Positions 1-64,000 of a stretch of DNA of 64,000 bases are shown here, in pieces. The position numbers were made by a program, and so were the translations under genes. Below the pieces are notes generated by a model, which saw nothing but the letters and a program-made list of their open reading frames with translations, was not told the DNA's origin and searched no databases. Every line of letters starts with the position of its first letter. Positions within the stretch are counted from its first letter, which is position 1. This stretch comes from Falsibacillus albus (lineage in GTDB: Bacteria > Bacillota > Bacilli > Bacillales > DSM-25281): the NCBI RefSeq assembly GCF_003668575.1, contig NZ_RCVZ01000012.1, positions 1 to 64,000 on the forward strand, given 5' to 3'.

Positions 1-1
1 G

Positions 2-61
2 GGCGGCCCGGATTACCTGCTCTTGCATATGCAGGCGAAAACAACTTCAGAAATGCTTTAA
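2..61 (+). CDS. C-terminal tail of upstream gene (partial)
   Basis: An open frame enters from the left edge and ends at TAA 59-61, just before a strong hairpin terminator; 19 residues are visible, ending HMQAKTTSEML. In B. subtilis the gene left of opuE is the CamS-type lipoprotein gene, so this may be its end. That is synteny only; the visible residues do not identify it. Confidence 0.35.
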   Translation, partial: GGPDYLLLHMQAKTTSEML

Positions 62-73
62 TCATACTAAAAA

Positions 74-105
74 GGCTGACCGATTTATCGGTCAGCTTTC
101 TTTTT
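74..105. terminator. Bidirectional intrinsic terminator
   Basis: The 9-bp stem GCTGACCGA/TCGGTCAGC with a 4-nt loop is followed by TTTCTTTTT on the plus strand and by CTTTTTAG on the minus strand. It sits between the convergent upstream gene and the peroxiredoxin gene and probably serves both. Confidence 0.8.
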
Positions 106-131
106 GAGGTTTCTGACATGATGATCGATGT

Positions 132-788
132 TTAAGGCAGCCTTTTTTTACACAAATACCAGTCAATACATTCGAGGTCTTGCTGTTGTTCCCTTACTTT
201 CATATCATCATGTGTTTTAGGCGGAGATAAAAGAACACTATCACCAGGATTCCAATTGGCAGGTGTCGGTGTTTTGTGTTTGTCTGTCGTCTTTAGTGCT
301 TTTACGAGCCGGACAATTTCATCCATATTCCTGCCGGTGGTCAGCGGGTAATAAATAATGGAACGGACCTTTTGATTGTCGTCGATGACAAAGACGGCCC
401 TGCTTGTTTCCGTTTGGCTTTCATCGGGCATGATCATTCCATAGGATGTGGCGACCTTCCGATCCAGGTCTGCAATAACAGGGAATTCTATGGATAGATT
501 AAAGTTTTGTTCTATGTTTCGTATCCATGCAAGATGAGAAGAAACACTGTCCACACTCAACCCCAGTAATTCTACCCCTTCTTCCTTGAGCTGCGGATAT
601 ATATGTTGAAATGCTACAAATTCAGTTGTGCAAACAGGTGTGAAGTCAGCTGGGTGAGAAAATAGAACGAACCACTTTCCTTTAAAGTCAGAGAGTGATA
701 ATTGGCCATGGGTGGTTTGTGCTGTGAAATCAGGTGCGGAAGAGCCGATTCTAGGGAGCTGATTGACTGTTTCTGATTCAACATTCAT
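132..788 (-). CDS. Prx6-type peroxiredoxin with C-terminal cysteine pair
   Basis: This 218-residue cytosolic thiol peroxidase reduces peroxides and alkyl hydroperoxides. The AhpC/TSA domain fills residues 12-165, with the peroxidatic site PVCTTEF giving Cys53. The long C-terminal dimerisation arm is that of the 1-Cys Prx6 class, not the short AhpC type. The arm ends with Cys207 and Cys213 (ECIDWYLC), the arrangement I recall from the archaeal peroxiredoxin ApTPx, so it may recycle by disulphide formation despite its Prx6 ancestry. ATG at 788 is supported by GAGGAGGG about 10 nt upstream. It is monocistronic, closed by the terminator at 74-105. Confidence 0.88.
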   Translation of the reverse strand: MNVESETVNQLPRIGSSAPDFTAQTTHGQLSLSDFKGKWFVLFSHPADFTPVCTTEFVAFQHIYPQLKEEGVELLGLSVDSVSSHLAWIRNIEQNFNLSIEFPVIADLDRKVATSYGMIMPDESQTETSRAVFVIDDNQKVRSIIYYPLTTGRNMDEIVRLVKALKTTDKHKTPTPANWNPGDSVLLSPPKTHDDMKVREQQQDLECIDWYLCKKRLP

Positions 789-949
789 TAAGTATCCCTC
801 CTCGAAAGATTACATACGGTGTTTTCCCTTGAGAAAATAAGATAAACATACCTTAATGGGTAAAAAACCTCTCGCTGAAGGGTTTAAAAAATTGTTTATT
901 ATTTTATGAAAAGGGAATACATCGTATAAATCAATGCGTGTTTTTGCAA

Positions 950-1178
950 TGCTCTTTTCGTAAAGTTTGTTGCTATCCTTCAAAGGTTGTGTAAGGGTGA
1001 TTTCCGCTGCAGGTTGCTCGTTTTCCGAGGGGCGTGCCGTGAGCCTCCTCGCTTTGCTGCGGGGTCTCACCTGGCCCGCTGTTCCCTCCGGAGACTCGCA
1101 CCTTCCGCTCCAATCAACTTCTTATGATGAGTTATCTTAAAAAAACAGTTAAAAACAACAATCTTTGAGAAAACAGCC
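950..1178. mobile_element. Type I repeat copy A (MITE-like)
   Basis: One end reads GCTCTTTTCGTAAAGTTTG and the other, inverted, GGCTGTTTTCTCAAAGATTG, a terminal inverted repeat matching at about 18 of 22 positions. The GC-rich core (about 1010-1120) recurs at seven places in the window. Flanking 8-mers are TTTTGCAA (942-949) and TTTTACAA (1179-1186), a likely degenerate target duplication. An 86-codon frame inside it has no ribosome binding site and is not called. Confidence 0.75.
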
Positions 1179-1200
1179 TTTTACAATGGAAGATGATATA

Positions 1201-1232
1201 AAAAAGAACCGATCCCTGAAGGAACCGGTTCT
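1201..1232 (-). terminator. Terminator of opuE/putP
   Basis: On the minus strand a GAACCGGTTCC-type stem pairs across a CTTCA-like loop and is followed by TTTTT. It lies 20 nt after the symporter stop codon. Confidence 0.8.
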
Positions 1233-1251
1233 TCTATAAATGTTCCGCCGA

Positions 1252-2733
1252 TTATTTGTGTTCGGCCTCCAATACTTCTTCCATTTCATTAAATGTTTCT
1301 TCAACAGCTTTCTTAGGACGGTTTGTGATGTTACTTACAACAATAACCGCGATTAAGCTTAGGAAGAAGCCTGGGATCATTTCGTACATGTAATCTTTTA
1401 ATGCATCGACGCTAATCCAAATGACGACTGTAACTGCACCGACGATCATGCCGGCCAATGCGCCCCATTTTGTCATCCGTTTCCAGTACAAGCTTAGAAG
1501 GATGGCAGGTCCAAATGCAGAACCGAATCCAGCCCAAGCGTTACCAACGAGTCCTAGGATCGTGTCATTAGGCGTCAATGATAATAAGATACCAACGACT
1601 GCAACCAATAGTACTGCTAAACGACCAATCAACACAAGCTCTTTATCAGATGCATTACGGCGAAGGAATGCTTTATAGAAATCCTCCGTCAACGCACTGG
1701 ACGTTACGAGGAGCTGTGAAGAAATTGTACTCATGATCGCAGCAAGGATGGCTGCCAGCAAGAATCCTGTAATATAAGGATTGAACAATACTTGTGCAAA
1801 ATAGATGAAAATCGTTTCTGGATCATCCAGCGTAAGATTATTCATATGAATATAAGCAAGTCCGACTAAACCTGTAAGCAATGCACCGATGATGGAGATG
1901 ATCATCCAAGTCATCGCGATGCGGCGAGCAGGCTTCAGTTCTTTAATAGAAGAAATGGCCATAAATCGAACGATGATATGCGGCTGTCCGAAATAGCCCA
2001 AGCCCCATGCAAGTAAAGAGATGATTCCAACAAAGGTTGTCCCTTTGAATAAATCGAGCAATGTCGGATCAATGCTTCTGACCTCATTAAATACAGTGGC
2101 AGTACCGCCTAGATCTGTAAAGGCCACAATCGGAACCATGACAAGAGCGACAAACATGATGCAGCCTTGTGCAAAGTCCGTTAAACTTACTGCCAAGAAT
2201 CCGCCGAATAGTGTATAGCAGATTACGACAGCTGCCGTGATGAATAAGCCCATGCGGTAATCCAGTCCGAAGGCTGATTCGAATAGTGTTCCACCGGAAA
2301 CCAGTCCTGCGGAAGTGTACAGGGTAAAGAAAATGATGATAACGATACCTGAAACAAAGCGTAGAATTCTGGACTTATCCATGAAGCGGTTTTCAAAGTA
2401 GTCTGGGATAGTAATGGAGTCATTTGCAACCACCGTATAGGTACGAAGACGAGGTGCCAACAATAGATAGTTCAAGTATGCCCCGATGGACAATCCTACC
2501 GCGATCCATGCCCCGGATAAACCGTCTACGTACATGGCACCGGGCAATCCCATTAGCATCCATCCACTCATGTCGGATGCACCTGCAGATAATGCAGTAA
2601 CGGCTGGACCTAATCCACGTCCACCTAACATATATTCCGATAAGTTCCCAGTTGATTTTTTATATGCATAAAAACCAATTAGCAACATACCGACAAAGTA
2701 AATTCCTAACGATATTATCGTTCCTATTTCCAC
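1252..2733 (-). CDS. opuE: Na+/proline symporter (OpuE/PutP)
   Basis: A 493-residue membrane protein of the sodium:solute symporter family with about 13 hydrophobic helices. It imports proline with Na+ for osmoprotection or nutrition. The N-terminal YMLGGRGLGP and SAGASDMSGW segments are PutP signatures. The start is GTG at 2733 with AAAGGAGAG upstream. Its position next to gatCAB matches opuE of B. subtilis, and a SigB-like promoter lies upstream as it does there, so the osmoprotective OpuE role is favoured over catabolic PutP. No proline catabolic genes are nearby. Confidence 0.9.
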   Translation of the reverse strand: MEIGTIISLGIYFVGMLLIGFYAYKKSTGNLSEYMLGGRGLGPAVTALSAGASDMSGWMLMGLPGAMYVDGLSGAWIAVGLSIGAYLNYLLLAPRLRTYTVVANDSITIPDYFENRFMDKSRILRFVSGIVIIIFFTLYTSAGLVSGGTLFESAFGLDYRMGLFITAAVVICYTLFGGFLAVSLTDFAQGCIMFVALVMVPIVAFTDLGGTATVFNEVRSIDPTLLDLFKGTTFVGIISLLAWGLGYFGQPHIIVRFMAISSIKELKPARRIAMTWMIISIIGALLTGLVGLAYIHMNNLTLDDPETIFIYFAQVLFNPYITGFLLAAILAAIMSTISSQLLVTSSALTEDFYKAFLRRNASDKELVLIGRLAVLLVAVVGILLSLTPNDTILGLVGNAWAGFGSAFGPAILLSLYWKRMTKWGALAGMIVGAVTVVIWISVDALKDYMYEMIPGFFLSLIAVIVVSNITNRPKKAVEETFNEMEEVLEAEHK

Positions 2734-2761
2734 TTTATCTCTCCTTTGATGTTGTAATTTT

Positions 2762-2793
2762 TAAGAGCGGCTGAACGACGAACCGCCTGCTCT
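2762..2793 (-). other. Hairpin in opuE leader
   Basis: AAGAGC and GCTCTT arms with inner GGC/GCC pairing form a hairpin in the untranslated leader between the promoter and the opuE ribosome binding site. No T-tract follows it, so it is probably not a terminator; a role in mRNA stability is only a guess. Confidence 0.45.
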
Positions 2794-2823
2794 TAGCCTA
2801 CGGTTCAATAACCTAACAAAGAT

Positions 2824-2849
2824 TTACCCGATGTTCAAGGAATTGAAAC
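2824..2849 (-). promoter_or_regulatory. SigB-like promoter of opuE
   Basis: The minus strand reads GTTTCA, 14 nt, GGGTAA, close to the general-stress SigB consensus GTTTAA-N12-14-GGGTAT. It ends about 90 nt upstream of the GTG start. B. subtilis opuE is known to use a SigB promoter. The rest of the gene-free stretch 2850-3070 shows only AT-rich sequence. Confidence 0.6.
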
Positions 2850-3070
2850 ATTTGAAACATTGTACGGAAGTCCGTTCACCCTATATGAGATAAGGGATGA
2901 GCGCTGGTTAAAAACAAATTAAAGTAAAACTATTCAGAATATACCGACATAAATATTATATAAATATTTAGTCAACTTTCGAGGCGTGTTCTGAAGGGTT
3001 TCAACGATATTATTTTTCTCCCATTTTTTCCACTTTAGTCAAAAAAATATTAAGTCGATTTATTTAGAAT

Positions 3071-3095
3071 AACCTGCTTGGAAAACAAGCAGGTT
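3071..3095 (-). terminator. Terminator-like hairpin after cupin gene
   Basis: AACCTGCTTG and CAAGCAGGTT form a perfect 10-bp stem with a 5-nt loop about 34 nt past the cupin stop. The following T-tract on the minus strand is weak. Confidence 0.55.
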
Positions 3096-3128
3096 CAAAA
3101 GAGGAAATAGGATATTATTCAATTGATA

Positions 3129-3485
3129 TTAAAGGCTTTTTAAGTACGCTTCCGGATCAAATGCTTCACCCTCGATGACCATCGCAGTCATCCCATTCTC
3201 CGAACCCGATTCATGCTCTTCACCCGTATCCCAATAAACGGCCATCCCGGGTTTGACGGGGTGTGGTTCTTCGCCTTTTATTTTCACCCATCCCGTTCCT
3301 TCGACAACAAGAAAGAGTTGTGGACAAGTTGCCTGATGCATTCCAAGGACGCTGCTTGATTCGAAATGCATGCAGCCAATCTGAAACGGCGTTTGCGTCT
3401 TCAAAATCGGACTGATGCCAACCCCGCGGCTGTTGAAGCGGGTGATGCTTCTTTTTGTGTCTGGATCAAAGCGATAAAACTTCAT
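3129..3485 (-). CDS. Cupin-domain protein
   Basis: A 118-residue single-domain cupin. The beta-barrel covers residues 30-105; the first motif is represented by HQATCPQLFLVVEGTGW and the second by GMAVYWDTGEEHES. Several usual metal-binding histidines are replaced, so metal binding is uncertain. The start ATG at 3485 has AAGGAAAAAGGGG upstream. Substrate and role are unknown; the neighbours opuE and gatC give no hint. Confidence 0.75.
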   Translation of the reverse strand: MKFYRFDPDTKRSITRFNSRGVGISPILKTQTPFQIGCMHFESSSVLGMHQATCPQLFLVVEGTGWVKIKGEEPHPVKPGMAVYWDTGEEHESGSENGMTAMVIEGEAFDPEAYLKSL

Positions 3486-3642
3486 ATGATCAACCCCTTT
3501 TTCCTTCTATATAAAAGTATATTTTATTGTCCATATAATGAAGAGACTTGAATTCATAGGTAAAAAATGGTATGAACGATTCCTCTTTTTCACCATATTT
3601 GCAACAAGCCGAATGTTTTATCACATGGATAATCGGCCATCC

Positions 3643-3670
3643 TTGTGATATGTAGACTTCGTGGTACAAT
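3643..3670 (+). promoter_or_regulatory. Candidate SigA promoter of gatCAB
   Basis: TTGTGA, 16 bp, TACAAT precedes gatC by about 105 nt. It is the best housekeeping-type match in the gap between the cupin gene and gatC. Confidence 0.45.
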
Positions 3671-3775
3671 ATAAATTGTTGGACTGTGTCTATTTGAAGT
3701 TGATACTAAACAAAGAATTTTGATATTATCAATATTATTGTATTTTTTGCTCGAATATTTTCGGAGGTGAAAGGA

Positions 3776-4066
3776 ATGTCCAGAATTTCCAAAGACGAGG
3801 TAAAGCACGTTGCACACCTTGCCAGACTTGAATTTTCAGAACAAGAAGTTGAAAAATTCACGAATCAGCTTGATGCCATCATCGGCTTCGCAGAACAGCT
3901 GAATGAATTGGATACATCATCCGTTGAGCCGACATCCCACGTGCTTGATATGAAAAACGTCATGCGTGAGGATAAGCCGACGAAAGGTCTTCCTCGTGAA
4001 GAAGTGTTGAAGAATGCACCAGATCATCAAGATGGACAAGTACGTGTACCATCCGTCTTAGAATAA
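3776..4066 (+). CDS. gatC: Asp/Glu-tRNA amidotransferase subunit C
   Basis: A 96-residue small subunit of the GatCAB complex, which amidates Glu-tRNA(Gln) (and Asp-tRNA(Asn) where needed). GatC wraps around the GatA-GatB interface and stabilises GatA. The family pattern [17 protein letters not shown] is at the N terminus and the C terminus carries the usual VPSVLE ending. ATG at 3776 is chosen because GGAGGTGAAAGG directly precedes it; an upstream in-frame GTG at 3767 lies inside that ribosome binding site. It is first in the gatC-gatA-gatB operon. Confidence 0.96.
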
Positions 4067-4078
4067 GGAGGGGTATTG

Positions 4079-5539
4079 ATGTCATTATTTGACCATAAAG
4101 TTTCAGAGCTTCATGAGCTTTTACATAAGAAAGAAATCAGCGTCTCAGATCTTGTGAGTGAATCTTACCAAAGAATCGGAGCAGTGGAAGATCAAGTGAA
4201 GGCTTTTTTGACGCTTGATGAAGAACGTGCCCGTCAAAAAGCGAAGGAATTGGACGCCAAGCTTGGCACCGATGAATCAAAAGGACTGCTTTTCGGAATG
4301 CCAATCGGAATCAAGGATAACATCGTGACGAATGATCTCCGTACGACATGCGGCAGTAAAATCCTTGAGAATTTTAACCCGATTTATGATGCAACCGTCA
4401 TAAACAAGCTTCATGCGGCGGAAACAGTAACGATTGGAAAGCTGAATATGGATGAATTCGCAATGGGGTCCTCCACAGAAAATTCCGGCTTCCAAAAGAC
4501 TCGCAATCCTTGGAATCTTGAAACGGTTCCAGGTGGATCTTCAGGCGGATCTGCGGCATCCGTTGCAGCAGGAGAAGTATTATTTTCATTAGGTTCCGAC
4601 ACAGGCGGCTCCATCCGCCAGCCGGCAGCATTCTGCGGTGTGGTCGGATTGAAGCCTACATATGGCCGTGTTTCCCGTTTCGGCTTAGTGGCATTCGCCT
4701 CTTCATTGGACCAAATCGGACCGATCACTCGTACAGTTGAAGACAATGCCTATCTATTACAAGCGATTTCAGGTCTGGATCCGAATGATTCAACATCTGC
4801 CAATGTCGATGTGCCGAACTTTGCCGAGTCATTGACCGGGGATGTTAAAGGGCTGCGCATCGCTGTACCGAAAGAATATTTGGGTGAAGGCGTAAGCGAA
4901 GAAACGAGACAGTCCGTAATGAGTGCGTTAAAGGTGCTTGAAGGTCTTGGCGCAACTTGGGATGAAGTTTCCCTACCACATTCTAAATACGGGGTTGCAA
5001 CCTATTATTTATTGGCATCTTCTGAAGCGTCTGCCAACTTGGCGCGTTTTGACGGGGTACGCTACGGTTATCGTTCCCCTAATGCCGAAAACTTGATGGA
5101 GCTTTATAAGAAAACACGTTCCGAAGGCTTCGGGGAAGAAGTGAAGCGCCGCATCATGCTCGGAACATTTGCATTAAGCTCAGGCTATTATGATGCGTAC
5201 TATAAAAAAGCTCAGCAGGTCCGTACATTGATCAAAAAGGATTTCGAAGACGTATTCGAAAACTATGACGTCATCGTTGGACCTACGACACCGACACCAG
5301 CCTTTAAAATCGGTGAAAAAATCGATGATCCATTGACGATGTATGCCAATGATATTTTGACAATCCCAGTAAACTTGGCAGGCGTCCCGGGAATCTCCGT
5401 CCCTGCAGGTTTATCTTCCACTGGATTGCCGCTTGGATTGCAAATCATTGGAAAGCATTTCGATGAAAGCACAGTATACCGCGTGGCGCATGCATTTGAA
5501 CAAGCAACAGATTTTCATACACAAAAACCAGGACTGTAA
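4079..5539 (+). CDS. gatA: Glutamyl-tRNA(Gln) amidotransferase subunit A
   Basis: The 486-residue amidase-signature subunit releases ammonia from glutamine and channels it to GatB. The Lys-cisSer-Ser triad is complete: Lys79 (GIKDN), Ser154 (GGSSGGSA) and Ser178 ([10 protein letters not shown]), the same numbering as S. aureus GatA. ATG at 4079 follows AAGGAGGGG; an in-frame TTG immediately before it is too close to that site. It starts 12 nt after the gatC stop. Confidence 0.97.
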
Positions 5540-5552
5540 GGGGTGAAAACGA

Positions 5553-6983
5553 GTGAACTTTGAAACGATCATCGGACTTGAAGTCCATGTTGAATTAAAA
5601 ACGGATTCGAAAATCTTCTCTCCTGCACCGGCGCACTTCGGGGCGGAGCCTAATACAAATACAAACGTGATCGACCTTGGCTACCCAGGTGTATTGCCGG
5701 TCTTGAACAAGCGTGCAGTCGATTTCGCGATGAAGGCTGCGATGGCATTGAACTGTGAAATCGCAACGGATACGAAATTTGACCGCAAAAACTATTTTTA
5801 CCCGGACAATCCGAAAGCCTATCAAATCTCCCAATTTGATAAACCGATCGGCGAGCACGGCTGGATTGAAATCGAAGTAAACGGGAAAAAGAAAAAAATC
5901 GGGATCACCCGTCTTCATCTTGAAGAAGATGCCGGTAAGTTGACCCACTCCGGCGAAGGTTATTCCTTGGTCGATTACAACCGCCAAGGCACACCTCTCA
6001 TTGAAATCGTATCCGAACCGGACATGAGGACGCCGGAAGAGGCTTATGCTTACTTGGAGAAATTGAAATCCATCATTCAATATACAGGCGTATCCGATTG
6101 TAAAATGGAAGAAGGATCCCTTCGCTGTGACGCGAACATCTCCCTTCGCCCGATCGGACAAGAACAATTTGGTACGAAGGCTGAATTGAAAAACTTGAAT
6201 TCCTTCAACTTTGTCCGTAAAGGCCTTGAGTTTGAAGAGAAACGCCAAGAAAAAGAACTATTGTCCGGCGGCATCATCCAGCAGGAAACACGCCGTTTCG
6301 ATGAATCCACTGGAAAGACCATTTTGATGCGCGTCAAGGAAGGTTCGGATGACTACCGCTACTTCCCTGAGCCAGATCTCCTGTCCCTTCATATCGACGA
6401 AGAGTGGAAGGAACGAGTACGTGCTGAGATCCCTGAACTTCCGGACCAGCGCCAAAAACGTTATGTCGAGGAATTGAACTTGCCGGCATACGATGCCATG
6501 GTATTGACGCTGACAAAAGAAATGTCCGATTTCTTTGAAGAAACCATCGCTGCCGGAGCCGATACGAAGCTTGCTTCCAACTGGCTCATGGGTGAAGTCT
6601 CCGCATACTTGAACGCTGAGCAAAAAGAGCTCCACGACGTCGCGTTGACGCCTGAGAGCTTGGCAGGAATGATCAAGCTGATTGAAAAAGGAACGATCTC
6701 TTCCAAAATCGCGAAGAAAGTCTTCAAGGAATTGGTTGAAAAAGGCGGAGACCCTGAAAAGATCGTCAAAGAAAAAGGACTCGTCCAAATTTCGGACGAA
6801 AGCGAGCTGTTGAAGATCGTCACCGAAATCCTCGATGCCAACGAACAATCCATCGAAGATTACAAAAATGGGAAGGACCGCGCACTAGGCTTCCTAGTCG
6901 GACAAATCATGAAAGCGACTAAAGGCCAGGCCAACCCGCCAATGGTCAACAAATTATTGATTCAAGAAATGGACAAACGATAA
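5553..6983 (+). CDS. gatB: Asp/Glu-tRNA amidotransferase subunit B
   Basis: This 476-residue subunit binds tRNA and performs the kinase/transamidation step that turns Glu-tRNA(Gln) into Gln-tRNA(Gln). The N-terminal IGLEVHVEL segment and the cradle domain (to about residue 290) are followed by a helical and YqeY-like tail from about 325. It begins with GTG at 5553 after AAGGGGTG and is the last gene of the operon. The tail keeps the conserved [14 protein letters not shown] motif. Confidence 0.97.
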
Positions 6984-7000
6984 AAAGATTTGATTTGAAG

Positions 7001-7027
7001 AAGCTGGCCTCGGCCAGCTTTTTTTTG
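7001..7027 (+). terminator. gatCAB terminator
   Basis: AAGCTGGCC and GGCCAGCTT form a perfect stem followed by eight T residues, 17 nt past the gatB stop. Confidence 0.92.
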
Positions 7028-7095
7028 TTTGGGAAGGGTGCGTGCGAATATTTGATTGTTTGTGGTAGTGCGAAATTTGTCGTCTGTTGTCGGTT

Positions 7096-7190
7096 GGCCG
7101 ATATCTTGTGGGTTTAGACCGATATATTTAGATTTAGACTGATAAATTTTAATTTAGACCGATATATGCAAGAAACAGACCGAAATATGT
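7096..7190. repeat. Five-copy tandem array, 20/21-bp period
   Basis: Degenerate units centred on GACCGATAT start at 7096, 7117, 7137, 7157 and 7178. The best-conserved text is TTTAGACCGATATAT. The spacing equals two DNA helical turns. It lies between the gatB terminator and the NERD gene. Nothing else is visible in the 314-bp gap apart from two GTGCGAA pieces at about 7042 and 7068. Confidence 0.7.
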
Positions 7191-7297
7191 TTTTTTAGTA
7201 TAAAACCGCTCAATTGATCTTTGAATTTTTACCAGTATTAAAGGATTTGAATGTTCCCTTAGAGAAATAAGAGGATAAATCGAGAAAGGAGAACTAA

Positions 7298-8284
7298 ATG
7301 AACATAAAACCCCGTAAGTTTCCCCAATATTTGAATCATTTAGAAGCGCTGGATCGAAGATTAAAAGCCAATAATCAAAAATCAGAAAGAGTAAAAGAGG
7401 CACTTCGCAAAAGAAGAGCAGGGTTTAAAGGCGAAAAGGAATTAGATTATCACGTAGAGCTCCTTCCAGAAAAAGAATATTATATTCTAAATGACTTACG
7501 GCTTTTTGACGGGAGACAGTATTTTCAAATAGACACTCTGATCATTTCACGTCATTGCTACAATATTTTAGAGGTTAAAAATATTTCAGGCATTCTGCAT
7601 TTCGACCCAAAGCTGAACCAATTGATTAGGGTTCAAGATGGGGTAGAAGAAGCCTTTCCTTATCCGCTTATCCAAGTTGATCGCCAAACATATCAATTAA
7701 AAAAGTTTTTAAAGCTTCATAATTTACCCGATCTCCCAGTGAAATCATCGGTTGTTATTGGAAATCTCCGAACAATTATCAAAATGACCTCTCATAGTAA
7801 TCAAATTATTGAAAAAATTATTCATAGTGCGAAGGTTCCTTTAGAAATCTTATCTCTGACAAAAAAGATTCCTAAAACATTAAATGATCTTCAGCAGTTG
7901 AAAAGAATATCTAAAAAGATTTGTAAATTAAATGTTGAACTACAAAGAAATGCTAGAGAAATGATGGGGATACCAATCTCTGATATTTTAACAGGAGTTC
8001 AATGCACAAAATGTTTGGGTCTCCCCATGAATCGTTTGAGAGGGACCTGGTGCTGTCAGTTGTGTGGTCATCATTCAAAAAATGCCCATATTAAAGCACT
8101 AAGTGATTATTTACTTTTAATTGATAATAAAATCACGAACAAAGAGACTCGAGACTTTCTGCACATACAATCCCGAACTATCGCAAAAAAACTCCTCACC
8201 TCCCTAAATCTCCCGCAAATCGGCACCAACAAAGGCCGAATCTATTACCTTGATCACGATATATTCACGCCATTTTCCAAATGA
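7298..8284 (+). CDS. NERD-domain protein with zinc ribbon
   Basis: A 328-residue protein with a nuclease-related (NERD) domain at about residues 42-155. The diagnostic pieces are GFKGE, QIDTLIISRHCYNILEVKN and a downstream Q. A C-terminal CTKC...CQLC zinc ribbon follows at about 236-260. NERD is related to restriction-type nuclease folds; the D...E-x-K core is present, but no substrate is known. ATG at 7298 is preceded by AAAGGAG. Such NERD proteins are common in Bacillaceae; the role remains unproven. Confidence 0.82.
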   Translation: MNIKPRKFPQYLNHLEALDRRLKANNQKSERVKEALRKRRAGFKGEKELDYHVELLPEKEYYILNDLRLFDGRQYFQIDTLIISRHCYNILEVKNISGILHFDPKLNQLIRVQDGVEEAFPYPLIQVDRQTYQLKKFLKLHNLPDLPVKSSVVIGNLRTIIKMTSHSNQIIEKIIHSAKVPLEILSLTKKIPKTLNDLQQLKRISKKICKLNVELQRNAREMMGIPISDILTGVQCTKCLGLPMNRLRGTWCCQLCGHHSKNAHIKALSDYLLLIDNKITNKETRDFLHIQSRTIAKKLLTSLNLPQIGTNKGRIYYLDHDIFTPFSK

Positions 8285-8447
8285 AATTACTAATATGCCT
8301 ACAATTATAAAAAACAGTCTAATACTCCCGTGTGTATTTTTGAGAAACAGAAAAAATAAGTAATATTTAACTATTTTAAATATTTGTTATTTTCTGTATA
8401 TTTTAGCTTGTACTCATAAAATCAATGAAAAGAGGAGTGTTGTTTAG

Positions 8448-10103
<1,656 letters not shown>

Positions 10104-10117
10104 TCCATATGATATAA

Positions 10118-10146
10118 GGGATGTCCAACAATTGGACATCCCTTTT
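10118..10146. terminator. Terminator between npr and VOC gene
   Basis: GGGATGTCCAA and TTGGACATCCC form an 11-bp stem with a 3-nt loop, followed by TTTT on the plus strand. It lies between convergent genes, so it may work for both. Confidence 0.85.
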
Positions 10147-10149
10147 CCA

Positions 10150-10506
10150 TTATTTCTGTTCAATCAACCCGACGCCCATTCCGACGGGGTCGACAATATA
10201 GGCGAGATAAAACTCATCAAACTCCATTTTTTCACGGACGATTTGTGCCCCGTTATTTTTGGCTTCCTCCAGAGCTTGATCAATGGAGTCCACTTCCAAT
10301 TGAAGGCGGACGCCGTGCGGATAGTCGCTCGGTCCCAAGGCGATGCCGCCGTTGATTCCATTTTCCCCGTTTGCTTGACTACCCGTATCCACCGGATGAT
10401 ATCCCCAATTGGCTTCGCCTACTTTCCATCCAAATACCTTTGAATAAAAATTGGATGCCTTTTCAGGGTCTTGTGTGCTGATTTCAAATGCAACGACTTT
10501 TGCCAT
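10150..10506 (-). CDS. VOC-family protein (glyoxalase/bleomycin resistance fold)
   Basis: A 118-residue protein with two beta-alpha-beta-beta-beta modules. KVVAFEISTQDPEKASNFYSKV is the typical opening and AYIVDPVGMGVGLIEQ the typical closing strand. Members bind a metal and a small substrate, but the function here is unknown. ATG at 10506 is chosen because GGAGGGTG sits directly before it; an upstream in-frame GTG overlaps that site. Confidence 0.8.
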   Translation of the reverse strand: MAKVVAFEISTQDPEKASNFYSKVFGWKVGEANWGYHPVDTGSQANGENGINGGIALGPSDYPHGVRLQLEVDSIDQALEEAKNNGAQIVREKMEFDEFYLAYIVDPVGMGVGLIEQK

Positions 10507-10644
10507 TTTCACCCTCCTAAAATGATTGTTCTACTTATAGACGATTCAAGCTGTAAAAAGTTCAGTATTTTAAGAAACTTTTTATGTTTGACATGACATA
10601 AAAGTCGATTCTGGGAGTAGTAATGAATAGGGGGTGGTAGACTA

Positions 10645-11799
10645 TTGGACGACTTAAAGAAGCATTTGACTGAAATTCGGCCGTATACGTATGTGGCAAA
10701 CAGTGATCCCAATTATGTAGAGAAATGTCTGAAGTTCTTTCCGAAAGACCGCCTTTTGTTGTATAATCACGCCCATCAATTGCTGGATAAAGGGAAATTA
10801 GCAGAAGGGATCAAGTATTTGCAAAAGTCGAGCGATCTCGGATATATCCAGGCCAAGAGAGATTTAGAGCTGTTGAATAAATTCAATGACTGGCCGAGAG
10901 CCAATCCAAAAGAAAAGATAAGAGAATCAAGTTTATGGAAATGGCTGCTGGCGCTCTTTTTGCTGGTATTATTCCTTTTTATCCTATTGGCAGGTTGGAA
11001 ATATATCGAAAATAAATTTTTCATAGAGAAGAATGATTATTTTTATCAGTATCATGAATATCATCAGCCTTCCCCGGATGATCAAAAGACAGATGGGGCA
11101 GCCCTCCTTGGCAGTGACAAGGATTCCATCAAAGGGGAGGTGCCGATGCTCGCAGCATCGAATGCCATCTTCCGATATAAGGAAATGCATGGTGCGTTCC
11201 CAGCAAGCCTCGACGAGTTAACCGGCGGGGCTCCTTCTAATTTTCTCTCCAAATGGGAGGGGATCGAGAACGATGTCCCTGCAGGGCTCTTGAATGGAAG
11301 TGGAGAAAGTGCGGATGGAGGCCAAGCACAATGGATGGAAAGTAGATTGGAGCTCCACTTTTACCCGGAGGCCAATAAGCTTTTGCTGGTGAAAGCCGGT
11401 GCTCCTGCTAAGAGGATGGTTTTAGGGTCCTTCACGGTGGCATCGGGGAAGCAGCCGCTGCCATTCGATCACAACAAAGTTTCGCAACGCGTTGTGAATC
11501 CGAATGGAGGCGACAGAATGCTTGGGACGAGGGGGCTTGTATTATCTGATGGCTATGCCATTCACGGGACGAATGATCCTTTGTCTATCGGGAAAAAAGT
11601 GACGCACGGGTGCATCCGTCTGTCCAACGCTGATATTGAAACGTTATATCCGTATGTTTCGATAGGAACTCCATTTGTGGTGGAGAAGGGGCTGCCGGAC
11701 CCGCCGTTGTTTGCAAGCGGATTGCCGCAGTTGAAGCTGACGGCTGCACAGCTTCAAAAAGAGGAAGATAAGGGAACTCGATTCATTTGGAGAAACTAG
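10645..11799 (+). CDS. Membrane-anchored L,D-transpeptidase (YkuD fold)
   Basis: A 384-residue protein with three parts. Residues 45-80 form a Sel1/TPR-like pair in the cytoplasm. A single transmembrane helix spans about 97-118. The extracellular YkuD domain lies at about 240-365. Catalytic residues are in YAIHGT and THGCIRL (His321, Cys323, Arg325), as in enzymes that make 3-3 peptidoglycan cross-links. The start is TTG at 10645 after GGGGGTGG. It stands alone between VOC and the DUF4257-like gene. The cytoplasmic Sel1-type region is unusual for this class. Confidence 0.85.
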   Translation: MDDLKKHLTEIRPYTYVANSDPNYVEKCLKFFPKDRLLLYNHAHQLLDKGKLAEGIKYLQKSSDLGYIQAKRDLELLNKFNDWPRANPKEKIRESSLWKWLLALFLLVLFLFILLAGWKYIENKFFIEKNDYFYQYHEYHQPSPDDQKTDGAALLGSDKDSIKGEVPMLAASNAIFRYKEMHGAFPASLDELTGGAPSNFLSKWEGIENDVPAGLLNGSGESADGGQAQWMESRLELHFYPEANKLLLVKAGAPAKRMVLGSFTVASGKQPLPFDHNKVSQRVVNPNGGDRMLGTRGLVLSDGYAIHGTNDPLSIGKKVTHGCIRLSNADIETLYPYVSIGTPFVVEKGLPDPPLFASGLPQLKLTAAQLQKEEDKGTRFIWRN

Positions 11800-12009
11800 G
11801 ATGAATTTGCCTCCAAAACCTTTGTGAATGCTGAATTGCGCCATTTTCCCGCTAGCCTAAATTACATGTCTGCCGAACAGCTTGTTTCCTCCTTTTGGAG
11901 TACTATAAAGGTGGGATGGAGGCCTGATGCCATTAGGGTTGTGACTTTAATCACGAGTTTGTGCAAAATATGATTTCCTTTATTTTGAAAAAATGCTCCT
12001 AATTGTCCA

Positions 12010-12038
12010 TTCAGAATATTCTGTCAATAATATATAAT
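12010..12038 (+). promoter_or_regulatory. Promoter with overlapping palindrome
   Basis: TTCAGA, 17 bp, TATAAT fits a SigA promoter 30 nt before the next gene. The perfect palindrome CAGAATATTCTG (12012-12023) overlaps the -35 box and could be a repressor site. The preceding stretch 11800-12009 shows nothing recognisable. Confidence 0.5.
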
Positions 12039-12068
12039 AATAGTAAATCATTCCAGAGGGTGTATGGT

Positions 12069-12497
12069 ATGTCCTTAATTGAAATGATCGTGTTGCCGAT
12101 GTTAATGGGAGGTATCGGGGGGTTAGGACACATTTTAGTTTTTAAGGATGGAGAATTTACGTTTCCTCGGAAGTTTGTGACAGAGAATGGAGAAACACAT
12201 TACGTTTTTGGATCGATCAAGGACATTTTGATTGGCATCATTGCTGGTTTGCTATCCGTGTTGCCGGTGGCTGAGTCAGTTCCCATCTGGTATGTCGTTT
12301 ACATTAGTCTTGTGTCAGGAATAGGGGGCAGCTCTGTAATTACAAGAAAGTTGGAACAAAGTTTAGAGCGTACGAAGGATTACTATCTTGGAGAGCTAGC
12401 TAGATATAGACTTGAGACAAAGTCCGATCACGGATCTACTAAACACAATGAGGTGAACCCGGTTGACGATGTCGAAGGAAGAGAAAGTCAAGGTTGA
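12069..12497 (+). CDS. Small multi-pass membrane protein, DUF4257-like
   Basis: About 142 residues with hydrophobic, glycine-rich helices at roughly 1-20 (PMLMGGIGGLGHILVF), 52-72 and 78-95 (SLVSGIGGSSVI) and a charged C-terminal tail. The layout resembles the DUF4257 family of Bacillus; this is recognition by pattern, not a search. ATG at 12069 is chosen for its AGAGGG site 8 nt upstream; an earlier frame start at 12003 has none. The next small ORF overlaps its last 29 bases. Confidence 0.6.
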   Translation: MSLIEMIVLPMLMGGIGGLGHILVFKDGEFTFPRKFVTENGETHYVFGSIKDILIGIIAGLLSVLPVAESVPIWYVVYISLVSGIGGSSVITRKLEQSLERTKDYYLGELARYRLETKSDHGSTKHNEVNPVDDVEGRESQG

Positions 12498-12624
12498 ATT
12501 ACCCCCGGAAAAATTAAAGGAAGCTGAGGATTTCATTAAAAAGATAAAGGAAGCAGAGAGTAAAGCGGAAGTGAGATACTACTACCATAAAGTGAAGACT
12601 ATCATAGATGCGCACTTGGAATAG
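12469..12624 (+). CDS. Small charged protein, 51 aa
   Basis: A 51-residue ORF (starting MSKEEKVKVELPPEKLKEA), rich in Lys and Glu and predicted almost entirely helical. It overlaps the end of the preceding membrane-protein gene in another frame, suggesting translational coupling. The ribosome binding site is weak (AGGTGA, 12 nt away). No known family was recognised. It ends just before a hairpin terminator, so the two genes form a compact unit. Confidence 0.5.
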   Translation: MSKEEKVKVELPPEKLKEAEDFIKKIKEAESKAEVRYYYHKVKTIIDAHLE

Positions 12625-12657
12625 TATTTTCACACTTAATTCATCCGATCTTCCAGC

Positions 12658-12695
12658 AAGCCCCTTTCATTTTTCACAGGGGGTTTTTATTTTGT
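12658..12695 (+). terminator. Terminator after small ORF pair
   Basis: Arms AAGCCCCT and AGGGGGTTTT pair around a T-rich loop and lead into TTTTTATTTT. Confidence 0.65.
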
Positions 12696-12700
12696 CACGG

Positions 12701-12752
12701 AATCCAGCCCTGCCCTTTGGTGCCTGTCACTAAAGGGCAGGGCTGGATTTTT
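12701..12752. terminator. CCTGT-apex hairpin H1
   Basis: A perfect 18-bp stem (12701-12718 with 12732-12749) is capped by GGTGCCTGTCACT and followed by TTT. It lies between convergent genes and can terminate both. It is the longest member of the family sharing the GTG-CCTGT-CAC apex. Confidence 0.85.
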
Positions 12753-13108
12753 CATAGGCTGGATCCGAGATGGATGCCTAAGAATGCAGCGGAAATTCCA
12801 ATTGTATAGGTGACCAGCAGGTAGGAAATCAATGTGCTGTGATTTTTCCCTTCCCTTAGCTGGATATTTTCAAGCTTAAAGGTGGAGAAAGTAGTGAATG
12901 CCCCCATGAACCCCGTACCAAGAAGCGAATAGGCAGAGGAGGCCATGCCTGATCCAACCAATATCCCAAGCAAAAATGCACCTAACAGATTGACTGTCAA
13001 TGTGGCAAGGGGGAATGTGGTTGGATAGACCTTTTTAAAACAGAGGGAAATGCTGTATCTTGCTATGGCGCCAAAAAAGCCGCCGACCGCAATCAAAAGA
13101 ACATTCAT
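12752..13108 (-). CDS. crcB: Fluoride channel CrcB/Fluc, subunit 2
   Basis: A 118-residue four-helix membrane protein of the Fluc family that exports F- passively as a dual-topology dimer. It has the N-terminal GGFFGAIARY, the LATLTVNLLGAFLLG helix and the FMGAFTTFSTF break motif. ATG at 13108 has AAAGAGGTG upstream inside the end of the partner gene. It starts 1 nt after the partner's stop, so the pair is translationally coupled and probably forms a heterodimer. Confidence 0.93.
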   Translation of the reverse strand: MNVLLIAVGGFFGAIARYSISLCFKKVYPTTFPLATLTVNLLGAFLLGILVGSGMASSAYSLLGTGFMGAFTTFSTFKLENIQLREGKNHSTLISYLLVTYTIGISAAFLGIHLGSSL

Positions 13109-13109
13109 C

Positions 13110-13514
13110 TTATAAGTCACCTCTTTCCGCTGCTGCAGGTTTTTTAATTGTCGTCTCCAGCTTATATCCAAGCCAGGACATGAAGAGGCCACCGATCATG
13201 CTGAGCATGATATAAGCGTAGGCCGTGCCATAATGGTTTTCCTGCATCAATTGGACACTTTCCACACTGAAGGTGGAAAAGGTAGTGAAGGAACCTATCA
13301 TTCCCGTTCCGACGCCCGTCAAAATATGCGGGTGCAGCTTTTTCATCTTTATGTATGACGATGTAAACCAGCCCAGGATAAAGCATCCGAGCAAATTAGC
13401 GATCAACGTACCCAAAGGGAAATGTACATTCCACAGATGATTGCTTCCTATTCCGACGAGAAAGCGGAGAAGGCTGCCAATTGCTCCCCCGACTCCCACA
13501 GCGATAAAATTCAT
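13110..13514 (-). CDS. crcB: Fluoride channel CrcB/Fluc, subunit 1
   Basis: The 134-residue first gene of the fluoride-channel pair. Motifs are GGAIGSLLRF, LGTLIANLLGCFILG and GMIGSFTTFSTF. The start is ATG at 13514 with GAAAGAAGTG upstream. Tandem crcB genes are common in Firmicutes, where the subunits pair in opposite orientations. I looked for a fluoride riboswitch in the 13515-13760 leader and did not see its conserved elements. Confidence 0.93.
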   Translation of the reverse strand: MNFIAVGVGGAIGSLLRFLVGIGSNHLWNVHFPLGTLIANLLGCFILGWFTSSYIKMKKLHPHILTGVGTGMIGSFTTFSTFSVESVQLMQENHYGTAYAYIMLSMIGGLFMSWLGYKLETTIKKPAAAERGDL

Positions 13515-13858
13515 TAAGTTTCACTTCTTTCAAACATAAATTTCAATCATTATTAGGGTTTTTCTGAAAAATTGCTGTTTTTCATTACGAGCATCCTGCA
13601 GTGGAAAGCAGCTAAAACCAATTTTTAATAGCAAAAAAAGGGATGAATAGAGCCAGATTTAATGACAATCTTTGAAAATAAGTATATCGTTTTTTGATAT
13701 TCAATCAAAGTACGTTATGATAGGTATAATATTCGGAAGCAGCCAGCCTTCATCAAAGACAAAAATTGGACATAATCCAAAAATTGGAGCATGTTCATGT
13801 GTTCACTAAACTCTTTAGTCACGGTAATATATCTAATAGGACTGGAGGGCTTTTCGAA

Positions 13859-14239
13859 ATGATACATCAGAAAACCAATGAGATTATCAAAGAAACACTC
13901 ATGACATATCCTCACAAAGTAAATGTGAAACTCGGGAAAATCCTGAAGGAAAGAGGAATGACACAAGGTGATCTTCATCGGTTAACAGGACTGCGCGTAG
14001 CAACGATTAATGAACTGGTTCATTTCAAGAAAAAATCCTTGACTGTCGCTCACTTGATATCCATCATGATAGCTTTAAGGATCTGGGATATTCGCGAGTT
14101 GATAGAAATCGAATTTGATAATGAAGTAGTGGAGTATTTTAAAAAAGAACGTTCGGTTATGTTAAAAGGTTTTACAGAAGACCTGGAGAAAACGATGAAA
14201 GAAAATGTTCAAAAAATGAATGATGGGAAATCGATTTAA
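13859..14239 (+). CDS. XRE/Cro-CI family regulator
   Basis: A 126-residue protein with a helix-turn-helix at about residues 20-75 (VKLGKILKERGMTQGDLHRL followed by GLRVATINELVH) and a charged C-terminal tail. Start ATG 13859 is preceded by GGAGGG. The open frame extends to 13766 but without a ribosome binding site. No target gene is adjacent in the same direction, so its regulon is unknown. The upstream gap shows AT-rich sequence only. Confidence 0.75.
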   Translation: MIHQKTNEIIKETLMTYPHKVNVKLGKILKERGMTQGDLHRLTGLRVATINELVHFKKKSLTVAHLISIMIALRIWDIRELIEIEFDNEVVEYFKKERSVMLKGFTEDLEKTMKENVQKMNDGKSI

Positions 14240-14311
14240 TCAACGTCATTATGAAGATTGTTTGCATTCACAGCCCCTATAAGTAATCATTACTGAATTC
14301 TTTTTTATTTT

Positions 14312-14483
14312 CGCTCTTTTCTCATACATTGTTGCTTTTGCTAATAAAGTAAGCAAAGTTTCAACTTCAAAATCGTATATTGGGAGAAAAGAGCTGGAAA
14401 ACTTTCATTCAACGAACAAAATGGCTATTTTGTTCGTTAAAATCGGCATTAGGATTTTAACAACAATCTTTACGAAAACAGCC
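14312..14483. mobile_element. Type II repeat copy B
   Basis: A 172-bp element whose ends (GCTCTTTTCTCATACATTG and, inverted, GGCTGTTTTCGTAAAGATTG) match the type I terminal inverted repeats. The core differs from type I but shares TTAAAATCGGCATTAGGATT with the copy at 48841-49024. It follows the XRE gene. No clear target duplication is left. Confidence 0.65.
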
Positions 14484-14492
14484 ATTATAGCG

Positions 14493-14534
14493 AAAATGGA
14501 GTATAGCCGCTTCGGACTATACTCCATTTTTTAT
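14493..14534. terminator. Strong bidirectional terminator
   Basis: AAAATGGAGTATAG pairs perfectly with CTATACTCCATTTT around a CCGCTTCGG inner hairpin; T-runs follow on both strands. It separates the XRE gene from the small minus-strand gene. Confidence 0.85.
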
Positions 14535-14557
14535 TCGTTATATGAAAATGATTTCTA

Positions 14558-14707
14558 TTAAAAATCAAAATCTTTTTCTTTCTTTTTTGTCAGTTCTTCT
14601 TTTAAATCTTTTACCGTATCATTCAAATCAATCACTTCATTCTTTGTCTTGATTAATTCGTATAAGATGAAAATGCCAACTATGGCAATCACGATATTAA
14701 ACATCAT
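14558..14707 (-). CDS. Small membrane protein with coiled-coil tail, 49 aa
   Basis: A short ORF beginning MMFNIVIAIVGIFILYELIK: one transmembrane helix at residues 2-18, then a charged heptad-like segment (TVKDLKEELTKKKEK). A TGGGGGTTTC ribosome binding site precedes ATG 14707 and a strong terminator follows, so expression is likely. The architecture resembles small single-pass proteins common in Bacillus, but no family was recognised. Confidence 0.6.
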   Translation of the reverse strand: MMFNIVIAIVGIFILYELIKTKNEVIDLNDTVKDLKEELTKKKEKDFDF

Positions 14708-14881
14708 GAAACCCCCAATATTTTAATCCATCTCCTATGTTATACAATAAATAACATACTTTTCAAGAACCAAAGGTATGATTCTTCAAGACAAAGGGCC
14801 TAATTGGCGGGATTGGTTCGGCTCGTTTTTCCTGATAATTCAATTATGCCGACCCAGTACCTGTATTTTCTGCAAAAAACA

Positions 14882-14926
14882 AGCCCCCCACCTTGGTGCC
14901 TGTCACCAAGGGTGGGGGGCTCTTTA
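14882..14926. terminator. CCTGT-apex hairpin H2
   Basis: AGCCCCCCACCTTGGTG and its complement (with one bulged G) enclose the loop CCTGT; TCTTTATT follows. It lies directly behind the stop of the minus-strand gene at 14927, in the position of its terminator. Confidence 0.75.
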
Positions 14927-15367
14927 TTAGGTAGCCACATTGATTTGAACGGTTGACGGTATTAAATAGGGCTGATGAGGCTTGCCGGGATGGGTGACTT
15001 CGTATTTTGATGGAAGTTCCACCACGTTTTTAATCTCTTGATTTTGGACAAAGACCAGCAGGGAGATGTCGTCCCGATAGTGAATGCCATAAGGTTTAAG
15101 GTCCTGGGATCGCGGACCGAGATGCTGTTTGATTTCTTTTTCAGGAGTATATGGTGGGAAAATATAGACTTTGTCAAAGGAAAGATTCAAGTCTTTCGAG
15201 AAGTTAATATGTAATTGGCCGTTGTGCTCATGCTTTTGGATGTAACCAATCACTTTTTTTTCGAGTTCGATCTTTCTTGCCTCTTTGTTCGCACTGTCAA
15301 TGATGAGTAAACCGTATAATACGAGAGCTGCTATCAATATGGATATAAAAGTTTTTCTTCTGCGCAT
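14927..15367 (-). CDS. Membrane-anchored protein of unknown function
   Basis: A 146-residue protein with an N-terminal basic stretch and one transmembrane or signal-anchor helix at residues 6-24. The rest is probably extracytoplasmic, a small alpha/beta domain with no recognised motif. Start ATG 15367 has GAGGAGCCGG upstream. It is flanked by hairpin H2 and is monocistronic. No function can be assigned. Confidence 0.7.
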   Translation of the reverse strand: MRRRKTFISILIAALVLYGLLIIDSANKEARKIELEKKVIGYIQKHEHNGQLHINFSKDLNLSFDKVYIFPPYTPEKEIKQHLGPRSQDLKPYGIHYRDDISLLVFVQNQEIKNVVELPSKYEVTHPGKPHQPYLIPSTVQINVAT

Positions 15368-15781
15368 TTCACCGGCTCCTCAAAAATCGTCTATTTATTA
15401 GTATAGACGATTGAGATGCTCAATTGGTTTCACATCGTTAACAAAAACTGCTAAACTTTGATTTTTCCCGAGTCTTTTTGAAAAAAATGAAGAACGATAG
15501 AAATTGATTTTCGTCGTTTTCACTAGTAAAATCGGTAAAAAGACATTTCAAACTTAACGTTTTCAATTAGCGCTAACATCATTGACAGATTCAACACCAC
15601 AAGTCTTCGTTTTATCATATTAGTGTCATTTCATTGTCACATAAGAATTGTTTAATAGAAGATGAGAAGGGAATGAGCCCAGTATTGGCTCTTGGAGTCA
15701 CGGATTAGGGATTCTATTTCGTTCACAGACTTTACTAGGCATGTTTTTTTGAACTTAGCATAGGATGGAAGAGTGATAAAG
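15368..15781. other. 414-bp gap, AT-rich, no gene seen
   Basis: Divergent intergenic region between the minus-strand unknown gene and the acetyltransferase. It should hold both promoters. I see no convincing -35/-10 pair, riboswitch or repeat; a loose direct repeat of TTTCATTGTCAC-like text lies near 15625-15640. Confidence 0.4.
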
Positions 15782-16579
15782 ATGAATGATACGATAAATC
15801 AATATTTGAATTGTTTACGGATTGGAGTGGAATCGCCAAGCTTGAATTATTTGCAAAGGCTGATTCAACAGCACTTGTTTCGAGTGCCATATGAAACCTT
15901 CAGTAAGTTTCACTACTATTCAATCGATCCCCGGTATGTCCCTTCGCTGGATATATTCGTTCAGAATTTAACTGAAAAGGGGTGGGGCGGCACATGCTTC
16001 ACCTTGAACATAAATTTTGCCAGACTTTTAAAGGCCTTGCAGTTCGATTGCCACCTTGTGAGGGTCAAGCCCGGACATTTGGCCTTAATGGTGATCCTGG
16101 GCTCCAAAAAGTTTTATGCGGATGTAGGCTATGGTTCTCCGATCATGAAGCCTATCGAACTTGAAGCGAAAAGGCAGCACACCCTCCATGGTTTTGGTGA
16201 GGATATCATTTTCACGCAAAAAAGCAAGGACATTTATGAGGTTGACAGGCGTGCAAATGGGAAGTCTTTTGTGAGAAAAGAGATCGAATGGAAGCCGCTT
16301 ACGGAAGAGGACATCATCAATGATATCGAATGCTCTTATCTCGATGATGATGAAAACCAAACGATGCGAAGGATAACAGCAGTCCGTTTTAATGGGCACG
16401 AATGCTACTTTTTAAGGGACCATTCTTTGAAGGTCATGACCTATCGCAATATATCAGAAATCAATCTCCAGGATATTCACAAGTGGAAGAAGTATGTTCA
16501 GGAAGTCTATAAAATTGATGAAAATTCACTTGATGAGTCCATCCGGTTTTTAAAGCAGCGTGGTGTTTCATTGTTTTAA
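15782..16579 (+). CDS. nat: Arylamine N-acetyltransferase
   Basis: A 265-residue cytosolic NAT that moves acetyl from acetyl-CoA to arylamines or hydrazines by a ping-pong mechanism. The triad is Cys72 (GGTCFTLN), His99 (PGHLALMV) and Asp114 (YADVGYG); the His-Asp spacing of 15 is that of the family. ATG 15782 is preferred over GTG 15773 because GAAGAG lies at a suitable distance from it. The DUF402 gene follows 29 nt after its stop. Confidence 0.9.
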   Translation: MNDTINQYLNCLRIGVESPSLNYLQRLIQQHLFRVPYETFSKFHYYSIDPRYVPSLDIFVQNLTEKGWGGTCFTLNINFARLLKALQFDCHLVRVKPGHLALMVILGSKKFYADVGYGSPIMKPIELEAKRQHTLHGFGEDIIFTQKSKDIYEVDRRANGKSFVRKEIEWKPLTEEDIINDIECSYLDDDENQTMRRITAVRFNGHECYFLRDHSLKVMTYRNISEINLQDIHKWKKYVQEVYKIDENSLDESIRFLKQRGVSLF

Positions 16580-16608
16580 TGGATTCTCAAGGATGCCGGG
16601 AGGGGCAA

Positions 16609-17133
16609 ATGAAGAAAAAGTATGGTGATCGTCTAGATTGGAAACGCGTGAAACAACGAAACTATCATGTGCGTGTGCTCGGCAATCATGGCAATCTTAC
16701 ATATGAAACAAGACTCGATCTTCAGAAAGTCTCACCTTCTCTTTATGTTCAGTATGATCAGCAAAGGATCTGTATTGCCGCAGATGGCTACACCTGGATC
16801 CAGTGGTTTCGGTTTGAGCTTCCATACACCTTGACCGCGATGATCGATGAAACGGGGAAAGTGGTCCAATATTATTATGATCTGTGCTTCGATCAGGGCT
16901 TCGATGCTAAAAGGAACTCCCCTTGGTACTTGGATGCGTATCTAGACCTCGTGCTCCTGCCTGATAAGCAAATGTACATTTTGGATGAGGATGATCTTGA
17001 GGAAGCGGTGAATACGAAACAAATGTCTAGCGATCAAGCTCAAAGCGTGCAAGTTTCCCTGCATCACCTCATTCACTCCATTCAAAGCAGCACTGAACCA
17101 CTTTTACAACAGTATCAAACATGCTCTGATTGA
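16609..17133 (+). CDS. DUF402-domain protein
   Basis: A 174-residue protein with the DUF402 fold. The conserved core is the YYYDLCFDQGF and YLDAYLDLVLLPD stretch with metal-ligand-like Asp residues, followed by a short helical tail. Family members include nucleotide phosphatases and RNA-linked proteins, so the reaction here is not known. ATG 16609 follows GGGAGGGGC; an earlier in-frame ATG at 16579 has no such site. Confidence 0.8.
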   Translation: MKKKYGDRLDWKRVKQRNYHVRVLGNHGNLTYETRLDLQKVSPSLYVQYDQQRICIAADGYTWIQWFRFELPYTLTAMIDETGKVVQYYYDLCFDQGFDAKRNSPWYLDAYLDLVLLPDKQMYILDEDDLEEAVNTKQMSSDQAQSVQVSLHHLIHSIQSSTEPLLQQYQTCSD

Positions 17134-17190
17134 AAATCACCCCTGTACCTTTGGTGCCTGTCACCAAGGGGCAGGGGTGATTTATTTATT
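17134..17190 (+). terminator. CCTGT-apex hairpin H3 / terminator
   Basis: AAATCACCCC and GGGGTGATTT arms, with GTACCTTTGGTG pairing to CACCAAGGGGC, cap at CCTGT and lead into TTTATTTATTTTTTTT. It ends the nat-DUF402 unit. Confidence 0.85.
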
Positions 17191-17270
17191 TTTTTTGGAT
17201 TTTGTGTAGGGGGGTGTCTGGTGAAGTTCGTCTATTTTAGTGAACAGACGTCGAGAGGGGGGAGAGTTTA

Positions 17271-17813
17271 TTGGATCAGTCGTTGATCGAACAGGTGCTT
17301 AAGGGGAATGATCATGCGTTCCGGATCATCATTGAAAGATACCGACAGGATCTCTTTCGAAGCATCTATGCCATTTTACGAAACCAAAAGGATTCAGAGG
17401 ATGCGCTTCAGGAAGTTTTCATCAAAATATACACTTCTCTCCCCCGATATGAGAATCAAGGCTTCAAGACATGGATTACGAGGATTGCCGTCAATCATGC
17501 CATTGATATGAAACGGAAGCAGCAAAGAAGGCGGGAGAATCTGAACGAGGATATTGAACAAACAATCTCGGATGATCTTCAGCTTGAAAGCTTGGAGGCG
17601 AATATTTTAAAAAAGGAAAAGGTATTGCTGCTTCGTCGAAAGCTTGACGATTTGCCAGACAATTATCGAGATGTGATATATGGATTTTACATAGAAGAGA
17701 AAACATATCAGCAGCTTGCAAGTGAACAGCATCAGCAAGTTAAGACGATTGAAACGAAATTATACAGAGCTAGGCAATGGATGAAAAAGCATTGGAAGGA
17801 GGATGATTTCTGA
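17271..17813 (+). CDS. ECF-type RNA polymerase sigma factor
   Basis: A 180-residue ECF sigma factor. Region 2 spans about residues 22-90 (DALQEVFIKIY and TWITRIAVNHAID) and region 4 about 122-175 (LPDNYRDVIYGFYIEEKTYQQLA, then a recognition helix). The start is TTG at 17271 with AGGGGGGAGAG upstream. Its TGA overlaps the ATG of the anti-sigma gene, the classic layout for a sigma/anti-sigma pair. No clear autoregulatory promoter was identified. The signal sensed is unknown. Confidence 0.92.
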   Translation: MDQSLIEQVLKGNDHAFRIIIERYRQDLFRSIYAILRNQKDSEDALQEVFIKIYTSLPRYENQGFKTWITRIAVNHAIDMKRKQQRRRENLNEDIEQTISDDLQLESLEANILKKEKVLLLRRKLDDLPDNYRDVIYGFYIEEKTYQQLASEQHQQVKTIETKLYRARQWMKKHWKEDDF

Positions 17814-18301
17814 TGAATCATATCCCTTATGAAAAATGGCTTTTATATGTTAAGGATGAGTTGCCTCGGGGCATGAAGAATGAATATGAGGACCATATGT
17901 ATGAGTGTGACCATTGTATGGCGCTTTATATGAAGGCAGTCGAAGCATGGGAAGATGATTTTCCCGCCATTCGGGATGGAGCTGCCATCACCAATTCCAT
18001 CATGGATGAAATCATGCAGATTTCCACGGTCATATCTCCAGCAAAAGAAGAGGGGTATTCGCAGCAGAAAGATAAGATCAAAACGGGTGCATTTCATCAA
18101 AAGCCCATTTTCCATTATGTTGTTGCAGCGGCTATGACGCTCCTGCTGATGTCTTCCGGCATCTTCCAGACGATATCGTCATATGTAAATCAGTTCGAGC
18201 AATCTGCCCAGCAGCCGAATACATCGTTTACAAAACATATCATGAATAAAACAGTATCCATCGTTGACCGGGTGGAAAATGAATCCAAGGAGGAGAAATA
18301 A
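17813..18301 (+). CDS. Zinc-finger anti-sigma factor
   Basis: A 162-residue single-pass membrane protein. The cytoplasmic N-terminal zinc-binding ZAS-type motif HMYECDHC (H-x3-C-x2-C) lies at about residues 23-30. A transmembrane helix is at about 103-125 (HYVVAAAMTLLLMSSGIF) and the outside tail is short. It would hold the ECF sigma factor inactive and release it after proteolysis or a conformational signal. It overlaps the sigma gene by one base. Confidence 0.88.
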   Translation: MNHIPYEKWLLYVKDELPRGMKNEYEDHMYECDHCMALYMKAVEAWEDDFPAIRDGAAITNSIMDEIMQISTVISPAKEEGYSQQKDKIKTGAFHQKPIFHYVVAAAMTLLLMSSGIFQTISSYVNQFEQSAQQPNTSFTKHIMNKTVSIVDRVENESKEEK

Positions 18302-18302
18302 T

Positions 18303-19382
18303 TTGAAAAACCCTATCATTGCATTCTTATTGGCCTTCTTTCCAGGAGGAGGACTGTTGTATCTTGGAAAAGTAATAAGGGGGCTTGCCTATACATTTGC
18401 TGTATTTGGATTACCGATCATCATGTTCATCGGCATGAAGTTAACATATGGGGATGGGTTCTTCATCCTCTTTGGATTAGGTGGACTCCTGATTTATTTA
18501 ATCAACTTCATCGATACAGCCATCACTGCTTCAAGACTTTATCAAACGCCTTCTAAGGATGAGGTCGATCGCACGTCCACAAATCAGGAATCAGAAAGAT
18601 TCTTTACGATCATCCTGTCCTTTGTTCCAGGACTTGGCCACTTCCAGCTTGGGTTGATGAATCGTGGAATCAGTTTTTTGGCAGCGTTCTTAGGGCTTGG
18701 GGTCATGGTTCTATTCATTACGTTCCTATCCCACCGTGAGGAATTTGTTGTGTTTCTTGCATTTCTTCCTATGATTTGGGTCTACAACTTTTTTGATGCA
18801 ATGCAGCAGTTGAATAAGAAACAGCGTGGAGAAGCATTAATGGATCGTTCCATCATGGAAGACTTTGAAGAGCGCCGAGAAAGCGGGAAAAAGAGTAAAT
18901 CGGTCGCCACATTTCTCTCCATCTTCCCTGGCGCCGGCCACCTTTATTTGGGACTCCAGAAGAGAGGGGTCCAATTGATGGCAGGGTTCCTGTTTTCCAT
19001 TTATATTTTGGACGTCTTGCGGCTGGGGATCTTCCTTTTCCTTGTTCCGATCATTTGGTTTTACAGCTTTTTTGACGGACTCCAGAAGGCATCGAAGGCG
19101 GGCCAGGAAGAGCTGGAGGACAGACCGGTCATTTATTATTTGATCAATCATCAGCGGTGGATCGGGATCGGACTGCTGCTGCTGGGCCTCTATTATTTGA
19201 CGAGCAATGTACTTGTACCTGCGCTGACACCGGTGCTATACAACATCATAAATATCGATTTGACTTTCTGGTTTGACCGCTATTTCCAAACAGGGGTCGT
19301 CAGCGTCATTTTAATTGCAGGCGGAATCAAGCTGATGTTGGGAACGAAAAGAAAACCGAATGAACAGAAGGTGGCAGAATAA
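18303..19382 (+). CDS. Polytopic membrane protein with three TM2-like repeats
   Basis: A 359-residue protein. Three homologous modules start at about residues 8, 105 and 202, each with an F-x-PG-x-G-x-x-x-LG-x-x-x-RG core: FFPGGGLLYLGKVIRG, FVPGLGHFQLGLMNRG and IFPGAGHLYLGLQKRG. Each is followed by two or three hydrophobic helices. The start is TTG at 18303 with AAGGAGGAG upstream. It is third in the sigma/anti-sigma operon and overlaps the next gene by one base, so it is probably a target or co-sensor. No enzymatic motif is seen. Confidence 0.8.
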   Translation: MKNPIIAFLLAFFPGGGLLYLGKVIRGLAYTFAVFGLPIIMFIGMKLTYGDGFFILFGLGGLLIYLINFIDTAITASRLYQTPSKDEVDRTSTNQESERFFTIILSFVPGLGHFQLGLMNRGISFLAAFLGLGVMVLFITFLSHREEFVVFLAFLPMIWVYNFFDAMQQLNKKQRGEALMDRSIMEDFEERRESGKKSKSVATFLSIFPGAGHLYLGLQKRGVQLMAGFLFSIYILDVLRLGIFLFLVPIIWFYSFFDGLQKASKAGQEELEDRPVIYYLINHQRWIGIGLLLLGLYYLTSNVLVPALTPVLYNIINIDLTFWFDRYFQTGVVSVILIAGGIKLMLGTKRKPNEQKVAE

Positions 19383-20299
19383 TGAGAACTTGGCGTGTCG
19401 GAACGATTACTATGGGAGCAGCACTTCTGTTCCTGGGGGTATTTTTGCTGCTGATAGGAGTATTGGATATTGACGGTACGCAAGTGATGATGGCGTGGTG
19501 GCCGGTTCTATTAATCATCCTCGGAGGAGAGATCCTTGTATTTCTTTATTTGAAAAAGGATGAAAAAGCATCGCTGAAATTTGATTTGCTCAGCATCTTT
19601 TTTGTAGGACTGATTGGAACAATCGGCATCGGCCTTTCCGCTTTAACGGCAACAGGAGTATTGGCAAAGGTTACGGATACGATGAATGCTGAAATAAGAA
19701 CAGAGGATCTTCCGGCATTTAATCAAACGTTTGATCAAGGGATAAAAAGGGTGGTCATACAAGCTGGAGAGCAGCCATTAACGATTGAAGGCTCGAGTGG
19801 AAGCGCCCTTTCCATCTTCGGTACCTACCGGGCGGACATGATGAAAGGCAAAAGCTTGATCAGCAAATCGCAGGATTACGTTCAGTCTGAAAAACATGGA
19901 GATACGTTATACCTCACATTGAAAAGGCCGCCTGCAATCATTCGGCCATTCGATACTTCTGCAGAATTGTCAGCTACCGTTGTCGTTCCCAGTAAGTTAA
20001 TGCTTGAGGTGGAAGCCGGCCAGCAATCCATCTCTTTGAAACCTAGGAAGATGATTACGAACTGGACCATCCATAATGGCGGAGATGTCTCCATCCAAGT
20101 TTCACCAAAAACGGATATGACAGTTTACGCCGATCATGTGGAAAGCTTTGGGGAAGCTGAAGGATGGGTCCCTGCAGCAAGCAAGAATACAGGGGATCAC
20201 TCAGGCAGCCAGTCTTCAGCCGTCCTTAAAATAGGAAAAGGCACCAATTCATTGTCCATCGACCATTCATACAGCATCAACATCATCCACCAAAACTAA
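19382..20299 (+). CDS. LiaI/LiaF-like membrane protein with beta-rich outer domain
   Basis: A 305-residue protein with three helices in residues 6-100 (LiaI/DUF5668-like pattern with MMAWWPVLLIILGGEILVF). An extracytoplasmic beta-repeat domain from about 120 to the end resembles the DUF4097/LiaF adhesin-like fold. Such proteins sense or respond to envelope stress. It is the last gene of the ECF operon, ending in hairpin H4. Family assignment is by architecture only. Confidence 0.72.
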   Translation: MRTWRVGTITMGAALLFLGVFLLLIGVLDIDGTQVMMAWWPVLLIILGGEILVFLYLKKDEKASLKFDLLSIFFVGLIGTIGIGLSALTATGVLAKVTDTMNAEIRTEDLPAFNQTFDQGIKRVVIQAGEQPLTIEGSSGSALSIFGTYRADMMKGKSLISKSQDYVQSEKHGDTLYLTLKRPPAIIRPFDTSAELSATVVVPSKLMLEVEAGQQSISLKPRKMITNWTIHNGGDVSIQVSPKTDMTVYADHVESFGEAEGWVPAASKNTGDHSGSQSSAVLKIGKGTNSLSIDHSYSINIIHQN

Positions 20300-20303
20300 C
20301 CCC

Positions 20304-20346
20304 AGCCCCCCTCTCACAGGTGCCTGTCACCAAGGAGGGGGGCTGT
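20304..20346 (+). terminator. CCTGT-apex hairpin H4 / terminator
   Basis: AGCCCCCCTC...AGGTG pairs with CACC...GAGGGGGGCT across the loop CCTGT, directly after the last gene of the ECF operon. The following T-tract is short. Confidence 0.7.
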
Positions 20347-20354
20347 TATATGAA

Positions 20355-20543
20355 GGCTCTTTTCTCAAAAGATTGTGGTTTTAACAGTTTTTCTCTCAAA
20401 AAACTCATCATATGATGTTGATCGGAGGGGAAAGTGCGAAACTCCGGAGGGGAAAGAGGGCCCCTTGGAAAGCGAGCATCCTGCAGCGGAAATCAACCTT
20501 ACACAACCTTTAATGTATAGCAGCAAACTTTACGAAAAGAGCG
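20355..20543. mobile_element. Type I repeat copy D (MITE-like)
   Basis: A 189-bp element with ends GGCTCTTTTCTCAAAAGATTG and, inverted, GCTCTTTTCGTAAAGTTTGC, in opposite orientation to copy A. The core keeps GGAGGGGAAAG and GCGAGCATCCTGCAGCGG. The 8-mers flanking it do not match well. A 93-codon frame across it has no coding support. Confidence 0.72.
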
Positions 20544-20843
20544 TTTGTAAAAAAGTGGATTTTCAATTAATTGTAAAGATTGATTTTCCTTTGGCCGTTT
20601 ATTCTTGGCGGAAAAGAGGTATGATGAAGAAGATGAAGATAGTTCGTGTTTGTTAACAGTCTGAACATGACACAATTATTTAATTAGATTTTTTTTACTA
20701 AAAGAGGTATGATATTCTGCGTCAGATGCTTCGAGAATGGCTGGGGCTGATCACATGCTTATGGACAGCGGCGGCTCCTAAAATAAATGAACACCAGCAT
20801 GCTTCAAATACAAGAATTTTAAGTAGATTAGGATGATGGGGTA
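20544..20843. other. Leader region of dgkB
   Basis: This 300-bp gap contains two copies of AAAAGAGGTATGAT (about 20612 and 20700), each ending in a possible -10 hexamer TATGAT, but without good -35 boxes. A 36-codon frame at about 20727 lacks a ribosome binding site. Confidence 0.35.
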
Positions 20844-21767
20844 ATGAGAAAAGCAAGAATTATATATAATCCTACTTCCGGTCGAGAAATCTTTAAAAAA
20901 AGTTTAGCGGAAGTATTAATGAAACTGGAAGTGGCCGGATATGAAACCTCATGCCACGCGACAACGTGTGAGGGCGATGCTTCGAATGCTGCCAGGATTG
21001 CAGTGGAAAGGAAATATGACCTTGTCATCGCTGCAGGCGGCGACGGCACGATCAATGAAGTGGTCAACGGACTTGCCGAGCAGGATTTCCGGCCTAAGCT
21101 GGGGATCATACCTGTAGGGACGACCAACGATTTCGCTCGGGCGCTGCACATCCCGCGCGACATAATGGCTGCAACGGACATCATCGTCAAGGGAGATACC
21201 ATCCCGGTCGATATCGGACGCATGAATGACCGCTACTTTATCAATATAGCCGGGGGCGGAAGATTAACGGAGCTTACATATGAAGTGCCGAGCAAACTGA
21301 AAACGATGCTTGGACAACTTGCCTATTACTTGAAAGGCATGGAAATGCTTCCTTCCATCCGCGCAACCGAGGTTTCAATCGAGTATGATGGGAAAATCTT
21401 TGAAGGGGAAGTCATGCTATTCTTGGTGGGGCTGACCAATTCAGTAGGCGGTTTCGAGAAATTGGCACCAGATGCATCCATTAATGACGGCCTGTTTTCC
21501 CTGCTCGTTTTGAAAAAAACAAATTTAGCTGAATTTATCCGTATTGCCTCTATGGCACTTCGTGGAGATCATGTGAAGGATCCGAATGTCATCTATACAC
21601 AGGCAAATCATATTAAGGTCCGTTCCAAGGAAAAAATGCAGCTGAATATCGATGGGGAGTTTGGCGGAGTCCTTCCGGCAGAATTTGAGAATCTGTACCG
21701 CCACTTGGAGGTATTTGTCCCAATCGACCAAATCCGTCCGGAGGATCGACCGGAAAATCTTGAATAA
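20844..21767 (+). CDS. dgkB: Diacylglycerol kinase DgkB
   Basis: A 307-residue soluble lipid kinase that phosphorylates diacylglycerol left from lipoteichoic acid synthesis and returns it to phospholipid metabolism. The DAGK catalytic domain begins at residue 1 with the nucleotide loop AAGGDGTINEVVNG (65-69 core). PVGTTNDFAR and GEFGGVLPAE are further family motifs. Its position upstream of rlmCD matches yerQ/dgkB in B. subtilis, though iron and nucleoside genes now separate them. Confidence 0.95.
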   Translation: MRKARIIYNPTSGREIFKKSLAEVLMKLEVAGYETSCHATTCEGDASNAARIAVERKYDLVIAAGGDGTINEVVNGLAEQDFRPKLGIIPVGTTNDFARALHIPRDIMAATDIIVKGDTIPVDIGRMNDRYFINIAGGGRLTELTYEVPSKLKTMLGQLAYYLKGMEMLPSIRATEVSIEYDGKIFEGEVMLFLVGLTNSVGGFEKLAPDASINDGLFSLLVLKKTNLAEFIRIASMALRGDHVKDPNVIYTQANHIKVRSKEKMQLNIDGEFGGVLPAEFENLYRHLEVFVPIDQIRPEDRPENLE

Positions 21768-21774
21768 AAGACAG

Positions 21775-21820
21775 AAAAAAAGCTTCCACACTTTTTCATC
21801 AAGTGAGGAAGCTTTTTTTG
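21775..21820 (+). terminator. dgkB terminator
   Basis: AAAAAAGCTTCC and GGAAGCTTTTTTT arms with inner CACTT/AAGTG pairing lie just after the dgkB stop. Confidence 0.9.
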
Positions 21821-21856
21821 CTGGGGCTATTCGTACCAGTCTTTGATCATTGAATG

Positions 21857-21891
21857 AAAAAAGGAATCCGCAGCACTATGTCGGATTCCCT
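21857..21891 (-). terminator. Terminator of FTR1 gene
   Basis: GGAATCCG and CGGATTCC arms are followed on the minus strand by CTTTTTTCATT, about 25 nt past the permease stop. Confidence 0.82.
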
Positions 21892-21914
21892 TATATTTTA
21901 AAAGGTTCTATTTA

Positions 21915-22640
21915 TTAGCTTACTTTTGGCTTTTCGTTCGATTTCTTCTGTCCTTTGATGCGGTTGATATCGTCCTTTAGAAAAATGTAGAGTGATGGGA
22001 CGATGAAAACAATCATGCCGATGGTTTCCAGCGCTTCCCCGCCATCTTCGAAAAGCTTGACTAAGCCTTCCCCGAATAATTCGCCGCCCAAGAAAATCAA
22101 AATGGCTCCCAAAGCTTTGAAAATAAATCCGAGATTATATTTAAGCGTTGTTTTGAACACAACATAGGCCAGGATGATGGCCAATACAATTCCAGCGATG
22201 CTTCCGAACGCTACATTTGCAGCATCTTGTGAAATTTGGGTCATAGTGAAGATGACCAGTTCGATGCCTTCGCGAAGAACTGAAAGGAAGGCAAGGACAA
22301 ATAGTCCAATCCAGCTCGTTCCTTTTTCAACTTGGGAAACGACTTGGCTCGACATTTGTTTATTTTTATGTAGCCATAAAATGAAATAAGCTATGAGACC
22401 AGCTGCGAGCACCATCATGATGCCTTCGAAAATTTCTTCTCCAGCCTTCTCCATTTCCTTTGCCTCATTAAAACCGATCACGCCTCCGACAGCGCTTACG
22501 ACAAGACCGGCGATGGCTCCAAAATATACGGCTTTTGCCAAGGTTGTTTTATTGAACTTGGCAAGTTGTACGAGGATTATGCCTATGATTAATGCGGCTT
22601 CTAAGCCCTCACGAAAAGACAGAAATAAGCTTGATAACAT
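21915..22640 (-). CDS. efeU: FTR1-family iron permease (EfeU-like)
   Basis: A 241-residue membrane permease with seven predicted helices. Both iron-binding REXXE motifs are present: REGLE near residue 10 and REGIE near residue 122. It imports ferric or ferrous iron. The partner genes efeO and efeB are not adjacent, so it either works alone or uses remote partners. A near-consensus Fur box overlaps the promoter region, supporting iron-starvation control. Confidence 0.92.
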   Translation of the reverse strand: MLSSLFLSFREGLEAALIIGIILVQLAKFNKTTLAKAVYFGAIAGLVVSAVGGVIGFNEAKEMEKAGEEIFEGIMMVLAAGLIAYFILWLHKNKQMSSQVVSQVEKGTSWIGLFVLAFLSVLREGIELVIFTMTQISQDAANVAFGSIAGIVLAIILAYVVFKTTLKYNLGFIFKALGAILIFLGGELFGEGLVKLFEDGGEALETIGMIVFIVPSLYIFLKDDINRIKGQKKSNEKPKVS

Positions 22641-22670
22641 GTAGACACCCCATTTGAATAGTTATGACGT

Positions 22671-22685
22671 TGATAATCATTCTCA
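22671..22685 (-). promoter_or_regulatory. Fur box upstream of FTR1 gene
   Basis: TGATAATCATTCTCA is a 7-1-7 inverted repeat differing from the Bacillus Fur consensus TGATAATNATTATCA at one position. It lies 31 nt before the permease start. Confidence 0.85.
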
Positions 22686-22756
22686 ACCTAATTGTAGTGA
22701 CAAGAGGAACTCTTGTCAACAGCTTATTGAGAAAAGTTTTCAATTGTGGGATGCAC

Positions 22757-23695
22757 TTATTTGAGGTTGGGGCCGATCATGGTATGAATAAAATCCTTAA
22801 TGAATTTTTGATAATCCATCTTCAAATATATGTTGATGTTATTTTTGGATGGGGGAGCCTTCGGGCGAAGATCGGCTACACTTTGTCCCTTGGTCATTCC
22901 AAACGTCTGAACGTCTACATCGCGTGAAAGGAATTTTCCCAGGCTAGGGTAGGTCAGCATGGCCATGGCAGTCACGTCGTGGATCGGTGCGCCTTGAAGT
23001 CCTGGAACCAATTCAGCATACACTTCACAATAAAAATTCATCAGCGGCTTAAGCAGGTGTACAAGCTTATTCTGGGCATGCTGTAAAATGTACTCAACCA
23101 TATCCATGGTCACGATTGCTGTATTGGTGATGTTCAATGGCATAATGTGAACGTTCTTTAAGCTCGTCAAAACAAGATTTGTTGCAAGGGGGTCGCCGAA
23201 GAAATTAGCCTCGGCATATTCCGTGACGTTTCCCGGGGTTAAGAAAGCCCCGCCCATAATATAGAATTCCTTTACCTCCGAAACTTCCTTGCTGCTTAAG
23301 ATCATGGCGGTTGCCAGGGAGGTGGAGCGCCCGACATCGACGATTGTAAGGTCGGGGTGCTCTTTCATAATATCAAACACGCGGCTGAAGTTCAGGAGCT
23401 CGCCGTTGATAAAGTCTGGGGGGATCAGCGGTCCTAACCCTTTTGGTCCGTGGATTTCTGGGTAATAGGTAGGCGGAAGGCCATCAAATGGTCTTGTTGC
23501 CCCTCCGATCAGGGGGATATCGCTCCTGCCTGCAGTATGCAAAATAAAGGCGATATTCCGTGTCGCCTCCTTTTTGCTGATATTTCCATAGCTCGAAACG
23601 ATGCCGACAAGTTCAATGTCCGGATGAAGCAGGGCGTACATCAATGCAATGGCATCATCGATTCCCGGATCTGTGAAAAAAAGGACTTTCTTCAT
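22757..23695 (-). CDS. Inosine/uridine-preferring nucleoside hydrolase family
   Basis: A 312-residue enzyme expected to hydrolyse the N-glycosidic bond of ribonucleosides for salvage. The Ca2+-binding loop TDPGIDDA is intact at residues 8-15, except that the preceding residue is Phe rather than the usual Asp. The C-terminal HDVTAMAML gives the further His/Asp ligands. Helix FIMGG-like text (FYIMGGAF) is typical. Start ATG 23695 has AAAGGGGGAG upstream. Substrate preference cannot be read from sequence. Confidence 0.9.
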   Translation of the reverse strand: MKKVLFFTDPGIDDAIALMYALLHPDIELVGIVSSYGNISKKEATRNIAFILHTAGRSDIPLIGGATRPFDGLPPTYYPEIHGPKGLGPLIPPDFINGELLNFSRVFDIMKEHPDLTIVDVGRSTSLATAMILSSKEVSEVKEFYIMGGAFLTPGNVTEYAEANFFGDPLATNLVLTSLKNVHIMPLNITNTAIVTMDMVEYILQHAQNKLVHLLKPLMNFYCEVYAELVPGLQGAPIHDVTAMAMLTYPSLGKFLSRDVDVQTFGMTKGQSVADLRPKAPPSKNNINIYLKMDYQKFIKDFIHTMIGPNLK

Positions 23696-23879
23696 GGTTT
23701 TCTCCCCCTTTATGAAGTCCCTGAATAGAGAATATGTGAAGTGATAACAAAAGATGTTAGTACAATGGAAGTGAATTTGAAAAAATTACATTTAATTACA
23801 ATAAGGCGTAATCGCTATTCAATCCTCGATTATGTTACAATCAGGAGAGCAAAAAACGGATAGAAAAGGAAGTAAGCAG

Positions 23880-25256
23880 ATGAGTAAAAAAATACATGCA
23901 CCTGTCCAGAAAAATGAATACTGTGACGTGGGGTTTGAAGATTTGACCCACGATGGCAATGGTGTTGCAAAAGTAGAGGGCTATCCCATTTTCGTGCCGA
24001 ATAGCCTGCCAGGAGAAAAAGGGAAGATCAAAATCGTCAAGACTGGCAAGGGCTATGGGTTCGGCCGTCTGATGGAGCTTTATGAAGAAAGCCGTCATCG
24101 CCAAGAACCGCCTTGCCCCATCTATAAAGAATGCGGTGGCTGCCAAATTCAGCATTACAGCTATGAAGGGCAATTAGCCGCTAAAACAAAGCATGTACGG
24201 GATGTAATGACGCGCATCGGCAAACTGGAAAACGTGAAAATCCACGAGACTCTCGGGATGACAGATCCTTGGCACTACCGGAATAAAGCCCAGGTTCCGG
24301 TCGGGGAAAGGAATGGAGAGCTGATTGCAGGCTTTTATCAAAAGCGGAGCCATGAAATCATTGATATGGATGCATGCATCATCCAGGATCAAAAAAATGA
24401 TGAAGTCATTCAAGTCGTGAAGGATATCTTGAAAAAGTACAGCGTCCGCGCCTACGACGAGCATAAGCATAGTGGCGCCATACGTCATATCATGACCCGC
24501 ATCGGACATAAAACAGGTGAGGTTATGGTAGTCCTGGTCACCCGTACGAAAGAACTTCCCCATCAGAACAAAATCATCGAGGAAATCGCAGGCTCCATAA
24601 AAGGAATCAAATCAATCGTCCATAACGTGAACTCGAAGCGCACCAATGTGATTTTTGGGAAGGATACAAAGGTTTTGTGGGGAGAAGAAGTGATCTACGA
24701 TTACATCGGAGACGTGAAGTTCGCCATATCTGCCCGTTCTTTCTATCAAGTTAATCCGGCTCAAACGAAGGTGCTTTATGAACAGGCGCTTGAGTATGCC
24801 GGTTTGAGCGGGGAAGAAACGGTTATCGATGCATATTGCGGTATCGGTACGATTTCACTGTTCCTGGCTCAAAAAGCGAAAAAGGTGTTCGGAGTGGAAA
24901 TTGTTCCGGAAGCGATTGAAGATGCAAAGCGAAATGCCGAACTCAACGAAATCGCCAATGCTGAATTTGAGGCAGGGGAAGCGGAAGTGGTCATCCCCCG
25001 GTGGTACAAGGAAGGCAACAAAGCGGATGTCCTCGTCGTCGATCCACCAAGAAAAGGCTGCGATGAAGCTTTATTGCAAACCATTATTGATATGAAGCCG
25101 AAAAAGGTGGTCTACGTTTCATGTAATCCGGCAACGCTGGCGAGGGATTTGAGGGTGCTAGAGGACGGAGGCTATAAGACCGCTGAAATTCAGCCGGTGG
25201 ACATGTTCCCGCAAACGATGCATGTAGAAGCAGTTGCGAAAATTGAATTGGTTTAA
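23880..25256 (+). CDS. rlmCD: 23S rRNA (uracil-5-)-methyltransferase RlmCD
   Basis: A 458-residue SAM-dependent enzyme that methylates U747 and U1939 of 23S rRNA in B. subtilis. It has an N-terminal TRAM domain (about 10-65) and an Fe-S cluster motif with Cys79, Cys85 and Cys88 plus a later Cys (DMDACIIQ). The Rossmann core is [14 protein letters not shown] and the catalytic region [14 protein letters not shown] 23880 is chosen for AAAGGAAG; the frame is open to 23832 without such a site. Synteny matches yefA. Confidence 0.95.
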
Positions 25257-25294
25257 AAAAACGAGAAGAGCAGGCGGCTCTTCTCGTTTTTTTA
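25257..25294. terminator. rlmCD terminator
   Basis: ACGAGAAGAGC and GCTCTTCTCGT form an 11-bp stem followed by TTTTTTT, with A-run upstream, so it can also act for guaC on the opposite strand. Confidence 0.9.
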
Positions 25295-25333
25295 TGAGCG
25301 GCATAAAAAGCCCGCTCTCTTTGATCAAATCCA

Positions 25334-26317
25334 TCAATATACTTTATCCCCATTGAAGATGGAGTTCTTGACGATGACATAATCCACTGTCCGGATGGCA
25401 TCAAGCTTGTTTCCGCCAGCATAGGAGATGGATGATTGAAGATCCTGCTCCATCTCAATCAGCGTATCCTGTAAAGAGCCTTTATGTTCAACATGCATTT
25501 TCTTGCCCTCTACATTTTTCTTTTCACCTTTTTGGAATTCGGATGCTGAACCGAAGTATTCTTTATAATACTTTCCGTCAATTTCAATCGTTTCTCCAGG
25601 AGATTCTTCATGACCAGCAAAAAGGGAGCCGATCATAACCATGGTAGCGCCAAATCGAATCGATTTCGCGATATCTCCATGGGTGCGGATTCCACCGTCG
25701 GCAATGATTGGTTTGCTTGCAGCTTTGGCACACCATCGTAGTGCTGCCAACTGCCATCCACCTGTCCCGAATCCTGTTTTGATTTTCGTGATGCATACTT
25801 TACCTGGCCCGATGCCCACTTTGGTCGCATCTGCTCCAGCATGCTCCAACTCCCTTACAGCTTCAGGCGTCCCGACATTCCCTGCAATGACAAAGCTTTG
25901 CGGCAAGTGCTTCTTAATATGCTGTATCATGGCAATCACTGAATTCGAATGGCCATGGGCAATGTCGATTGTGATGAAATCCGGTACAAGCTGCTCTTCT
26001 GCTAACTGGAGGATGAAATCATATTCTTCCTCTTTTACACCTACGCTGATCGAAGCAATCAATGCACGTGATTTCATATCTTGAATGAAGGATTTTCTCT
26101 TTTCTGGTTCAAATCGGTGCATGATATAAAAATAACCGTTTTCAGCTAAGTTTAGTGCGATTTTATCATCTATAATCGTCTGCATGTTCGCAGGAACCAC
26201 CGGCAATTTAAAAATATGTCCACCCAATGTCACTGTCGTATCACACTCAGAACGGCTGTTGACGACACATTTTGCAGGAATCAATTGAATATCTTCGTAA
26301 TCGAATACATTTTCCAT
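25334..26317 (-). CDS. guaC: GMP reductase
   Basis: A 327-residue TIM-barrel enzyme that converts GMP to IMP with NADPH in purine salvage. Catalytic Cys175 lies in [11 protein letters not shown]; the phosphate loop is [15 protein letters not shown]. No CBS domain is inserted, which separates it from IMP dehydrogenase. A PurBox-like pair lies directly upstream. The start is ATG 26317 with AGGGGTG upstream. Confidence 0.95.
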
Positions 26318-26330
26318 GTTTTACACCCCT

Positions 26331-26374
26331 AAAAACGAATATTAAAGTTTTGTTTTGAATAAATGTTCGTATAT
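26331..26374 (-). promoter_or_regulatory. Candidate PurBox pair for guaC
   Basis: Two 13-mers with CGAA cores in opposite orientation (AAAAACGAATATT and AATGTTCGTATAT) are 18 bp apart, near the 16-17 bp typical of PurR sites. They lie 14 nt upstream of the guaC start. B. subtilis guaC belongs to the PurR regulon. Confidence 0.5.
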
Positions 26375-26442
26375 TTATAATTTAACTCATTATCTTCTTC
26401 CTGTCAAAGTTTTATGCATTATCCAAAATTTAGCTGAGGAGT

Positions 26443-26494
26443 CATTGACCCGAGTGGTCAATGGGAATATAATTGAGTTGACCATACTGGTCAA
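26443..26494 (+). promoter_or_regulatory. SigA promoter with two TetR operators
   Basis: TTGACC (26445), 17 bp, TATAAT (26468) is a near-ideal promoter. Operator 1, CATTGACC-CGAGT-GGTCAATG (26443-26463), covers the -35 box. Operator 2, TTGACC-ATACT-GGTCAA (26478-26494), lies just past the -10. Centres are 33 bp apart, about three turns on one DNA face. Confidence 0.85.
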
Positions 26495-26518
26495 TGAAAA
26501 ATCGGAGGCGTTTCAAAA

Positions 26519-27142
26519 TTGTTGTTTAAATCGCTGAATATCGATCCTGAAAAAGAGGACCGAATCGTTAATGCAGCTTTAAAAGTCTTCTCGCAAAATG
26601 GCTATCAAAAAGCTTCGACCAATGCCATCGTCAAAGAAGCAAAGATATCAAAGGGGCTATTGTTCCATTATTTCAAAAGCAAGAAAGATTTGTATCTCTC
26701 ATTAAGCGAACAATTATCGGATTTGTTTTTAGAGAAAATTTATGAACGGGTTGACTGGGAGGAGAGTGATATTTTCTGCGTGTTAAGGCAGATCGTATTG
26801 CTGAAATTTGAGCTGTTCAAAGTTTATCCTGAAATGACTGATTTTTTAAACGCTGTGTACCAGGAAACAGACAGTGAAGTGGCCGGCGAAATCAATCGCA
26901 AGAAGGAAAAGTTGATTGCAGAAAGCTTCCGAAAGTTATTCGCGAATATCGATGTGAATAAATTTAAAGAAAGCGTGGATGTCCAAAAGTCCATTAAAAT
27001 CATTCATTGGACTTTTGAAGGCATGGGCAGAAGAAATCAGGAAAGGTATAAAGAGGTGCCGGTCGATCAACTTGATAAAGAAGAGATATTGTCTGAGATT
27101 GATGCTTACATCCATATTTTGAAACAGTCTTTTTATAAATAG
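26519..27142 (+). CDS. TetR-family repressor of ABC exporter
   Basis: A 207-residue regulator. The TetR helix-turn-helix fills residues 12-58 (ASTNAIVKEAKISKGLLFHYF); the C-terminal helical domain binds an unknown ligand. The start is TTG 26519 with CGGAGGCG upstream. It is the first gene of a four-gene operon with an ABC-2 transporter, and the two operators on its own promoter imply autoregulation of the whole unit. Confidence 0.92.
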   Translation: MLFKSLNIDPEKEDRIVNAALKVFSQNGYQKASTNAIVKEAKISKGLLFHYFKSKKDLYLSLSEQLSDLFLEKIYERVDWEESDIFCVLRQIVLLKFELFKVYPEMTDFLNAVYQETDSEVAGEINRKKEKLIAESFRKLFANIDVNKFKESVDVQKSIKIIHWTFEGMGRRNQERYKEVPVDQLDKEEILSEIDAYIHILKQSFYK

Positions 27143-27178
27143 GGGAAAAAAATGAAGAGGCAAAGGGAGGTTCATGCG

Positions 27179-28063
27179 ATGAATGTGATAGAAATCAACA
27201 ACCTGACGAAGACATATGGAAGTTCCCGAGGGATTGAATCAATCAGCTTTAATGTGGAAGAAGGAGAAATATTTGGGTTCATCGGACCGAATGGCGCTGG
27301 AAAATCCACTACGATCAGGACCCTGTTGTCATTGATCTATCCGACAAGCGGAGGTGCCAAGATCTTTGGCAAGGACTGTATCCAATACGCACCCGAAATC
27401 GCGAAAGAAGTAGGGTATCTGCCATCTGAAGTTTTTTATTATGACAATATGAAGGTCATTGATTTGCTGAAGTATTCAGCCAGTTTTTATAAAAAAGACT
27501 GTAATAAACGGATTAGGGAATTAGCGGAAATCATGGATTTGGATGTATCGAAAAAAATAGATGACCTCTCACTCGGAAACAAAAAGAAAGTGGGCATCGT
27601 TCAAGGACTTCTGCATGAGCCTAAGCTAATCATACTGGATGAGCCGACAAGCGGATTGGATCCACTGATGCAGCAGAAATTCTTTGATTTGCTGGAGGCA
27701 GAAAATAAAAAAGGAGCGACGATTTTGTTTTCGTCCCATATATTGAGCGAGGTTCAGCGCTTATGCGACAGGGTGGCGATCATCAAGGAAGGAAAGATCG
27801 TCCAAGTCGAAAAAATCAGTATCTTAAAAGAAAACAATCATAAAAAATTCAAAATAGAAGTAAGCAGTGAGATTGAACCGGGATACTTTGAAATGGACGG
27901 CGTCACGAAGATTGAAGCTAAGAATGCACACATCAGCTTTTTATTTCGAGGGGATATCAATCAAGTAATGAGAAAAATTGCAGAAATTGAAATCAAGAAT
28001 CTGTGGATCGAGGAGCCGGACTTGGAAGAAATCTTTATGCACTACTATGAAAAGGAGGCCTAG
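27179..28063 (+). CDS. ABC-2 transporter ATP-binding protein
   Basis: A 294-residue nucleotide-binding subunit. Walker A is GPNGAGKST (36-44), the signature is LSLGNKKKV (a variant of LSGGQ), Walker B is LIILDEPTSGLDP and the switch His is in FSSHILSE. ATG 27179 has AAAGGGAGG at 8 nt; an earlier ATG at 27152 with AGGGG is possible. It works with the two following permeases, probably to export a lipophilic drug or peptide. Confidence 0.92.
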   Translation: MNVIEINNLTKTYGSSRGIESISFNVEEGEIFGFIGPNGAGKSTTIRTLLSLIYPTSGGAKIFGKDCIQYAPEIAKEVGYLPSEVFYYDNMKVIDLLKYSASFYKKDCNKRIRELAEIMDLDVSKKIDDLSLGNKKKVGIVQGLLHEPKLIILDEPTSGLDPLMQQKFFDLLEAENKKGATILFSSHILSEVQRLCDRVAIIKEGKIVQVEKISILKENNHKKFKIEVSSEIEPGYFEMDGVTKIEAKNAHISFLFRGDINQVMRKIAEIEIKNLWIEEPDLEEIFMHYYEKEA

Positions 28064-28069
28064 CAATCT

Positions 28070-28867
28070 ATGAATATTTATATTCATGAGCTAAAGGCTT
28101 ATCGAAAGTCTACGATGCTATGGACTGCCTTATTAGTGTTTTTACTCATTCTCTTCATGTCTTTGTTTCCCTCCATCGCCCATGATTTCGATGAGTTCAA
28201 AAAGATACTTGAAGGATTTCCGGAAGGTGTCCGAAAAGCGATCGGACTGCAGGTCGAGAGTATGGGGACAGTGGTAGGATTTTATTCGTACACGTTTTTA
28301 TATTTGACATTATGCGGAGCGATACAAGGAATGAACTTTGGCATCTCGATTGTTTCGAAGGAAACGAGGGAAAAAACGGCGGACTTCCTTTTGACGAAAC
28401 CAGTGACCCGGAAGAAAGTGCTGTCTTCCAAAATTTTAGCAGCGATTACATCTTTGATCGTCACAAATGTCATCTTTATCATTGCAGCTGTCTTGTTGGC
28501 AAATTTGGTGAAGACGGAAGCGTACAGCCTCAAAATCTTTCTGATGATTTCTTTGACCCTCTTTTTCATTCAGATGATATTCTTCTCTATGGGTATCCTG
28601 ATTGCTGTCGTTTTTTCAAAAATCAAATCCGTCATTACCGTATCACTTGGGGTCGTTTTCATGTTCTTTATGGTCGGGTTGCTTGCGGCAGTTGGAGGAG
28701 AGGATGGCGGACATTATTTCTCCCCATTTAAATATTTTGATACTGCCTATATCATAAGAAATTCCAGTTATGAGCCATCATATGCACTGGTGGGAACCGG
28801 GGTTATTATTGTTTCCCTTGCAGCCAGCTATCTAATTTACACGAAGAAGGATATTCATTCAGTCTAA
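28070..28867 (+). CDS. ABC-2 transporter permease 1
   Basis: A 265-residue ABC-2-type membrane subunit with six predicted helices. The motif SKETREKTADFLLTKPVTR after helix 2 is the coupling region also found in the next gene. It starts 6 nt after the ATPase stop with AAGGAGG upstream. It probably pairs with the homologous second permease as a heterodimer. Confidence 0.88.
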   Translation: MNIYIHELKAYRKSTMLWTALLVFLLILFMSLFPSIAHDFDEFKKILEGFPEGVRKAIGLQVESMGTVVGFYSYTFLYLTLCGAIQGMNFGISIVSKETREKTADFLLTKPVTRKKVLSSKILAAITSLIVTNVIFIIAAVLLANLVKTEAYSLKIFLMISLTLFFIQMIFFSMGILIAVVFSKIKSVITVSLGVVFMFFMVGLLAAVGGEDGGHYFSPFKYFDTAYIIRNSSYEPSYALVGTGVIIVSLAASYLIYTKKDIHSV

Positions 28868-28894
28868 ATTGGAACGGAAAGGAGGCGAAGGTGA

Positions 28895-29695
28895 GTGAAT
28901 GTTTTTTGGAGAGAAATGAAATTTCAGCGGAAGTCGTTGATCATATGGTGCATCGGGATGATCGCCATGATCGTGGCAGGTATGGGGAAATACGCCGGGT
29001 TGTCATCATCTGGACAATCAATGAATGATTTGATGGCGCAAATGCCAAAATCGCTGCAGGTATTGATGGGGATCGGCAGTTTCGATATCTCGACGGCAAG
29101 CGGATATTATGGAGGGCTGCTGTTCTTATACTTGCTCTTGATTGGGACGATACACGCCGCAATGCTTGGTGCAACCATCCTCTCGAAGGAAGAACGGGAT
29201 AAAACAGCTGAATTTCTGTTTGTCAAACCGATTTCAAGAAGCAAAATCATTGCCACCAAGCTTCTTGCAGCCTTGATGAACGTCATTATTCTAACACTGG
29301 TGACATGGCTGACATGCCTCGTCATTGTTGGAAGGTATAGTGATGGAGTGGCAGTGGGCACAGACATTTCCATGACGATTGCAGGAATGTTCATCTTGCA
29401 GCTATTATTTTTAACTATAGGAGCATCGATTGCAGCTGTGACAAAAAGACCCAACAAAGCTGCCTCGGTGTCCACAGGGGTCCTTTTGCTGACTTTTATC
29501 TTATCATTCGCCATTGACTTGAATGATCAGTTGGATTTTTTGAAATACATCACTCCGTTTAAATATTTTGAAGCAAAGCATGTGATGCATGGCGGCGGAC
29601 TTGATGCCGGGTTTGTCATTCTTACCTTTTCGATGATTTTCCTCCTGTTGATGATCACATTTATCTTTTACAGAAAAAGAGATTTAAAAGTATAA
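28895..29695 (+). CDS. ABC-2 transporter permease 2
   Basis: A 266-residue paralogue of permease 1 with six helices and the matching coupling motif SKEERDKTAEFLFVKPISR. The start is GTG 28895 after GGAGGCGAAG. Duplication of one permease gene probably gave the pair. A terminator follows 8 nt after its stop, closing the operon. Confidence 0.88.
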   Translation: MNVFWREMKFQRKSLIIWCIGMIAMIVAGMGKYAGLSSSGQSMNDLMAQMPKSLQVLMGIGSFDISTASGYYGGLLFLYLLLIGTIHAAMLGATILSKEERDKTAEFLFVKPISRSKIIATKLLAALMNVIILTLVTWLTCLVIVGRYSDGVAVGTDISMTIAGMFILQLLFLTIGASIAAVTKRPNKAASVSTGVLLLTFILSFAIDLNDQLDFLKYITPFKYFEAKHVMHGGGLDAGFVILTFSMIFLLLMITFIFYRKRDLKV

Positions 29696-29703
29696 GCAAT
29701 CAA

Positions 29704-29748
29704 AAAACCTGAGGCTGCCAGTTGGTTGGCAGTCTCAGGTTTTCTTTT
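29704..29748. terminator. ABC operon terminator
   Basis: AAAACCTGAG with CTGCCA pairs with TTGGCAG and CTCAGGTTTT, followed by CTTTT. It lies between convergent genes. Confidence 0.9.
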
Positions 29749-30721
29749 AATTACTGGCAGCTGCGGCTGCGGCAGCCCCTGAAATGGCAGCTACAGAGGC
29801 AGCCTGCTGCGCTTGGATCAACGTTTCCATCGTTGTATATAAGCTGGTAGACAGCATGGATGAATGCTCGATTTGTTCGGTGATCAAAAACTGAACGGCC
29901 ATAAGCATATTGATATCTTTATGCCATTTGAATAGTTTTTCCGAATTCAGCCTCTCCCAAATTTCCTCCAATTGTGCTAAACGTGCCTTAGCATCTTCCA
30001 AGAAGGAGAGCAAGGCGATTTGGGGATAATGCATTGCTTTAGCTTTCATGCCGCCCTGTTTCATGATCTGAAACAATTGGCTGCACCGGTTCACCATTTC
30101 ATCCTGGGCAACTTCATCTTGAAGGGATAAAATATGGCTCATGCTTTGGAGCTCATTGCCTTTCCTGAATCCAGCCCCATTCAATTTTCGATAATAGCCT
30201 TCAATTTGATCCATCAATTCGTCTGTATCCTGATCCCCTTGTGCCAGAAGCATGGCTAGCGGGTAATCGTCCTGTCCTGTTAAGAAGAAGTGATGCTCTT
30301 TCATTTTTTTATAAATGCTGAAGGCGAGGGGGACAGACTCCTTATGATGTTTTTCCCCTGAGAGGGCGACCATGGCAGCAATATACGTATACACACTTCG
30401 ATGAAAACCGGTATCCTTCAAATCTTCATAAATGGATAGGAACTCGTGCAACTTGTCCTTTGGGGCTTCAAAGCGTGTATCCAGCATCGCGGCAATGGTG
30501 AATCGTTCCTGATGCTTCAATGTGGAAAACATGCCGACTTCGTCTTTGATAAACTCACTGAGCTCATCAAATCGCTGCAGATCAAAATCCCGTTCACTTG
30601 TCACATATAAGGAGGCGGCCATCATCAAGATCCTTGAATCCGACACTCTCCAGCGGAACCTGTTCTTCATCTGTCCGAAAATCGCTGCATATGTATCGAC
30701 TTTTTTCAACGCTTCGTTCAT
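29747..30721 (-). CDS. DUF4003-family protein
   Basis: A 324-residue soluble, helical protein of a Bacillaceae-specific family. It begins with FGQMKNRFRW-like text and ends in a low-complexity alanine tail (AAISGAAAAAAASN). Function is unknown. ATG 30721 is chosen since AAGGAAG lies 8 nt before it; the frame extends 3 codons upstream. Two TetR-like palindromes lie upstream of its promoter region and may control it. Confidence 0.78.
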   Translation of the reverse strand: MNEALKKVDTYAAIFGQMKNRFRWRVSDSRILMMAASLYVTSERDFDLQRFDELSEFIKDEVGMFSTLKHQERFTIAAMLDTRFEAPKDKLHEFLSIYEDLKDTGFHRSVYTYIAAMVALSGEKHHKESVPLAFSIYKKMKEHHFFLTGQDDYPLAMLLAQGDQDTDELMDQIEGYYRKLNGAGFRKGNELQSMSHILSLQDEVAQDEMVNRCSQLFQIMKQGGMKAKAMHYPQIALLSFLEDAKARLAQLEEIWERLNSEKLFKWHKDINMLMAVQFLITEQIEHSSMLSTSLYTTMETLIQAQQAASVAAISGAAAAAAASN

Positions 30722-30801
30722 GTAAAACACTTCCTTTTTGTGTATTACTAGTGCATACGTCTAAGAATTGGAAAAGTTTCATGGTGCTTAAGAGAATTCT
30801 A

Positions 30802-30821
30802 TTAATCAAACGATTGATTAA
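30802..30821. promoter_or_regulatory. TetR-like operator palindrome 1
   Basis: TTAATCAA-ACGA-TTGATTAA is an 8+4+8 inverted repeat, differing from the second palindrome by one inner base. It lies 81 bp upstream of the DUF4003 start. Confidence 0.6.
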
Positions 30822-30858
30822 ATCTTGAAAGGCTTGGTATATTAGCTTTTATCACTCA

Positions 30859-30876
30859 TAATCAAACGTTTGATTA
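30859..30876. promoter_or_regulatory. TetR-like operator palindrome 2
   Basis: TAATCAAACGTTTGATTA is a perfect 18-bp palindrome; its centre is 56 bp from that of palindrome 1. No regulator gene is adjacent. The rest of the 30722-31127 gap shows a half-site TTAATCAA near 30968 and nothing else. Confidence 0.6.
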
Positions 30877-31127
30877 AATATTATGGACGGTGGAAATCAT
30901 CGATTGCAGCCCCTTTTTTTATCAAATTTGGCAGGTTATCCAATGATGTTGTAGAGTTTTTCAATCGCTTAATCAAATTATTCCATTATGTTTAGCGGTT
31001 ATATCTTCACGCGTGTAATTTGTTTCATTTTAGTTGATTTTGCCAAAAACGAATGCTGATTATTAATTGAAACAATTTCCAATCTGAATCGTAATGATAG
31101 ATACCAACTATTTGAGAGGTGCGGAAC

Positions 31128-31325
31128 ATGGAAACCGGCAATCATGAAAATGTGTGCAGAAATTGTGGCGGGACTGAATTTGCGGAAGGAAAAATGGACG
31201 GATATTCAGTCGTAAGACCGGTTGATAAAATGATGAGCATGGGATCGCCACTGCTTTTGAACATATGCAAAAAATGCGGTGAAGTTCGTTCGATGAGGGT
31301 CATGAAACCCGAGAAGTTTTATTGA
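31128..31325 (+). CDS. Small zinc-ribbon protein, 65 aa
   Basis: A 65-residue protein with two CxxC knuckles, CRNCGG near the N terminus and CKKCGE near residue 49, presumably binding one zinc. Such Bacillus proteins are often labelled transcription-factor-like, but no function is shown. ATG 31128 follows GAGAGGTG; an earlier in-frame start at 31119 lies too close to that site. The next small gene begins 41 nt downstream. Confidence 0.75.
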   Translation: METGNHENVCRNCGGTEFAEGKMDGYSVVRPVDKMMSMGSPLLLNICKKCGEVRSMRVMKPEKFY

Positions 31326-31366
31326 AAATAGGGAATCTTCACCCGCTCAATAAGGAGGAGCCTTGA

Positions 31367-31519
31367 ATGAAATTCAAATGGTACACGGTCATTCTTATCA
31401 TTGCCGCCTTGGTGGTGAACATCGTTCTTGTATCTATGAATCAAGCCTTAATGGGTATAGTTTCAGCCATGGTCATGCTGATCATTGCCGCATTGACCAC
31501 GGGGAAGAGAAAATCTTAA
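31367..31519 (+). CDS. Small two-helix membrane protein, 50 aa
   Basis: A 50-residue ORF starting MKFKWYTVILIIAALVVNIV with two hydrophobic helices (about 5-24 and 28-44) separated by SMNQ, and a basic end GKRKS. AAGGAGG lies 8 nt before ATG 31367. A longer overlapping frame from TTG 31363 is the wrong one: it has no helices and is His/Cys-rich shadow sequence. A terminator follows. Function unknown. Confidence 0.72.
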   Translation: MKFKWYTVILIIAALVVNIVLVSMNQALMGIVSAMVMLIIAALTTGKRKS

Positions 31520-31537
31520 TAGGAACGGGCATCGTTG

Positions 31538-31576
31538 AAAAAGTCTGCTGGTGCATGAGTGTACCGGCTTTTTGTA
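31538..31576 (+). terminator. Terminator after small membrane protein
   Basis: AAAAAG...GCTGGT pairs (with G-U) with ACCGGCTTTTT. Confidence 0.65.
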
Positions 31577-31706
31577 TTGGCTGTCTCTTGTCTTTAAAAT
31601 GAGTCCATCGTTTCATGTCTCAGAGTCATAGTCTTGCAGCTATTGAATAGATTTAAAAAATGGGCAGAAGCTTCACAAATTTATTCAATGGGGGACATAT
31701 TCAAAA

Positions 31707-32708
31707 ATGAAATGGATAGCGGCAATTGTATTGACTTGCAGCCTGATCGGTATGGCGGGGTGCTCTGGAAAAACAGCCAAGGAAAAGGAGTTGCAGAAAC
31801 AGGTTGCAGAGCTGCAAAAACAAATTGATGAATTAAAGAAAGAGAAAGCGGAAGCTGCGAAGCAAAAAGAAAAACAAGAAGCAGAAAAAAAGCAAGGGTT
31901 GGTTGAAGTGATTGACCCGGAAACGAAAACAGTGGTGGCAACCCTGAACCCTAAGGAAATGGGATACTTCGCCGATAAGGAAAAGTACAAAGCGGATATT
32001 GAAAAGTGGGCGAAGGAAGCTGCCAGGGGGGCTGAGGGGAAAGCTGGATTCGATCAACGTATGATCCCCGACCGAATCGGGGATGGCGGTCAGGTCATCA
32101 AAGGGAAACCGAGAAAAATATTGGAGGAATCCGAATTAGCCGAGAAAATCATCGGTGCATCGGAAAAGGGAGGGACCGTCGAGCTGCCTCTCTACGTAAC
32201 GGAAAGCGGCTATAAGCCTGAAGAAGTTTCCCACCTGGGAGAAGTGGTGATCGCATCTTATACAACCCAATTTGATGCCAGTGTCTTAGGAAGAACAAAG
32301 AATATAGAATTGTCTGCCAAGGCCATCAACAATGTCATCGTCGGCACGCAGGATATTTTTTCTTTTAACACCACGGTCGGACCAAGCGACAAGGCGCATG
32401 GATATCAACCCGCAGCGGAAGCGGTGAATGGAAAATTGGTTGAAGGGATTGGCGGGGGAATCTGCCAAACTTCTTCCACATTGTACAATGCCGTGGATAA
32501 ATTGGGGGTCGCTTATGTGGAAAAGCACCATCATTCCGTTCATGTGGGCTACGTCCCGACTGGAAGGGATGCGACCGTTTCTTTCGGCGGATTGGACTTT
32601 CGATTTCAGAACACCACAAAAATTCCATTTTTATTAAAAGCTTACGTGAACAACGGAGCATTGACAGTGGAGGTTAGAACTTCACAAGCAAATGCAGAAC
32701 AAATGTAA
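31707..32708 (+). CDS. VanW-family lipoprotein
   Basis: A 333-residue exported protein. The signal peptide ends at a lipobox-like GMAGC (Cys19). A Lys/Glu/Gln-rich coiled coil (about 24-66) spaces the domain from the membrane. The VanW domain follows at about 195-325 with SFNTTVGPSDKAHGY and GGGICQTSSTLYNA. VanW accompanies some glycopeptide-resistance clusters but its reaction is unknown, and no van genes are present here. The ribosome binding site is weak or distant (GGGGG 13 nt upstream). Confidence 0.85.
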   Translation: MKWIAAIVLTCSLIGMAGCSGKTAKEKELQKQVAELQKQIDELKKEKAEAAKQKEKQEAEKKQGLVEVIDPETKTVVATLNPKEMGYFADKEKYKADIEKWAKEAARGAEGKAGFDQRMIPDRIGDGGQVIKGKPRKILEESELAEKIIGASEKGGTVELPLYVTESGYKPEEVSHLGEVVIASYTTQFDASVLGRTKNIELSAKAINNVIVGTQDIFSFNTTVGPSDKAHGYQPAAEAVNGKLVEGIGGGICQTSSTLYNAVDKLGVAYVEKHHHSVHVGYVPTGRDATVSFGGLDFRFQNTTKIPFLLKAYVNNGALTVEVRTSQANAEQM

Positions 32709-32713
32709 AGGAG

Positions 32714-32760
32714 AGGGCCGTGCCCCCAGGTGATAAAAAGTGCCTGTGGCAGGCCCCTTA
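32714..32760 (+). terminator. Degenerate CCTG-apex hairpin H5
   Basis: GGGCCGTGCCCCCAGG pairs imperfectly with CCTGTGGCAGGCCCC. The apex differs from the other members (AGTGCCTGT is shifted into the right arm). It is in terminator position after the VanW gene but lacks a T-run. Confidence 0.45.
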
Positions 32761-32880
32761 TGGGTTAAAGTGGGTCAACGTCTAGTCAAAGGTTCGGGTG
32801 GATACATACTTTATAGTGGAAACTTTTAATGGATGGAGGTTCACTCCATTTGCTGTATAGACAAAAGAGGAGGAGAAAGT

Positions 32881-33186
32881 ATGCATCAAGAATTAGTCCA
32901 TGCCAATCCTGGAGATGAAAGAATCATCGGCAGAGTTGGGTTCGGCCGGCCATTCGGGTTTGGCAGACCATTCGGCTTCGGAAGACCTTTTGGTTTTGGG
33001 AGACCGTTCGGATTTGGGAGACCATTCGGATTTGGGAGACCATTCGGCTTTGGATTCGGCTTTCCATTTTTATTGGGCGGATTGTTGGGAAGTGCTTTAT
33101 ATGCGCCATATGGCTACGGATACGGTTATCCTTATCCGTATTATGGATATGGCTACCCATACTACCCATACCCTTATTACTACTAA
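32881..33186 (+). CDS. GFGRPF-repeat, Tyr-rich protein (spore-coat-like)
   Basis: A 101-residue low-complexity protein. After an acidic N terminus, six perfect GFGRPF hexapeptides run from residue 20 to 55, encoded by an 18-bp DNA tandem repeat. A hydrophobic LLGGLLGSALYAPYG stretch and a Tyr/Pro/Gly tail follow. The composition recalls Bacillus spore-coat or exosporium cross-linking proteins, but that is inference. ATG 32881 has GAGGAGGAG upstream. Terminated at 33231. Confidence 0.75.
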   Translation: MHQELVHANPGDERIIGRVGFGRPFGFGRPFGFGRPFGFGRPFGFGRPFGFGRPFGFGFGFPFLLGGLLGSALYAPYGYGYGYPYPYYGYGYPYYPYPYYY

Positions 33187-33198
33187 AAACGAAAATGT

Positions 33199-33231
33199 CA
33201 GACGTCCTTTAAAATGGGCGTCTTTTTTTTT
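33199..33231 (+). terminator. Terminator of GFGRPF gene
   Basis: AGACGTCC and GGGCGTCT pair (one mismatch) and lead into nine T residues. Confidence 0.85.
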
Positions 33232-33360
33232 TGGATTAAAATTCTTTAGTATTCCATTCAAGTTTTGTTACACTATGGTGGTGTCTAAAAAGTATAGGTA
33301 TTTTTGAGCATACTTTGGACAAGCTTCATTAAAAGAAAGATAGCTATAATTGGAGGAATT

Positions 33361-34209
33361 ATGAGTAATCGAAATAAAGGAATCATCTTATTGTTATTAT
33401 CTGCATTTGGATTTGCGATGATGGCTGCCCTGGTCAAATTATCCGGGGACGTTCCCACGGTTCAAAAAACCTTGTTCCGAAATATGGTTTCTGCCATCAT
33501 TGCATTCGGTTTTGTTGTCTATCATAAAGAACGGCTATTTGGGCGGAAGGAAAATCAAAAAATCCTTTTGCTTCGTTCAAGTTTGGGCACCATCGGGATT
33601 GTCCTTTATTTTTATGCAATCGACCATTTAGTATTGTCGGATGCAGACATGTTAAATAAACTCAGCCCATTTCTGACCATCTTATTTTCGGCCCTGTTCT
33701 TGAAGGAGCGGGCAAGGATGTTTCAGGTCATCGCCATCATCATCGCTTTTTTGGGAACCCTTTTTATCATCAAGCCTTCCTTCAGCTATGAGTTCATCCC
33801 TTATCTTGCCGGGGTATTATCGGCTGTATTTGCAGCTGGGGCGTATACGGTGCTGCGTGTACTGGGCAGTAAAGAGAAGTTTTACACAGTGGTCTTTTAT
33901 TTCTCTTTTTTCACGACCGTGTCGATGCTGCCGTTTGTCTTTATTTACTTTGAACCGATGAGCTTGAAGCAGTTGATTTATCTATTATTAGCCGGTGTAT
34001 TTGCAACGATCGGGCAATTCGGGATCACCATTGCCTATAAGTTTGCACCTGCAAAGGAAATTTCGATTTTCTTTTACTCGACCGTTGTTTACTCAGCATT
34101 GATCAGCATCATGATCTTCGGCCAAGTCCCCGACATGTACAGCATCATCGGGTACATCATCATCTTTGGCGCATCATTTTATATGTTTGTGAAAAACAAT
34201 AAGGAATAG
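33361..34209 (+). CDS. EamA/DMT-family transporter
   Basis: A 282-residue permease with ten predicted helices in two EamA repeats (about 8-140 and 150-275). DMT carriers export or import small metabolites; the substrate is unknown. The second half of repeat 1 carries the usual LSPFLTILFSALFLKER. ATG 33361 follows TTGGAGGAA; earlier frame starts lack a site. It is followed by a type III repeat. Confidence 0.85.
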   Translation: MSNRNKGIILLLLSAFGFAMMAALVKLSGDVPTVQKTLFRNMVSAIIAFGFVVYHKERLFGRKENQKILLLRSSLGTIGIVLYFYAIDHLVLSDADMLNKLSPFLTILFSALFLKERARMFQVIAIIIAFLGTLFIIKPSFSYEFIPYLAGVLSAVFAAGAYTVLRVLGSKEKFYTVVFYFSFFTTVSMLPFVFIYFEPMSLKQLIYLLLAGVFATIGQFGITIAYKFAPAKEISIFFYSTVVYSALISIMIFGQVPDMYSIIGYIIIFGASFYMFVKNNKE

Positions 34210-34219
34210 AAAGTAATAA

Positions 34220-34562
34220 GGTTGGGACATAGCTCAATCACTACACTCTAAAAGAAAACAATATAAGCATGAACCAAACTTTTAGAATCTGTAATGTCAC
34301 CGCCGTTGATTTCCATGCAAGATTTCGCTTTCCGCTGGCGGCCGGTGAGCTTCCCCGTCACTGCGCTCCTGCGGGTCACACCTGTTCTGCTTTTCCCGCC
34401 GGAGTCTTCGTCTTGCACTCCAATCAACAGCAAAAAAAATCTAAAAATAACAAATATGCTTGAATAATACTTATTAAAAAATCCGAACTAATTCGAATTC
34501 TATTGATTTGGTATTATAGTTCGGATTTTTTTCGACTACTAAAACACTTTTGTCGCCAGGCT
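34220..34562. repeat. Type III repeat copy E
   Basis: A 343-bp element opening GGTTGGGACATAG and closing, inverted, with GCCTGGCGACAAAAGTG. It contains the GC-rich segment related to TCCGGCGGGAAAAGC and a terminator-like hairpin with arms around AAAATCCGAAC and GTTCGGATTTTTTT near 34480-34530. It fills the gap after the EamA gene and may terminate the opposing unknown genes. Two short frames inside are not coding. Confidence 0.65.
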
Positions 34563-34571
34563 CATTTTTCA

Positions 34572-35306
34572 TTATTCCAAATCGGTATTATCAATAGGCA
34601 TCATAACTTCTAAATCATCATTTCCAATCCTGTAGCTGTAGCCATGATTGGGTGTTTCAGGATAGTATTCATTCCCGTTTTGGTCCTTAGACTGCCATCC
34701 GATATGTATATTCGGGTCAGCTGTTTCAAAAAAATAATCAGGCTGTTGTCTATTGCTTACTCGTGACGTTTGTTTCATGATATATACCCATTCTTCAGGC
34801 AGCTTTATAATGCCGAATGATTGTCCATGGACTTTAACGGTGTCCTTCATCTGAATTTTCGGCATATATGTTTCAGCTCCTCCGGAGACCATATATCCCC
34901 TATCTTTCATCAAATAAAAGTCCAGGGTTTTCAAATTGTCATCAGGCTTGAGATTCCAAACGATGTATTGAGCAGCCAAGTCATTATTATCCATTTTCCA
35001 AATCCGCGGACTGCCCTCAGTATCGATTGAATCCAGCTCCCATTCATGCTTATTCCAAACCCAGAAGCTTAGCCCATATGTATGCTTCGTCGAAACGAAT
35101 GGGACAAGTTTATGGGTGGCATCGAGCTCTACGATTGCTTGAATCTTGTCTGCCTGAATAGTAACTGTCAATCCGTTCATTCGTTTTGTCAATTGAGATT
35201 CTTTCGGGAAAGCAGAAGGAGGCCAAGGGAAAAAACGATACATGACTAATGTGATAATGATGAGTAGAACGATAGTGGAAGAGAGTATCCATATTCTTTT
35301 CTTCAC
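34572..35306 (-). CDS. Membrane-anchored protein of unknown function
   Basis: A 244-residue protein with one N-terminal signal-anchor helix (about 4-24) and a large extracytoplasmic domain rich in Trp, Asp and aromatic residues. No known domain was recognised. The start is GTG 35306, preceded by GGGAGGTGAAG; it overlaps the stop of the upstream gene by 4 nt (GTGA), so the two are coupled and probably work together at the membrane. Confidence 0.75.
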   Translation of the reverse strand: MKKRIWILSSTIVLLIIITLVMYRFFPWPPSAFPKESQLTKRMNGLTVTIQADKIQAIVELDATHKLVPFVSTKHTYGLSFWVWNKHEWELDSIDTEGSPRIWKMDNNDLAAQYIVWNLKPDDNLKTLDFYLMKDRGYMVSGGAETYMPKIQMKDTVKVHGQSFGIIKLPEEWVYIMKQTSRVSNRQQPDYFFETADPNIHIGWQSKDQNGNEYYPETPNHGYSYRIGNDDLEVMMPIDNTDLE

Positions 35307-36010
35307 GGGTTCTTCACCTCCCAAATTGAAGAAGGCGAGTGGAAATATCGCTGTCTTCTTTGTGAGTTGACTAAAATACCCTTCCCATCCTTTTCTACAA
35401 AGACCATGGTTTGGATCCCACTGCCCGATTTTGATGATGTACCTTTAAGGACATAGGGAAACCGCTCATCCCCCTTTTTCCCGTTTTGACCAGTAATATT
35501 TTGATACCACACTGTACTATAAATCTTCTTTTCTTTCATTTTATTCAGAGCTGTCGAAAGGGCTGCACGATCGATCCGGTGCTCATCAGCAGACGGATTG
35601 ATCGCAATCAAGACAGGCTGCTCATAGCTTGATAGATACGTCGATACTTCATTTTCCGGATAAAGTCCATGGTTGATCGGAATGGCCAGCAGCCCTGCGG
35701 CAAGGAACAGGTAGTTTGAAAAAAATCCTAGCCATGCAAATGGACGGTATTTTACCCACCGGTCTTTAACTTTTCGAAAAATAAAAAATAAGATCCAGAC
35801 GCCAAGCGGCAAAAGGGCAATTTTAAATGTATCGTGGAATAAAGGGACTGTGATGGAAAAAGAGAACAAACCGACAAACGTGGCAAGGAAGACCTTCCAT
35901 CCAGTCAGTTTAGCCTTATTCTTTCGATAAAAGAAAATGACCAGTGCAGCCGATCCTGCCCATACTGCAAGATTCAGCAAGAGGGAAGGGAGATTAATTG
36001 AAGAAAACAT
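35303..36010 (-). CDS. Polytopic membrane protein of unknown function
   Basis: A 235-residue protein with four hydrophobic helices in residues 8-128 and a C-terminal extracytoplasmic domain of about 105 residues. Start ATG 36010 has AAAGGTGG upstream. It overlaps the following gene by 4 nt. No family was recognised; the paired design of helices plus an outer domain, with an outer-domain partner, may indicate a sensor or a surface complex, but this is inference. Confidence 0.72.
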   Translation of the reverse strand: MFSSINLPSLLLNLAVWAGSAALVIFFYRKNKAKLTGWKVFLATFVGLFSFSITVPLFHDTFKIALLPLGVWILFFIFRKVKDRWVKYRPFAWLGFFSNYLFLAAGLLAIPINHGLYPENEVSTYLSSYEQPVLIAINPSADEHRIDRAALSTALNKMKEKKIYSTVWYQNITGQNGKKGDERFPYVLKGTSSKSGSGIQTMVFVEKDGKGILVNSQRRQRYFHSPSSIWEVKNP

Positions 36011-36149
36011 GTCATGTCAAACCACCTTTATTTTTCTATCTTTATCCATTTTAACAATAAAATGGGTTTTGTTTCAGTGTATTCAATAATTATGTTTTGA
36101 GAAGGTGTTAAAATGGAGTCATGATTCGTCAGCAAAAAGGAGAATGCAA

Positions 36150-36764
36150 ATGAAGGATAAGGAATATGATGCGCTGCTGAATATCCGGACAAGCAAGGAG
36201 CAGGCGGGATTTCATTCCTCCTTGCATTACCATCGCTATGAGCCTACTCCGTACGAAGCGCTCGAACGGTTTTTTCGCCATTATCCATTGAAAAGCAGTG
36301 ATAGGGTAGTCGATTTTGGCTGTGGCAAAGGAAGGCTGAACTTTTTCGCTCATCACTTGTTTCAGTCCACGATGATCGGAGTGGAAATGGATGAGCTATT
36401 TTATGAACAAGCAGTTGAAAATAGAGGGCGTTATTTTGAAAAAAAGAATACTAACAAGCGGAACATTTATTTTCATTGCTGCCTGGCAGAAACTTACGAA
36501 ATCCACCCAGAGGATAATCATTTTTACTTTTTTAATCCTTTTACCGTCCAAATTTTCATGAAAGTCGTCAACAATATCCTGCAATCATTTGAGGAAAATC
36601 CACGACGCATCGATTTGATTTTATATTATAGCTCCGAAGATTATATTTTTTACCTAGAAAACCAGACACCGTTTGAGTTGTTCGAAGAAATCGGCCTGCA
36701 TGGCTATGAAAAAAATGCTTATGAGAAAATGCTTGTTTACCGTCTTGCCTATCAGTGCACCTAA
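36150..36764 (+). CDS. Class I SAM-dependent methyltransferase
   Basis: A 204-residue protein with SAM-binding motif I VVDFGCGKGRLNFF at about 54-67. Motif II acidic residues follow (IGVEMDELFYE). The catalytic segment reads YFFNPFTVQIF, resembling NPPF-type methyltransferases but without a clear substrate. ATG 36150 is preferred since AAAAAGGAGA lies 7 nt before it. It stands between a type-unknown membrane pair and the amidase and does not share an operon with them. Confidence 0.82.
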   Translation: MKDKEYDALLNIRTSKEQAGFHSSLHYHRYEPTPYEALERFFRHYPLKSSDRVVDFGCGKGRLNFFAHHLFQSTMIGVEMDELFYEQAVENRGRYFEKKNTNKRNIYFHCCLAETYEIHPEDNHFYFFNPFTVQIFMKVVNNILQSFEENPRRIDLILYYSSEDYIFYLENQTPFELFEEIGLHGYEKNAYEKMLVYRLAYQCT

Positions 36765-36836
36765 AGGATTTTCCTCTTTTCTTATCGAATAAATTCAGTA
36801 GCACGGCAAAACAATTTTAAGAAAAGAGGTTCAACT

Positions 36837-38294
36837 ATGGAAAACCCAGCGCTAGATCGGCTCAAAAATGGATGGATTTTGGATATATCGATAGAGGAAC
36901 TTCAATATAAAATGCAATCTGGTGAAGTTTCTTCAAAGGATCTTGTCTTGATGTATTTGGACCGGATTGCTGAGTTCGATCAGGAATTGAAATCGATCAT
37001 AGAAATAAACCCCGATGCCCTGTATTCAGCGGCTGCATTGGACTTTGAGCGTCGCACCAAAGGAAGCAGAGGCCCCCTTCACGGTATACCGCTTCTCCTT
37101 AAGGACAATATCGATACCGGAGATAAGATGCATACGAGTGCAGGGTCTTTGGCGCTGGCTGAATCCTATGCAAAGGAAGATGCCTTTGTCGTAAAGAAAT
37201 TGAGAAAGGCTGGAGCGGTCATCCTTGGCAAAACCAACATGACCGAGTGGGCTAATTTCATGGCAGAAAATATGCCCTCGGGCTACAGCTCCAGAGGTGG
37301 CCAGGTGCTGAATCCGTATGGGGTCGAGTTTGAGGCTGGAGGCTCCAGCTCTGGATCGGCAGTTGCCGTAGCGGCTAATTTTGCCGCAGCTTCAATTGGA
37401 ACGGAAACATCCGGCTCCATATTAAGTCCAGCGAACCAGAATGCAGTTGTAGGCATCAAACCGACTGTGGGATTGATCAGTCGTACGGGAATCATCCCGA
37501 TTTCCCACACTCAGGATACGGCAGGTCCAATCGCGAGAACGGTTGCGGACGCAGCATTAATACTTGGTGCCATGCAAGGCGTTGATGAGAAAGATCCGGT
37601 GACCAGCAGCAACGAGCTCCTTGAAATAGATTTCATGGAACATCTAAAGGCTGATGGGTTAAAGGGGAAACGGATAGGCATCGCGCGAAGCCTTTTCATG
37701 AAGCATTTAAGTGAGTCCCAGCGTCAAGTGATGGAGGGGGCTGTCAAGAGACTGAGCGAACTGGGTGCTGAGGTCGTTGAGGATGTTCGTATTCCGTCTG
37801 CAAATAAGGAATGGAAAAGCAAGGTGCTGCTTTATGAATTCAAGTCCGGTGTCAATGCATACTTAAGGACTACCGATCCTGAAATCGGGATTCGTTCCTT
37901 ATCGGATGTTATTTCATTCAATGAGAGGTTGGGCGAGCAGACATTGAAGTATGGTCAAAAAGTATTGATCGATTCCCAGGATACGAGTGGGAATTTGACA
38001 GAAGCGGAGTATTTGAAGTGCTTGGAAAAAGATCAATATTTTTCGAGAGAGCATGGAATCGATTCCGTTATGGAAGAGCATCAGCTGGATGCAATCGTTT
38101 CATCAAGCCATTTTGGCTCAGGCATCCCTGCGAAGGCTGGGTATCCATCCATTAATGTCCCGGCTGGCTTCACAGGGGATGGTGAGCCTGTTGGAATTAC
38201 ATTTACAGGGAAAGCCTTCAGTGAACCGGTATTGATCGAGCTTGCCTATGCGTTCGAGCAAGGTACGAGACACCGAAAGCCCCCGCTCCTATAA
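36837..38294 (+). CDS. Amidase-signature hydrolase
   Basis: A 485-residue paralogue of GatA with an intact triad: Lys89 (LLKDN), Ser170 (AGGSSSGS) and Ser194 (ETSGSILSPA). It should cleave amides to acids plus ammonia. No gatB or gatC partner is adjacent, and the substrate loop after the nucleophile differs from GatA, so a catabolic amidase is the better call. AAGAGG precedes ATG 36837. Confidence 0.9.
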   Translation: MENPALDRLKNGWILDISIEELQYKMQSGEVSSKDLVLMYLDRIAEFDQELKSIIEINPDALYSAAALDFERRTKGSRGPLHGIPLLLKDNIDTGDKMHTSAGSLALAESYAKEDAFVVKKLRKAGAVILGKTNMTEWANFMAENMPSGYSSRGGQVLNPYGVEFEAGGSSSGSAVAVAANFAAASIGTETSGSILSPANQNAVVGIKPTVGLISRTGIIPISHTQDTAGPIARTVADAALILGAMQGVDEKDPVTSSNELLEIDFMEHLKADGLKGKRIGIARSLFMKHLSESQRQVMEGAVKRLSELGAEVVEDVRIPSANKEWKSKVLLYEFKSGVNAYLRTTDPEIGIRSLSDVISFNERLGEQTLKYGQKVLIDSQDTSGNLTEAEYLKCLEKDQYFSREHGIDSVMEEHQLDAIVSSSHFGSGIPAKAGYPSINVPAGFTGDGEPVGITFTGKAFSEPVLIELAYAFEQGTRHRKPPLL

Positions 38295-38318
38295 ATAACT
38301 GGAATGCATTATTGAAAA

Positions 38319-38562
38319 GGTTGTTTTTGTTGAACGGTTTTCTTGAAAATAATTGAACATTAGCGGTTGATTGGAGCGGAAGGTGCGAGACCCCGCAGCG
38401 AAGCGAGGAGATATAGTGGATATTCGATTAAGTTCGGCACCTCGTGAGCTGACATCGAACGACCTCACTTCGTGTGAGGGCCCTCGGAAAGCGAGCATCC
38501 TTCCGTGGAAATCAACCTTACTCAAGCTTTGACCAATATCAACAAATATGACAAAAAGAGCT
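38319..38562. mobile_element. Type I repeat copy F (eroded ends)
   Basis: The core AAGGTGCGAGACCCCGCAGC and GCGAGCATCCTTCC text are type I. The right end, inverted, AGCTCTTTTTGTCATATTTG is a mutated terminal repeat; the left end keeps only GGTTGTTTTTG. It carries an extra 50-bp hairpin segment (ATTCGATTAAGTTCGGCAC and complement) also present in copy H. No target duplication remains. Confidence 0.65.
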
Positions 38563-38584
38563 AAAAACAAAGGAGGAAAAGAAA

Positions 38585-39688
38585 TTGACTTCACCCAATC
38601 CGCTGCTTGAAGCATTCAAAAAAGCACCCTATTTACTCCCGGGGAACGGGAAAAGAACAGTGGAAGTATTGAAGGAGGCGCTGGAACACATCGAGGATCA
38701 AGAAGAGAGTGATGTATACGGCTCCGGTAAGATCATTGAAGAATTTCAAATAAAAATGGCCAACTACCTTGGGAAAGAAAGCTCCGTTTTCTTTCCGAGC
38801 GGGACGATGGCGCAGCAAATCGCTTTACGGATTTGGTGCGATCGGAAAAGAACGAAAAAAGTTGCCTACCACCCACTCTGCCATCTGGAGATTCATGAAG
38901 AGGATGGATTGAAGGAATTGCACCACCTCGAGCCCATATTATTGGCCGATAAAGATAGGGTCATAGAGTTAGAGGATGTGACCGAATTAAACGAGGATAT
39001 AGCCTGTTTGCTGCTTGAGTTGCCGCAGCGTGAAATCGGCGGACAGCTTCCGGAGTACAAAACCCTTGAAGAGATTTCTGCTTACTGCCGTAAGAAGGGA
39101 ATCAAGCTCCATCTGGATGGTGCGAGGCTTTATGAAATCCTTCCATACTATCAAAAATCGGCAGCAGAGATCTGCAGTCTTTTTGATAGTGTCTACATCT
39201 CCTTCTATAAAGGAATCGGTGGTGTAGCAGGGGCGATCCTCGCTGGGGGAGAAGACTTTGTGAAGGAGTCGAAGGTTTGGAAGAGGCGCCACGGCGGTGA
39301 CTTGATCAGCCTGTATCCATATATCATCAGTGCGGACCATTATTTTGAAAAAAGGATTGGAAGGATGCAAGAGTATTTTGAGCAAGCTAAAGAAGCAGCC
39401 GCAGCCTTCAATGATTGCCAAGGAGTATTTACCATTCCTGAAATGCCGGTCTCAAATATGTTTCATGTCTATTTCCAAGAGCCGAAAGAAAAGGTGGAAT
39501 CGCTCATGGCAGAGATTGCGGAAGAAACAGGAGTGGCCATGACAGGATATGTGAAAGAAATCAATGAAACGCAATGTTCCTATGAACTGAGTATAGGTGA
39601 TCAGTACGGAAGGGTACCGAAGGAGAACTTAGAGAAAGCCTTCTACCTCCTTGATGAAAAAATGAAGAATGCAAAAGTAGGTTCATAG
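38585..39688 (+). CDS. Low-specificity threonine aldolase-type PLP lyase
   Basis: A 367-residue fold-type I PLP enzyme of the beta-eliminating lyase group. It should split threonine or allo-threonine to glycine and acetaldehyde. The PLP lysine is Lys209 in SFYKGIGG; the cofactor Asp is in HLDGARLYE. The N terminus is longer than in typical LtaE. The start is TTG 38585 with AAAGGAGG upstream. Beta-substituted amino acids are alternative substrates. Confidence 0.85.
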   Translation: MTSPNPLLEAFKKAPYLLPGNGKRTVEVLKEALEHIEDQEESDVYGSGKIIEEFQIKMANYLGKESSVFFPSGTMAQQIALRIWCDRKRTKKVAYHPLCHLEIHEEDGLKELHHLEPILLADKDRVIELEDVTELNEDIACLLLELPQREIGGQLPEYKTLEEISAYCRKKGIKLHLDGARLYEILPYYQKSAAEICSLFDSVYISFYKGIGGVAGAILAGGEDFVKESKVWKRRHGGDLISLYPYIISADHYFEKRIGRMQEYFEQAKEAAAAFNDCQGVFTIPEMPVSNMFHVYFQEPKEKVESLMAEIAEETGVAMTGYVKEINETQCSYELSIGDQYGRVPKENLEKAFYLLDEKMKNAKVGS

Positions 39689-39699
39689 AGGAAAGAAGA

Positions 39700-39900
39700 G
39701 GCTAGGACAAAAGTGTTCTCTTCTAAGAAAAATCCGAACAATTCAAATTCTTACATTAGAATTCGAATTGATTCGGATTTTTTTAATAGGTTTTGTTTAA
39801 GCATGTTTGTGGTTTTCAGCTTATGCTGGCTGTTGATTGGAGTGCAAGACGAAGACTCCGCCCGCCCCGCGGAAAGTGGGGATCCTTTAGTGGAAATCAC
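39700..39900. repeat. Type III repeat copy K (truncated)
   Basis: It opens GGCTAGGACAAAAGTG, matches copy E in opposite orientation and has the same hairpin with outer arms AAAATCCGAAC / TTCGGATTTTTTT (39729-39783), here a strong intrinsic terminator after the aldolase gene. The right part is lost after about 39900. The remaining 150 bp up to the next gene hold only AT-rich sequence. Confidence 0.6.
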
Positions 39901-40051
39901 CTTTTTGATAATTAGCAGCCCACTTTAAGAATGTAGCCTTTGAAATAAGAGATGGTGGATTTTACAAAAATAATCCAATTTACTATTGAAATATTCTGAG
40001 TATTAGGTATAATTCCAATCATTATACTTTTTTCAACAGGGGGAGATACAT

Positions 40052-41449
40052 ATGAACGCATCAAAGAGCAAGCTGTTGGACGATTTGAAAGCATTGTTGA
40101 AAGATGAACAAGTCACTGTGAATGAAACGATTCTCGAACAGCATGGAAAGGATGAATCCTATCATACGCCGAGTTCTCCCGACATTGTCGTCTTTCCTGA
40201 GAGTGCCGAGGAGGTGAGCGCCGTCGTCAAATTGGCTTCCGCTCATAAGACACCGATTATTCCATTCGGAATGGGTACAAGCTTGGAGGGGCATGTGATT
40301 GCTTATGAAAAAGGTATTACGATCGATTTTTCCTTGATGAATAAGGTTCTTGAAGTCAGGGAGAAGGATTTTCTTGTGAAAGTCCAGCCAGGGGTCACGA
40401 GGATGCAGCTTAATAAAGACTTAAAAAAATACGGCCTATTCTTTTCGGTCGACCCAGGTGCAGATGCCACACTCGGCGGGATGGCAGCCACAAATGCGAG
40501 CGGTACGACTTCGGTGAAATATGGAGTGATGAGAGACCAGGTCCGTGATCTGGAAGTCGTCCTGGCAAATGGCGACATCATCCATACCGGAAACTTGGCG
40601 CAGAAGTCTTCTTCCGGCTATAACTTGAACAGCCTATTCGTAGGATCGGAAGGAACGTTGGGCTGCTTTACCGAGCTGACGCTGCGTGTATTTGGCATTC
40701 CGGAACATGTTGTAGCAGCTAGGGCTTCATTCGAACGGCTGGATGACGCGGTCGCAGCTGTTGTCTCCATTTTACAGGCTGGGATACCGATCGCCAGGGT
40801 GGAGCTTTTGGATGAGCAGTCTATGGTCCAGACGAATTTATACAGTGATACGAGCTACAATGAGAAGCCGACATTGTTTCTTGAGTTCCACGGCAACGAA
40901 GCAGGTTTGAACCAGGATGTTGAATTTACAAAGGAAATCGTCAAGGACCACCATTGTGAGGATCTTGTATTTGAAAAGGACAATGCAGCGCGGAATAAGC
41001 TGTGGGAAGCAAGGCACAACCTCGCTTATGCCTATATTCATGGCCATCCCGGGAAAAAGCAGATGGTGACCGATGTTTGTGTCCCCCTCTCGGAGCTGGC
41101 TGGTGCGATCAAGCATGCCAGAAGCCAAATGGAAAAATTGGATATGGTCGGTGGGATTCTTGGCCATGTTGGTGATGGCAATTATCATACGCTGCTCATG
41201 ATCGATGTCAATGATCCAGTAGAGGTTGAAAAGGCAAATATATTCAATGAGCAAATCGTCGAGTATGCATTACAACGGAATGGAACATGCACTGGCGAGC
41301 ATGGGGTCGGTGTCGGAAAAATGAAATACCAGGAGAGAGAGCATGGGCAGGCTCTGCAGGTGATGGAAAAAATAAAGGCTGCCCTCGATCCGATGGAAAT
41401 TTTGAACCCCTATAAATTGGTTCATATGAAAAAGGAGGAAAATAAATGA
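40052..41449 (+). CDS. FAD-linked dehydrogenase (D-lactate/glycolate oxidase type)
   Basis: A 465-residue flavoprotein of the GlcD/DLD family. The PCMH-type FAD-binding domain covers residues 35-215 (PFGMGTSLEGH, GADATLGGMAATNASGT) and the C-terminal oxidase domain ends with GHVGDGNYH and CTGEHGVGVGK. It oxidises a 2-hydroxy acid and passes electrons to the quinone pool. AGGGGGAGA precedes ATG 40052. The next gene, a transporter, overlaps by 4 nt, suggesting uptake and oxidation of the same acid. Confidence 0.88.
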   Translation: MNASKSKLLDDLKALLKDEQVTVNETILEQHGKDESYHTPSSPDIVVFPESAEEVSAVVKLASAHKTPIIPFGMGTSLEGHVIAYEKGITIDFSLMNKVLEVREKDFLVKVQPGVTRMQLNKDLKKYGLFFSVDPGADATLGGMAATNASGTTSVKYGVMRDQVRDLEVVLANGDIIHTGNLAQKSSSGYNLNSLFVGSEGTLGCFTELTLRVFGIPEHVVAARASFERLDDAVAAVVSILQAGIPIARVELLDEQSMVQTNLYSDTSYNEKPTLFLEFHGNEAGLNQDVEFTKEIVKDHHCEDLVFEKDNAARNKLWEARHNLAYAYIHGHPGKKQMVTDVCVPLSELAGAIKHARSQMEKLDMVGGILGHVGDGNYHTLLMIDVNDPVEVEKANIFNEQIVEYALQRNGTCTGEHGVGVGKMKYQEREHGQALQVMEKIKAALDPMEILNPYKLVHMKKEENK

Positions 41450-42432
41450 AGACACTTGAAACCATCAGTCGATTTGCCGGGAAGTATTTTGCTGTTTGGG
41501 TCATTTTAATTGCGGGGATCGCGTATTTTGTTCCGGCACCGTTTCTTCCACTTGGGGGGTACATAACCATATTATTAGGCGTTGTCATGTTCGGAATGGG
41601 GTTGACGCTTAAGCCGGCTGATTTCAAATTGGTCCTTACGAAACCTCTTCCTGTCATTACAGGTATTCTGGCGCAATTTTTGATCATGCCGCTTGGTGCA
41701 TTAGCGATCGCCTACTTGCTCCAGCTGCCGAAAGAGCTAGCAGCAGGATTGGTCCTGCTGGGATCCGTACCAGGCGGGACATCGTCGAATGTCATGGTGT
41801 ATTTGGCAAAAGGGAATCTGGCATTATCGGTTGCGATGACTTCGATTTCGACGATGCTTGCGCCGGTTGCCACTCCTTTGATTTTATTAGGGCTCGCCGG
41901 ACAATGGATGCCTGTCGATCCAAAAGCGATGTTCCTTTCGATTGTTCAGGTCATCATCTTTCCGATTGTATTGGGCTTCATCGTGCAAAAAATCTTCCCT
42001 AAAGGCGTTCAAAAAAGCCAGAACGTCATTCCGTTGATTTCCGTATTGGCCATTATCATTATTGTTTCAGCAGTTATATCGGCAAATGGTGATCATATCG
42101 CATCTTCCGGTGGTTTGATTTTTTCAGCGGTCATGCTTCATAACTTCCTCGGGCTGTGCCTCGGATATGGCGCTGCTTGGCTGCTCAAGCTGGACGAAGG
42201 GGAGCGCCGGGCGATATCGATTGAAGTGGGGATGCAGAATTCAGGTCTTGGGGTGGCTTTAGCTTCGGCTTATTTCGGTCCATTGGCTGCACTTCCAAGC
42301 GTCATTGCAGCAGTTTGGCATAATATTTCGGGTCCGATTCTGGCAACGATCTGGTCAAAGAATCCGGCGAAGCAAGCAGATGGCAGCAGAGTCGATTCAG
42401 GTCCGAGCCAGGCGCAGCCGATGGCAAAGTAA
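41446..42432 (+). CDS. BASS-family sodium-dependent transporter
   Basis: A 328-residue member of the bile acid:sodium symporter superfamily (SBF domain), about nine helices. The crossover motif SVPGGTSSNVMVYLAKGN and the later GMQNSGLGVALA are the Na+ and substrate sites. Bacterial homologues carry pantoate, pyruvate or other organic acids. Its ATGA overlap with the hydroxyacid dehydrogenase gene argues for a 2-hydroxy or keto acid as substrate. Confidence 0.88.
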   Translation: MKTLETISRFAGKYFAVWVILIAGIAYFVPAPFLPLGGYITILLGVVMFGMGLTLKPADFKLVLTKPLPVITGILAQFLIMPLGALAIAYLLQLPKELAAGLVLLGSVPGGTSSNVMVYLAKGNLALSVAMTSISTMLAPVATPLILLGLAGQWMPVDPKAMFLSIVQVIIFPIVLGFIVQKIFPKGVQKSQNVIPLISVLAIIIIVSAVISANGDHIASSGGLIFSAVMLHNFLGLCLGYGAAWLLKLDEGERRAISIEVGMQNSGLGVALASAYFGPLAALPSVIAAVWHNISGPILATIWSKNPAKQADGSRVDSGPSQAQPMAK

Positions 42433-42452
42433 AAGCAAAATTGTTTGAAATT

Positions 42453-42488
42453 GGCTTGCTGCCCTTTGGTGCGGCAGGCTTTTTTTTG
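42453..42488 (+). terminator. Terminator of dehydrogenase-BASS operon
   Basis: GCTTGCTGCC pairs with GGTGCGGCAGGC (imperfect) and runs into eight T residues. Confidence 0.75.
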
Positions 42489-42573
42489 TCTGTCGGGTGC
42501 CAAGGATTTTATTTCTTGCTGGTAATCGATTATCCTGATAAAAGACGACCGTAATACTTGAGGTGAAAATAAA

Positions 42574-43632
42574 GTGAAGAAAATACATAGCAATGTGATT
42601 CAATTCAGGGGAACCCACATGGATTTTGGTTATATGCAAGGGCAAAGGCTGAAGGATTCGCTTGCCGTCATCAATCGTGAAAACCAATGGAAGGTGCGGA
42701 AGCCAAGGTTTTCGATTGACGAAGCAGAGGCTAAGGATGCGATTATCAAATTTGCGCCGGGAATCTGGGAAGAGCTGCTCGGTTTGCAGGAGGCGCTGGA
42801 GTGGCCTATGGAAAAGGTACTGAAGGAATTCGGAGGCTACCGTTTGGATTATGTAAAATCCGGCTGTTCAATCTTTACAGGTGAGGATTATTTAATCAGG
42901 AACTATGACTACCATCCTAAAACGTATGAAGGACGCTATGTTTTGTTCCAGCCGACAGATCAAGGCTATGCGATCATCGGTCCCAGCCAGCGGGTGACCG
43001 GCAGAATGGATGGGATGAACGAGAAGGGCTTGGCGGTTGGCTATAATTTCATGCATCGAAAAAACCCGGGGGACGGATTTATTTGCTGCATGATCGGCAG
43101 GCTGATCTTGGAATCATGTGCTAACGTCCAAGAAGCCGTCGAAATGCTGAAGGAAATCCCCCATCGTCATTCTTTCAGCTATGTAGTATTTGATCGCAGC
43201 GGAGAGACCTATGTCGTGGAAACGTCACCAAGAAAAGTTGCGGTGCGCCAATCACAGGCCTGTACAAATCATTTTGAACTGCTGACAGAAGAAAACCGGA
43301 ACCATCTTGTCGATTCAAAGAGACGACTGGAGGCTATGCAGGAAAACGGAGCTTCAGAAGCATCCGATGCATTCCGTATGATGAACGATCGGAACAAAGG
43401 GGTATTCTCTGATCTGTACAGCAGCTGGGCAGGCACCATTCATACGTCAGCATACTTTCCGAATGAGTTGAGAGCATGGATGGCGCTTGGCGGAGACCGT
43501 GAGCCTGTGGAACTTGATTTTGGAAAATGGCTGAAAGGGGAAGACTTAGATATCGATCGACTGACTGGAGAAGTGGACACGGATATCCCTTTCCTTCATA
43601 TGGATGAAGGGGCTGATTGGTTTAGGAGATGA
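42574..43632 (+). CDS. C45 Ntn-hydrolase / acyltransferase-like protein
   Basis: A 352-residue protein of the isopenicillin-N acyltransferase-like (peptidase C45) family. The expected nucleophile is Cys98 in KSGCSIF, freed by internal cleavage before it. The NYDYHP and NEKGLAVGYNF segments are conserved active-site elements of Ntn amidases. The start is GTG 42574 after GAGGTG. Substrates of bacterial members are largely unknown; acyl-amides or peptides are plausible. Confidence 0.85.
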   Translation: MKKIHSNVIQFRGTHMDFGYMQGQRLKDSLAVINRENQWKVRKPRFSIDEAEAKDAIIKFAPGIWEELLGLQEALEWPMEKVLKEFGGYRLDYVKSGCSIFTGEDYLIRNYDYHPKTYEGRYVLFQPTDQGYAIIGPSQRVTGRMDGMNEKGLAVGYNFMHRKNPGDGFICCMIGRLILESCANVQEAVEMLKEIPHRHSFSYVVFDRSGETYVVETSPRKVAVRQSQACTNHFELLTEENRNHLVDSKRRLEAMQENGASEASDAFRMMNDRNKGVFSDLYSSWAGTIHTSAYFPNELRAWMALGGDREPVELDFGKWLKGEDLDIDRLTGEVDTDIPFLHMDEGADWFRR

Positions 43633-43641
43633 TCTGTATAT

Positions 43642-43674
43642 AAATGCCCTCGGTCTTGGACCGAGGGCATTTTT
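43642..43674. terminator. Terminator of C45 gene
   Basis: ATGCCCTCGGTC and GACCGAGGGCAT form a perfect 12-bp stem with a TTG loop followed by TTTT. Confidence 0.9.
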
Positions 43675-43723
43675 GTGCAGGGCTCCCCATTTTAGGCAGC
43701 CCTGCACTTTGGTGACAGGCACC
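43675..43723. repeat. Hairpin H6 with adjacent GGTGACAGGCACC
   Basis: GTGCAGGGCT pairs with AGCCCTGCAC, and 3 nt later stands GGTGACAGGCACC, the reverse complement of the apex motif of the other CCTGT hairpins. Here the motif is outside the main stem. It separates the convergent C45 and nitroreductase genes. Confidence 0.6.
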
Positions 43724-43730
43724 GGTATTT

Positions 43731-44405
43731 TTATACGAATTTGACGATGTCGTCGTAAGGTCTGCGCGTTTTTGGGTTTGGCTCGTTGACGCGGTATCCG
43801 AAAGCAACCATGACGGAGATGCTGAAATGTCCATCCTCCAGGAGACCTTCTTCGGCAAGCAGGGCGTTCATTTTTTCAATATCAAAGCCTTCGATTGGAC
43901 AGGAGTCGATGCCGATCTGGGCAGCGGCTGTCATCATATTACCAAGGGCTAGGTAGGTTTGCTTGCATGCCCAGTCATACAATGGACGATCGCCTTCAAG
44001 TAAATCGAAGTCCACCTTTTGGAATTCTTCAATTCGGGAAAGATATTTTTCCAAATGTTCTTCAGGCATACTTTTCACCGTTTTAAAATGATCCTGCAAG
44101 TAGGCGGAATCATATTTCGTATCGAGCTTCGTCCTTGCCAACATAACGACAAAATGACTGGCTTCAGGAAGCTTTCCGTAGGCGCCCCATGCCGTGTTTT
44201 TGATTTTTTCCCTTAGTTCAGGGTTTTCGATGACCACGAATCTCCAAGGTTCAAAACCGAAGGAACTCGGGGACAACCTGCCTGTTTCCATGATGAAATG
44301 AAAATCATCATCTGACACTTTTTTATCTGGATCGAACTGTTTTGTTGCATGTCTAAAATGGTAAGCATCCAAGATTTCCTGCTTCAATGTTTCTTTATCA
44401 CGCAT
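43731..44405 (-). CDS. NAD(P)H-dependent nitroreductase family
   Basis: A 224-residue FMN enzyme. FMN contacts are RHATKQFDPDK, PSSFGFEPWRFVVIE and a C-terminal MVAFGYR. It reduces nitro compounds or quinones. ATG 44405 is preferred: AAAAGGAG lies 10 nt upstream, and an earlier in-frame ATG overlaps that site. It is monocistronic and convergent with the C45 gene. Confidence 0.9.
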   Translation of the reverse strand: MRDKETLKQEILDAYHFRHATKQFDPDKKVSDDDFHFIMETGRLSPSSFGFEPWRFVVIENPELREKIKNTAWGAYGKLPEASHFVVMLARTKLDTKYDSAYLQDHFKTVKSMPEEHLEKYLSRIEEFQKVDFDLLEGDRPLYDWACKQTYLALGNMMTAAAQIGIDSCPIEGFDIEKMNALLAEEGLLEDGHFSISVMVAFGYRVNEPNPKTRRPYDDIVKFV

Positions 44406-44548
44406 ACACGACTCGCTCCTTTTCATCTTAATGAATCATTTTTAACGTATCACAATATGGCAGATGATTCATGCAATTAGTATTGACGAATTTCCACCTG
44501 TTATTAAAAACGGTCTGCCGTGATAAAGACATACTTTTGTGAGTTAGT

Positions 44549-46327
44549 TTAATTTTTTTCTACACTCACTACTTTCGAATCGTTCGCAGGTACAGTAACT
44601 TTTACTTCAAGATATTGTTTGCCATCTGCGGAATAGTTCTGTACTACTTGTTCTCCGTTTGTCGTTTTGTAAGATCCTTCTGTCAAATAAATAGGTATTG
44701 AAACGGTTAAGTCCTTCTTCAGTCTATTAGAAATGGTTATTTTCTGAGAGGACGCAGTTCCGTCATTTGCACTTTGGTAATCTGCTTGATAGGACATGAT
44801 CCCGCTTTTTGTATCGCCATTTTCATATACAGGAATTGAGTGGCCGGGCTCTTCATAATTATAGGAAGTGATTTGTCCATCGCTTGTCTGGAAATCCCTG
44901 AAGCCAACCCATGGTTTTCCCGTAAGCTCTATGGCTGTTGTCGTCGTATAAAGAATCCCATCTTGCTTTGTAACATTGTCAACATGAGTATGTCCGTGAA
45001 GACTAAGTGTTACACCATATTCTTTCATAAGGTCAATCAACGCTTGGGCATTTTCTCCATGCCATTGTTGGTCATATTTGAGTCCCAGTTTTTCCCCCAA
45101 TGCAAGCGTATCGACCGACTGAGGATCATGCTGCTGGTCATATTGCTGCCAATATTTTTGAACTTCCGAGTCCGTTTGCGGCCATATATCACGGTCGCGC
45201 CATAAAGGATTGTGATGGGAGAATAACCCTCGAATTTGATTACTTTGAGCCGTTTTTGCATTATTTTCTAAATCACTTTTAATCCATGCCAATTGCTTCG
45301 CTCTAACTTGTCCTCCCCAAGTCGGGACAGAGACAGTTCCGTGGCCGCTGCGGTCAATTTTATTCCAATCAAATGAATTGTATCCGATAAAATGTGCATA
45401 GGGGCCATAGTTAAATGAAAAATATTGAGGGCCGAAATATTTTTCCCAATATTTTGCTCCATCTGCCAAAGTTGCATCTTGCGCATAGAAATCATGGTTC
45501 CCAGGGACAATGTACACAGGAACATTTAATTTTTGCAGTACTTTGTACACTTCTTCGTATTCATAAATATATTCTTGGGGATTCATTTGTCCAAAAATTA
45601 AATCTCCTGTAAGGACAACAAAGTCAGGATTTTTCAGATTTACTTCTTTGATGGCTTTTTGCAGGTAGAGCCAGCGTTTGTTTGGATCAGGGTCCCACAT
45701 ACCCGTCTCTCGGGCCAATGCTGGATCAGTCGAAGTAGGATTGTCAGGATCACCGACATTTCTTGGAGATCCCACGTGAATATCGGTTAAATGCAGAAAA
45801 GTAAAATCTTTTTTGAATTGATCGATGATTTTTACCGAGTGAGGTTGTTTATCCGTGATTCTTTGCCCGTTTCCTGTATAGGATACCTCTAAGTCATATA
45901 ATCTTTCTGGAACATTATCAGGAATCTTTACAGTTACATCAGAAATGGTAGAACTATTTCTCCAATAAGATTGACCTTGCTGAACGGAGAGGACAGGCAA
46001 ATCATAGTCGGTTGTCAAGGAAGAATGATTGTTTTGTTTTAATTTTACAATCCAAGCTCCGGCTTCTTTTCCTTGTGTATCAACTTTTAGTGTTAATGTT
46101 CCTCCTTTCTCTTTAATTGCCGGGGTCGAAAACAATGGATAGATAATCTGATTGACTTTCTGATCGATGGAAATATTAGGGGCCTCATTTAAATAATTTG
46201 TGCTGTTTCCAATTCCACCATCTTGGATTCCGGAGGCAGTAACTGGTCCATCCAAGGCATTAGCGGAAACTGGAATCATCGAGAAGATGAAAATTAGTAT
46301 AAGACTTAATTTGAACTGCTTTCTCAT
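44549..46327 (-). CDS. Secreted calcineurin-like metallophosphoesterase
   Basis: A 592-residue exported protein. The signal peptide covers residues 1-24 (MRKQFKLSLI, ending SANALDG). A beta-rich N-terminal domain runs to about 170. The phosphoesterase core has DIHVG, GDLIFG, GNHD, HHNP and GHTH, all metal ligands. A C-terminal beta-sandwich follows from about 500. ATG 46327 has AAAGGAGGG upstream. It probably scavenges phosphate from phosphomono- or diesters outside the cell. No Pho box was identified. Confidence 0.88.
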   Translation of the reverse strand: MRKQFKLSLILIFIFSMIPVSANALDGPVTASGIQDGGIGNSTNYLNEAPNISIDQKVNQIIYPLFSTPAIKEKGGTLTLKVDTQGKEAGAWIVKLKQNNHSSLTTDYDLPVLSVQQGQSYWRNSSTISDVTVKIPDNVPERLYDLEVSYTGNGQRITDKQPHSVKIIDQFKKDFTFLHLTDIHVGSPRNVGDPDNPTSTDPALARETGMWDPDPNKRWLYLQKAIKEVNLKNPDFVVLTGDLIFGQMNPQEYIYEYEEVYKVLQKLNVPVYIVPGNHDFYAQDATLADGAKYWEKYFGPQYFSFNYGPYAHFIGYNSFDWNKIDRSGHGTVSVPTWGGQVRAKQLAWIKSDLENNAKTAQSNQIRGLFSHHNPLWRDRDIWPQTDSEVQKYWQQYDQQHDPQSVDTLALGEKLGLKYDQQWHGENAQALIDLMKEYGVTLSLHGHTHVDNVTKQDGILYTTTTAIELTGKPWVGFRDFQTSDGQITSYNYEEPGHSIPVYENGDTKSGIMSYQADYQSANDGTASSQKITISNRLKKDLTVSIPIYLTEGSYKTTNGEQVVQNYSADGKQYLEVKVTVPANDSKVVSVEKN

Positions 46328-46511
46328 TTGGTTCCCTCCTTTGTAATGCTCATAGACTATCATCGATTTGTAAATGAAGTGTTAAAGTATTTTAAAATTA
46401 GTATTTTTCCAAAAAGTACTATTCGTTCCGACGAATTTCATAATGTTTGTTTGCATCCCTTTTAATGTGAAATAATGATTAAAAAGTTTTGTGATGAAAA
46501 AGGTGTTTAGA

Positions 46512-47636
46512 ATGAAAAAGGTGATTGTAGTTGGAGCAGGAATACTAGGGGCATCTACGGCCTACCATTTGGCGAATGCAGGTGTAGAGGTGACCCTGGT
46601 CGACCGGTTTGACCGCGGCCAGGCGACGGATGCTGCAGCGGGGATCGTTTGCCCTTGGATATCCCAGCGGCGCAACAAGGATTGGTATCAGCTGGTGAAA
46701 GGCGGGGCCCGCTACTATCCACAGCTGATCAATCAACTGAAAGAGCTGTGCGAGAAAGAGACCGGCTATAACAGGGTAGGGGCAATCAGCCTGCACAAGG
46801 ATCCTGTGAAGCTGGAAAAAATGGCAGAACGGGCTCAGAAGCGGAGGGAAGATGCACCGGAAATCGGGGATATTCAAATTCTTTCCCCTGCCGAGGCGAG
46901 GTCGATGTTTCCTCCGCTCTCCGACGAATATGGAGCTGTTTACATCAGCGGCGGGGCACGTGTAAATGGAAGATCGCTGCGAAACGCCCTCATCCAGTCA
47001 GCTTTCAAAAAAGGGGCGGACTTCCTTAAAGGAAGTGCTTCGCTTGTATTTGAAGGAAATCGGGTGACAGGGGTTCGTGTACAGGAAAGGACCCTGGATA
47101 CGGAGCAGGTGATTGTCACCGGAGGAGCATGGTCGAAGGAATTACTTTCCCCGCTAGGGATTGAATTTAAGGTTTCGCCGCAAAAAGCGCAGATCGTCCA
47201 CCTGGAGCTTCAGGATATGGACACTGCCAATTGGCCGGTTGTGATGCCTCCGAATGATCAATACATCCTTACCTTTGAAGGTGGCCGGGTGGTCGTGGGT
47301 GCAACCCATGAAAATGAGGCAGGATTTGATGATCGGGTCACGGCAGGCGGATTGAATGAAATATTGGGCAAAGCGTTGGAGATCGCTCCGGGGCTGGGGA
47401 ACGGCAGGTTAATGGAAACAAGAGTGGGATTCCGGCCGTTTACACCTGATTTTCTTCCGGTCTTTGGGCCTGTTCCATATTTTGATGGGCTGTTTGCCGC
47501 AAATGGCCTGGGGGCATCCGGGCTGACAAGCGGCCCCTACCTTGGCGCCGAAGTGGCGAAATTGGTTCTCGGAATGCCGACAGAACTGGATCCGAGCCAT
47601 TATGATATATCAGGCGCAATTGAACATAGAAATTGA
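46512..47636 (+). CDS. FAD-dependent amino acid oxidoreductase (DadA/DAO-like)
   Basis: A 374-residue flavoprotein of the D-amino-acid oxidase superfamily. The dinucleotide fold VIVVGAGILGASTAYHLA starts at residue 4, and the family C-terminal GLGASGLTSGPYLG is present. It probably oxidises D-amino acids or glycine-like amines. ATG 46512 is preferred with AAGGTG upstream; in-frame GTG 46491 and ATG 46494 are alternatives. A DJ-1/PfpI gene follows 21 nt later, likely cotranscribed. Confidence 0.82.
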   Translation: MKKVIVVGAGILGASTAYHLANAGVEVTLVDRFDRGQATDAAAGIVCPWISQRRNKDWYQLVKGGARYYPQLINQLKELCEKETGYNRVGAISLHKDPVKLEKMAERAQKRREDAPEIGDIQILSPAEARSMFPPLSDEYGAVYISGGARVNGRSLRNALIQSAFKKGADFLKGSASLVFEGNRVTGVRVQERTLDTEQVIVTGGAWSKELLSPLGIEFKVSPQKAQIVHLELQDMDTANWPVVMPPNDQYILTFEGGRVVVGATHENEAGFDDRVTAGGLNEILGKALEIAPGLGNGRLMETRVGFRPFTPDFLPVFGPVPYFDGLFAANGLGASGLTSGPYLGAEVAKLVLGMPTELDPSHYDISGAIEHRN

Positions 47637-47657
47637 ATGGAAATAAGAAGGAGGAAA

Positions 47658-48185
47658 ATGATGAGATTAAAAGGAAAGAAAGTACTTAGTCTTGTCCATC
47701 ATGATTTTGAAGACCTTGAATTGTGGTATCCGATCTTAAGGCTGCAGGAGGAAGGAGCCGCAGTCCAGTTGGCAGGTGAAAATGCCGGAGAAAAGTACAT
47801 CGGAAAGTATGGCGTTCCAGCAGTATCCGATTTATCCTATGGTGAAATAAAAGCGGAAGAATTTGATGCCATCCTTGTGCCTGGAGGATGGGCCCCTGAT
47901 AAAATCCGACGATTCCCTGAAGTCCTTGCTGTCCTTCGGTTCATGGAAGAACAAAAGAAACCGATCGGGCAGATTTGCCATGCGGGGTGGGTGTTGATTT
48001 CAGCAAAAATATTGGAAGGCAAAAAGGTTACCAGCACTCCTGGCATCAAGGATGACATGGAGAACGCCGGAGCTGTTTGGCTGGATGAGCCCGTTGTAGT
48101 GGATGGACACTTGGTTTCAAGCAGGCGTCCGCCGGATCTGCCGGATTATTTGCGGGAATTCATAAAAGTGATGGAAGAAAAATAA
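47658..48185 (+). CDS. DJ-1/PfpI-family protein
   Basis: A 175-residue protein with the class I glutamine-amidotransferase-like fold. The nucleophile elbow is GQICHAGW (Cys about 110) and the acidic partner is early (DFEDLELW). Relatives act as proteases, glyoxalases or deglycases. AAGGAGG directly precedes ATG 47658. Pairing with an oxidase that may release reactive keto acids or aldehydes would fit a detoxifying role, but that is inference. Confidence 0.87.
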   Translation: MMRLKGKKVLSLVHHDFEDLELWYPILRLQEEGAAVQLAGENAGEKYIGKYGVPAVSDLSYGEIKAEEFDAILVPGGWAPDKIRRFPEVLAVLRFMEEQKKPIGQICHAGWVLISAKILEGKKVTSTPGIKDDMENAGAVWLDEPVVVDGHLVSSRRPPDLPDYLREFIKVMEEK

Positions 48186-48198
48186 TTAATTGCTTATT

Positions 48199-48226
48199 GG
48201 GAGGCCGTCAGCATGGCCTCCTTTTC
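48199..48226 (+). terminator. Terminator of DAO-DJ-1 unit
   Basis: GGAGGCC and GGCCTCC pair across an 8-nt loop followed by TTTT. Confidence 0.8.
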
Positions 48227-48237
48227 ATCTGTAATAA

Positions 48238-48777
48238 TCAATCATCAAGCAGAAAAAATTTTTTGAAGGACGGCAGTCTTGTCACCTTTAGCGGGATTTG
48301 AAAGATCGTTAACAAAAAAGCTGTTGTCGAACCCGAGAGCAACAAAGTTACAAACGGTTTTTTTAGGATCATTCTACTGAATATGAACATCAATAGGTAG
48401 ATAAAGGTCGACCAACAGCAGTTCCAGCCATTTTTGAATGTAATGGCATTAAATTTTGATCCTATCCATTCTATTAATGATGAAGCCAAAACCCATTTTA
48501 TTACATAAACGATTTGTCTCAGGAAATTACTTGGATAAGTGGACAAAAAAGATAGTATCAATAGAGGCATAATAAAAAATAAATGCAGGATTTTTATCGT
48601 TCGTGTTTTGAGAAAAGGAGATTTAAACTCCCAAAGCACTTTATAATTACATAAATAATAATAGCCGGCATTGAATATGACAACATACAGCACACTGGGA
48701 AAAAAACGAGGGATGTTTTTCCATGTTCTCTTTCTTATGTTTTGGATGGCAAGCCATATCAGTATTGCTAAATGCAT
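48238..48777 (-). CDS. CBO0543-family membrane protein
   Basis: A 179-residue multi-pass membrane protein with about five helices. The FNAGYYYLCNYKVLWEF, STYPSN and KNGWNCCWSTFIYLLMF segments are typical of this Bacillus/Clostridium family of unknown function. ATG 48777 has CGAGGTGA upstream; the frame opens 3 codons earlier without support. It is convergent with the DJ-1 gene and flanked by a type II repeat. Confidence 0.75.
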   Translation of the reverse strand: MHLAILIWLAIQNIRKRTWKNIPRFFPSVLYVVIFNAGYYYLCNYKVLWEFKSPFLKTRTIKILHLFFIMPLLILSFLSTYPSNFLRQIVYVIKWVLASSLIEWIGSKFNAITFKNGWNCCWSTFIYLLMFIFSRMILKKPFVTLLLSGSTTAFLLTIFQIPLKVTRLPSFKKFFLLDD

Positions 48778-48840
48778 TTTTATCACCTCGATTTGTCCGA
48801 TAATAAGCCGGCTGTTAGAAGAATGTCAGTCAATTTGTAA

Positions 48841-49024
48841 GGCTCTTTTCTCAAACTTCGTTGCTTTAACAACTAAAATAGGATTGTCCATTCAATTTTT
48901 TTATCTTTAAAATGGCCTAATAAGCGGGAAGAGAGCCAGGATCCTCTATTTCAACGCGCTAAACATCTATTTACGCATTAAAATCGGCAGTAAGATTTTA
49001 AGAACAATCTATACGAAAACAGCC
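48841..49024. mobile_element. Type II repeat copy C
   Basis: A 184-bp element opening GGCTCTTTTCTCAAAC and closing, inverted, GGCTGTTTTCGTATAGATTG. It is flanked by ATTTGTAA (48833-48840) and ATTTGAAA (49025-49032), 7 of 8 identical, a probable target duplication. Core text near 48990-49010 matches copy B. Confidence 0.7.
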
Positions 49025-49147
49025 ATTTGAAAAATGAGTCCATTAATAAGATGCGACGAAAGCGGGTCTTTTATGAATTTTTCTGACTTTGAGCCCAAAA
49101 GGAATATTTTAGATAATACTTTAGACCTATATCGTTTTATAGGTAAA

Positions 49148-49156
49148 TGGTATAAT
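49148..49156 (+). promoter_or_regulatory. Extended -10 promoter candidate for histidine kinase
   Basis: TGGTATAAT is an extended -10 element about 150 nt before the kinase gene. The -35 region is poor. The rest of the gap 49025-49304 shows no other signal. Confidence 0.4.
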
Positions 49157-49304
49157 TACTAAATAATAACAAGATTACATATTTTGAGGTGTAGGTTGAA
49201 AGGGAATCGGGTAGCGTTATACAGAACGAAACCTGAATACAAAACGAATACATTTAATGATTGAGGGGATGAAGTCCAATGTTCGACCCTAAGGGAAATT
49301 CAAG

Positions 49305-50504
49305 ATGAAGGAGTTCAATCAATTACCTAATTTAAGGCTATATAGATTTATGATCATGATTGTTATAGCTGTCATGATCCTTGGAATATTCACTTCTCCA
49401 TTTGAGTCCTTTGGAATGAGGATCTCCGTTCAAAGTATTTTTGTCGTGCTGATTTCCATTCTGCTATGGATGTATCCTAATAAGGAAACGAACAGTTTGA
49501 AGGGGAGTTTAATTTTTTTGATAGCGGCTTATTTTTATGCCATTTTCCTGATGTATCAGGAAACAAGCCTTAATTTTATTTTTATTGCACTGCTGCCGAC
49601 AGTAGCAATTGGCTTTTATCATAAAAAATTATTTTATTCGATATTCATTTTGAATTTTGTAGGTGCCATGTGGCTGTTTTTTCACGTATATTCATCAACG
49701 AATCCGGGTTTTGCCTATTTGAAAAATGATTTCACAGGGAATATTCTTGATTTTATCGGGAGCCAGGCCATTGTCTATTTTGTCTTTTTTATGACCACCA
49801 ATCGGATTGAAAAGATACAGCAATATAATGAACAAATACAATCTACAGAGCGTCTGAAGACAACGGGGCAGCTGGCTGCAGCAGTGGCCCACGAAATTCG
49901 TAATCCGATCGCGGTAGTAAAGGGTTTCTTACAGTTTTACAGGGAAGACGAATCCATTCCGGCACATGCGAAAGAGCATTTTAAATTGATGCTCGGTGAA
50001 ATGGATCAGGCAGAAATCGTGATACAGGACTTTCTTTCCCTGGCAAAGCCGAATGATGAACAGTCTGCAACGGTAAACGCCCGTGAGGCAGTAAATAGTG
50101 TTGTCGATTTGCTATCTTCCTATGCTTCCATGAACAATATTCGACTTTCTATCGATGTACCGGAACCAACTATGGTGAATTGCAGTAAGGTCGAACTCAA
50201 GCAAGTTCTTGTAAACATTATCAAGAATGGAATCGAATCCATGAAATTTGGCGGGGACGTCCAAATTTCATCTCAAAGTACAGGAAATTACTTTACCTTA
50301 AAGGTGTCGGATAATGGCGTAGGTCTTGATGAGCATGAATTAAAAGAACTTGGTAAACCGTTTTATACACTTAAAAGTTCTGGTACTGGTCTTGGATTGA
50401 TGATTTGCTACAACATTATGAATAAATACGGGGGAAGCTTGAACTTTAAAAGCAAAAAAGGTGAGGGCACCACGGTGTATTTAACATTTAAAAAAGCAGA
50501 TTGA
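49305..50504 (+). CDS. Orphan sensor histidine kinase
   Basis: A 399-residue kinase with six predicted membrane helices in residues 12-165 and no large outer domain. The dimerisation/phosphoacceptor segment AAAVAHEIRNPI gives His196, followed by N (IIKNGIESM), G1 (VSDNGVGLD) and G2 (GTGLGLMI) boxes. No response regulator is adjacent. The design resembles sporulation kinases KinB/KinD feeding Spo0F, an inference from architecture. The ribosome binding site is weak (AAGGG). Confidence 0.9.
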   Translation: MKEFNQLPNLRLYRFMIMIVIAVMILGIFTSPFESFGMRISVQSIFVVLISILLWMYPNKETNSLKGSLIFLIAAYFYAIFLMYQETSLNFIFIALLPTVAIGFYHKKLFYSIFILNFVGAMWLFFHVYSSTNPGFAYLKNDFTGNILDFIGSQAIVYFVFFMTTNRIEKIQQYNEQIQSTERLKTTGQLAAAVAHEIRNPIAVVKGFLQFYREDESIPAHAKEHFKLMLGEMDQAEIVIQDFLSLAKPNDEQSATVNAREAVNSVVDLLSSYASMNNIRLSIDVPEPTMVNCSKVELKQVLVNIIKNGIESMKFGGDVQISSQSTGNYFTLKVSDNGVGLDEHELKELGKPFYTLKSSGTGLGLMICYNIMNKYGGSLNFKSKKGEGTTVYLTFKKAD

Positions 50505-50533
50505 TTAAGCTTGCTGTATCATTCTAAAACTTT

Positions 50534-50566
50534 AAAATCGGTACCAGCATGCTGGTACCGATTGTT
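50534..50566. terminator. Palindromic terminator
   Basis: AATCGGTACCAGC-AT-GCTGGTACCGATT is a perfect 28-bp palindrome between convergent genes. Only a short T-stretch follows (GTTGTTT). Confidence 0.7.
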
Positions 50567-50599
50567 GTTTAGTTCTGCAATCAAGATAAGTAAGAGGCA

Positions 50600-50830
50600 T
50601 TAATCTTTATCTTCGACCTTTCGCCCCTTCATGATCCGTTTGAACTTTTCCATCTGCTTATCATCATGCCCGAGTTCCGAGAGGTGATAAGGGTTATCAT
50701 GCTCGTGATCTTCTGATACGACTCCGGCTTCTTTTCCCAGTGTAGAATTGGAATCGGAAATGACGCGGTCATAGTCGCCATCACGATGAGGAGTTACTTG
50801 GGTATTGTTATTATCGCTGCTTTTCGGCAA
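50600..50830 (-). CDS. Small acidic hydrophilic protein, 76 aa
   Basis: A 76-residue Asp/His/Ser-rich protein with no hydrophobic stretch and no known domain. It is probably disordered at the N terminus, with a basic helical tail (MEKFKRIMKGRKVEDKD). The start is TTG 50830 with AAGGAG 11 nt upstream, a long spacing. It looks like a Bacillaceae-restricted small protein; function unknown. Confidence 0.62.
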   Translation of the reverse strand: MPKSSDNNNTQVTPHRDGDYDRVISDSNSTLGKEAGVVSEDHEHDNPYHLSELGHDDKQMEKFKRIMKGRKVEDKD

Positions 50831-50891
50831 TGTAACTTCAACTCCTTTATGTTAGGATGTAGTCGATTCAACCGAAATATTCTTAAAAAAA

Positions 50892-51072
50892 AGCTCTTTT
50901 CGTAAAGTTTGTTTCTATTCATTAAAGGTTGAATAAGGTTGATTTCCGCTGCGGGGTCTCACCTGGCCCGCTGATCCCTCCGGAGTCTTGCACCTTCCTC
51001 TCCAATCAACAACATATGATGAGTTATTTTAAAGAAAAATTGTTAAAAACAACAATCTTTGAGAAAAGAGCC
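50892..51072. mobile_element. Type I repeat copy G (MITE-like)
   Basis: A 181-bp copy opening AGCTCTTTTCGTAAAGTTTG and closing, inverted, GGCTCTTTTCTCAAAGATTG, with most of the core. A-rich 8-mers TAAAAAAA and TTAAAAAA flank it; low complexity makes the duplication uncertain. Confidence 0.75.
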
Positions 51073-51086
51073 TTAAAAAAGAAATA

Positions 51087-51118
51087 AAAAGCGATTCCGT
51101 CAAAGTTGGAATCGCATA
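51087..51118 (-). terminator. Terminator of aldo/keto reductase gene
   Basis: GCGATTCC and GGAATCGC arms are followed on the minus strand by TTTTTATTTC. Confidence 0.82.
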
Positions 51119-51128
51119 AAAAGGGTCA

Positions 51129-52064
51129 CTAACCCTTGAAAATACTGCTGATTTTTTCGATTTCACCACTTGATAATGAAATATCCAGTGTCTTCAAATT
51201 GTTTTCGACCTGTTCCGGCTTTTTCGCTCCGGGAATGATGGCATCGATGGAGTCGACGGTTAAGTACCAAGCCAGAACGATATGGGGAATCTCGGCTCCT
51301 TTGGCTTCAGCGATATCGCGGAGTTGATCGACCTTTGCAAGATTTTTGGCGAATGTTTCCCCCTGGAACATCGGATTCTTCGCTCTTCCGTCATTGAAAG
51401 TGGTGTCCTTTGTATACTTTCCTGCCAGTAAGCCTGCAGCAAGCGGGAAATAAGGAACGAATGATATTCCATTTTCGGCGGTGTAAGGCAGCAGATCCTT
51501 TTCTGCCTGACGTTTAAATAAATTGTATTCGGATTGAAGCACATCCACATAGCCGTCTCGGTTTGCTTCCTTCAGTTGTTCGATGGAGAAGTTGGACACT
51601 CCGATCGCCTTGATTTTCCCTGCATCCTTCAGTTCTTTCAAAGCACCGACGGCTTCGGCCTTTGGAGTGTCGTTGTCTGGAAAATGGATGTAAAACAAGT
51701 CGATATAGTCCGTCTGCAGGCGCTTTAAGCCTTCATCAACGCTTTTTTTCAAAAATGAGGGGGAATTGTCGACAACGATGTCTTTTCCGACAAATTTATG
51801 CGCACCTTTTGTGGCAATCACCACATCTTCCCGTGTCCCCTTTTCTTTTAGGACTTCCCCGATTAATTCTTCCGATCTTTCAGGTCCATATATAAAAGCA
51901 GTATCCAAAAAGTTCATGCCGTTTTCCAAGGCAGTGCGGACAATATTTTTCCCGACTTCTTCGTCCAAGTTTGGATATATATTGTGGCCGCCGACTGCAT
52001 TGGTCCCAAGGCCAATCGGGTTTACAAGTAACTCAGACTTCCCAAGCCTCACCTTTTTCACCAT
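51129..52064 (-). CDS. Aldo/keto reductase
   Basis: A 311-residue NADPH-dependent TIM-barrel enzyme. Catalytic residues are Asp and Tyr in [13 protein letters not shown], Lys in ATKGAH and His in YIHFPD; the cofactor segment [13 protein letters not shown] is at the C terminus. It is nearest in design to the IolS/YccK group of Bacillus. ATG 52064 follows AAAAGGAGATG; an ATG at 52085 lies before that site. The substrate is unknown. Confidence 0.9.
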
Positions 52065-52142
52065 CTTCTCATCTCCTTTTTCCATGTTAAACCAATGATA
52101 TCAAAGACAGTAAAATGGATGAAATAAAATGCTCAGCAATAA

Positions 52143-52355
52143 CTATTCTCTTGTTTTTCGGTCGTAAGCTACCCTTGTCCAGAAAAAAATGGCGTTTCCG
52201 ATCAAGAGTACAGTGAATTCCCAACCTGTTTTTCCTTTTGTGAATAGGTCATACATGGACCAGATCAATAATGCGGCGGTATAAAAAAGAAAGGCATTTT
52301 TGGCTGATTTGTCATTATGTGCTTTTTCCATTTCGTCGGCTTTGCGGATTTTCAT
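52143..52355 (-). CDS. Small two-helix membrane protein, 70 aa
   Basis: A 70-residue protein with an N-terminal charged stretch and two helices (about 22-40 and 46-62), ending in a basic tail. It overlaps the upstream XRE gene by 4 nt (ATGA), so it is coupled to it. Small-regulator plus membrane-protein pairs of this kind are widespread in Firmicutes, function unknown. Confidence 0.75.
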   Translation of the reverse strand: MKIRKADEMEKAHNDKSAKNAFLFYTAALLIWSMYDLFTKGKTGWEFTVLLIGNAIFFWTRVAYDRKTRE

Positions 52356-52555
52356 TTTGATTCCCCCTTAAAAATAAAAAGTTGATCGATATTTGTTTGA
52401 AGAACATCTGCCAATTTGAAGGCAAGCATTAATGTAGGGTCATACTTATCATTTTCAATTGCATTGATGGTTTGTCTTGTGACTCCACACCTTTTGGCAA
52501 GTTCCTCCTGTGAGATGTTTCTTTTTCTTCTAAGAACTTTTATCTGGTTCTTCAT
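52352..52555 (-). CDS. XRE-family repressor, 67 aa
   Basis: A 67-residue Cro-like protein that is nearly all helix-turn-helix (RKRNISQEELAKRCGV, TRQTINAIENDKYDP). It ends with the DQLF motif typical of YozG-like regulators. AGGTGATG precedes ATG 52555. Two perfect palindromes lie in its promoter, suggesting autorepression of itself and the coupled membrane-protein gene. Confidence 0.88.
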   Translation of the reverse strand: MKNQIKVLRRKRNISQEELAKRCGVTRQTINAIENDKYDPTLMLAFKLADVLQTNIDQLFIFKGESK

Positions 52556-52574
52556 AATTCACATCACCTTCGGG

Positions 52575-52608
52575 CTGAGAAATGTAAAAAGATTTTTACA
52601 TTTCTCAG
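52575..52608 (-). promoter_or_regulatory. Palindrome in XRE leader
   Basis: CTGAGAAATGTAAAAA and its exact complement are separated by GA: a perfect 16-bp inverted repeat just upstream of the XRE start, able to act as an operator or an mRNA hairpin. Confidence 0.7.
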
Positions 52609-52625
52609 TCTATACCAATTATTGT

Positions 52626-52649
52626 AAATGTCAAATGTATTTGACATTT
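52626..52649 (-). promoter_or_regulatory. Palindrome covering XRE promoter -35
   Basis: AAATGTCAAA and TTTGACATTT flank 4 bp in a perfect repeat. The minus-strand TTGACA within it is an ideal -35 box, about 16 bp before a weak TAGACT -10. Repressor binding here would block RNA polymerase. Confidence 0.65.
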
Positions 52650-52696
52650 TGTTTTTATGGTTCTTTCGTGATTTTTTTGCTATTCATCAATTGTGT

Positions 52697-52885
52697 GTAA
52701 GGTTGATTTCCGCTGTAGGATACTCGCTTTCCGAGGGGCCTCACAGGATGTGAGGTCGTTCGATGTTGGCACACGACGTGCCGAACTTAATCGAACATCC
52801 GCCATACCTCTCCCCGATCCGATGCTGGGGTCTCACCTGGCCCGATGATCCCTCTGGAGTCTCGCACCTTCGGCTCCAATCGATT
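52697..52885. repeat. Type I repeat core, copy H (no ends)
   Basis: The core of the type I family with GTAAGGTTGATTTCCGCT at one side and TCGCACCTTCGGCTCCAAT at the other, plus the extra hairpin segment shared with copy F. Terminal inverted repeats are gone, so this is a fossil copy. Confidence 0.65.
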
Positions 52886-52934
52886 CAAAAAAATTTTTTT
52901 AGTCCAAAACTGATCACTTTTTTTAGACTAAAAA

Positions 52935-52963
52935 AACCTAGTCCGAATTGTCACGGACTAGGT
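52935..52963 (-). terminator. Terminator of UbiB-family gene
   Basis: CCTAGTCCG and CGGACTAGG pair across 8 nt; the minus strand continues TTTTTTTAG. Confidence 0.87.
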
Positions 52964-52967
52964 GAAA

Positions 52968-54584
52968 TCAGCGTTTCATTTTGACCCGTTTTAGCCATTT
53001 ACGCTGTTTCCTGTTGGTCATGAAGTAGCCGATAAAAGCAAGTGCAGAAAGGAGAGACGCGCCTTCCCAGAGGATGGTCCGGTCAAAGTAAATCCCCGAA
53101 AAGGTGCCGATAATACCAAGAAGGCTAAAGAAAAAAGCATGTGTCTTTCTGTTTTCCAGCATCGAAAATTCAAACTGCTCGTATTGCTGCTTTTCCTGAA
53201 GTTCAAGATGCCGTTTCGGCGCCTCCAAATAATCTTGGACAGAATGGACGATTTGAAAGAATGGCTGTGCATTCATCCATTTTAAAAATAATTGCCATTT
53301 GCTTGTATTGGAATGTTTCAGCCAGTCCATGAAAGCAGGTTTGACGATCTCCAATGTTTCTTTATCAGGTGTGATGATATGAATCATCCCTTCAATCGTC
53401 ACAAAGGATCGCCCTAGAAAAACAAAGCGTGTGGGGACCTGAATAGGCAGATCCTTTACCATATCATTGATTTCTTTTTTTGCTGTGAGGATGTCCATTT
53501 CCTTCATTTTTTCAAGGTCAAAGGAAAGGGCCTCAGCAAGGACGGATTCAATCGATTTCGGATCTGCTTCAGGGAGCAAGAATCCTAGCTGCCCCAGTGC
53601 CCCTGCTGCCTTTTCATAATTTTTCATCAAGACTGCCTCGAGGAATGATTGAAAGTGTGAGGCGTCCTTCCTGGAGATTTCGCCTACCATGCCAAAGTCC
53701 AACAAAATGATGGTGCCATCTTCTTGGATGAGTACATTGCCGGAATGTGGATCGGCATGAAAGATGCCGGCTTCCAGCCATTGTGGAAGGAACAGGCGCA
53801 AAAGGCGTTCTGAAAGCTCATTTCGGTTAATATTACAGCGTTCGAGTGCTTTTGTATCTGTAGCGCGAAAGCCCTCGACCCACTCCATTACCATTACTTT
53901 TGATGTGCAGTGTTCAGGATAGACGCCTGGCACTTTGGCTCCATTGAATTCCTGGAAGCGCTGATGGAAATGAATGGCCGTTTCCATTTCTTTGTTGAAG
54001 TCCAGCTCCCTTTCAATGACATGCTTCAATTCCTTATACAGCATGTTGAAATTGATAAAACCCTTTGGAACAGGAGCAAAGCGATCGGCAAACCAGATGA
54101 TGATCGCGAGAGATCGGAAATCTGTCCTGACAAGGGATTTGATATTTGGACGCTGTACTTTGATGGCAACTTTTGTCCCATCCCTCAAGATGCCTTGATA
54201 TACTTCCCCGATTGAAGCCGAAGCGATGGCCTTTGTTTCAATCGAATGTAGGACATTGTTCAACGGGCGGTCCCATTCATCTTCAAGCACCTTTTGAATC
54301 TTTTCCCATGGGGAAGGAGGGACCTGGTCCACCATATCCTGTATTTGTTTGATAAATCCATTTGGCAGCAAATCGGCTCGGATGCTGAGCATTTGCCCGA
54401 CCTTGATGAGGACGCCTTCCAACTCAAATAAGGTTTGTCTGAATTGCTGGCCGATCCTTTCCCATAAGGCTTCTTTATCGGCCTCCGATTTTTTCGTGAT
54501 CCGATGCCAATAAACCCGGAGTACGATGGAGAGGGCAAGTGACAATACCTTCCACATACGCCACATCTTGCGCTCGGTTTTCAT
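52968..54584 (-). CDS. UbiB/AarF-family (ABC1) protein kinase-like protein
   Basis: A 538-residue member of the ABC1/ADCK family. The signature KVGQ extension is LIKVGQMLSIRADLLP (about 61-76), with the A-rich loop AIASASIGEVYQG, the lysine strand VAIKVQRP, catalytic HADPHSGNVLI and metal-binding LLDFGMVG. Two helices at the C terminus anchor it to the membrane. Relatives support ubiquinone or menaquinone homeostasis; the direct target is unknown. GGAGG precedes ATG 54584. Confidence 0.9.
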   Translation of the reverse strand: MKTERKMWRMWKVLSLALSIVLRVYWHRITKKSEADKEALWERIGQQFRQTLFELEGVLIKVGQMLSIRADLLPNGFIKQIQDMVDQVPPSPWEKIQKVLEDEWDRPLNNVLHSIETKAIASASIGEVYQGILRDGTKVAIKVQRPNIKSLVRTDFRSLAIIIWFADRFAPVPKGFINFNMLYKELKHVIERELDFNKEMETAIHFHQRFQEFNGAKVPGVYPEHCTSKVMVMEWVEGFRATDTKALERCNINRNELSERLLRLFLPQWLEAGIFHADPHSGNVLIQEDGTIILLDFGMVGEISRKDASHFQSFLEAVLMKNYEKAAGALGQLGFLLPEADPKSIESVLAEALSFDLEKMKEMDILTAKKEINDMVKDLPIQVPTRFVFLGRSFVTIEGMIHIITPDKETLEIVKPAFMDWLKHSNTSKWQLFLKWMNAQPFFQIVHSVQDYLEAPKRHLELQEKQQYEQFEFSMLENRKTHAFFFSLLGIIGTFSGIYFDRTILWEGASLLSALAFIGYFMTNRKQRKWLKRVKMKR

Positions 54585-54826
54585 ATGAATTCCTCCATAG
54601 GTATATGATACGTAATGAATAAATCCTTTAATTGAACAGCACTTGTTAAAATTAGTGTACCGCTGCTTGTATTGTATTACGAATATATTGCTAAAAAAGT
54701 TTCTAAACCTTGTATATCCGAGTTGTGTTTTTTAAAACCATGGCAAGATTTGATATAATTTGGTGTTGGAATCGTGATTGGAACGGAATACATACATATT
54801 TCATCGTTTTCCAAGGAGGTGACTGG

Positions 54827-56755
54827 ATGAATCAGCGGCAGAGAGCTATTTTACGTCAATTGCTTGCGAATAAGGGGGAACCGGTACTTGTACAGGATTT
54901 GGCTGTGATGGCCGGTTGTTCGGAAAAAACAATCCGAAATGATTTTCACGCGATACAGGGACGGCTGAGTGAGAATACCAGCATAAAGCTTGTGCGAAAG
55001 CCCGGTGTCGGTGTTTTTTTAGAGGGGAATGAAATAGAAGAAGGAAAGCTCTTTGAGGAATTGAATTCCTTCCCGCACATTAACAAGGCGGATGAAGGGA
55101 GCAGGGCAGTGGATATTGCCTTTCAATTAATCATGAGCAGCGAGCCTTTGACATTGGAGCAGTTGGCTGCTAAGCACTTCGTCAACAAAGCGGTGATCAA
55201 AAAGGATCTTGATGGCATTGAAAAATGGCTGAGGGAAATGAATTTAATGCTGGCTGCCAGGCAAAAAGTCGGCATTCAGGTAACAGGCTTAGAGAAGGAT
55301 CGAAGAAAGGCTTTGGCAAACCTTCCGGCACTTATTCATTCTTCGACATTGAACTTGTTAAAAGAGAAATTTTCATCTTATGAAATGGATATTGTTCAAA
55401 CGGAACTTAAGGATCTCCAGCAAAAATACTCGCTCTCTTTTACCGATGAGACCATGGAACATCTGCTAATTCATGTATTGTTCCTGATTAAAAGAACGAA
55501 GCTTAAGTATCCGATTACCATTTCTCCTCATGAGCATGAACGGATTAAAGAGAAAATGGAATATCAATGGGCCAAGCACTTTCTAAGGAAATTGGAAATT
55601 ATTTTCATTGTTCATTTCCCTGAAGAAGAAATCATATATTTGGCCCTGCATTTCTTGGGAAGCAAGCAGAGGTATCAGAGCGATAAGGTGGAACATCCGG
55701 AAGGACCGGAGTTAGTGCCATTTCTCATCAAAAAAATGAGTGAGGCGACATCGCTGAGTTTCGAACTGGATCAAGCGCTGATCGATGGATTGAGCGTTCA
55801 CATTACGCCGGTGTTGAATCGACTGAATTACGGCCTGGCCGTTTCGAATCCGATGTTGAATGACATCAAAAAAATGTATCCATATATATTTGATGTTGTC
55901 ATGACCGTAATCGATGAAGCCAATAATGTATTCTCCCTGCAAATCCCAGAGGAAGAGGGGGCCTATCTGACTCTGCATTTTCAAACCTCGATCGAACGAC
56001 TGCAAAAGAGAGATGGCCGGATGAAAGAAGTGGTCATCGTATGCCATATGGGGATCGGTATGTCACAGTTATTAAGGACAAAGCTTGAAAGGAAATTCCA
56101 TTCCATCCGCGTCATTGATTGTATAGGTAAACTGGAGCTGCTGTCATTCATCAAGAAGTACCCAGTCGATTTCGTGATCTCGACGATTGACCTGAAGGGG
56201 TTAAAAGATACTCCTTATATTGTCGTCAGTCCATTGTTGGATGTTGTCGAGGAACAGCAATTGGGCCATTTTATTGAACAGTTGAGCAGAACGGAAAGTG
56301 AAGTAGGCAAGAAATCCGTGATGTCGGCTTTTTTGGAGCCTGACCTGATTTTTTTAGACTGTAATGTTGAACATCCTTACGAGTTGATTGAATTTATGGC
56401 AGAAGCATTAGTGAAGAGAGGGTATGTGGGAAAAGACTATCCTCATAGCGCCCTCAGCAGGGAGAGAATGTCTGCTACGACAATTGGTTCAGGGATTGCC
56501 ATCCCCCATGGCAGTCCAAAAATGGTCCATTCATCTGTGATTGCTGCAGCAGCATTGAAAAAGCCTTTGAAGTGGGGGACGGAACTGGTCTCACTCGTGT
56601 TCATGATTGCCATCAGGCCTGATGAGAAGGATAAAACAAAGGACTTATTTAGAGAGCTGTCCGAATTGACGGAACGGCCAGAAGTGGTTCAAGCTGCTGT
56701 ACACGAGATGGATCAAAAAATATTTTTGGAGCACCTGCTGAAAAAGAGCCGATGA
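54827..56755 (+). CDS. manR: PRD-containing PTS transcription activator (ManR-like)
   Basis: A 642-residue modular regulator. Two N-terminal helix-turn-helix domains (about 1-170) bind DNA. Two PTS-regulation domains lie at about 195-410, an EIIB-like domain follows (VIVCHMGIGMSQLL) and an EIIA-fructose-like domain ends it (GIAIPHGSPK). Phosphorylation by HPr and by the cognate permease would set its activity. AAGGAGGTG precedes ATG 54827. Length and neighbour match ManR of B. subtilis; LicR is the alternative. Confidence 0.9.
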   Translation: MNQRQRAILRQLLANKGEPVLVQDLAVMAGCSEKTIRNDFHAIQGRLSENTSIKLVRKPGVGVFLEGNEIEEGKLFEELNSFPHINKADEGSRAVDIAFQLIMSSEPLTLEQLAAKHFVNKAVIKKDLDGIEKWLREMNLMLAARQKVGIQVTGLEKDRRKALANLPALIHSSTLNLLKEKFSSYEMDIVQTELKDLQQKYSLSFTDETMEHLLIHVLFLIKRTKLKYPITISPHEHERIKEKMEYQWAKHFLRKLEIIFIVHFPEEEIIYLALHFLGSKQRYQSDKVEHPEGPELVPFLIKKMSEATSLSFELDQALIDGLSVHITPVLNRLNYGLAVSNPMLNDIKKMYPYIFDVVMTVIDEANNVFSLQIPEEEGAYLTLHFQTSIERLQKRDGRMKEVVIVCHMGIGMSQLLRTKLERKFHSIRVIDCIGKLELLSFIKKYPVDFVISTIDLKGLKDTPYIVVSPLLDVVEEQQLGHFIEQLSRTESEVGKKSVMSAFLEPDLIFLDCNVEHPYELIEFMAEALVKRGYVGKDYPHSALSRERMSATTIGSGIAIPHGSPKMVHSSVIAAAALKKPLKWGTELVSLVFMIAIRPDEKDKTKDLFRELSELTERPEVVQAAVHEMDQKIFLEHLLKKSR

Positions 56756-56781
56756 GCGCAAATCATCGGCTCTTTTTGATT
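56744..56781 (+). terminator. Terminator of manR-like gene
   Basis: GAGCCGATGA (spanning the stop codon) and TCATCGGCTC form a 10-bp stem followed by TTTTT. Permease transcription therefore starts anew downstream. Confidence 0.88.
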
Positions 56782-56850
56782 GAAGCGGAAGGTGCAGGAC
56801 TCCGCCCGCTCCTCTGAAAGGAAGCATTCTACCAAGGAAATCAACCTATG
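56782..56850. repeat. Type I repeat fragment I
   Basis: Short piece with GAAGCGGAAGGTGCAG and GGAAATCAACCTATG, the two edges of the type I core, with most of the centre deleted and no terminal repeats. Confidence 0.55.
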
Positions 56851-56928
56851 ACATTGAATAAAATCCAAATTTCCGGAACCTGCGGTAAAAATCCGAAATT
56901 TATTCCGAGGTTTTGTATTGTAAAGTAA

Positions 56929-56943
56929 ATGTAAGCGATTACG
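56929..56943 (+). promoter_or_regulatory. cre site upstream of PTS permease
   Basis: ATGTAAGCGATTACG fits the CcpA consensus WTGNAANCGNWNNCW at 14 of 15 positions. It lies 26 nt before the start, suited to catabolite repression. Upstream (56862-56910) two AAAATCC-AAATTTCCG-like repeats may bind the PRD activator. Confidence 0.65.
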
Positions 56944-56968
56944 AAATGTGTGGATGAGGAGGAAGAGG

Positions 56969-58903
56969 ATGAAACTGTTAGCGATTACTTCGTGTCCGAA
57001 TGGCATTGCCCATACGTATATGGCAGCAGAAAATCTGCAAAAAGCTGCCGATAAATCAGGAGTAAAAATGAAGGTGGAAACCCAGGGTTCCATAGGTGTC
57101 GAAAATGAATTAACAGAGTCGGATATCCGTGAAGCGGATGGGATCATCATTGCAGCGGATAAAACGGTGAATAAAGACCGGTTCATAGGAAAAAAACTAT
57201 TGGTCGCAGGTGTCCAAGAAGGTATCCGGAAGCCAGAAGAATTAATCAATAAATTTAAAAGCGGGGATGTTCCTGTTTTCCAATCGACTGCGAAATCTGT
57301 CTCGGAATATAAGCAGGAAAGAAAAGATAAACAGAATCCGATCTATAAACATTTAATGAACGGTGTTTCCTATATGATCCCATTCATTGTGATCGGCGGA
57401 CTGTTGATTGCGATTGCCTTGACGGTTGGCGGACATAAAACACCTGGCGGATTGGTTATTCCGGACGATTCTTTCTGGAAGAACATTGAAAAGCTCGGGG
57501 GCGCGTCCTTTACATTCATGGTGCCGATCCTAGCTGGTTTCATTGCCTACAGCATTGCAGATCGACCAGGTCTTGCCCCTGGTATGATCGGCGGATATAT
57601 CGCTGCAAATGGAAGCTTCTACGGAAGTGAAGCAGGAGCAGGCTTCATCGGCGGGATCATTGCCGGATTTCTCGCAGGTTATATCGCACTAGGAATAAAA
57701 AGGCTGAAGGTGCCGAAAGTATTGAACCCAATCATGCCAATCATTATCATCCCAGTATTGGCATCACTGATCGTCGGTCTGTTGTTCATCTTTGTCATTG
57801 GGGCTCCTGTTGCAAGTGTATTCGAAGCTTTGACAAACTGGCTATCAGGGATGCAAGGGACAAGCTCGATTTTGTTGGCCGTCATTTTGGGAGCAATGAT
57901 TTCCTTCGATATGGGCGGGCCGGTCAATAAAGTGGCCTTCCTATTCGGATCTGCGATGATCGGGGAAGGGAACTATGAAATCATGGGGCCGATTGCTGCT
58001 GCCATTTGTATCCCGCCAATCGGGATGGGGCTTGCGACATTTTTGAATAAGAAAAAATACCAAGGTGCGGAAAGGGAAGCAGGTAAAGCTTCTTTCACAA
58101 TGGGCTTGTTCGGAATCACAGAAGGTGCGATTCCTTTTGCAGCCCAAGATCCACTGCGCGTCATTCCAAGTATCATGCTTGGATCCATAACAGGGTCCGT
58201 CATTGCCATGCTTGGGCATGTGGGTGATCGAGTAGCACACGGGGGCCCAATTGTCGCGGTGCTTGGTGCGATTGACCATGTAGCGATGTTCTTTATCGCC
58301 GTGGTTGTCGGTGCATTTGTTACAGCACTTATCGTCAATATTCTCAAAAAGGATGTTGGATCTAAACCAGAAAAAAACGAAATTGAGGTTGAAGATCAAG
58401 AAAGTATTCAGCCTCAGCATGTTGGCGCACAGGAAAAGCTTGAATTCAACAAGTTGACGGATTTAATGAGCATCGATTTACTGAACATTGATTTGCAGGG
58501 AAGCACACGTGATGAAGTCATCGATGAAATGATCGAGAAGCTCGATCAGACTGGAGCACTGCAATCTTCAGAGACATTTAAAGAAGCAATCATCGAACGT
58601 GAGGAGCAGAGCTCGACGGGGATCGGGATGAATATTGCGATTCCCCACGGGAAATCAAGCGCCGTCCTCAAGCCGTCTGTCGCCTTTGGCGTGAAAAAAT
58701 CGGGAGTGGACTGGAACAGCCTTGATGGTACAGATGCCAAGCTCGTATTTATGATTGCGGTTCCTGAAGAAAGCGAAGGAGATGCCCATCTGAAAATCCT
58801 CCAAATGCTTTCTCGGAAACTTATGGATGATGAATTCAGGAATGAATTGCTCCACGTCCAAACAAAACAGGAAGCGTACTCATTGTTAACCAGCATTGAC
58901 TAA
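56969..58903 (+). CDS. manP: PTS fructose/mannose-type permease EIIBCA (ManP-like)
   Basis: A 644-residue fused permease of the fructose-mannitol family with order EIIB (1-105; Cys9 in ITSCPNGIAHTYMAAENL), EIIC (about 120-465, eight to ten helices) and EIIA (about 500-644; phospho-His in NIAIPHGKSS). It imports and phosphorylates its sugar. ATG 56969 follows AGGAGGAAG; a GTG 7 codons earlier is in that site. The partner regulator and the B-C-A order match ManP. No manA follows, so the sugar could be fructose. Confidence 0.92.
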   Translation: MKLLAITSCPNGIAHTYMAAENLQKAADKSGVKMKVETQGSIGVENELTESDIREADGIIIAADKTVNKDRFIGKKLLVAGVQEGIRKPEELINKFKSGDVPVFQSTAKSVSEYKQERKDKQNPIYKHLMNGVSYMIPFIVIGGLLIAIALTVGGHKTPGGLVIPDDSFWKNIEKLGGASFTFMVPILAGFIAYSIADRPGLAPGMIGGYIAANGSFYGSEAGAGFIGGIIAGFLAGYIALGIKRLKVPKVLNPIMPIIIIPVLASLIVGLLFIFVIGAPVASVFEALTNWLSGMQGTSSILLAVILGAMISFDMGGPVNKVAFLFGSAMIGEGNYEIMGPIAAAICIPPIGMGLATFLNKKKYQGAEREAGKASFTMGLFGITEGAIPFAAQDPLRVIPSIMLGSITGSVIAMLGHVGDRVAHGGPIVAVLGAIDHVAMFFIAVVVGAFVTALIVNILKKDVGSKPEKNEIEVEDQESIQPQHVGAQEKLEFNKLTDLMSIDLLNIDLQGSTRDEVIDEMIEKLDQTGALQSSETFKEAIIEREEQSSTGIGMNIAIPHGKSSAVLKPSVAFGVKKSGVDWNSLDGTDAKLVFMIAVPEESEGDAHLKILQMLSRKLMDDEFRNELLHVQTKQEAYSLLTSID

Positions 58904-58907
58904 TGGA

Positions 58908-58955
58908 AGGGGGTATCCCCGAAGTGCCTGTCACTTTGGGGACACCCTGTTTTTG
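58908..58955 (+). terminator. CCTGT-apex hairpin H7 / terminator
   Basis: GGGTATCCCCGAAGTG and CACTTTGGGGACACCC (two mismatches) enclose the loop CCTGT and lead into TGTTTTTG, right after the permease stop. Confidence 0.8.
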
Positions 58956-58969
58956 TAAAGCCTCAAATA

Positions 58970-59003
58970 AAAAAAGGCCATACCTATAAGGACAGGTATG
59001 GCC
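58970..59003 (-). terminator. racA terminator
   Basis: GGCCATACCT and AGGTATGGCC form a perfect stem; the minus strand continues TTTTTTT. Confidence 0.88.
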
Positions 59004-59006
59004 TCG

Positions 59007-59519
59007 TTAAAACCCAAAGAACATGGAGATGATATTTTTCTTTAATGGGCGTTTTTTCTTCTTTTTTTGATCGAATACAAGCGGATGGTTCATGGATGCC
59101 TGTTCTTCTTTGTTTTTTTCCAGCATTTCAATCTTTTTCGTCAAGTTGGCGACTTCTTTCTCTAAATCTTCAATTTCCCGCCGATGCGTCAAAAGCTGGT
59201 ATGAGACAACCGCGTCAGCTTTTTGGTCCAGCCTCTTTTCAAGTTCCTCGATTCTTTCCAGCAGTTTATCATCGATCGACTTCGGATCTGAAGACTTCAC
59301 CTTTCCGACCCGTGCTTTTTTCCCTGGGACTTTAACATCCTGGATGCCGATTCCGCTATGCAATTGTTGATGAATATCCTTGAAAATTTCCAGATCCTCA
59401 TCCGTAAACCAAAAATGACCCAATTCATTCCGTTCCATGTCCAGTTCCAGCTGCTTCACCCAGCGTTGAACGGTACTAGGAGAAACACCCAGCTGCTTCG
59501 CAACCTGACCTGTATTCAT
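59007..59519 (-). CDS. racA: Chromosome-anchoring protein RacA
   Basis: A 170-residue sporulation protein that binds origin-proximal DNA and, via DivIVA, tethers the chromosome to the pole. The MerR-like helix-turn-helix MNTGQVAKQLGVSPSTVQRW fills residues 1-45 (ERNELGHFWFT follows). A coiled coil runs at about 82-140 and a basic, amphipathic end KKKRPLKKNIISMFFGF may contact membrane or DivIVA. ATG 59519 follows GGGAGGGATAA. It marks the organism as spore-forming. Confidence 0.9.
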   Translation of the reverse strand: MNTGQVAKQLGVSPSTVQRWVKQLELDMERNELGHFWFTDEDLEIFKDIHQQLHSGIGIQDVKVPGKKARVGKVKSSDPKSIDDKLLERIEELEKRLDQKADAVVSYQLLTHRREIEDLEKEVANLTKKIEMLEKNKEEQASMNHPLVFDQKKKKKRPLKKNIISMFFGF

Positions 59520-59711
59520 ATTTATCCCTCCCGTTTTATCATACAATTCTTGCTTGATGATCTGAATTCCTTTGCACCCGACAAAACTAGTTTTCCTTCG
59601 CCAAAGAAAGTGAAGAACCAACGAAATTCTATGGGGGATGTCGAAAAATGAACTGATTCATTCAAAGAAAGGAAACCCGATTGACAACAGTTTTTTAAGA
59701 TTATTACTAAT

Positions 59712-59800
59712 TAAGTAGGTTGATTTCCGCTGAAGGATGCTCGCTTTCCTTGCTATGCTCAATCCAGGGTCTTCGCTGCACCTTCCCACAGAAAGAAACT
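59712..59800. repeat. Type I repeat fragment J
   Basis: AATTAAGTAGGTTGATTTCC through TCGCTGCACCTTCCC is the type I core with a central deletion and no terminal repeats. Confidence 0.55.
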
Positions 59801-59825
59801 GATGAACTTTTATATCCCATTCAAT

Positions 59826-59928
59826 TATTCGAAAATGAATAATATGTATTCACTTTTGAATAGAAGAATGAGATAGTAATACTTAAATATGTTTGAAAAT
59901 TCAAAAATTATATATTCAAAAATGAATA
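59826..59928. promoter_or_regulatory. Three TATTC-N6-GAATA palindromes
   Basis: Copies stand at 59826-59841, 59847-59862 and 59913-59928. The first two are 21 bp apart (two helical turns); the third overlaps the leader of the Sigma-54 regulator gene. They look like binding sites of one dimeric protein, possibly the regulator itself. Confidence 0.65.
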
Positions 59929-59948
59929 ACAAAGGGGGTTCTCAAAAA

Positions 59949-61301
59949 ATGAATGAAAAATCATGGGAAGAACAAGAGAATCTATTGAACTATTTGCAAA
60001 ATGACATCCTCGTTACGAATGTGGATGGGGAAATCTTGAAAGTGTCTGAAGCGACAGGCGGGGTTTATCAAACAGATGCAGAAGCGTTGATCGGAAAATC
60101 CGTATATGACCTTGAGAAAGAAGGAATGTTTACGCCGCTTGCGACACCAATGGTTATTGAAAAGAAAGAAAAAGTGACTTTCATCCAGATGACGAAGGAT
60201 GACCGAAAACTATTGGTGACAGCCATTCCCATTTTTGATGATGATGGAGAACTGACGAGGATCGTGAGCTATTCGCACGATGTCACTGAATTAATCGAGA
60301 TGAAGCAATACTTAGAAACGATGGAAGATGAAATGGCCAGGACAAAAAAAGAGCTAGAGTCCTTAAAGGAGAAGCAAGTATACGGTGAGGGAATCATTGC
60401 CTACAGTGAAAAAATGAGAAAAGTGATGAAGCTTTCCGAGCAGGTGGCTGATGTGGACGTCAATATTTTGATCCAAGGGGAGACCGGGGTGGGAAAATCA
60501 CATCTTGCCCGATATATACATAGTAAGAGCAGCCGGAGTAAGGGTCCATTCATAGAGGTAAACTGCGGCTCCATTCCAGATGCATTATTTGAATCAGAAT
60601 TTTTTGGGTATGAATCCGGTGCCTTCACAGGTGCAGACCGGAATGGCAAGAAGGGTATGGTGGAATTGGCCGAGGGGGGGACCTTATTCCTCGATGAAAC
60701 TGGGGAACTTTCTTCAGCCAATCAAGTAAAGGTACTGAAATTGATACAAGAAAAGCAGTTTTATCGAGTCGGTGGCCGCCAACTTAAAAAAGTCAATTTT
60801 CGTCTGATTGCAGCGACAAATAGGGATTTGGATACGGAAATTGAGCAAGGGAATTTTCGCAGGGATTTGTATTTTCGCTTAAACGTTGTCCCGATTGCGC
60901 TTCCACCACTAAGAGAGAGGCAGGAGGATATCCTTCCATTGCTTGATCATTTCCTAGAGCGGTTCAATCAAAAATATGGATTCAATAAATCTTTCGATGC
61001 AGGGGTCAAGTATAAGCTATTGAGCCATCCATGGAAGGGAAATGTAAGGGAGCTCGCAAACCTGGTAGAAAGATTGACGGTCACGTCCTCCGAAAGGGTG
61101 ATCACGATTGAAATGCTTCCTTCATCAAATCAGTATAACTTTGGTGGAGGTGAAACCTTGCAGGAGGTTTTGGAAAACGTGGAACGTGCAGCATTGCTCG
61201 AAGCATTCAGGCATTTTAAAACCACAACTGGTGTGGCGAAGGCATTGGGAATCAGCCAGCCGACAGCTGTTAGGAAACTAAAAAAATATCACATTACATG
61301 A
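59949..61301 (+). CDS. Sigma-54-dependent activator with PAS domain (GabR-type)
   Basis: A 450-residue enhancer-binding protein. The N-terminal PAS domain (about 10-118) likely senses a metabolite, and a short coiled coil follows. The AAA+ domain has Walker A GETGVGKS (177-184) and the Sigma-54-contacting GAFTGA (224-229). A Fis-type helix-turn-helix closes the protein. ATG 59949 follows AAAGGGGG; earlier in-frame ATGs at 59922 and 59889 are less likely. The Sigma-54 promoter starts 4 nt after its stop, so it should drive gabT. The name GabR follows B. thuringiensis use. Confidence 0.9.
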   Translation: MNEKSWEEQENLLNYLQNDILVTNVDGEILKVSEATGGVYQTDAEALIGKSVYDLEKEGMFTPLATPMVIEKKEKVTFIQMTKDDRKLLVTAIPIFDDDGELTRIVSYSHDVTELIEMKQYLETMEDEMARTKKELESLKEKQVYGEGIIAYSEKMRKVMKLSEQVADVDVNILIQGETGVGKSHLARYIHSKSSRSKGPFIEVNCGSIPDALFESEFFGYESGAFTGADRNGKKGMVELAEGGTLFLDETGELSSANQVKVLKLIQEKQFYRVGGRQLKKVNFRLIAATNRDLDTEIEQGNFRRDLYFRLNVVPIALPPLRERQEDILPLLDHFLERFNQKYGFNKSFDAGVKYKLLSHPWKGNVRELANLVERLTVTSSERVITIEMLPSSNQYNFGGGETLQEVLENVERAALLEAFRHFKTTTGVAKALGISQPTAVRKLKKYHIT

Positions 61302-61304
61302 AAA

Positions 61305-61321
61305 TTGGCACGGAACTTGCA
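61305..61321 (+). promoter_or_regulatory. Sigma-54 promoter of gabT operon
   Basis: TTGGCACGGAACTTGCA matches the -24/-12 consensus TGGCACG-N4-TTGCA exactly. It ends 92 nt before the gabT start and directly follows the activator gene. Confidence 0.93.
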
Positions 61322-61412
61322 AGGTTGTATAGAGGAAGAAATTAATCATTAAGGGGGACGGATTAAAAGGGATTAGGTTCAACACAATTCTTATACAACA
61401 GGGGGATTATGG

Positions 61413-62741
61413 ATGGAAGACTTACAAACTATTTTCGAAATGAAGGACGAGCTTTTGGCCCCTACGATGGCCAAGGATTTTCCAAATCTTCCGGTTCTAA
61501 GGTCAGAGGGGTACTTTTATTTTGGAGCAGATGGGCGGAAATATCTTGATTTTACTTCTGGTATTGCGACAGAGAACGTGGGCCATCGCCACCCAAAGGT
61601 CATCCAGGCCATTAAAGATCAAGCAGATCAGCTCACTCATGGACCAATCGGGATCATTAACTATGAATCGATTCTAAACGCAGCCATGAAATTGAAATCC
61701 ATTTTACCGGGAACACTGGATTGTTTTTTCTTCGGGAATAGCGGTGCGGAGGCAATCGAAGGTGCGGTGAAACTGGCAAGGTATGTGACAAAACGTCCAT
61801 ATGTGGTGTCATTTATCGGAGGATTCCATGGAAGAACCTTGGGCGCGATGAGTTTGACCACATCAAAAAGTAAATATCGCCAATATCAGCCGGTTGGTGC
61901 GGGGATGACCTACCAAATTCCATATGCTCATCCAAACGAAACACCTGCCGGAGTGGACTGGGAGGATTATTGGGAAGAAAAGGTCCAAAAAGATTTTCAA
62001 AGATTATTTGATCATCAAGTGGCAGCGGATGAAGTGGCAGCGGTGATCTTAGAGCCTGTCTTGGGTGAAGGCGGATATATCGTTCCTCCGGTCAGCTGGC
62101 TGAGAAAGATAAGGGAAATCTGTGATGCACATCAGATTCTGCTTATTTTTGACGAAGTTCAGACAGGCTTTGGCCGGACAGGAGACTGGTTTGCATCCCA
62201 GACCTTTGGCGTCACACCCGATATCATGGCTATTGCTAAAGGGATCGCAAGCGGCCTTCCATTGAGTGCGACAGTGGCTTCAAAAGAATTGATGCAGCAA
62301 TGGTCGATCGGCACCCATAGCACCACATTTGGGGGGAACCCCATCGCTTGCGCTGCTGCCTGTGCCACCATTGATGTATTGAAGGAAGAACGATTGCCTG
62401 AAAATGCAAAGGCAATGGGTGAGTACGCATTGGAACAGCTCGAAATCCTGAAAGAAAAGCATCCAATCATTAAAGCGGTCAGAGGGATTGGATTGATGCT
62501 CGGTATTGAAATTGCAGATCCGGTTTCTCAGCTCCCCGACCACGAAGGATTAATGAATATTTTAAATAAATGCTTGAATAAGGGAGTGATTTTCTATTTG
62601 AGCGGAAATAAAGGTGAAATTATTCGGATGATGCCGCCGCTGTCGATCGATAAGGAGAACCTTGATCAAGGGATCAAGTGGCTGGACGAAGCTGTGGAAG
62701 AGTATGAAAAAGAAATAGGAATTGGAGGCTTTCAAACATGA
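61413..62741 (+). CDS. gabT: 4-aminobutyrate aminotransferase
   Basis: A 442-residue class III aminotransferase that moves the amino group of GABA to 2-oxoglutarate, giving succinate semialdehyde. Key parts are [31 protein letters not shown] and PLP Lys276 in [19 protein letters not shown] precedes ATG 61413. The Sigma-54 promoter and activator match gab control in Bacillus. Beta-alanine, 5-aminovalerate or putrescine remain possible substrates, since no semialdehyde dehydrogenase is visible before the window ends. Confidence 0.88.
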
Positions 62742-64000
62742 ATGGATTGGATACGCTGATCTTAGTCATTTATTTCTCGGTACTCATTGTTATTGGGATC
62801 ATAGGCACCAAGAAAGCTACTTCTTCAGACGAATTTCTTCTAGCAGGTAAAAAGCTTGGATACTTTACTCATGTCGGCTGTTTATCGGCCGTCATCATCG
62901 GCGGGGCTTCAACTCTTGGTTCTGCCACCCTGGGGTTTCAATACGGCATCTCCGGATCATGGTTCGTCATTATGATCGGACTTGGCATCATGGCATTGGG
63001 TCTTTTCATCGTAGGAAAAATCAGCGGCTATGAAGTATTTACGATCAGCCAGCTTCTTGGCAAAAGATATGGGGATAGTACACGATTGATCAGTGCAGTG
63101 GTTACCGCTATTTATACATTAATGATTGGTGTGACGCAAATTATTGGCATGGGTACGATCGTTCATGCAATTCTCGGGTGGCCAGCGCTGGCATCGATGC
63201 TGGTCGGTGGAGGAATTGTCCTTTTCTATACGATATTGGGTGGAATGTGGAGTGTGACCCTGACCGATATCGTTCAATTTGTCATCATGACTGTCGGCAT
63301 ATTCTTTATTATGCTCCCTGCCAGCCTGCACAGTGTCGGAGGCTTTTCCAACATGGCAGCACAAGTGCCGGATGGTTTCTTTGATGTAACCAATATCGGA
63401 TGGGCAAAGATATTCCAATATTTCCTTCTTTATGTGTTTGGACTCGTTGTCGCCCAAGACATTTGGCAGCGGCTGTTCACAGCCAAAAATCAAAAAGTGG
63501 CCAAAAGCAGTGCGGTTTCATCCGGGATTTACAGTGTCCTTTATGCAGTGGCATTGAGTATTGTCGGAATGTGTGCCCTTGTCCTACTGCCTAAATTAGG
63601 AGATTCCCAGCTTGCCTTCACTAGCCTTGCGATGAAGATCCTTCCTTCCGGTTTATTGGGACTGGTTCTGGCAAGTGTGTGTTCTGCATTGATGTCCAAC
63701 GCTTCAGGGGCGTTATTTGCTTCTTCCACATTAATCACCAATGATATCATTAAACATCATTTCATAAAAAATATGACAGATAAACAAATGATCAAGATTT
63801 CACGGGTTGTCACGTTAGTCGTCGGATGTTTGGCAATCGTGTTTGCCGCCTGGATTCAAAATATCCTTGTTGCCCTCGATGTAGCCTATGACATTCTTTC
63901 TGGTGCCATCTTCATCCCACTTGTCGTCGGGTTGTTTTGGAAACGGGCAACAAGCAAGGCATCTCTCTATTCAATCATTGCCAGCACAGCGGCCATTTTC
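62738..64000 (+). CDS. SSS-family sodium/solute symporter (partial, 3' end missing)
   Basis: An open frame from ATG 62738 to the window edge (421 codons, no stop). It begins [20 protein letters not shown] and continues with the SSS signature [13 protein letters not shown], then multiple helices, including [19 protein letters not shown]. The start overlaps the gabT stop by 4 nt (ATGA), so it is in the Sigma-54 operon and probably imports the aminotransferase substrate. It is a distant paralogue of the opuE product at 1252-2733. Confidence 0.9.

Follow-up and report, generated by a model that had tools for sequence, protein, structure and literature searches.

The window, a stretch of 64,000 nucleotides from Falsibacillus albus, carries a compact operon in which an ECF sigma factor gene and a membrane anti-sigma gene are followed by genes for two further membrane proteins. 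The features of the locus, all on the plus strand, are as follows.

17205-17234, plus strand: predicted autoregulated ECF promoter, with -35 box TGTAGGG at 17205-17211, a 17-nt spacer and -10 box CGTCTA at 17229-17234
17271-20299, plus strand: operon of four genes in the order sigma, anti-sigma, gene 3, gene 4
17271-17813, plus strand: ECF sigma factor gene, TTG start, 180 aa
17813-18301, plus strand: zinc-type (ZAS) anti-sigma gene, 162 aa, TGATG overlap with the sigma gene
18303-19382, plus strand: gene 3, three-module membrane protein, TTG start, 359 aa, one-base gap after the anti-sigma stop
19382-20299, plus strand: gene 4, LiaF-like protein, 305 aa, one-base overlap (TAATG) with gene 3
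20303-20345, plus strand: hairpin at the operon end, -30.2 kcal/mol, z -2.5

The gene at 20844, downstream of the operon, is diacylglycerol-kinase-like and is presumably dgkB, a name that we give it from its place and sequence. The initial annotation of this DNA had claimed an ECF sigma factor, a zinc anti-sigma and two membrane protein genes, all of which are present, and the one-base overlap it described between the last two is found at the TAATG junction. Its statement that the operon ends in one hairpin is likewise borne out, whereas the term intrinsic terminator is only likely to apply, the hairpin having no T run and being absent from the list of the terminator scan.

The domain content of the sigma factor is that of an ordinary ECF protein. 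It consists of regions 2 and 4 only, and its 180 aa lie within the range of about 160-200 aa that characterizes ECF (group IV) factors. The Pfam models Sigma70_r2 and Sigma70_r4_2 and the model TIGR02937 all score above cut-off, and the closest solved structure is that of SigW (5wuq, E 1.9e-19). Many ECF models score the protein, and it stays below the curated cut-offs of SigM_subfam (78.5 vs 147.95 bits), SigW (80.7 vs 243.1 bits) and SigV (62.2 vs 190 bits). A region-4.2 helix of the form K-T-[VI]-E-[ST]-[KR]-L-Y-R-A-[RK] is common in the sigma family; other ECF factors may have one like it.

The anti-sigma, judged by its motif and topology, is of the zinc type and is the putative inhibitor of the sigma factor. 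Both hallmarks of ZAS proteins, the HxxxCxxC motif and a single membrane span, are present: the motif is H28-x3-C32-x2-C35, with H3, H28, C32 and C35 invariant in 33 aligned sequences, and the span is a hydrophobic stretch without K or R at residues 100-118. The outer part is a short acidic tail of about 44 aa. The best solved match of the anti-sigma profile is RsiW (E 0.025), over the HxxxCxxC motif; Pfam zf-HC2 does not match the window's protein and reaches E <= 0.01 in 7 of the 33 sequences. The unit thus has a zinc HxxxCxxC anti-sigma in common with the RsiW/SigW pair, and SigW is the best solved relative of its sigma factor, but it differs from that pair in the extra membrane genes of the operon and in its -35 box, the SigW box being different from TGTAGGG.

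The gene-3 protein is built of three TM2/DUF6677-like modules, homologous to one another, and has a C-terminal helix pair apart from them. The triple repeat proposed in the initial annotation is confirmed by profile-profile comparison with hhalign, in which the three module pairs gave probabilities of 96.4, 95.7 and 99.1 % vs 0.1-1.0 % for reversed or C-terminal controls. DUF6677 reaches E <= 0.01 in 33 of 38 gene-3 sequences, while the window's protein itself lies below the gathering cut-offs of TM2 (PF05154; 16.5 vs 27.9 bits) and DUF6677 (PF20382; 23.1 vs 24.3 bits). As in TM2 and DUF6677 proteins, a PGxG..YLG..RG motif is followed by helices; unlike them, gene 3 has three modules fused and is tied to a sigma factor. 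The AlphaFold2 model, moderate in quality (pLDDT 75.6, pTM 0.53), is almost wholly helical, and its comparison with solved folds was uninformative (Foldseek E >= 3.3; best VIA Z 5.6 at rmsd 17.5). A search of genome contigs yielded 303 relatives of gene 3. For genus g154, an apparent in-frame stop within gene 3 was read as an edge effect, since in G631, the one genome of five that was checked, the open reading frame (L313) is intact and the match overruns its start.

The product of gene 4 contains three hydrophobic membrane spans, followed by a beta domain at the C-terminus, in agreement with the earlier description of a LiaF-type protein with an outer beta domain. LiaF-TM or LiaI-LiaF-like_TM1 is found at E <= 0.01 in all 36 aligned gene-4 sequences; the window's own protein scores 17.9 bits against the Pfam LiaF transmembrane domain, whose cut-off is 27. 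Mean K+R counts are 2.0 at the N-terminus and 3.0 for the loop that joins spans 2 and 3, compared with 0.36 for the loop joining spans 1 and 2, a pattern that would place the C-terminal beta domain outside. In the structure model (pLDDT 83.3), the beta domain resembles 4qrk (Foldseek E 1.5e-9; VIA Z 9.8, rmsd 4.3, 145 residues), and its predicted fold is of the Toastrack/DUF4097 type seen in DUF4097-type 'adhesin' structures, the Pfam model DUF4097 having no match in the window's gene 4. A LiaF-type transmembrane part followed by such a beta domain is also the layout of LiaF in LiaFSR and of proteins in Toastrack operons, which are PSP partners. LiaF is typically encoded in an operon with the liaSR two-component genes; gene 4 is linked instead to an ECF sigma unit.

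The association of these genes is not a matter of chance, because the arrangement is conserved in relatives. Among 80 related loci from named genomes, sigma and anti-sigma lie upstream in 79 (the exception, L052, is cut by a contig end), gene 4 lies downstream in 79 (exception L035), and dgkB has a match within the fetched stretch in 71. A gene-neighbourhood search had been proposed in the initial annotation, which named homologues of the last two genes occurring mostly without the sigma/anti-sigma pair as grounds for abandoning the unit; no such pattern was found in 199 genomes of the order. Gene 3 occurs in 58 of them, at 59 places, and the sigma gene adjoins it at 57. Gene-4 homologues occur in 46 genomes and adjoin gene 3 in 45, the exception being G005. 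It should be noted that all homologue searches took as their starting point gene 3, gene 4 or else the promoter.

Gene 3 is full-length at 48 of the 59 places. There the sigma gene is adjacent without exception (48/48) and the anti-sigma is detectable at 46 (not at L216 and L225), while gene 4 is missing at ten (L126, L138-L141, L146, L212, L218, L222 and L224) and is a fragment at L122. The loss of gene 4 in 10 of 48 carriers, and of the sigma gene in none, favours gene 3 as the core membrane partner, closer to the sigma factor, with gene 4 as a probable accessory, in a sample that was selected on gene 3. Locus L126, which lacks gene 4, belongs to the window's own genus. Nine of the 11 places with a short or odd gene 3 have a sigma gene, the others being L161 (G010) and L230 (G137, broken). 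A second form of the unit was also found, in which a one-module gene 3 (open frames of 154-199 aa) is accompanied by its own sigma, anti-sigma and gene 4. Two relicts, a one-module gene 3 without sigma in G010 (L161) and a gene 4 without a sigma match nearby in G005 (L310), argue that the proteins of genes 3 and 4 can persist without the switch.

In a sample of 299 genomes of the phylum, 46 match gene 3 besides the window's. At the best 29 of these loci, tblastn at E <= 1 gave a sigma match in 28, an anti-sigma match in 26 and a gene-4 match in 27; gene order is retained, and the number of gene-3 modules varies from one to three, as counted by the profile stretch matched. This persistence bears on the idea that the locus is an ordinary system of the SigM/SigX type in which the extra genes would be passengers without shared function. 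That the sigma factor scores with many ECF models and that gene 4 can be lost would suit such an idea, but order and linkage kept across the phylum sample and scores far below the SigM, SigW and SigV cut-offs make it, in our opinion, very improbable.

The promoter is conserved together with the genes. In 80 loci, i.e., 79 relatives with a sigma gene and the window, the sequence TGTAGG-N17/18-CGTYTA or a near form lies upstream of the sigma gene in 79, the exception being L028; the spacer measures 18 in 70 loci and 17 in 9. Dereplication left 49 loci, in which the two boxes are conserved together with an A/T tract before the -35 box and the spacer sequence is not, part of the conservation of the boxes being built in by the search pattern. 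A loose pattern was found in the order at 42 of the 48 long-form loci, at all 7 short-form loci and at neither of the 2 odd ones, and in the phylum sample at 22 of the 26 loci whose upstream DNA could be read. The strict pattern TG[CTA]AGGG-N15..18-CGTCTA was present at 26 long-form, 5 short-form, 0 odd and 10 phylum loci, with 0 expected from mononucleotide shuffles, a control that covered the strict pattern. The presence of these patterns at long-form, short-form and phylum loci indicates that motif and spacing travel with the genes. The usual -35 element of ECF promoters is of the AAC type, which is common rather than strictly required; here the conserved element is TGTAGGG, and elsewhere TGCAGGG or TGAAGGG. 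Departures from AAC, such as tGTTAC, are described in the available part of an earlier account (PMC3397946).

The window contains no second site for TG[CTA]AGGG-CGTYTA, by which a further promoter of this type inside the operon or before dgkB was ruled out. In the organism's own genome, scanned with patterns of the TGTAGGG type, the only exact match is the operon promoter, and none of the two-mismatch matches L208-L210 is placed promoter-like before an envelope gene. In the patterns tried, the own genome thus offers no second site, and the direct regulon here may be the operon alone.

Other genomes have more to offer. The exact pattern TGTAGGG-N16/17-CGTCTA was scanned in 199 and then in 397 genomes, the latter including the former; the 87 genomes with a full-length gene 3 (48 + 39) are referred to as carriers and the other 310 as non-carriers. 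Besides the operons' own promoters, there were 25 exact sites in carriers (17 + 8) and 26 in non-carriers (11 + 15). A site was taken as promoter-like if it lay outside open reading frames and had a sense frame within 300 bases and no opposing frame between, a rule devised after the sites had been seen. It was satisfied by 20 of 25 carrier sites vs 6 of 23 non-carrier sites inspected (p 4e-4; all 25 carrier and 23 of the 26 non-carrier sites were inspected, those of G283, G344 and G289 counting as not placed). Counted by genome, 17 of 87 carriers vs 6 of 310 non-carriers have a placed extra site (p 5e-8), both p-values being optimistic because related genomes are not independent. The placed carrier sites span eight genera. 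The further 198 genomes contributed eight new carrier sites, of which seven pass the rule, mostly in the same genera. An envelope theme was suggested by the first 199 genomes and was repeated in the further 198. The genes behind carrier sites, with family matches checked for ten examples, are listed below by genome.

LtaS: G052, G037, G107 and G235, from two families of bacteria
RodA/FtsW: G347 and G243
S11 D,D-carboxypeptidase: G189, G342, G381 and G322, and outside the rule G080
UppP (BacA/UppP) and asparagine synthase (asnB): G052
MGDG-synthase-type glycolipid glycosyltransferase, then a DedA-like gene: G189
M15 peptidase (D,D-carboxypeptidase): G143
efflux adaptor with ABC genes: G163 and G238
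large secreted-looking protein with an ABC gene: G020 and G125
another ECF-like sigma factor: G167
small membrane-like protein: G073

S11 genes serve as targets at two kinds of location, beside the operon and, in G322, away from it. Of the five carrier sites that fail the rule, L194 precedes an S11 gene by homology; L151, L192 and L238, which lie inside genes, and L144, with no sense gene behind it, were judged to be chance occurrences. On the non-carrier side, G058 has a relic promoter before dgkB, which passes the rule; in G184, what remains of gene 4, a C-terminal piece, lies behind the promoter, with dgkB next.

These distributions also bear on whether the TGTAGGG motif might be read by another ECF sigma factor, with the operon as one of its targets. 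Several sigma factors do coexist, the organism's own genome having 29 sigma-70-family matches above cut-off, and some ECF operons are cross-regulated. Against this, the motif stays with this sigma gene throughout the phylum, placed extra sites are enriched in operon carriers, and all that the non-carriers G058 and G184 retain of the motif is a relic in front of dgkB; we consider such an arrangement improbable.

A stronger competitor, though still unlikely, holds that genes 3 and 4 are the output. The sigma/anti-sigma pair would sense alone, through RsiW-like proteolysis, and the membrane proteins would shore up the membrane in the manner of LiaI/LiaF or PspC. Several observations fit: the promoter is confined to the operon in the organism's own genome, which leaves genes 3 and 4 as the only visible output; gene 3 or gene 4 survives in relicts that lack sigma; and the beta domain of gene 4 resembles Toastrack/DUF4097-type folds linked to envelope stress in the available part of PMC11237479. 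On the other hand, the extra promoters before wall genes in carriers represent outputs beyond both proteins, 10 of 48 carriers have lost gene 4 and kept sigma, and an anti-sigma with some 44 outer residues offers little for a sensor.

We favour, with a probability of roughly 0.58, the view that the four genes form an autoregulated sigma switch for envelope homeostasis that works like SigM-YhdL-YhdK. It is probably an ancient, self-activating switch, used by Bacillus-like bacteria to adjust the cell wall under stress. The envelope-stress module envisaged in the initial annotation gains support from the linkage described above and from the promoter common to the operon and envelope genes; its membrane proteins may be sensors, may hold back the sigma factor or may be effectors. 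At rest, the membrane-bound zinc anti-sigma would hold the sigma factor; gene 3 would be its regular membrane partner, as YhdK helps YhdL to hold SigM in B. subtilis, and gene 4, with its beta domain outside, might tune this restraint from the wall side. We infer that a disturbance of cell-wall or lipoteichoic-acid synthesis is the signal, upon which the sigma factor would be released, read TGTAGGG-N16/17-CGTCTA and amplify its own operon, thereby restoring the brake. In several lineages, the same promoter would also drive wall and lipoteichoic-acid genes.

The SigM box is of the AAC type, and in this respect, with its TGTAGGG, the unit departs from the B. subtilis system. It also differs in belonging, by model score, to another sigma subfamily and in having a zinc anti-sigma, a TM2-like partner of three modules and, in fourth place, a LiaF-like gene. 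The comparison is thus one of function only and implies no membership in the SigM subfamily. What the two would have in common is an autoregulated ECF operon with a membrane anti-sigma and a second membrane protein, which in B. subtilis is needed for full restraint; SigM with YhdL-YhdK is an established two-protein anti-sigma system there (PMC6827917). The same source gives rodA and other wall genes as SigM targets (PMC6827917). RodA/FtsW is also among the genes behind carrier sites.

The impression that this combination is unfamiliar from characterized Bacillus ECF systems agrees with the literature searched. ECF sigma factors of Bacillus have been studied mostly through the seven of B. subtilis. 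No published description of the four-gene unit was found among the papers searched, subscription papers and the ECF classification paper being outside the scope of the search, and the published classification could already list this sigma group under a number. Nor did the literature searched yield an account of the bacterial role of TM2/DUF6677-type repeats, for which the unit provides a context. Tentatively, and with the odds somewhat against it, one may go further and propose a phylum-wide, undescribed ECF class: a sigma factor, a zinc anti-sigma, a one- to three-module TM2-like partner as a new kind of membrane sensor and co-anti-sigma, and a protein with an outer beta domain. Such a class would have a promoter code of its own, TGYAGGG/TGAAGGG-CGTCTA, retained in distant lineages; it would adjust the synthesis of lipoteichoic acid and peptidoglycan to envelope state and play a SigM-like role in carrier lineages. 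The unit is found in many genera of the Bacillales and elsewhere in the phylum, with gene order and promoter kept; it points to lipoteichoic-acid and peptidoglycan genes and supplies a defined promoter and a short gene list.

Ravi et al. 2024 (PMC11237479) mention a sigma factor in operonic linkage and a Toastrack four-gene context, which, in the available part of that paper, includes a DUF2089-like protein, unlike the present unit. The same part of the account makes no mention of TM2-like repeats, an ECF anti-sigma or this promoter (PMC11237479). It also argues for an inside location of the Toastrack domain (PMC11237479, available part), whereas the charge pattern of gene 4 would put its beta domain outside.

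In two genomes without gene 3 (the three-module membrane protein), the gap 5' of dgkB, the diacylglycerol-kinase-like gene, holds a relic of the ECF promoter pattern (TGTAGGG-N16/17-CGTCTA), and one of them also retains a C-terminal remnant of gene 4, the LiaF-like gene. These traces are footprints of operon loss.

L204 (G184), 866-1134: relic promoter and gene 4 remnant, upstream of dgkB
L147 (G058), 4257-4286: relic promoter, upstream of dgkB

The promoter pattern was also found in other settings.

L200 (G167), 846-1423: pattern immediately upstream of a different ECF-like sigma gene
L144 (G052), 1712: pattern 3' of a small multidrug transporter-like gene pair
L207 (G089), 910: pattern 3' of a small multidrug transporter-like gene pair

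The arrangement in G167 suggests a possible sigma cascade. The window's own 4.5-Mb genome exceeds the TIGR02937 cut-off at 29 places and thus encodes many sigma-70-family factors. G052 and G089 belong to one genus; no sense gene was found downstream of the pattern in either locus, where it perhaps drives a small RNA.

The four-gene unit also exists in another version, whose gene 3 has a single module (L154, L155, L157, L159, L160). This version occupies a chromosomal site different from that of the main form, adjoining a CapA-like gene in several of these genomes.

In the window, GGTGCCTGTCACC occurs in four exact copies and one with a single mismatch, against 0 expected from shuffles.

12719, 14895, 17153, 20319 (+), 43711 (-): GGTGCCTGTCACC copies

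Two copies flank the operon, and each intergenic hairpin region holds one.
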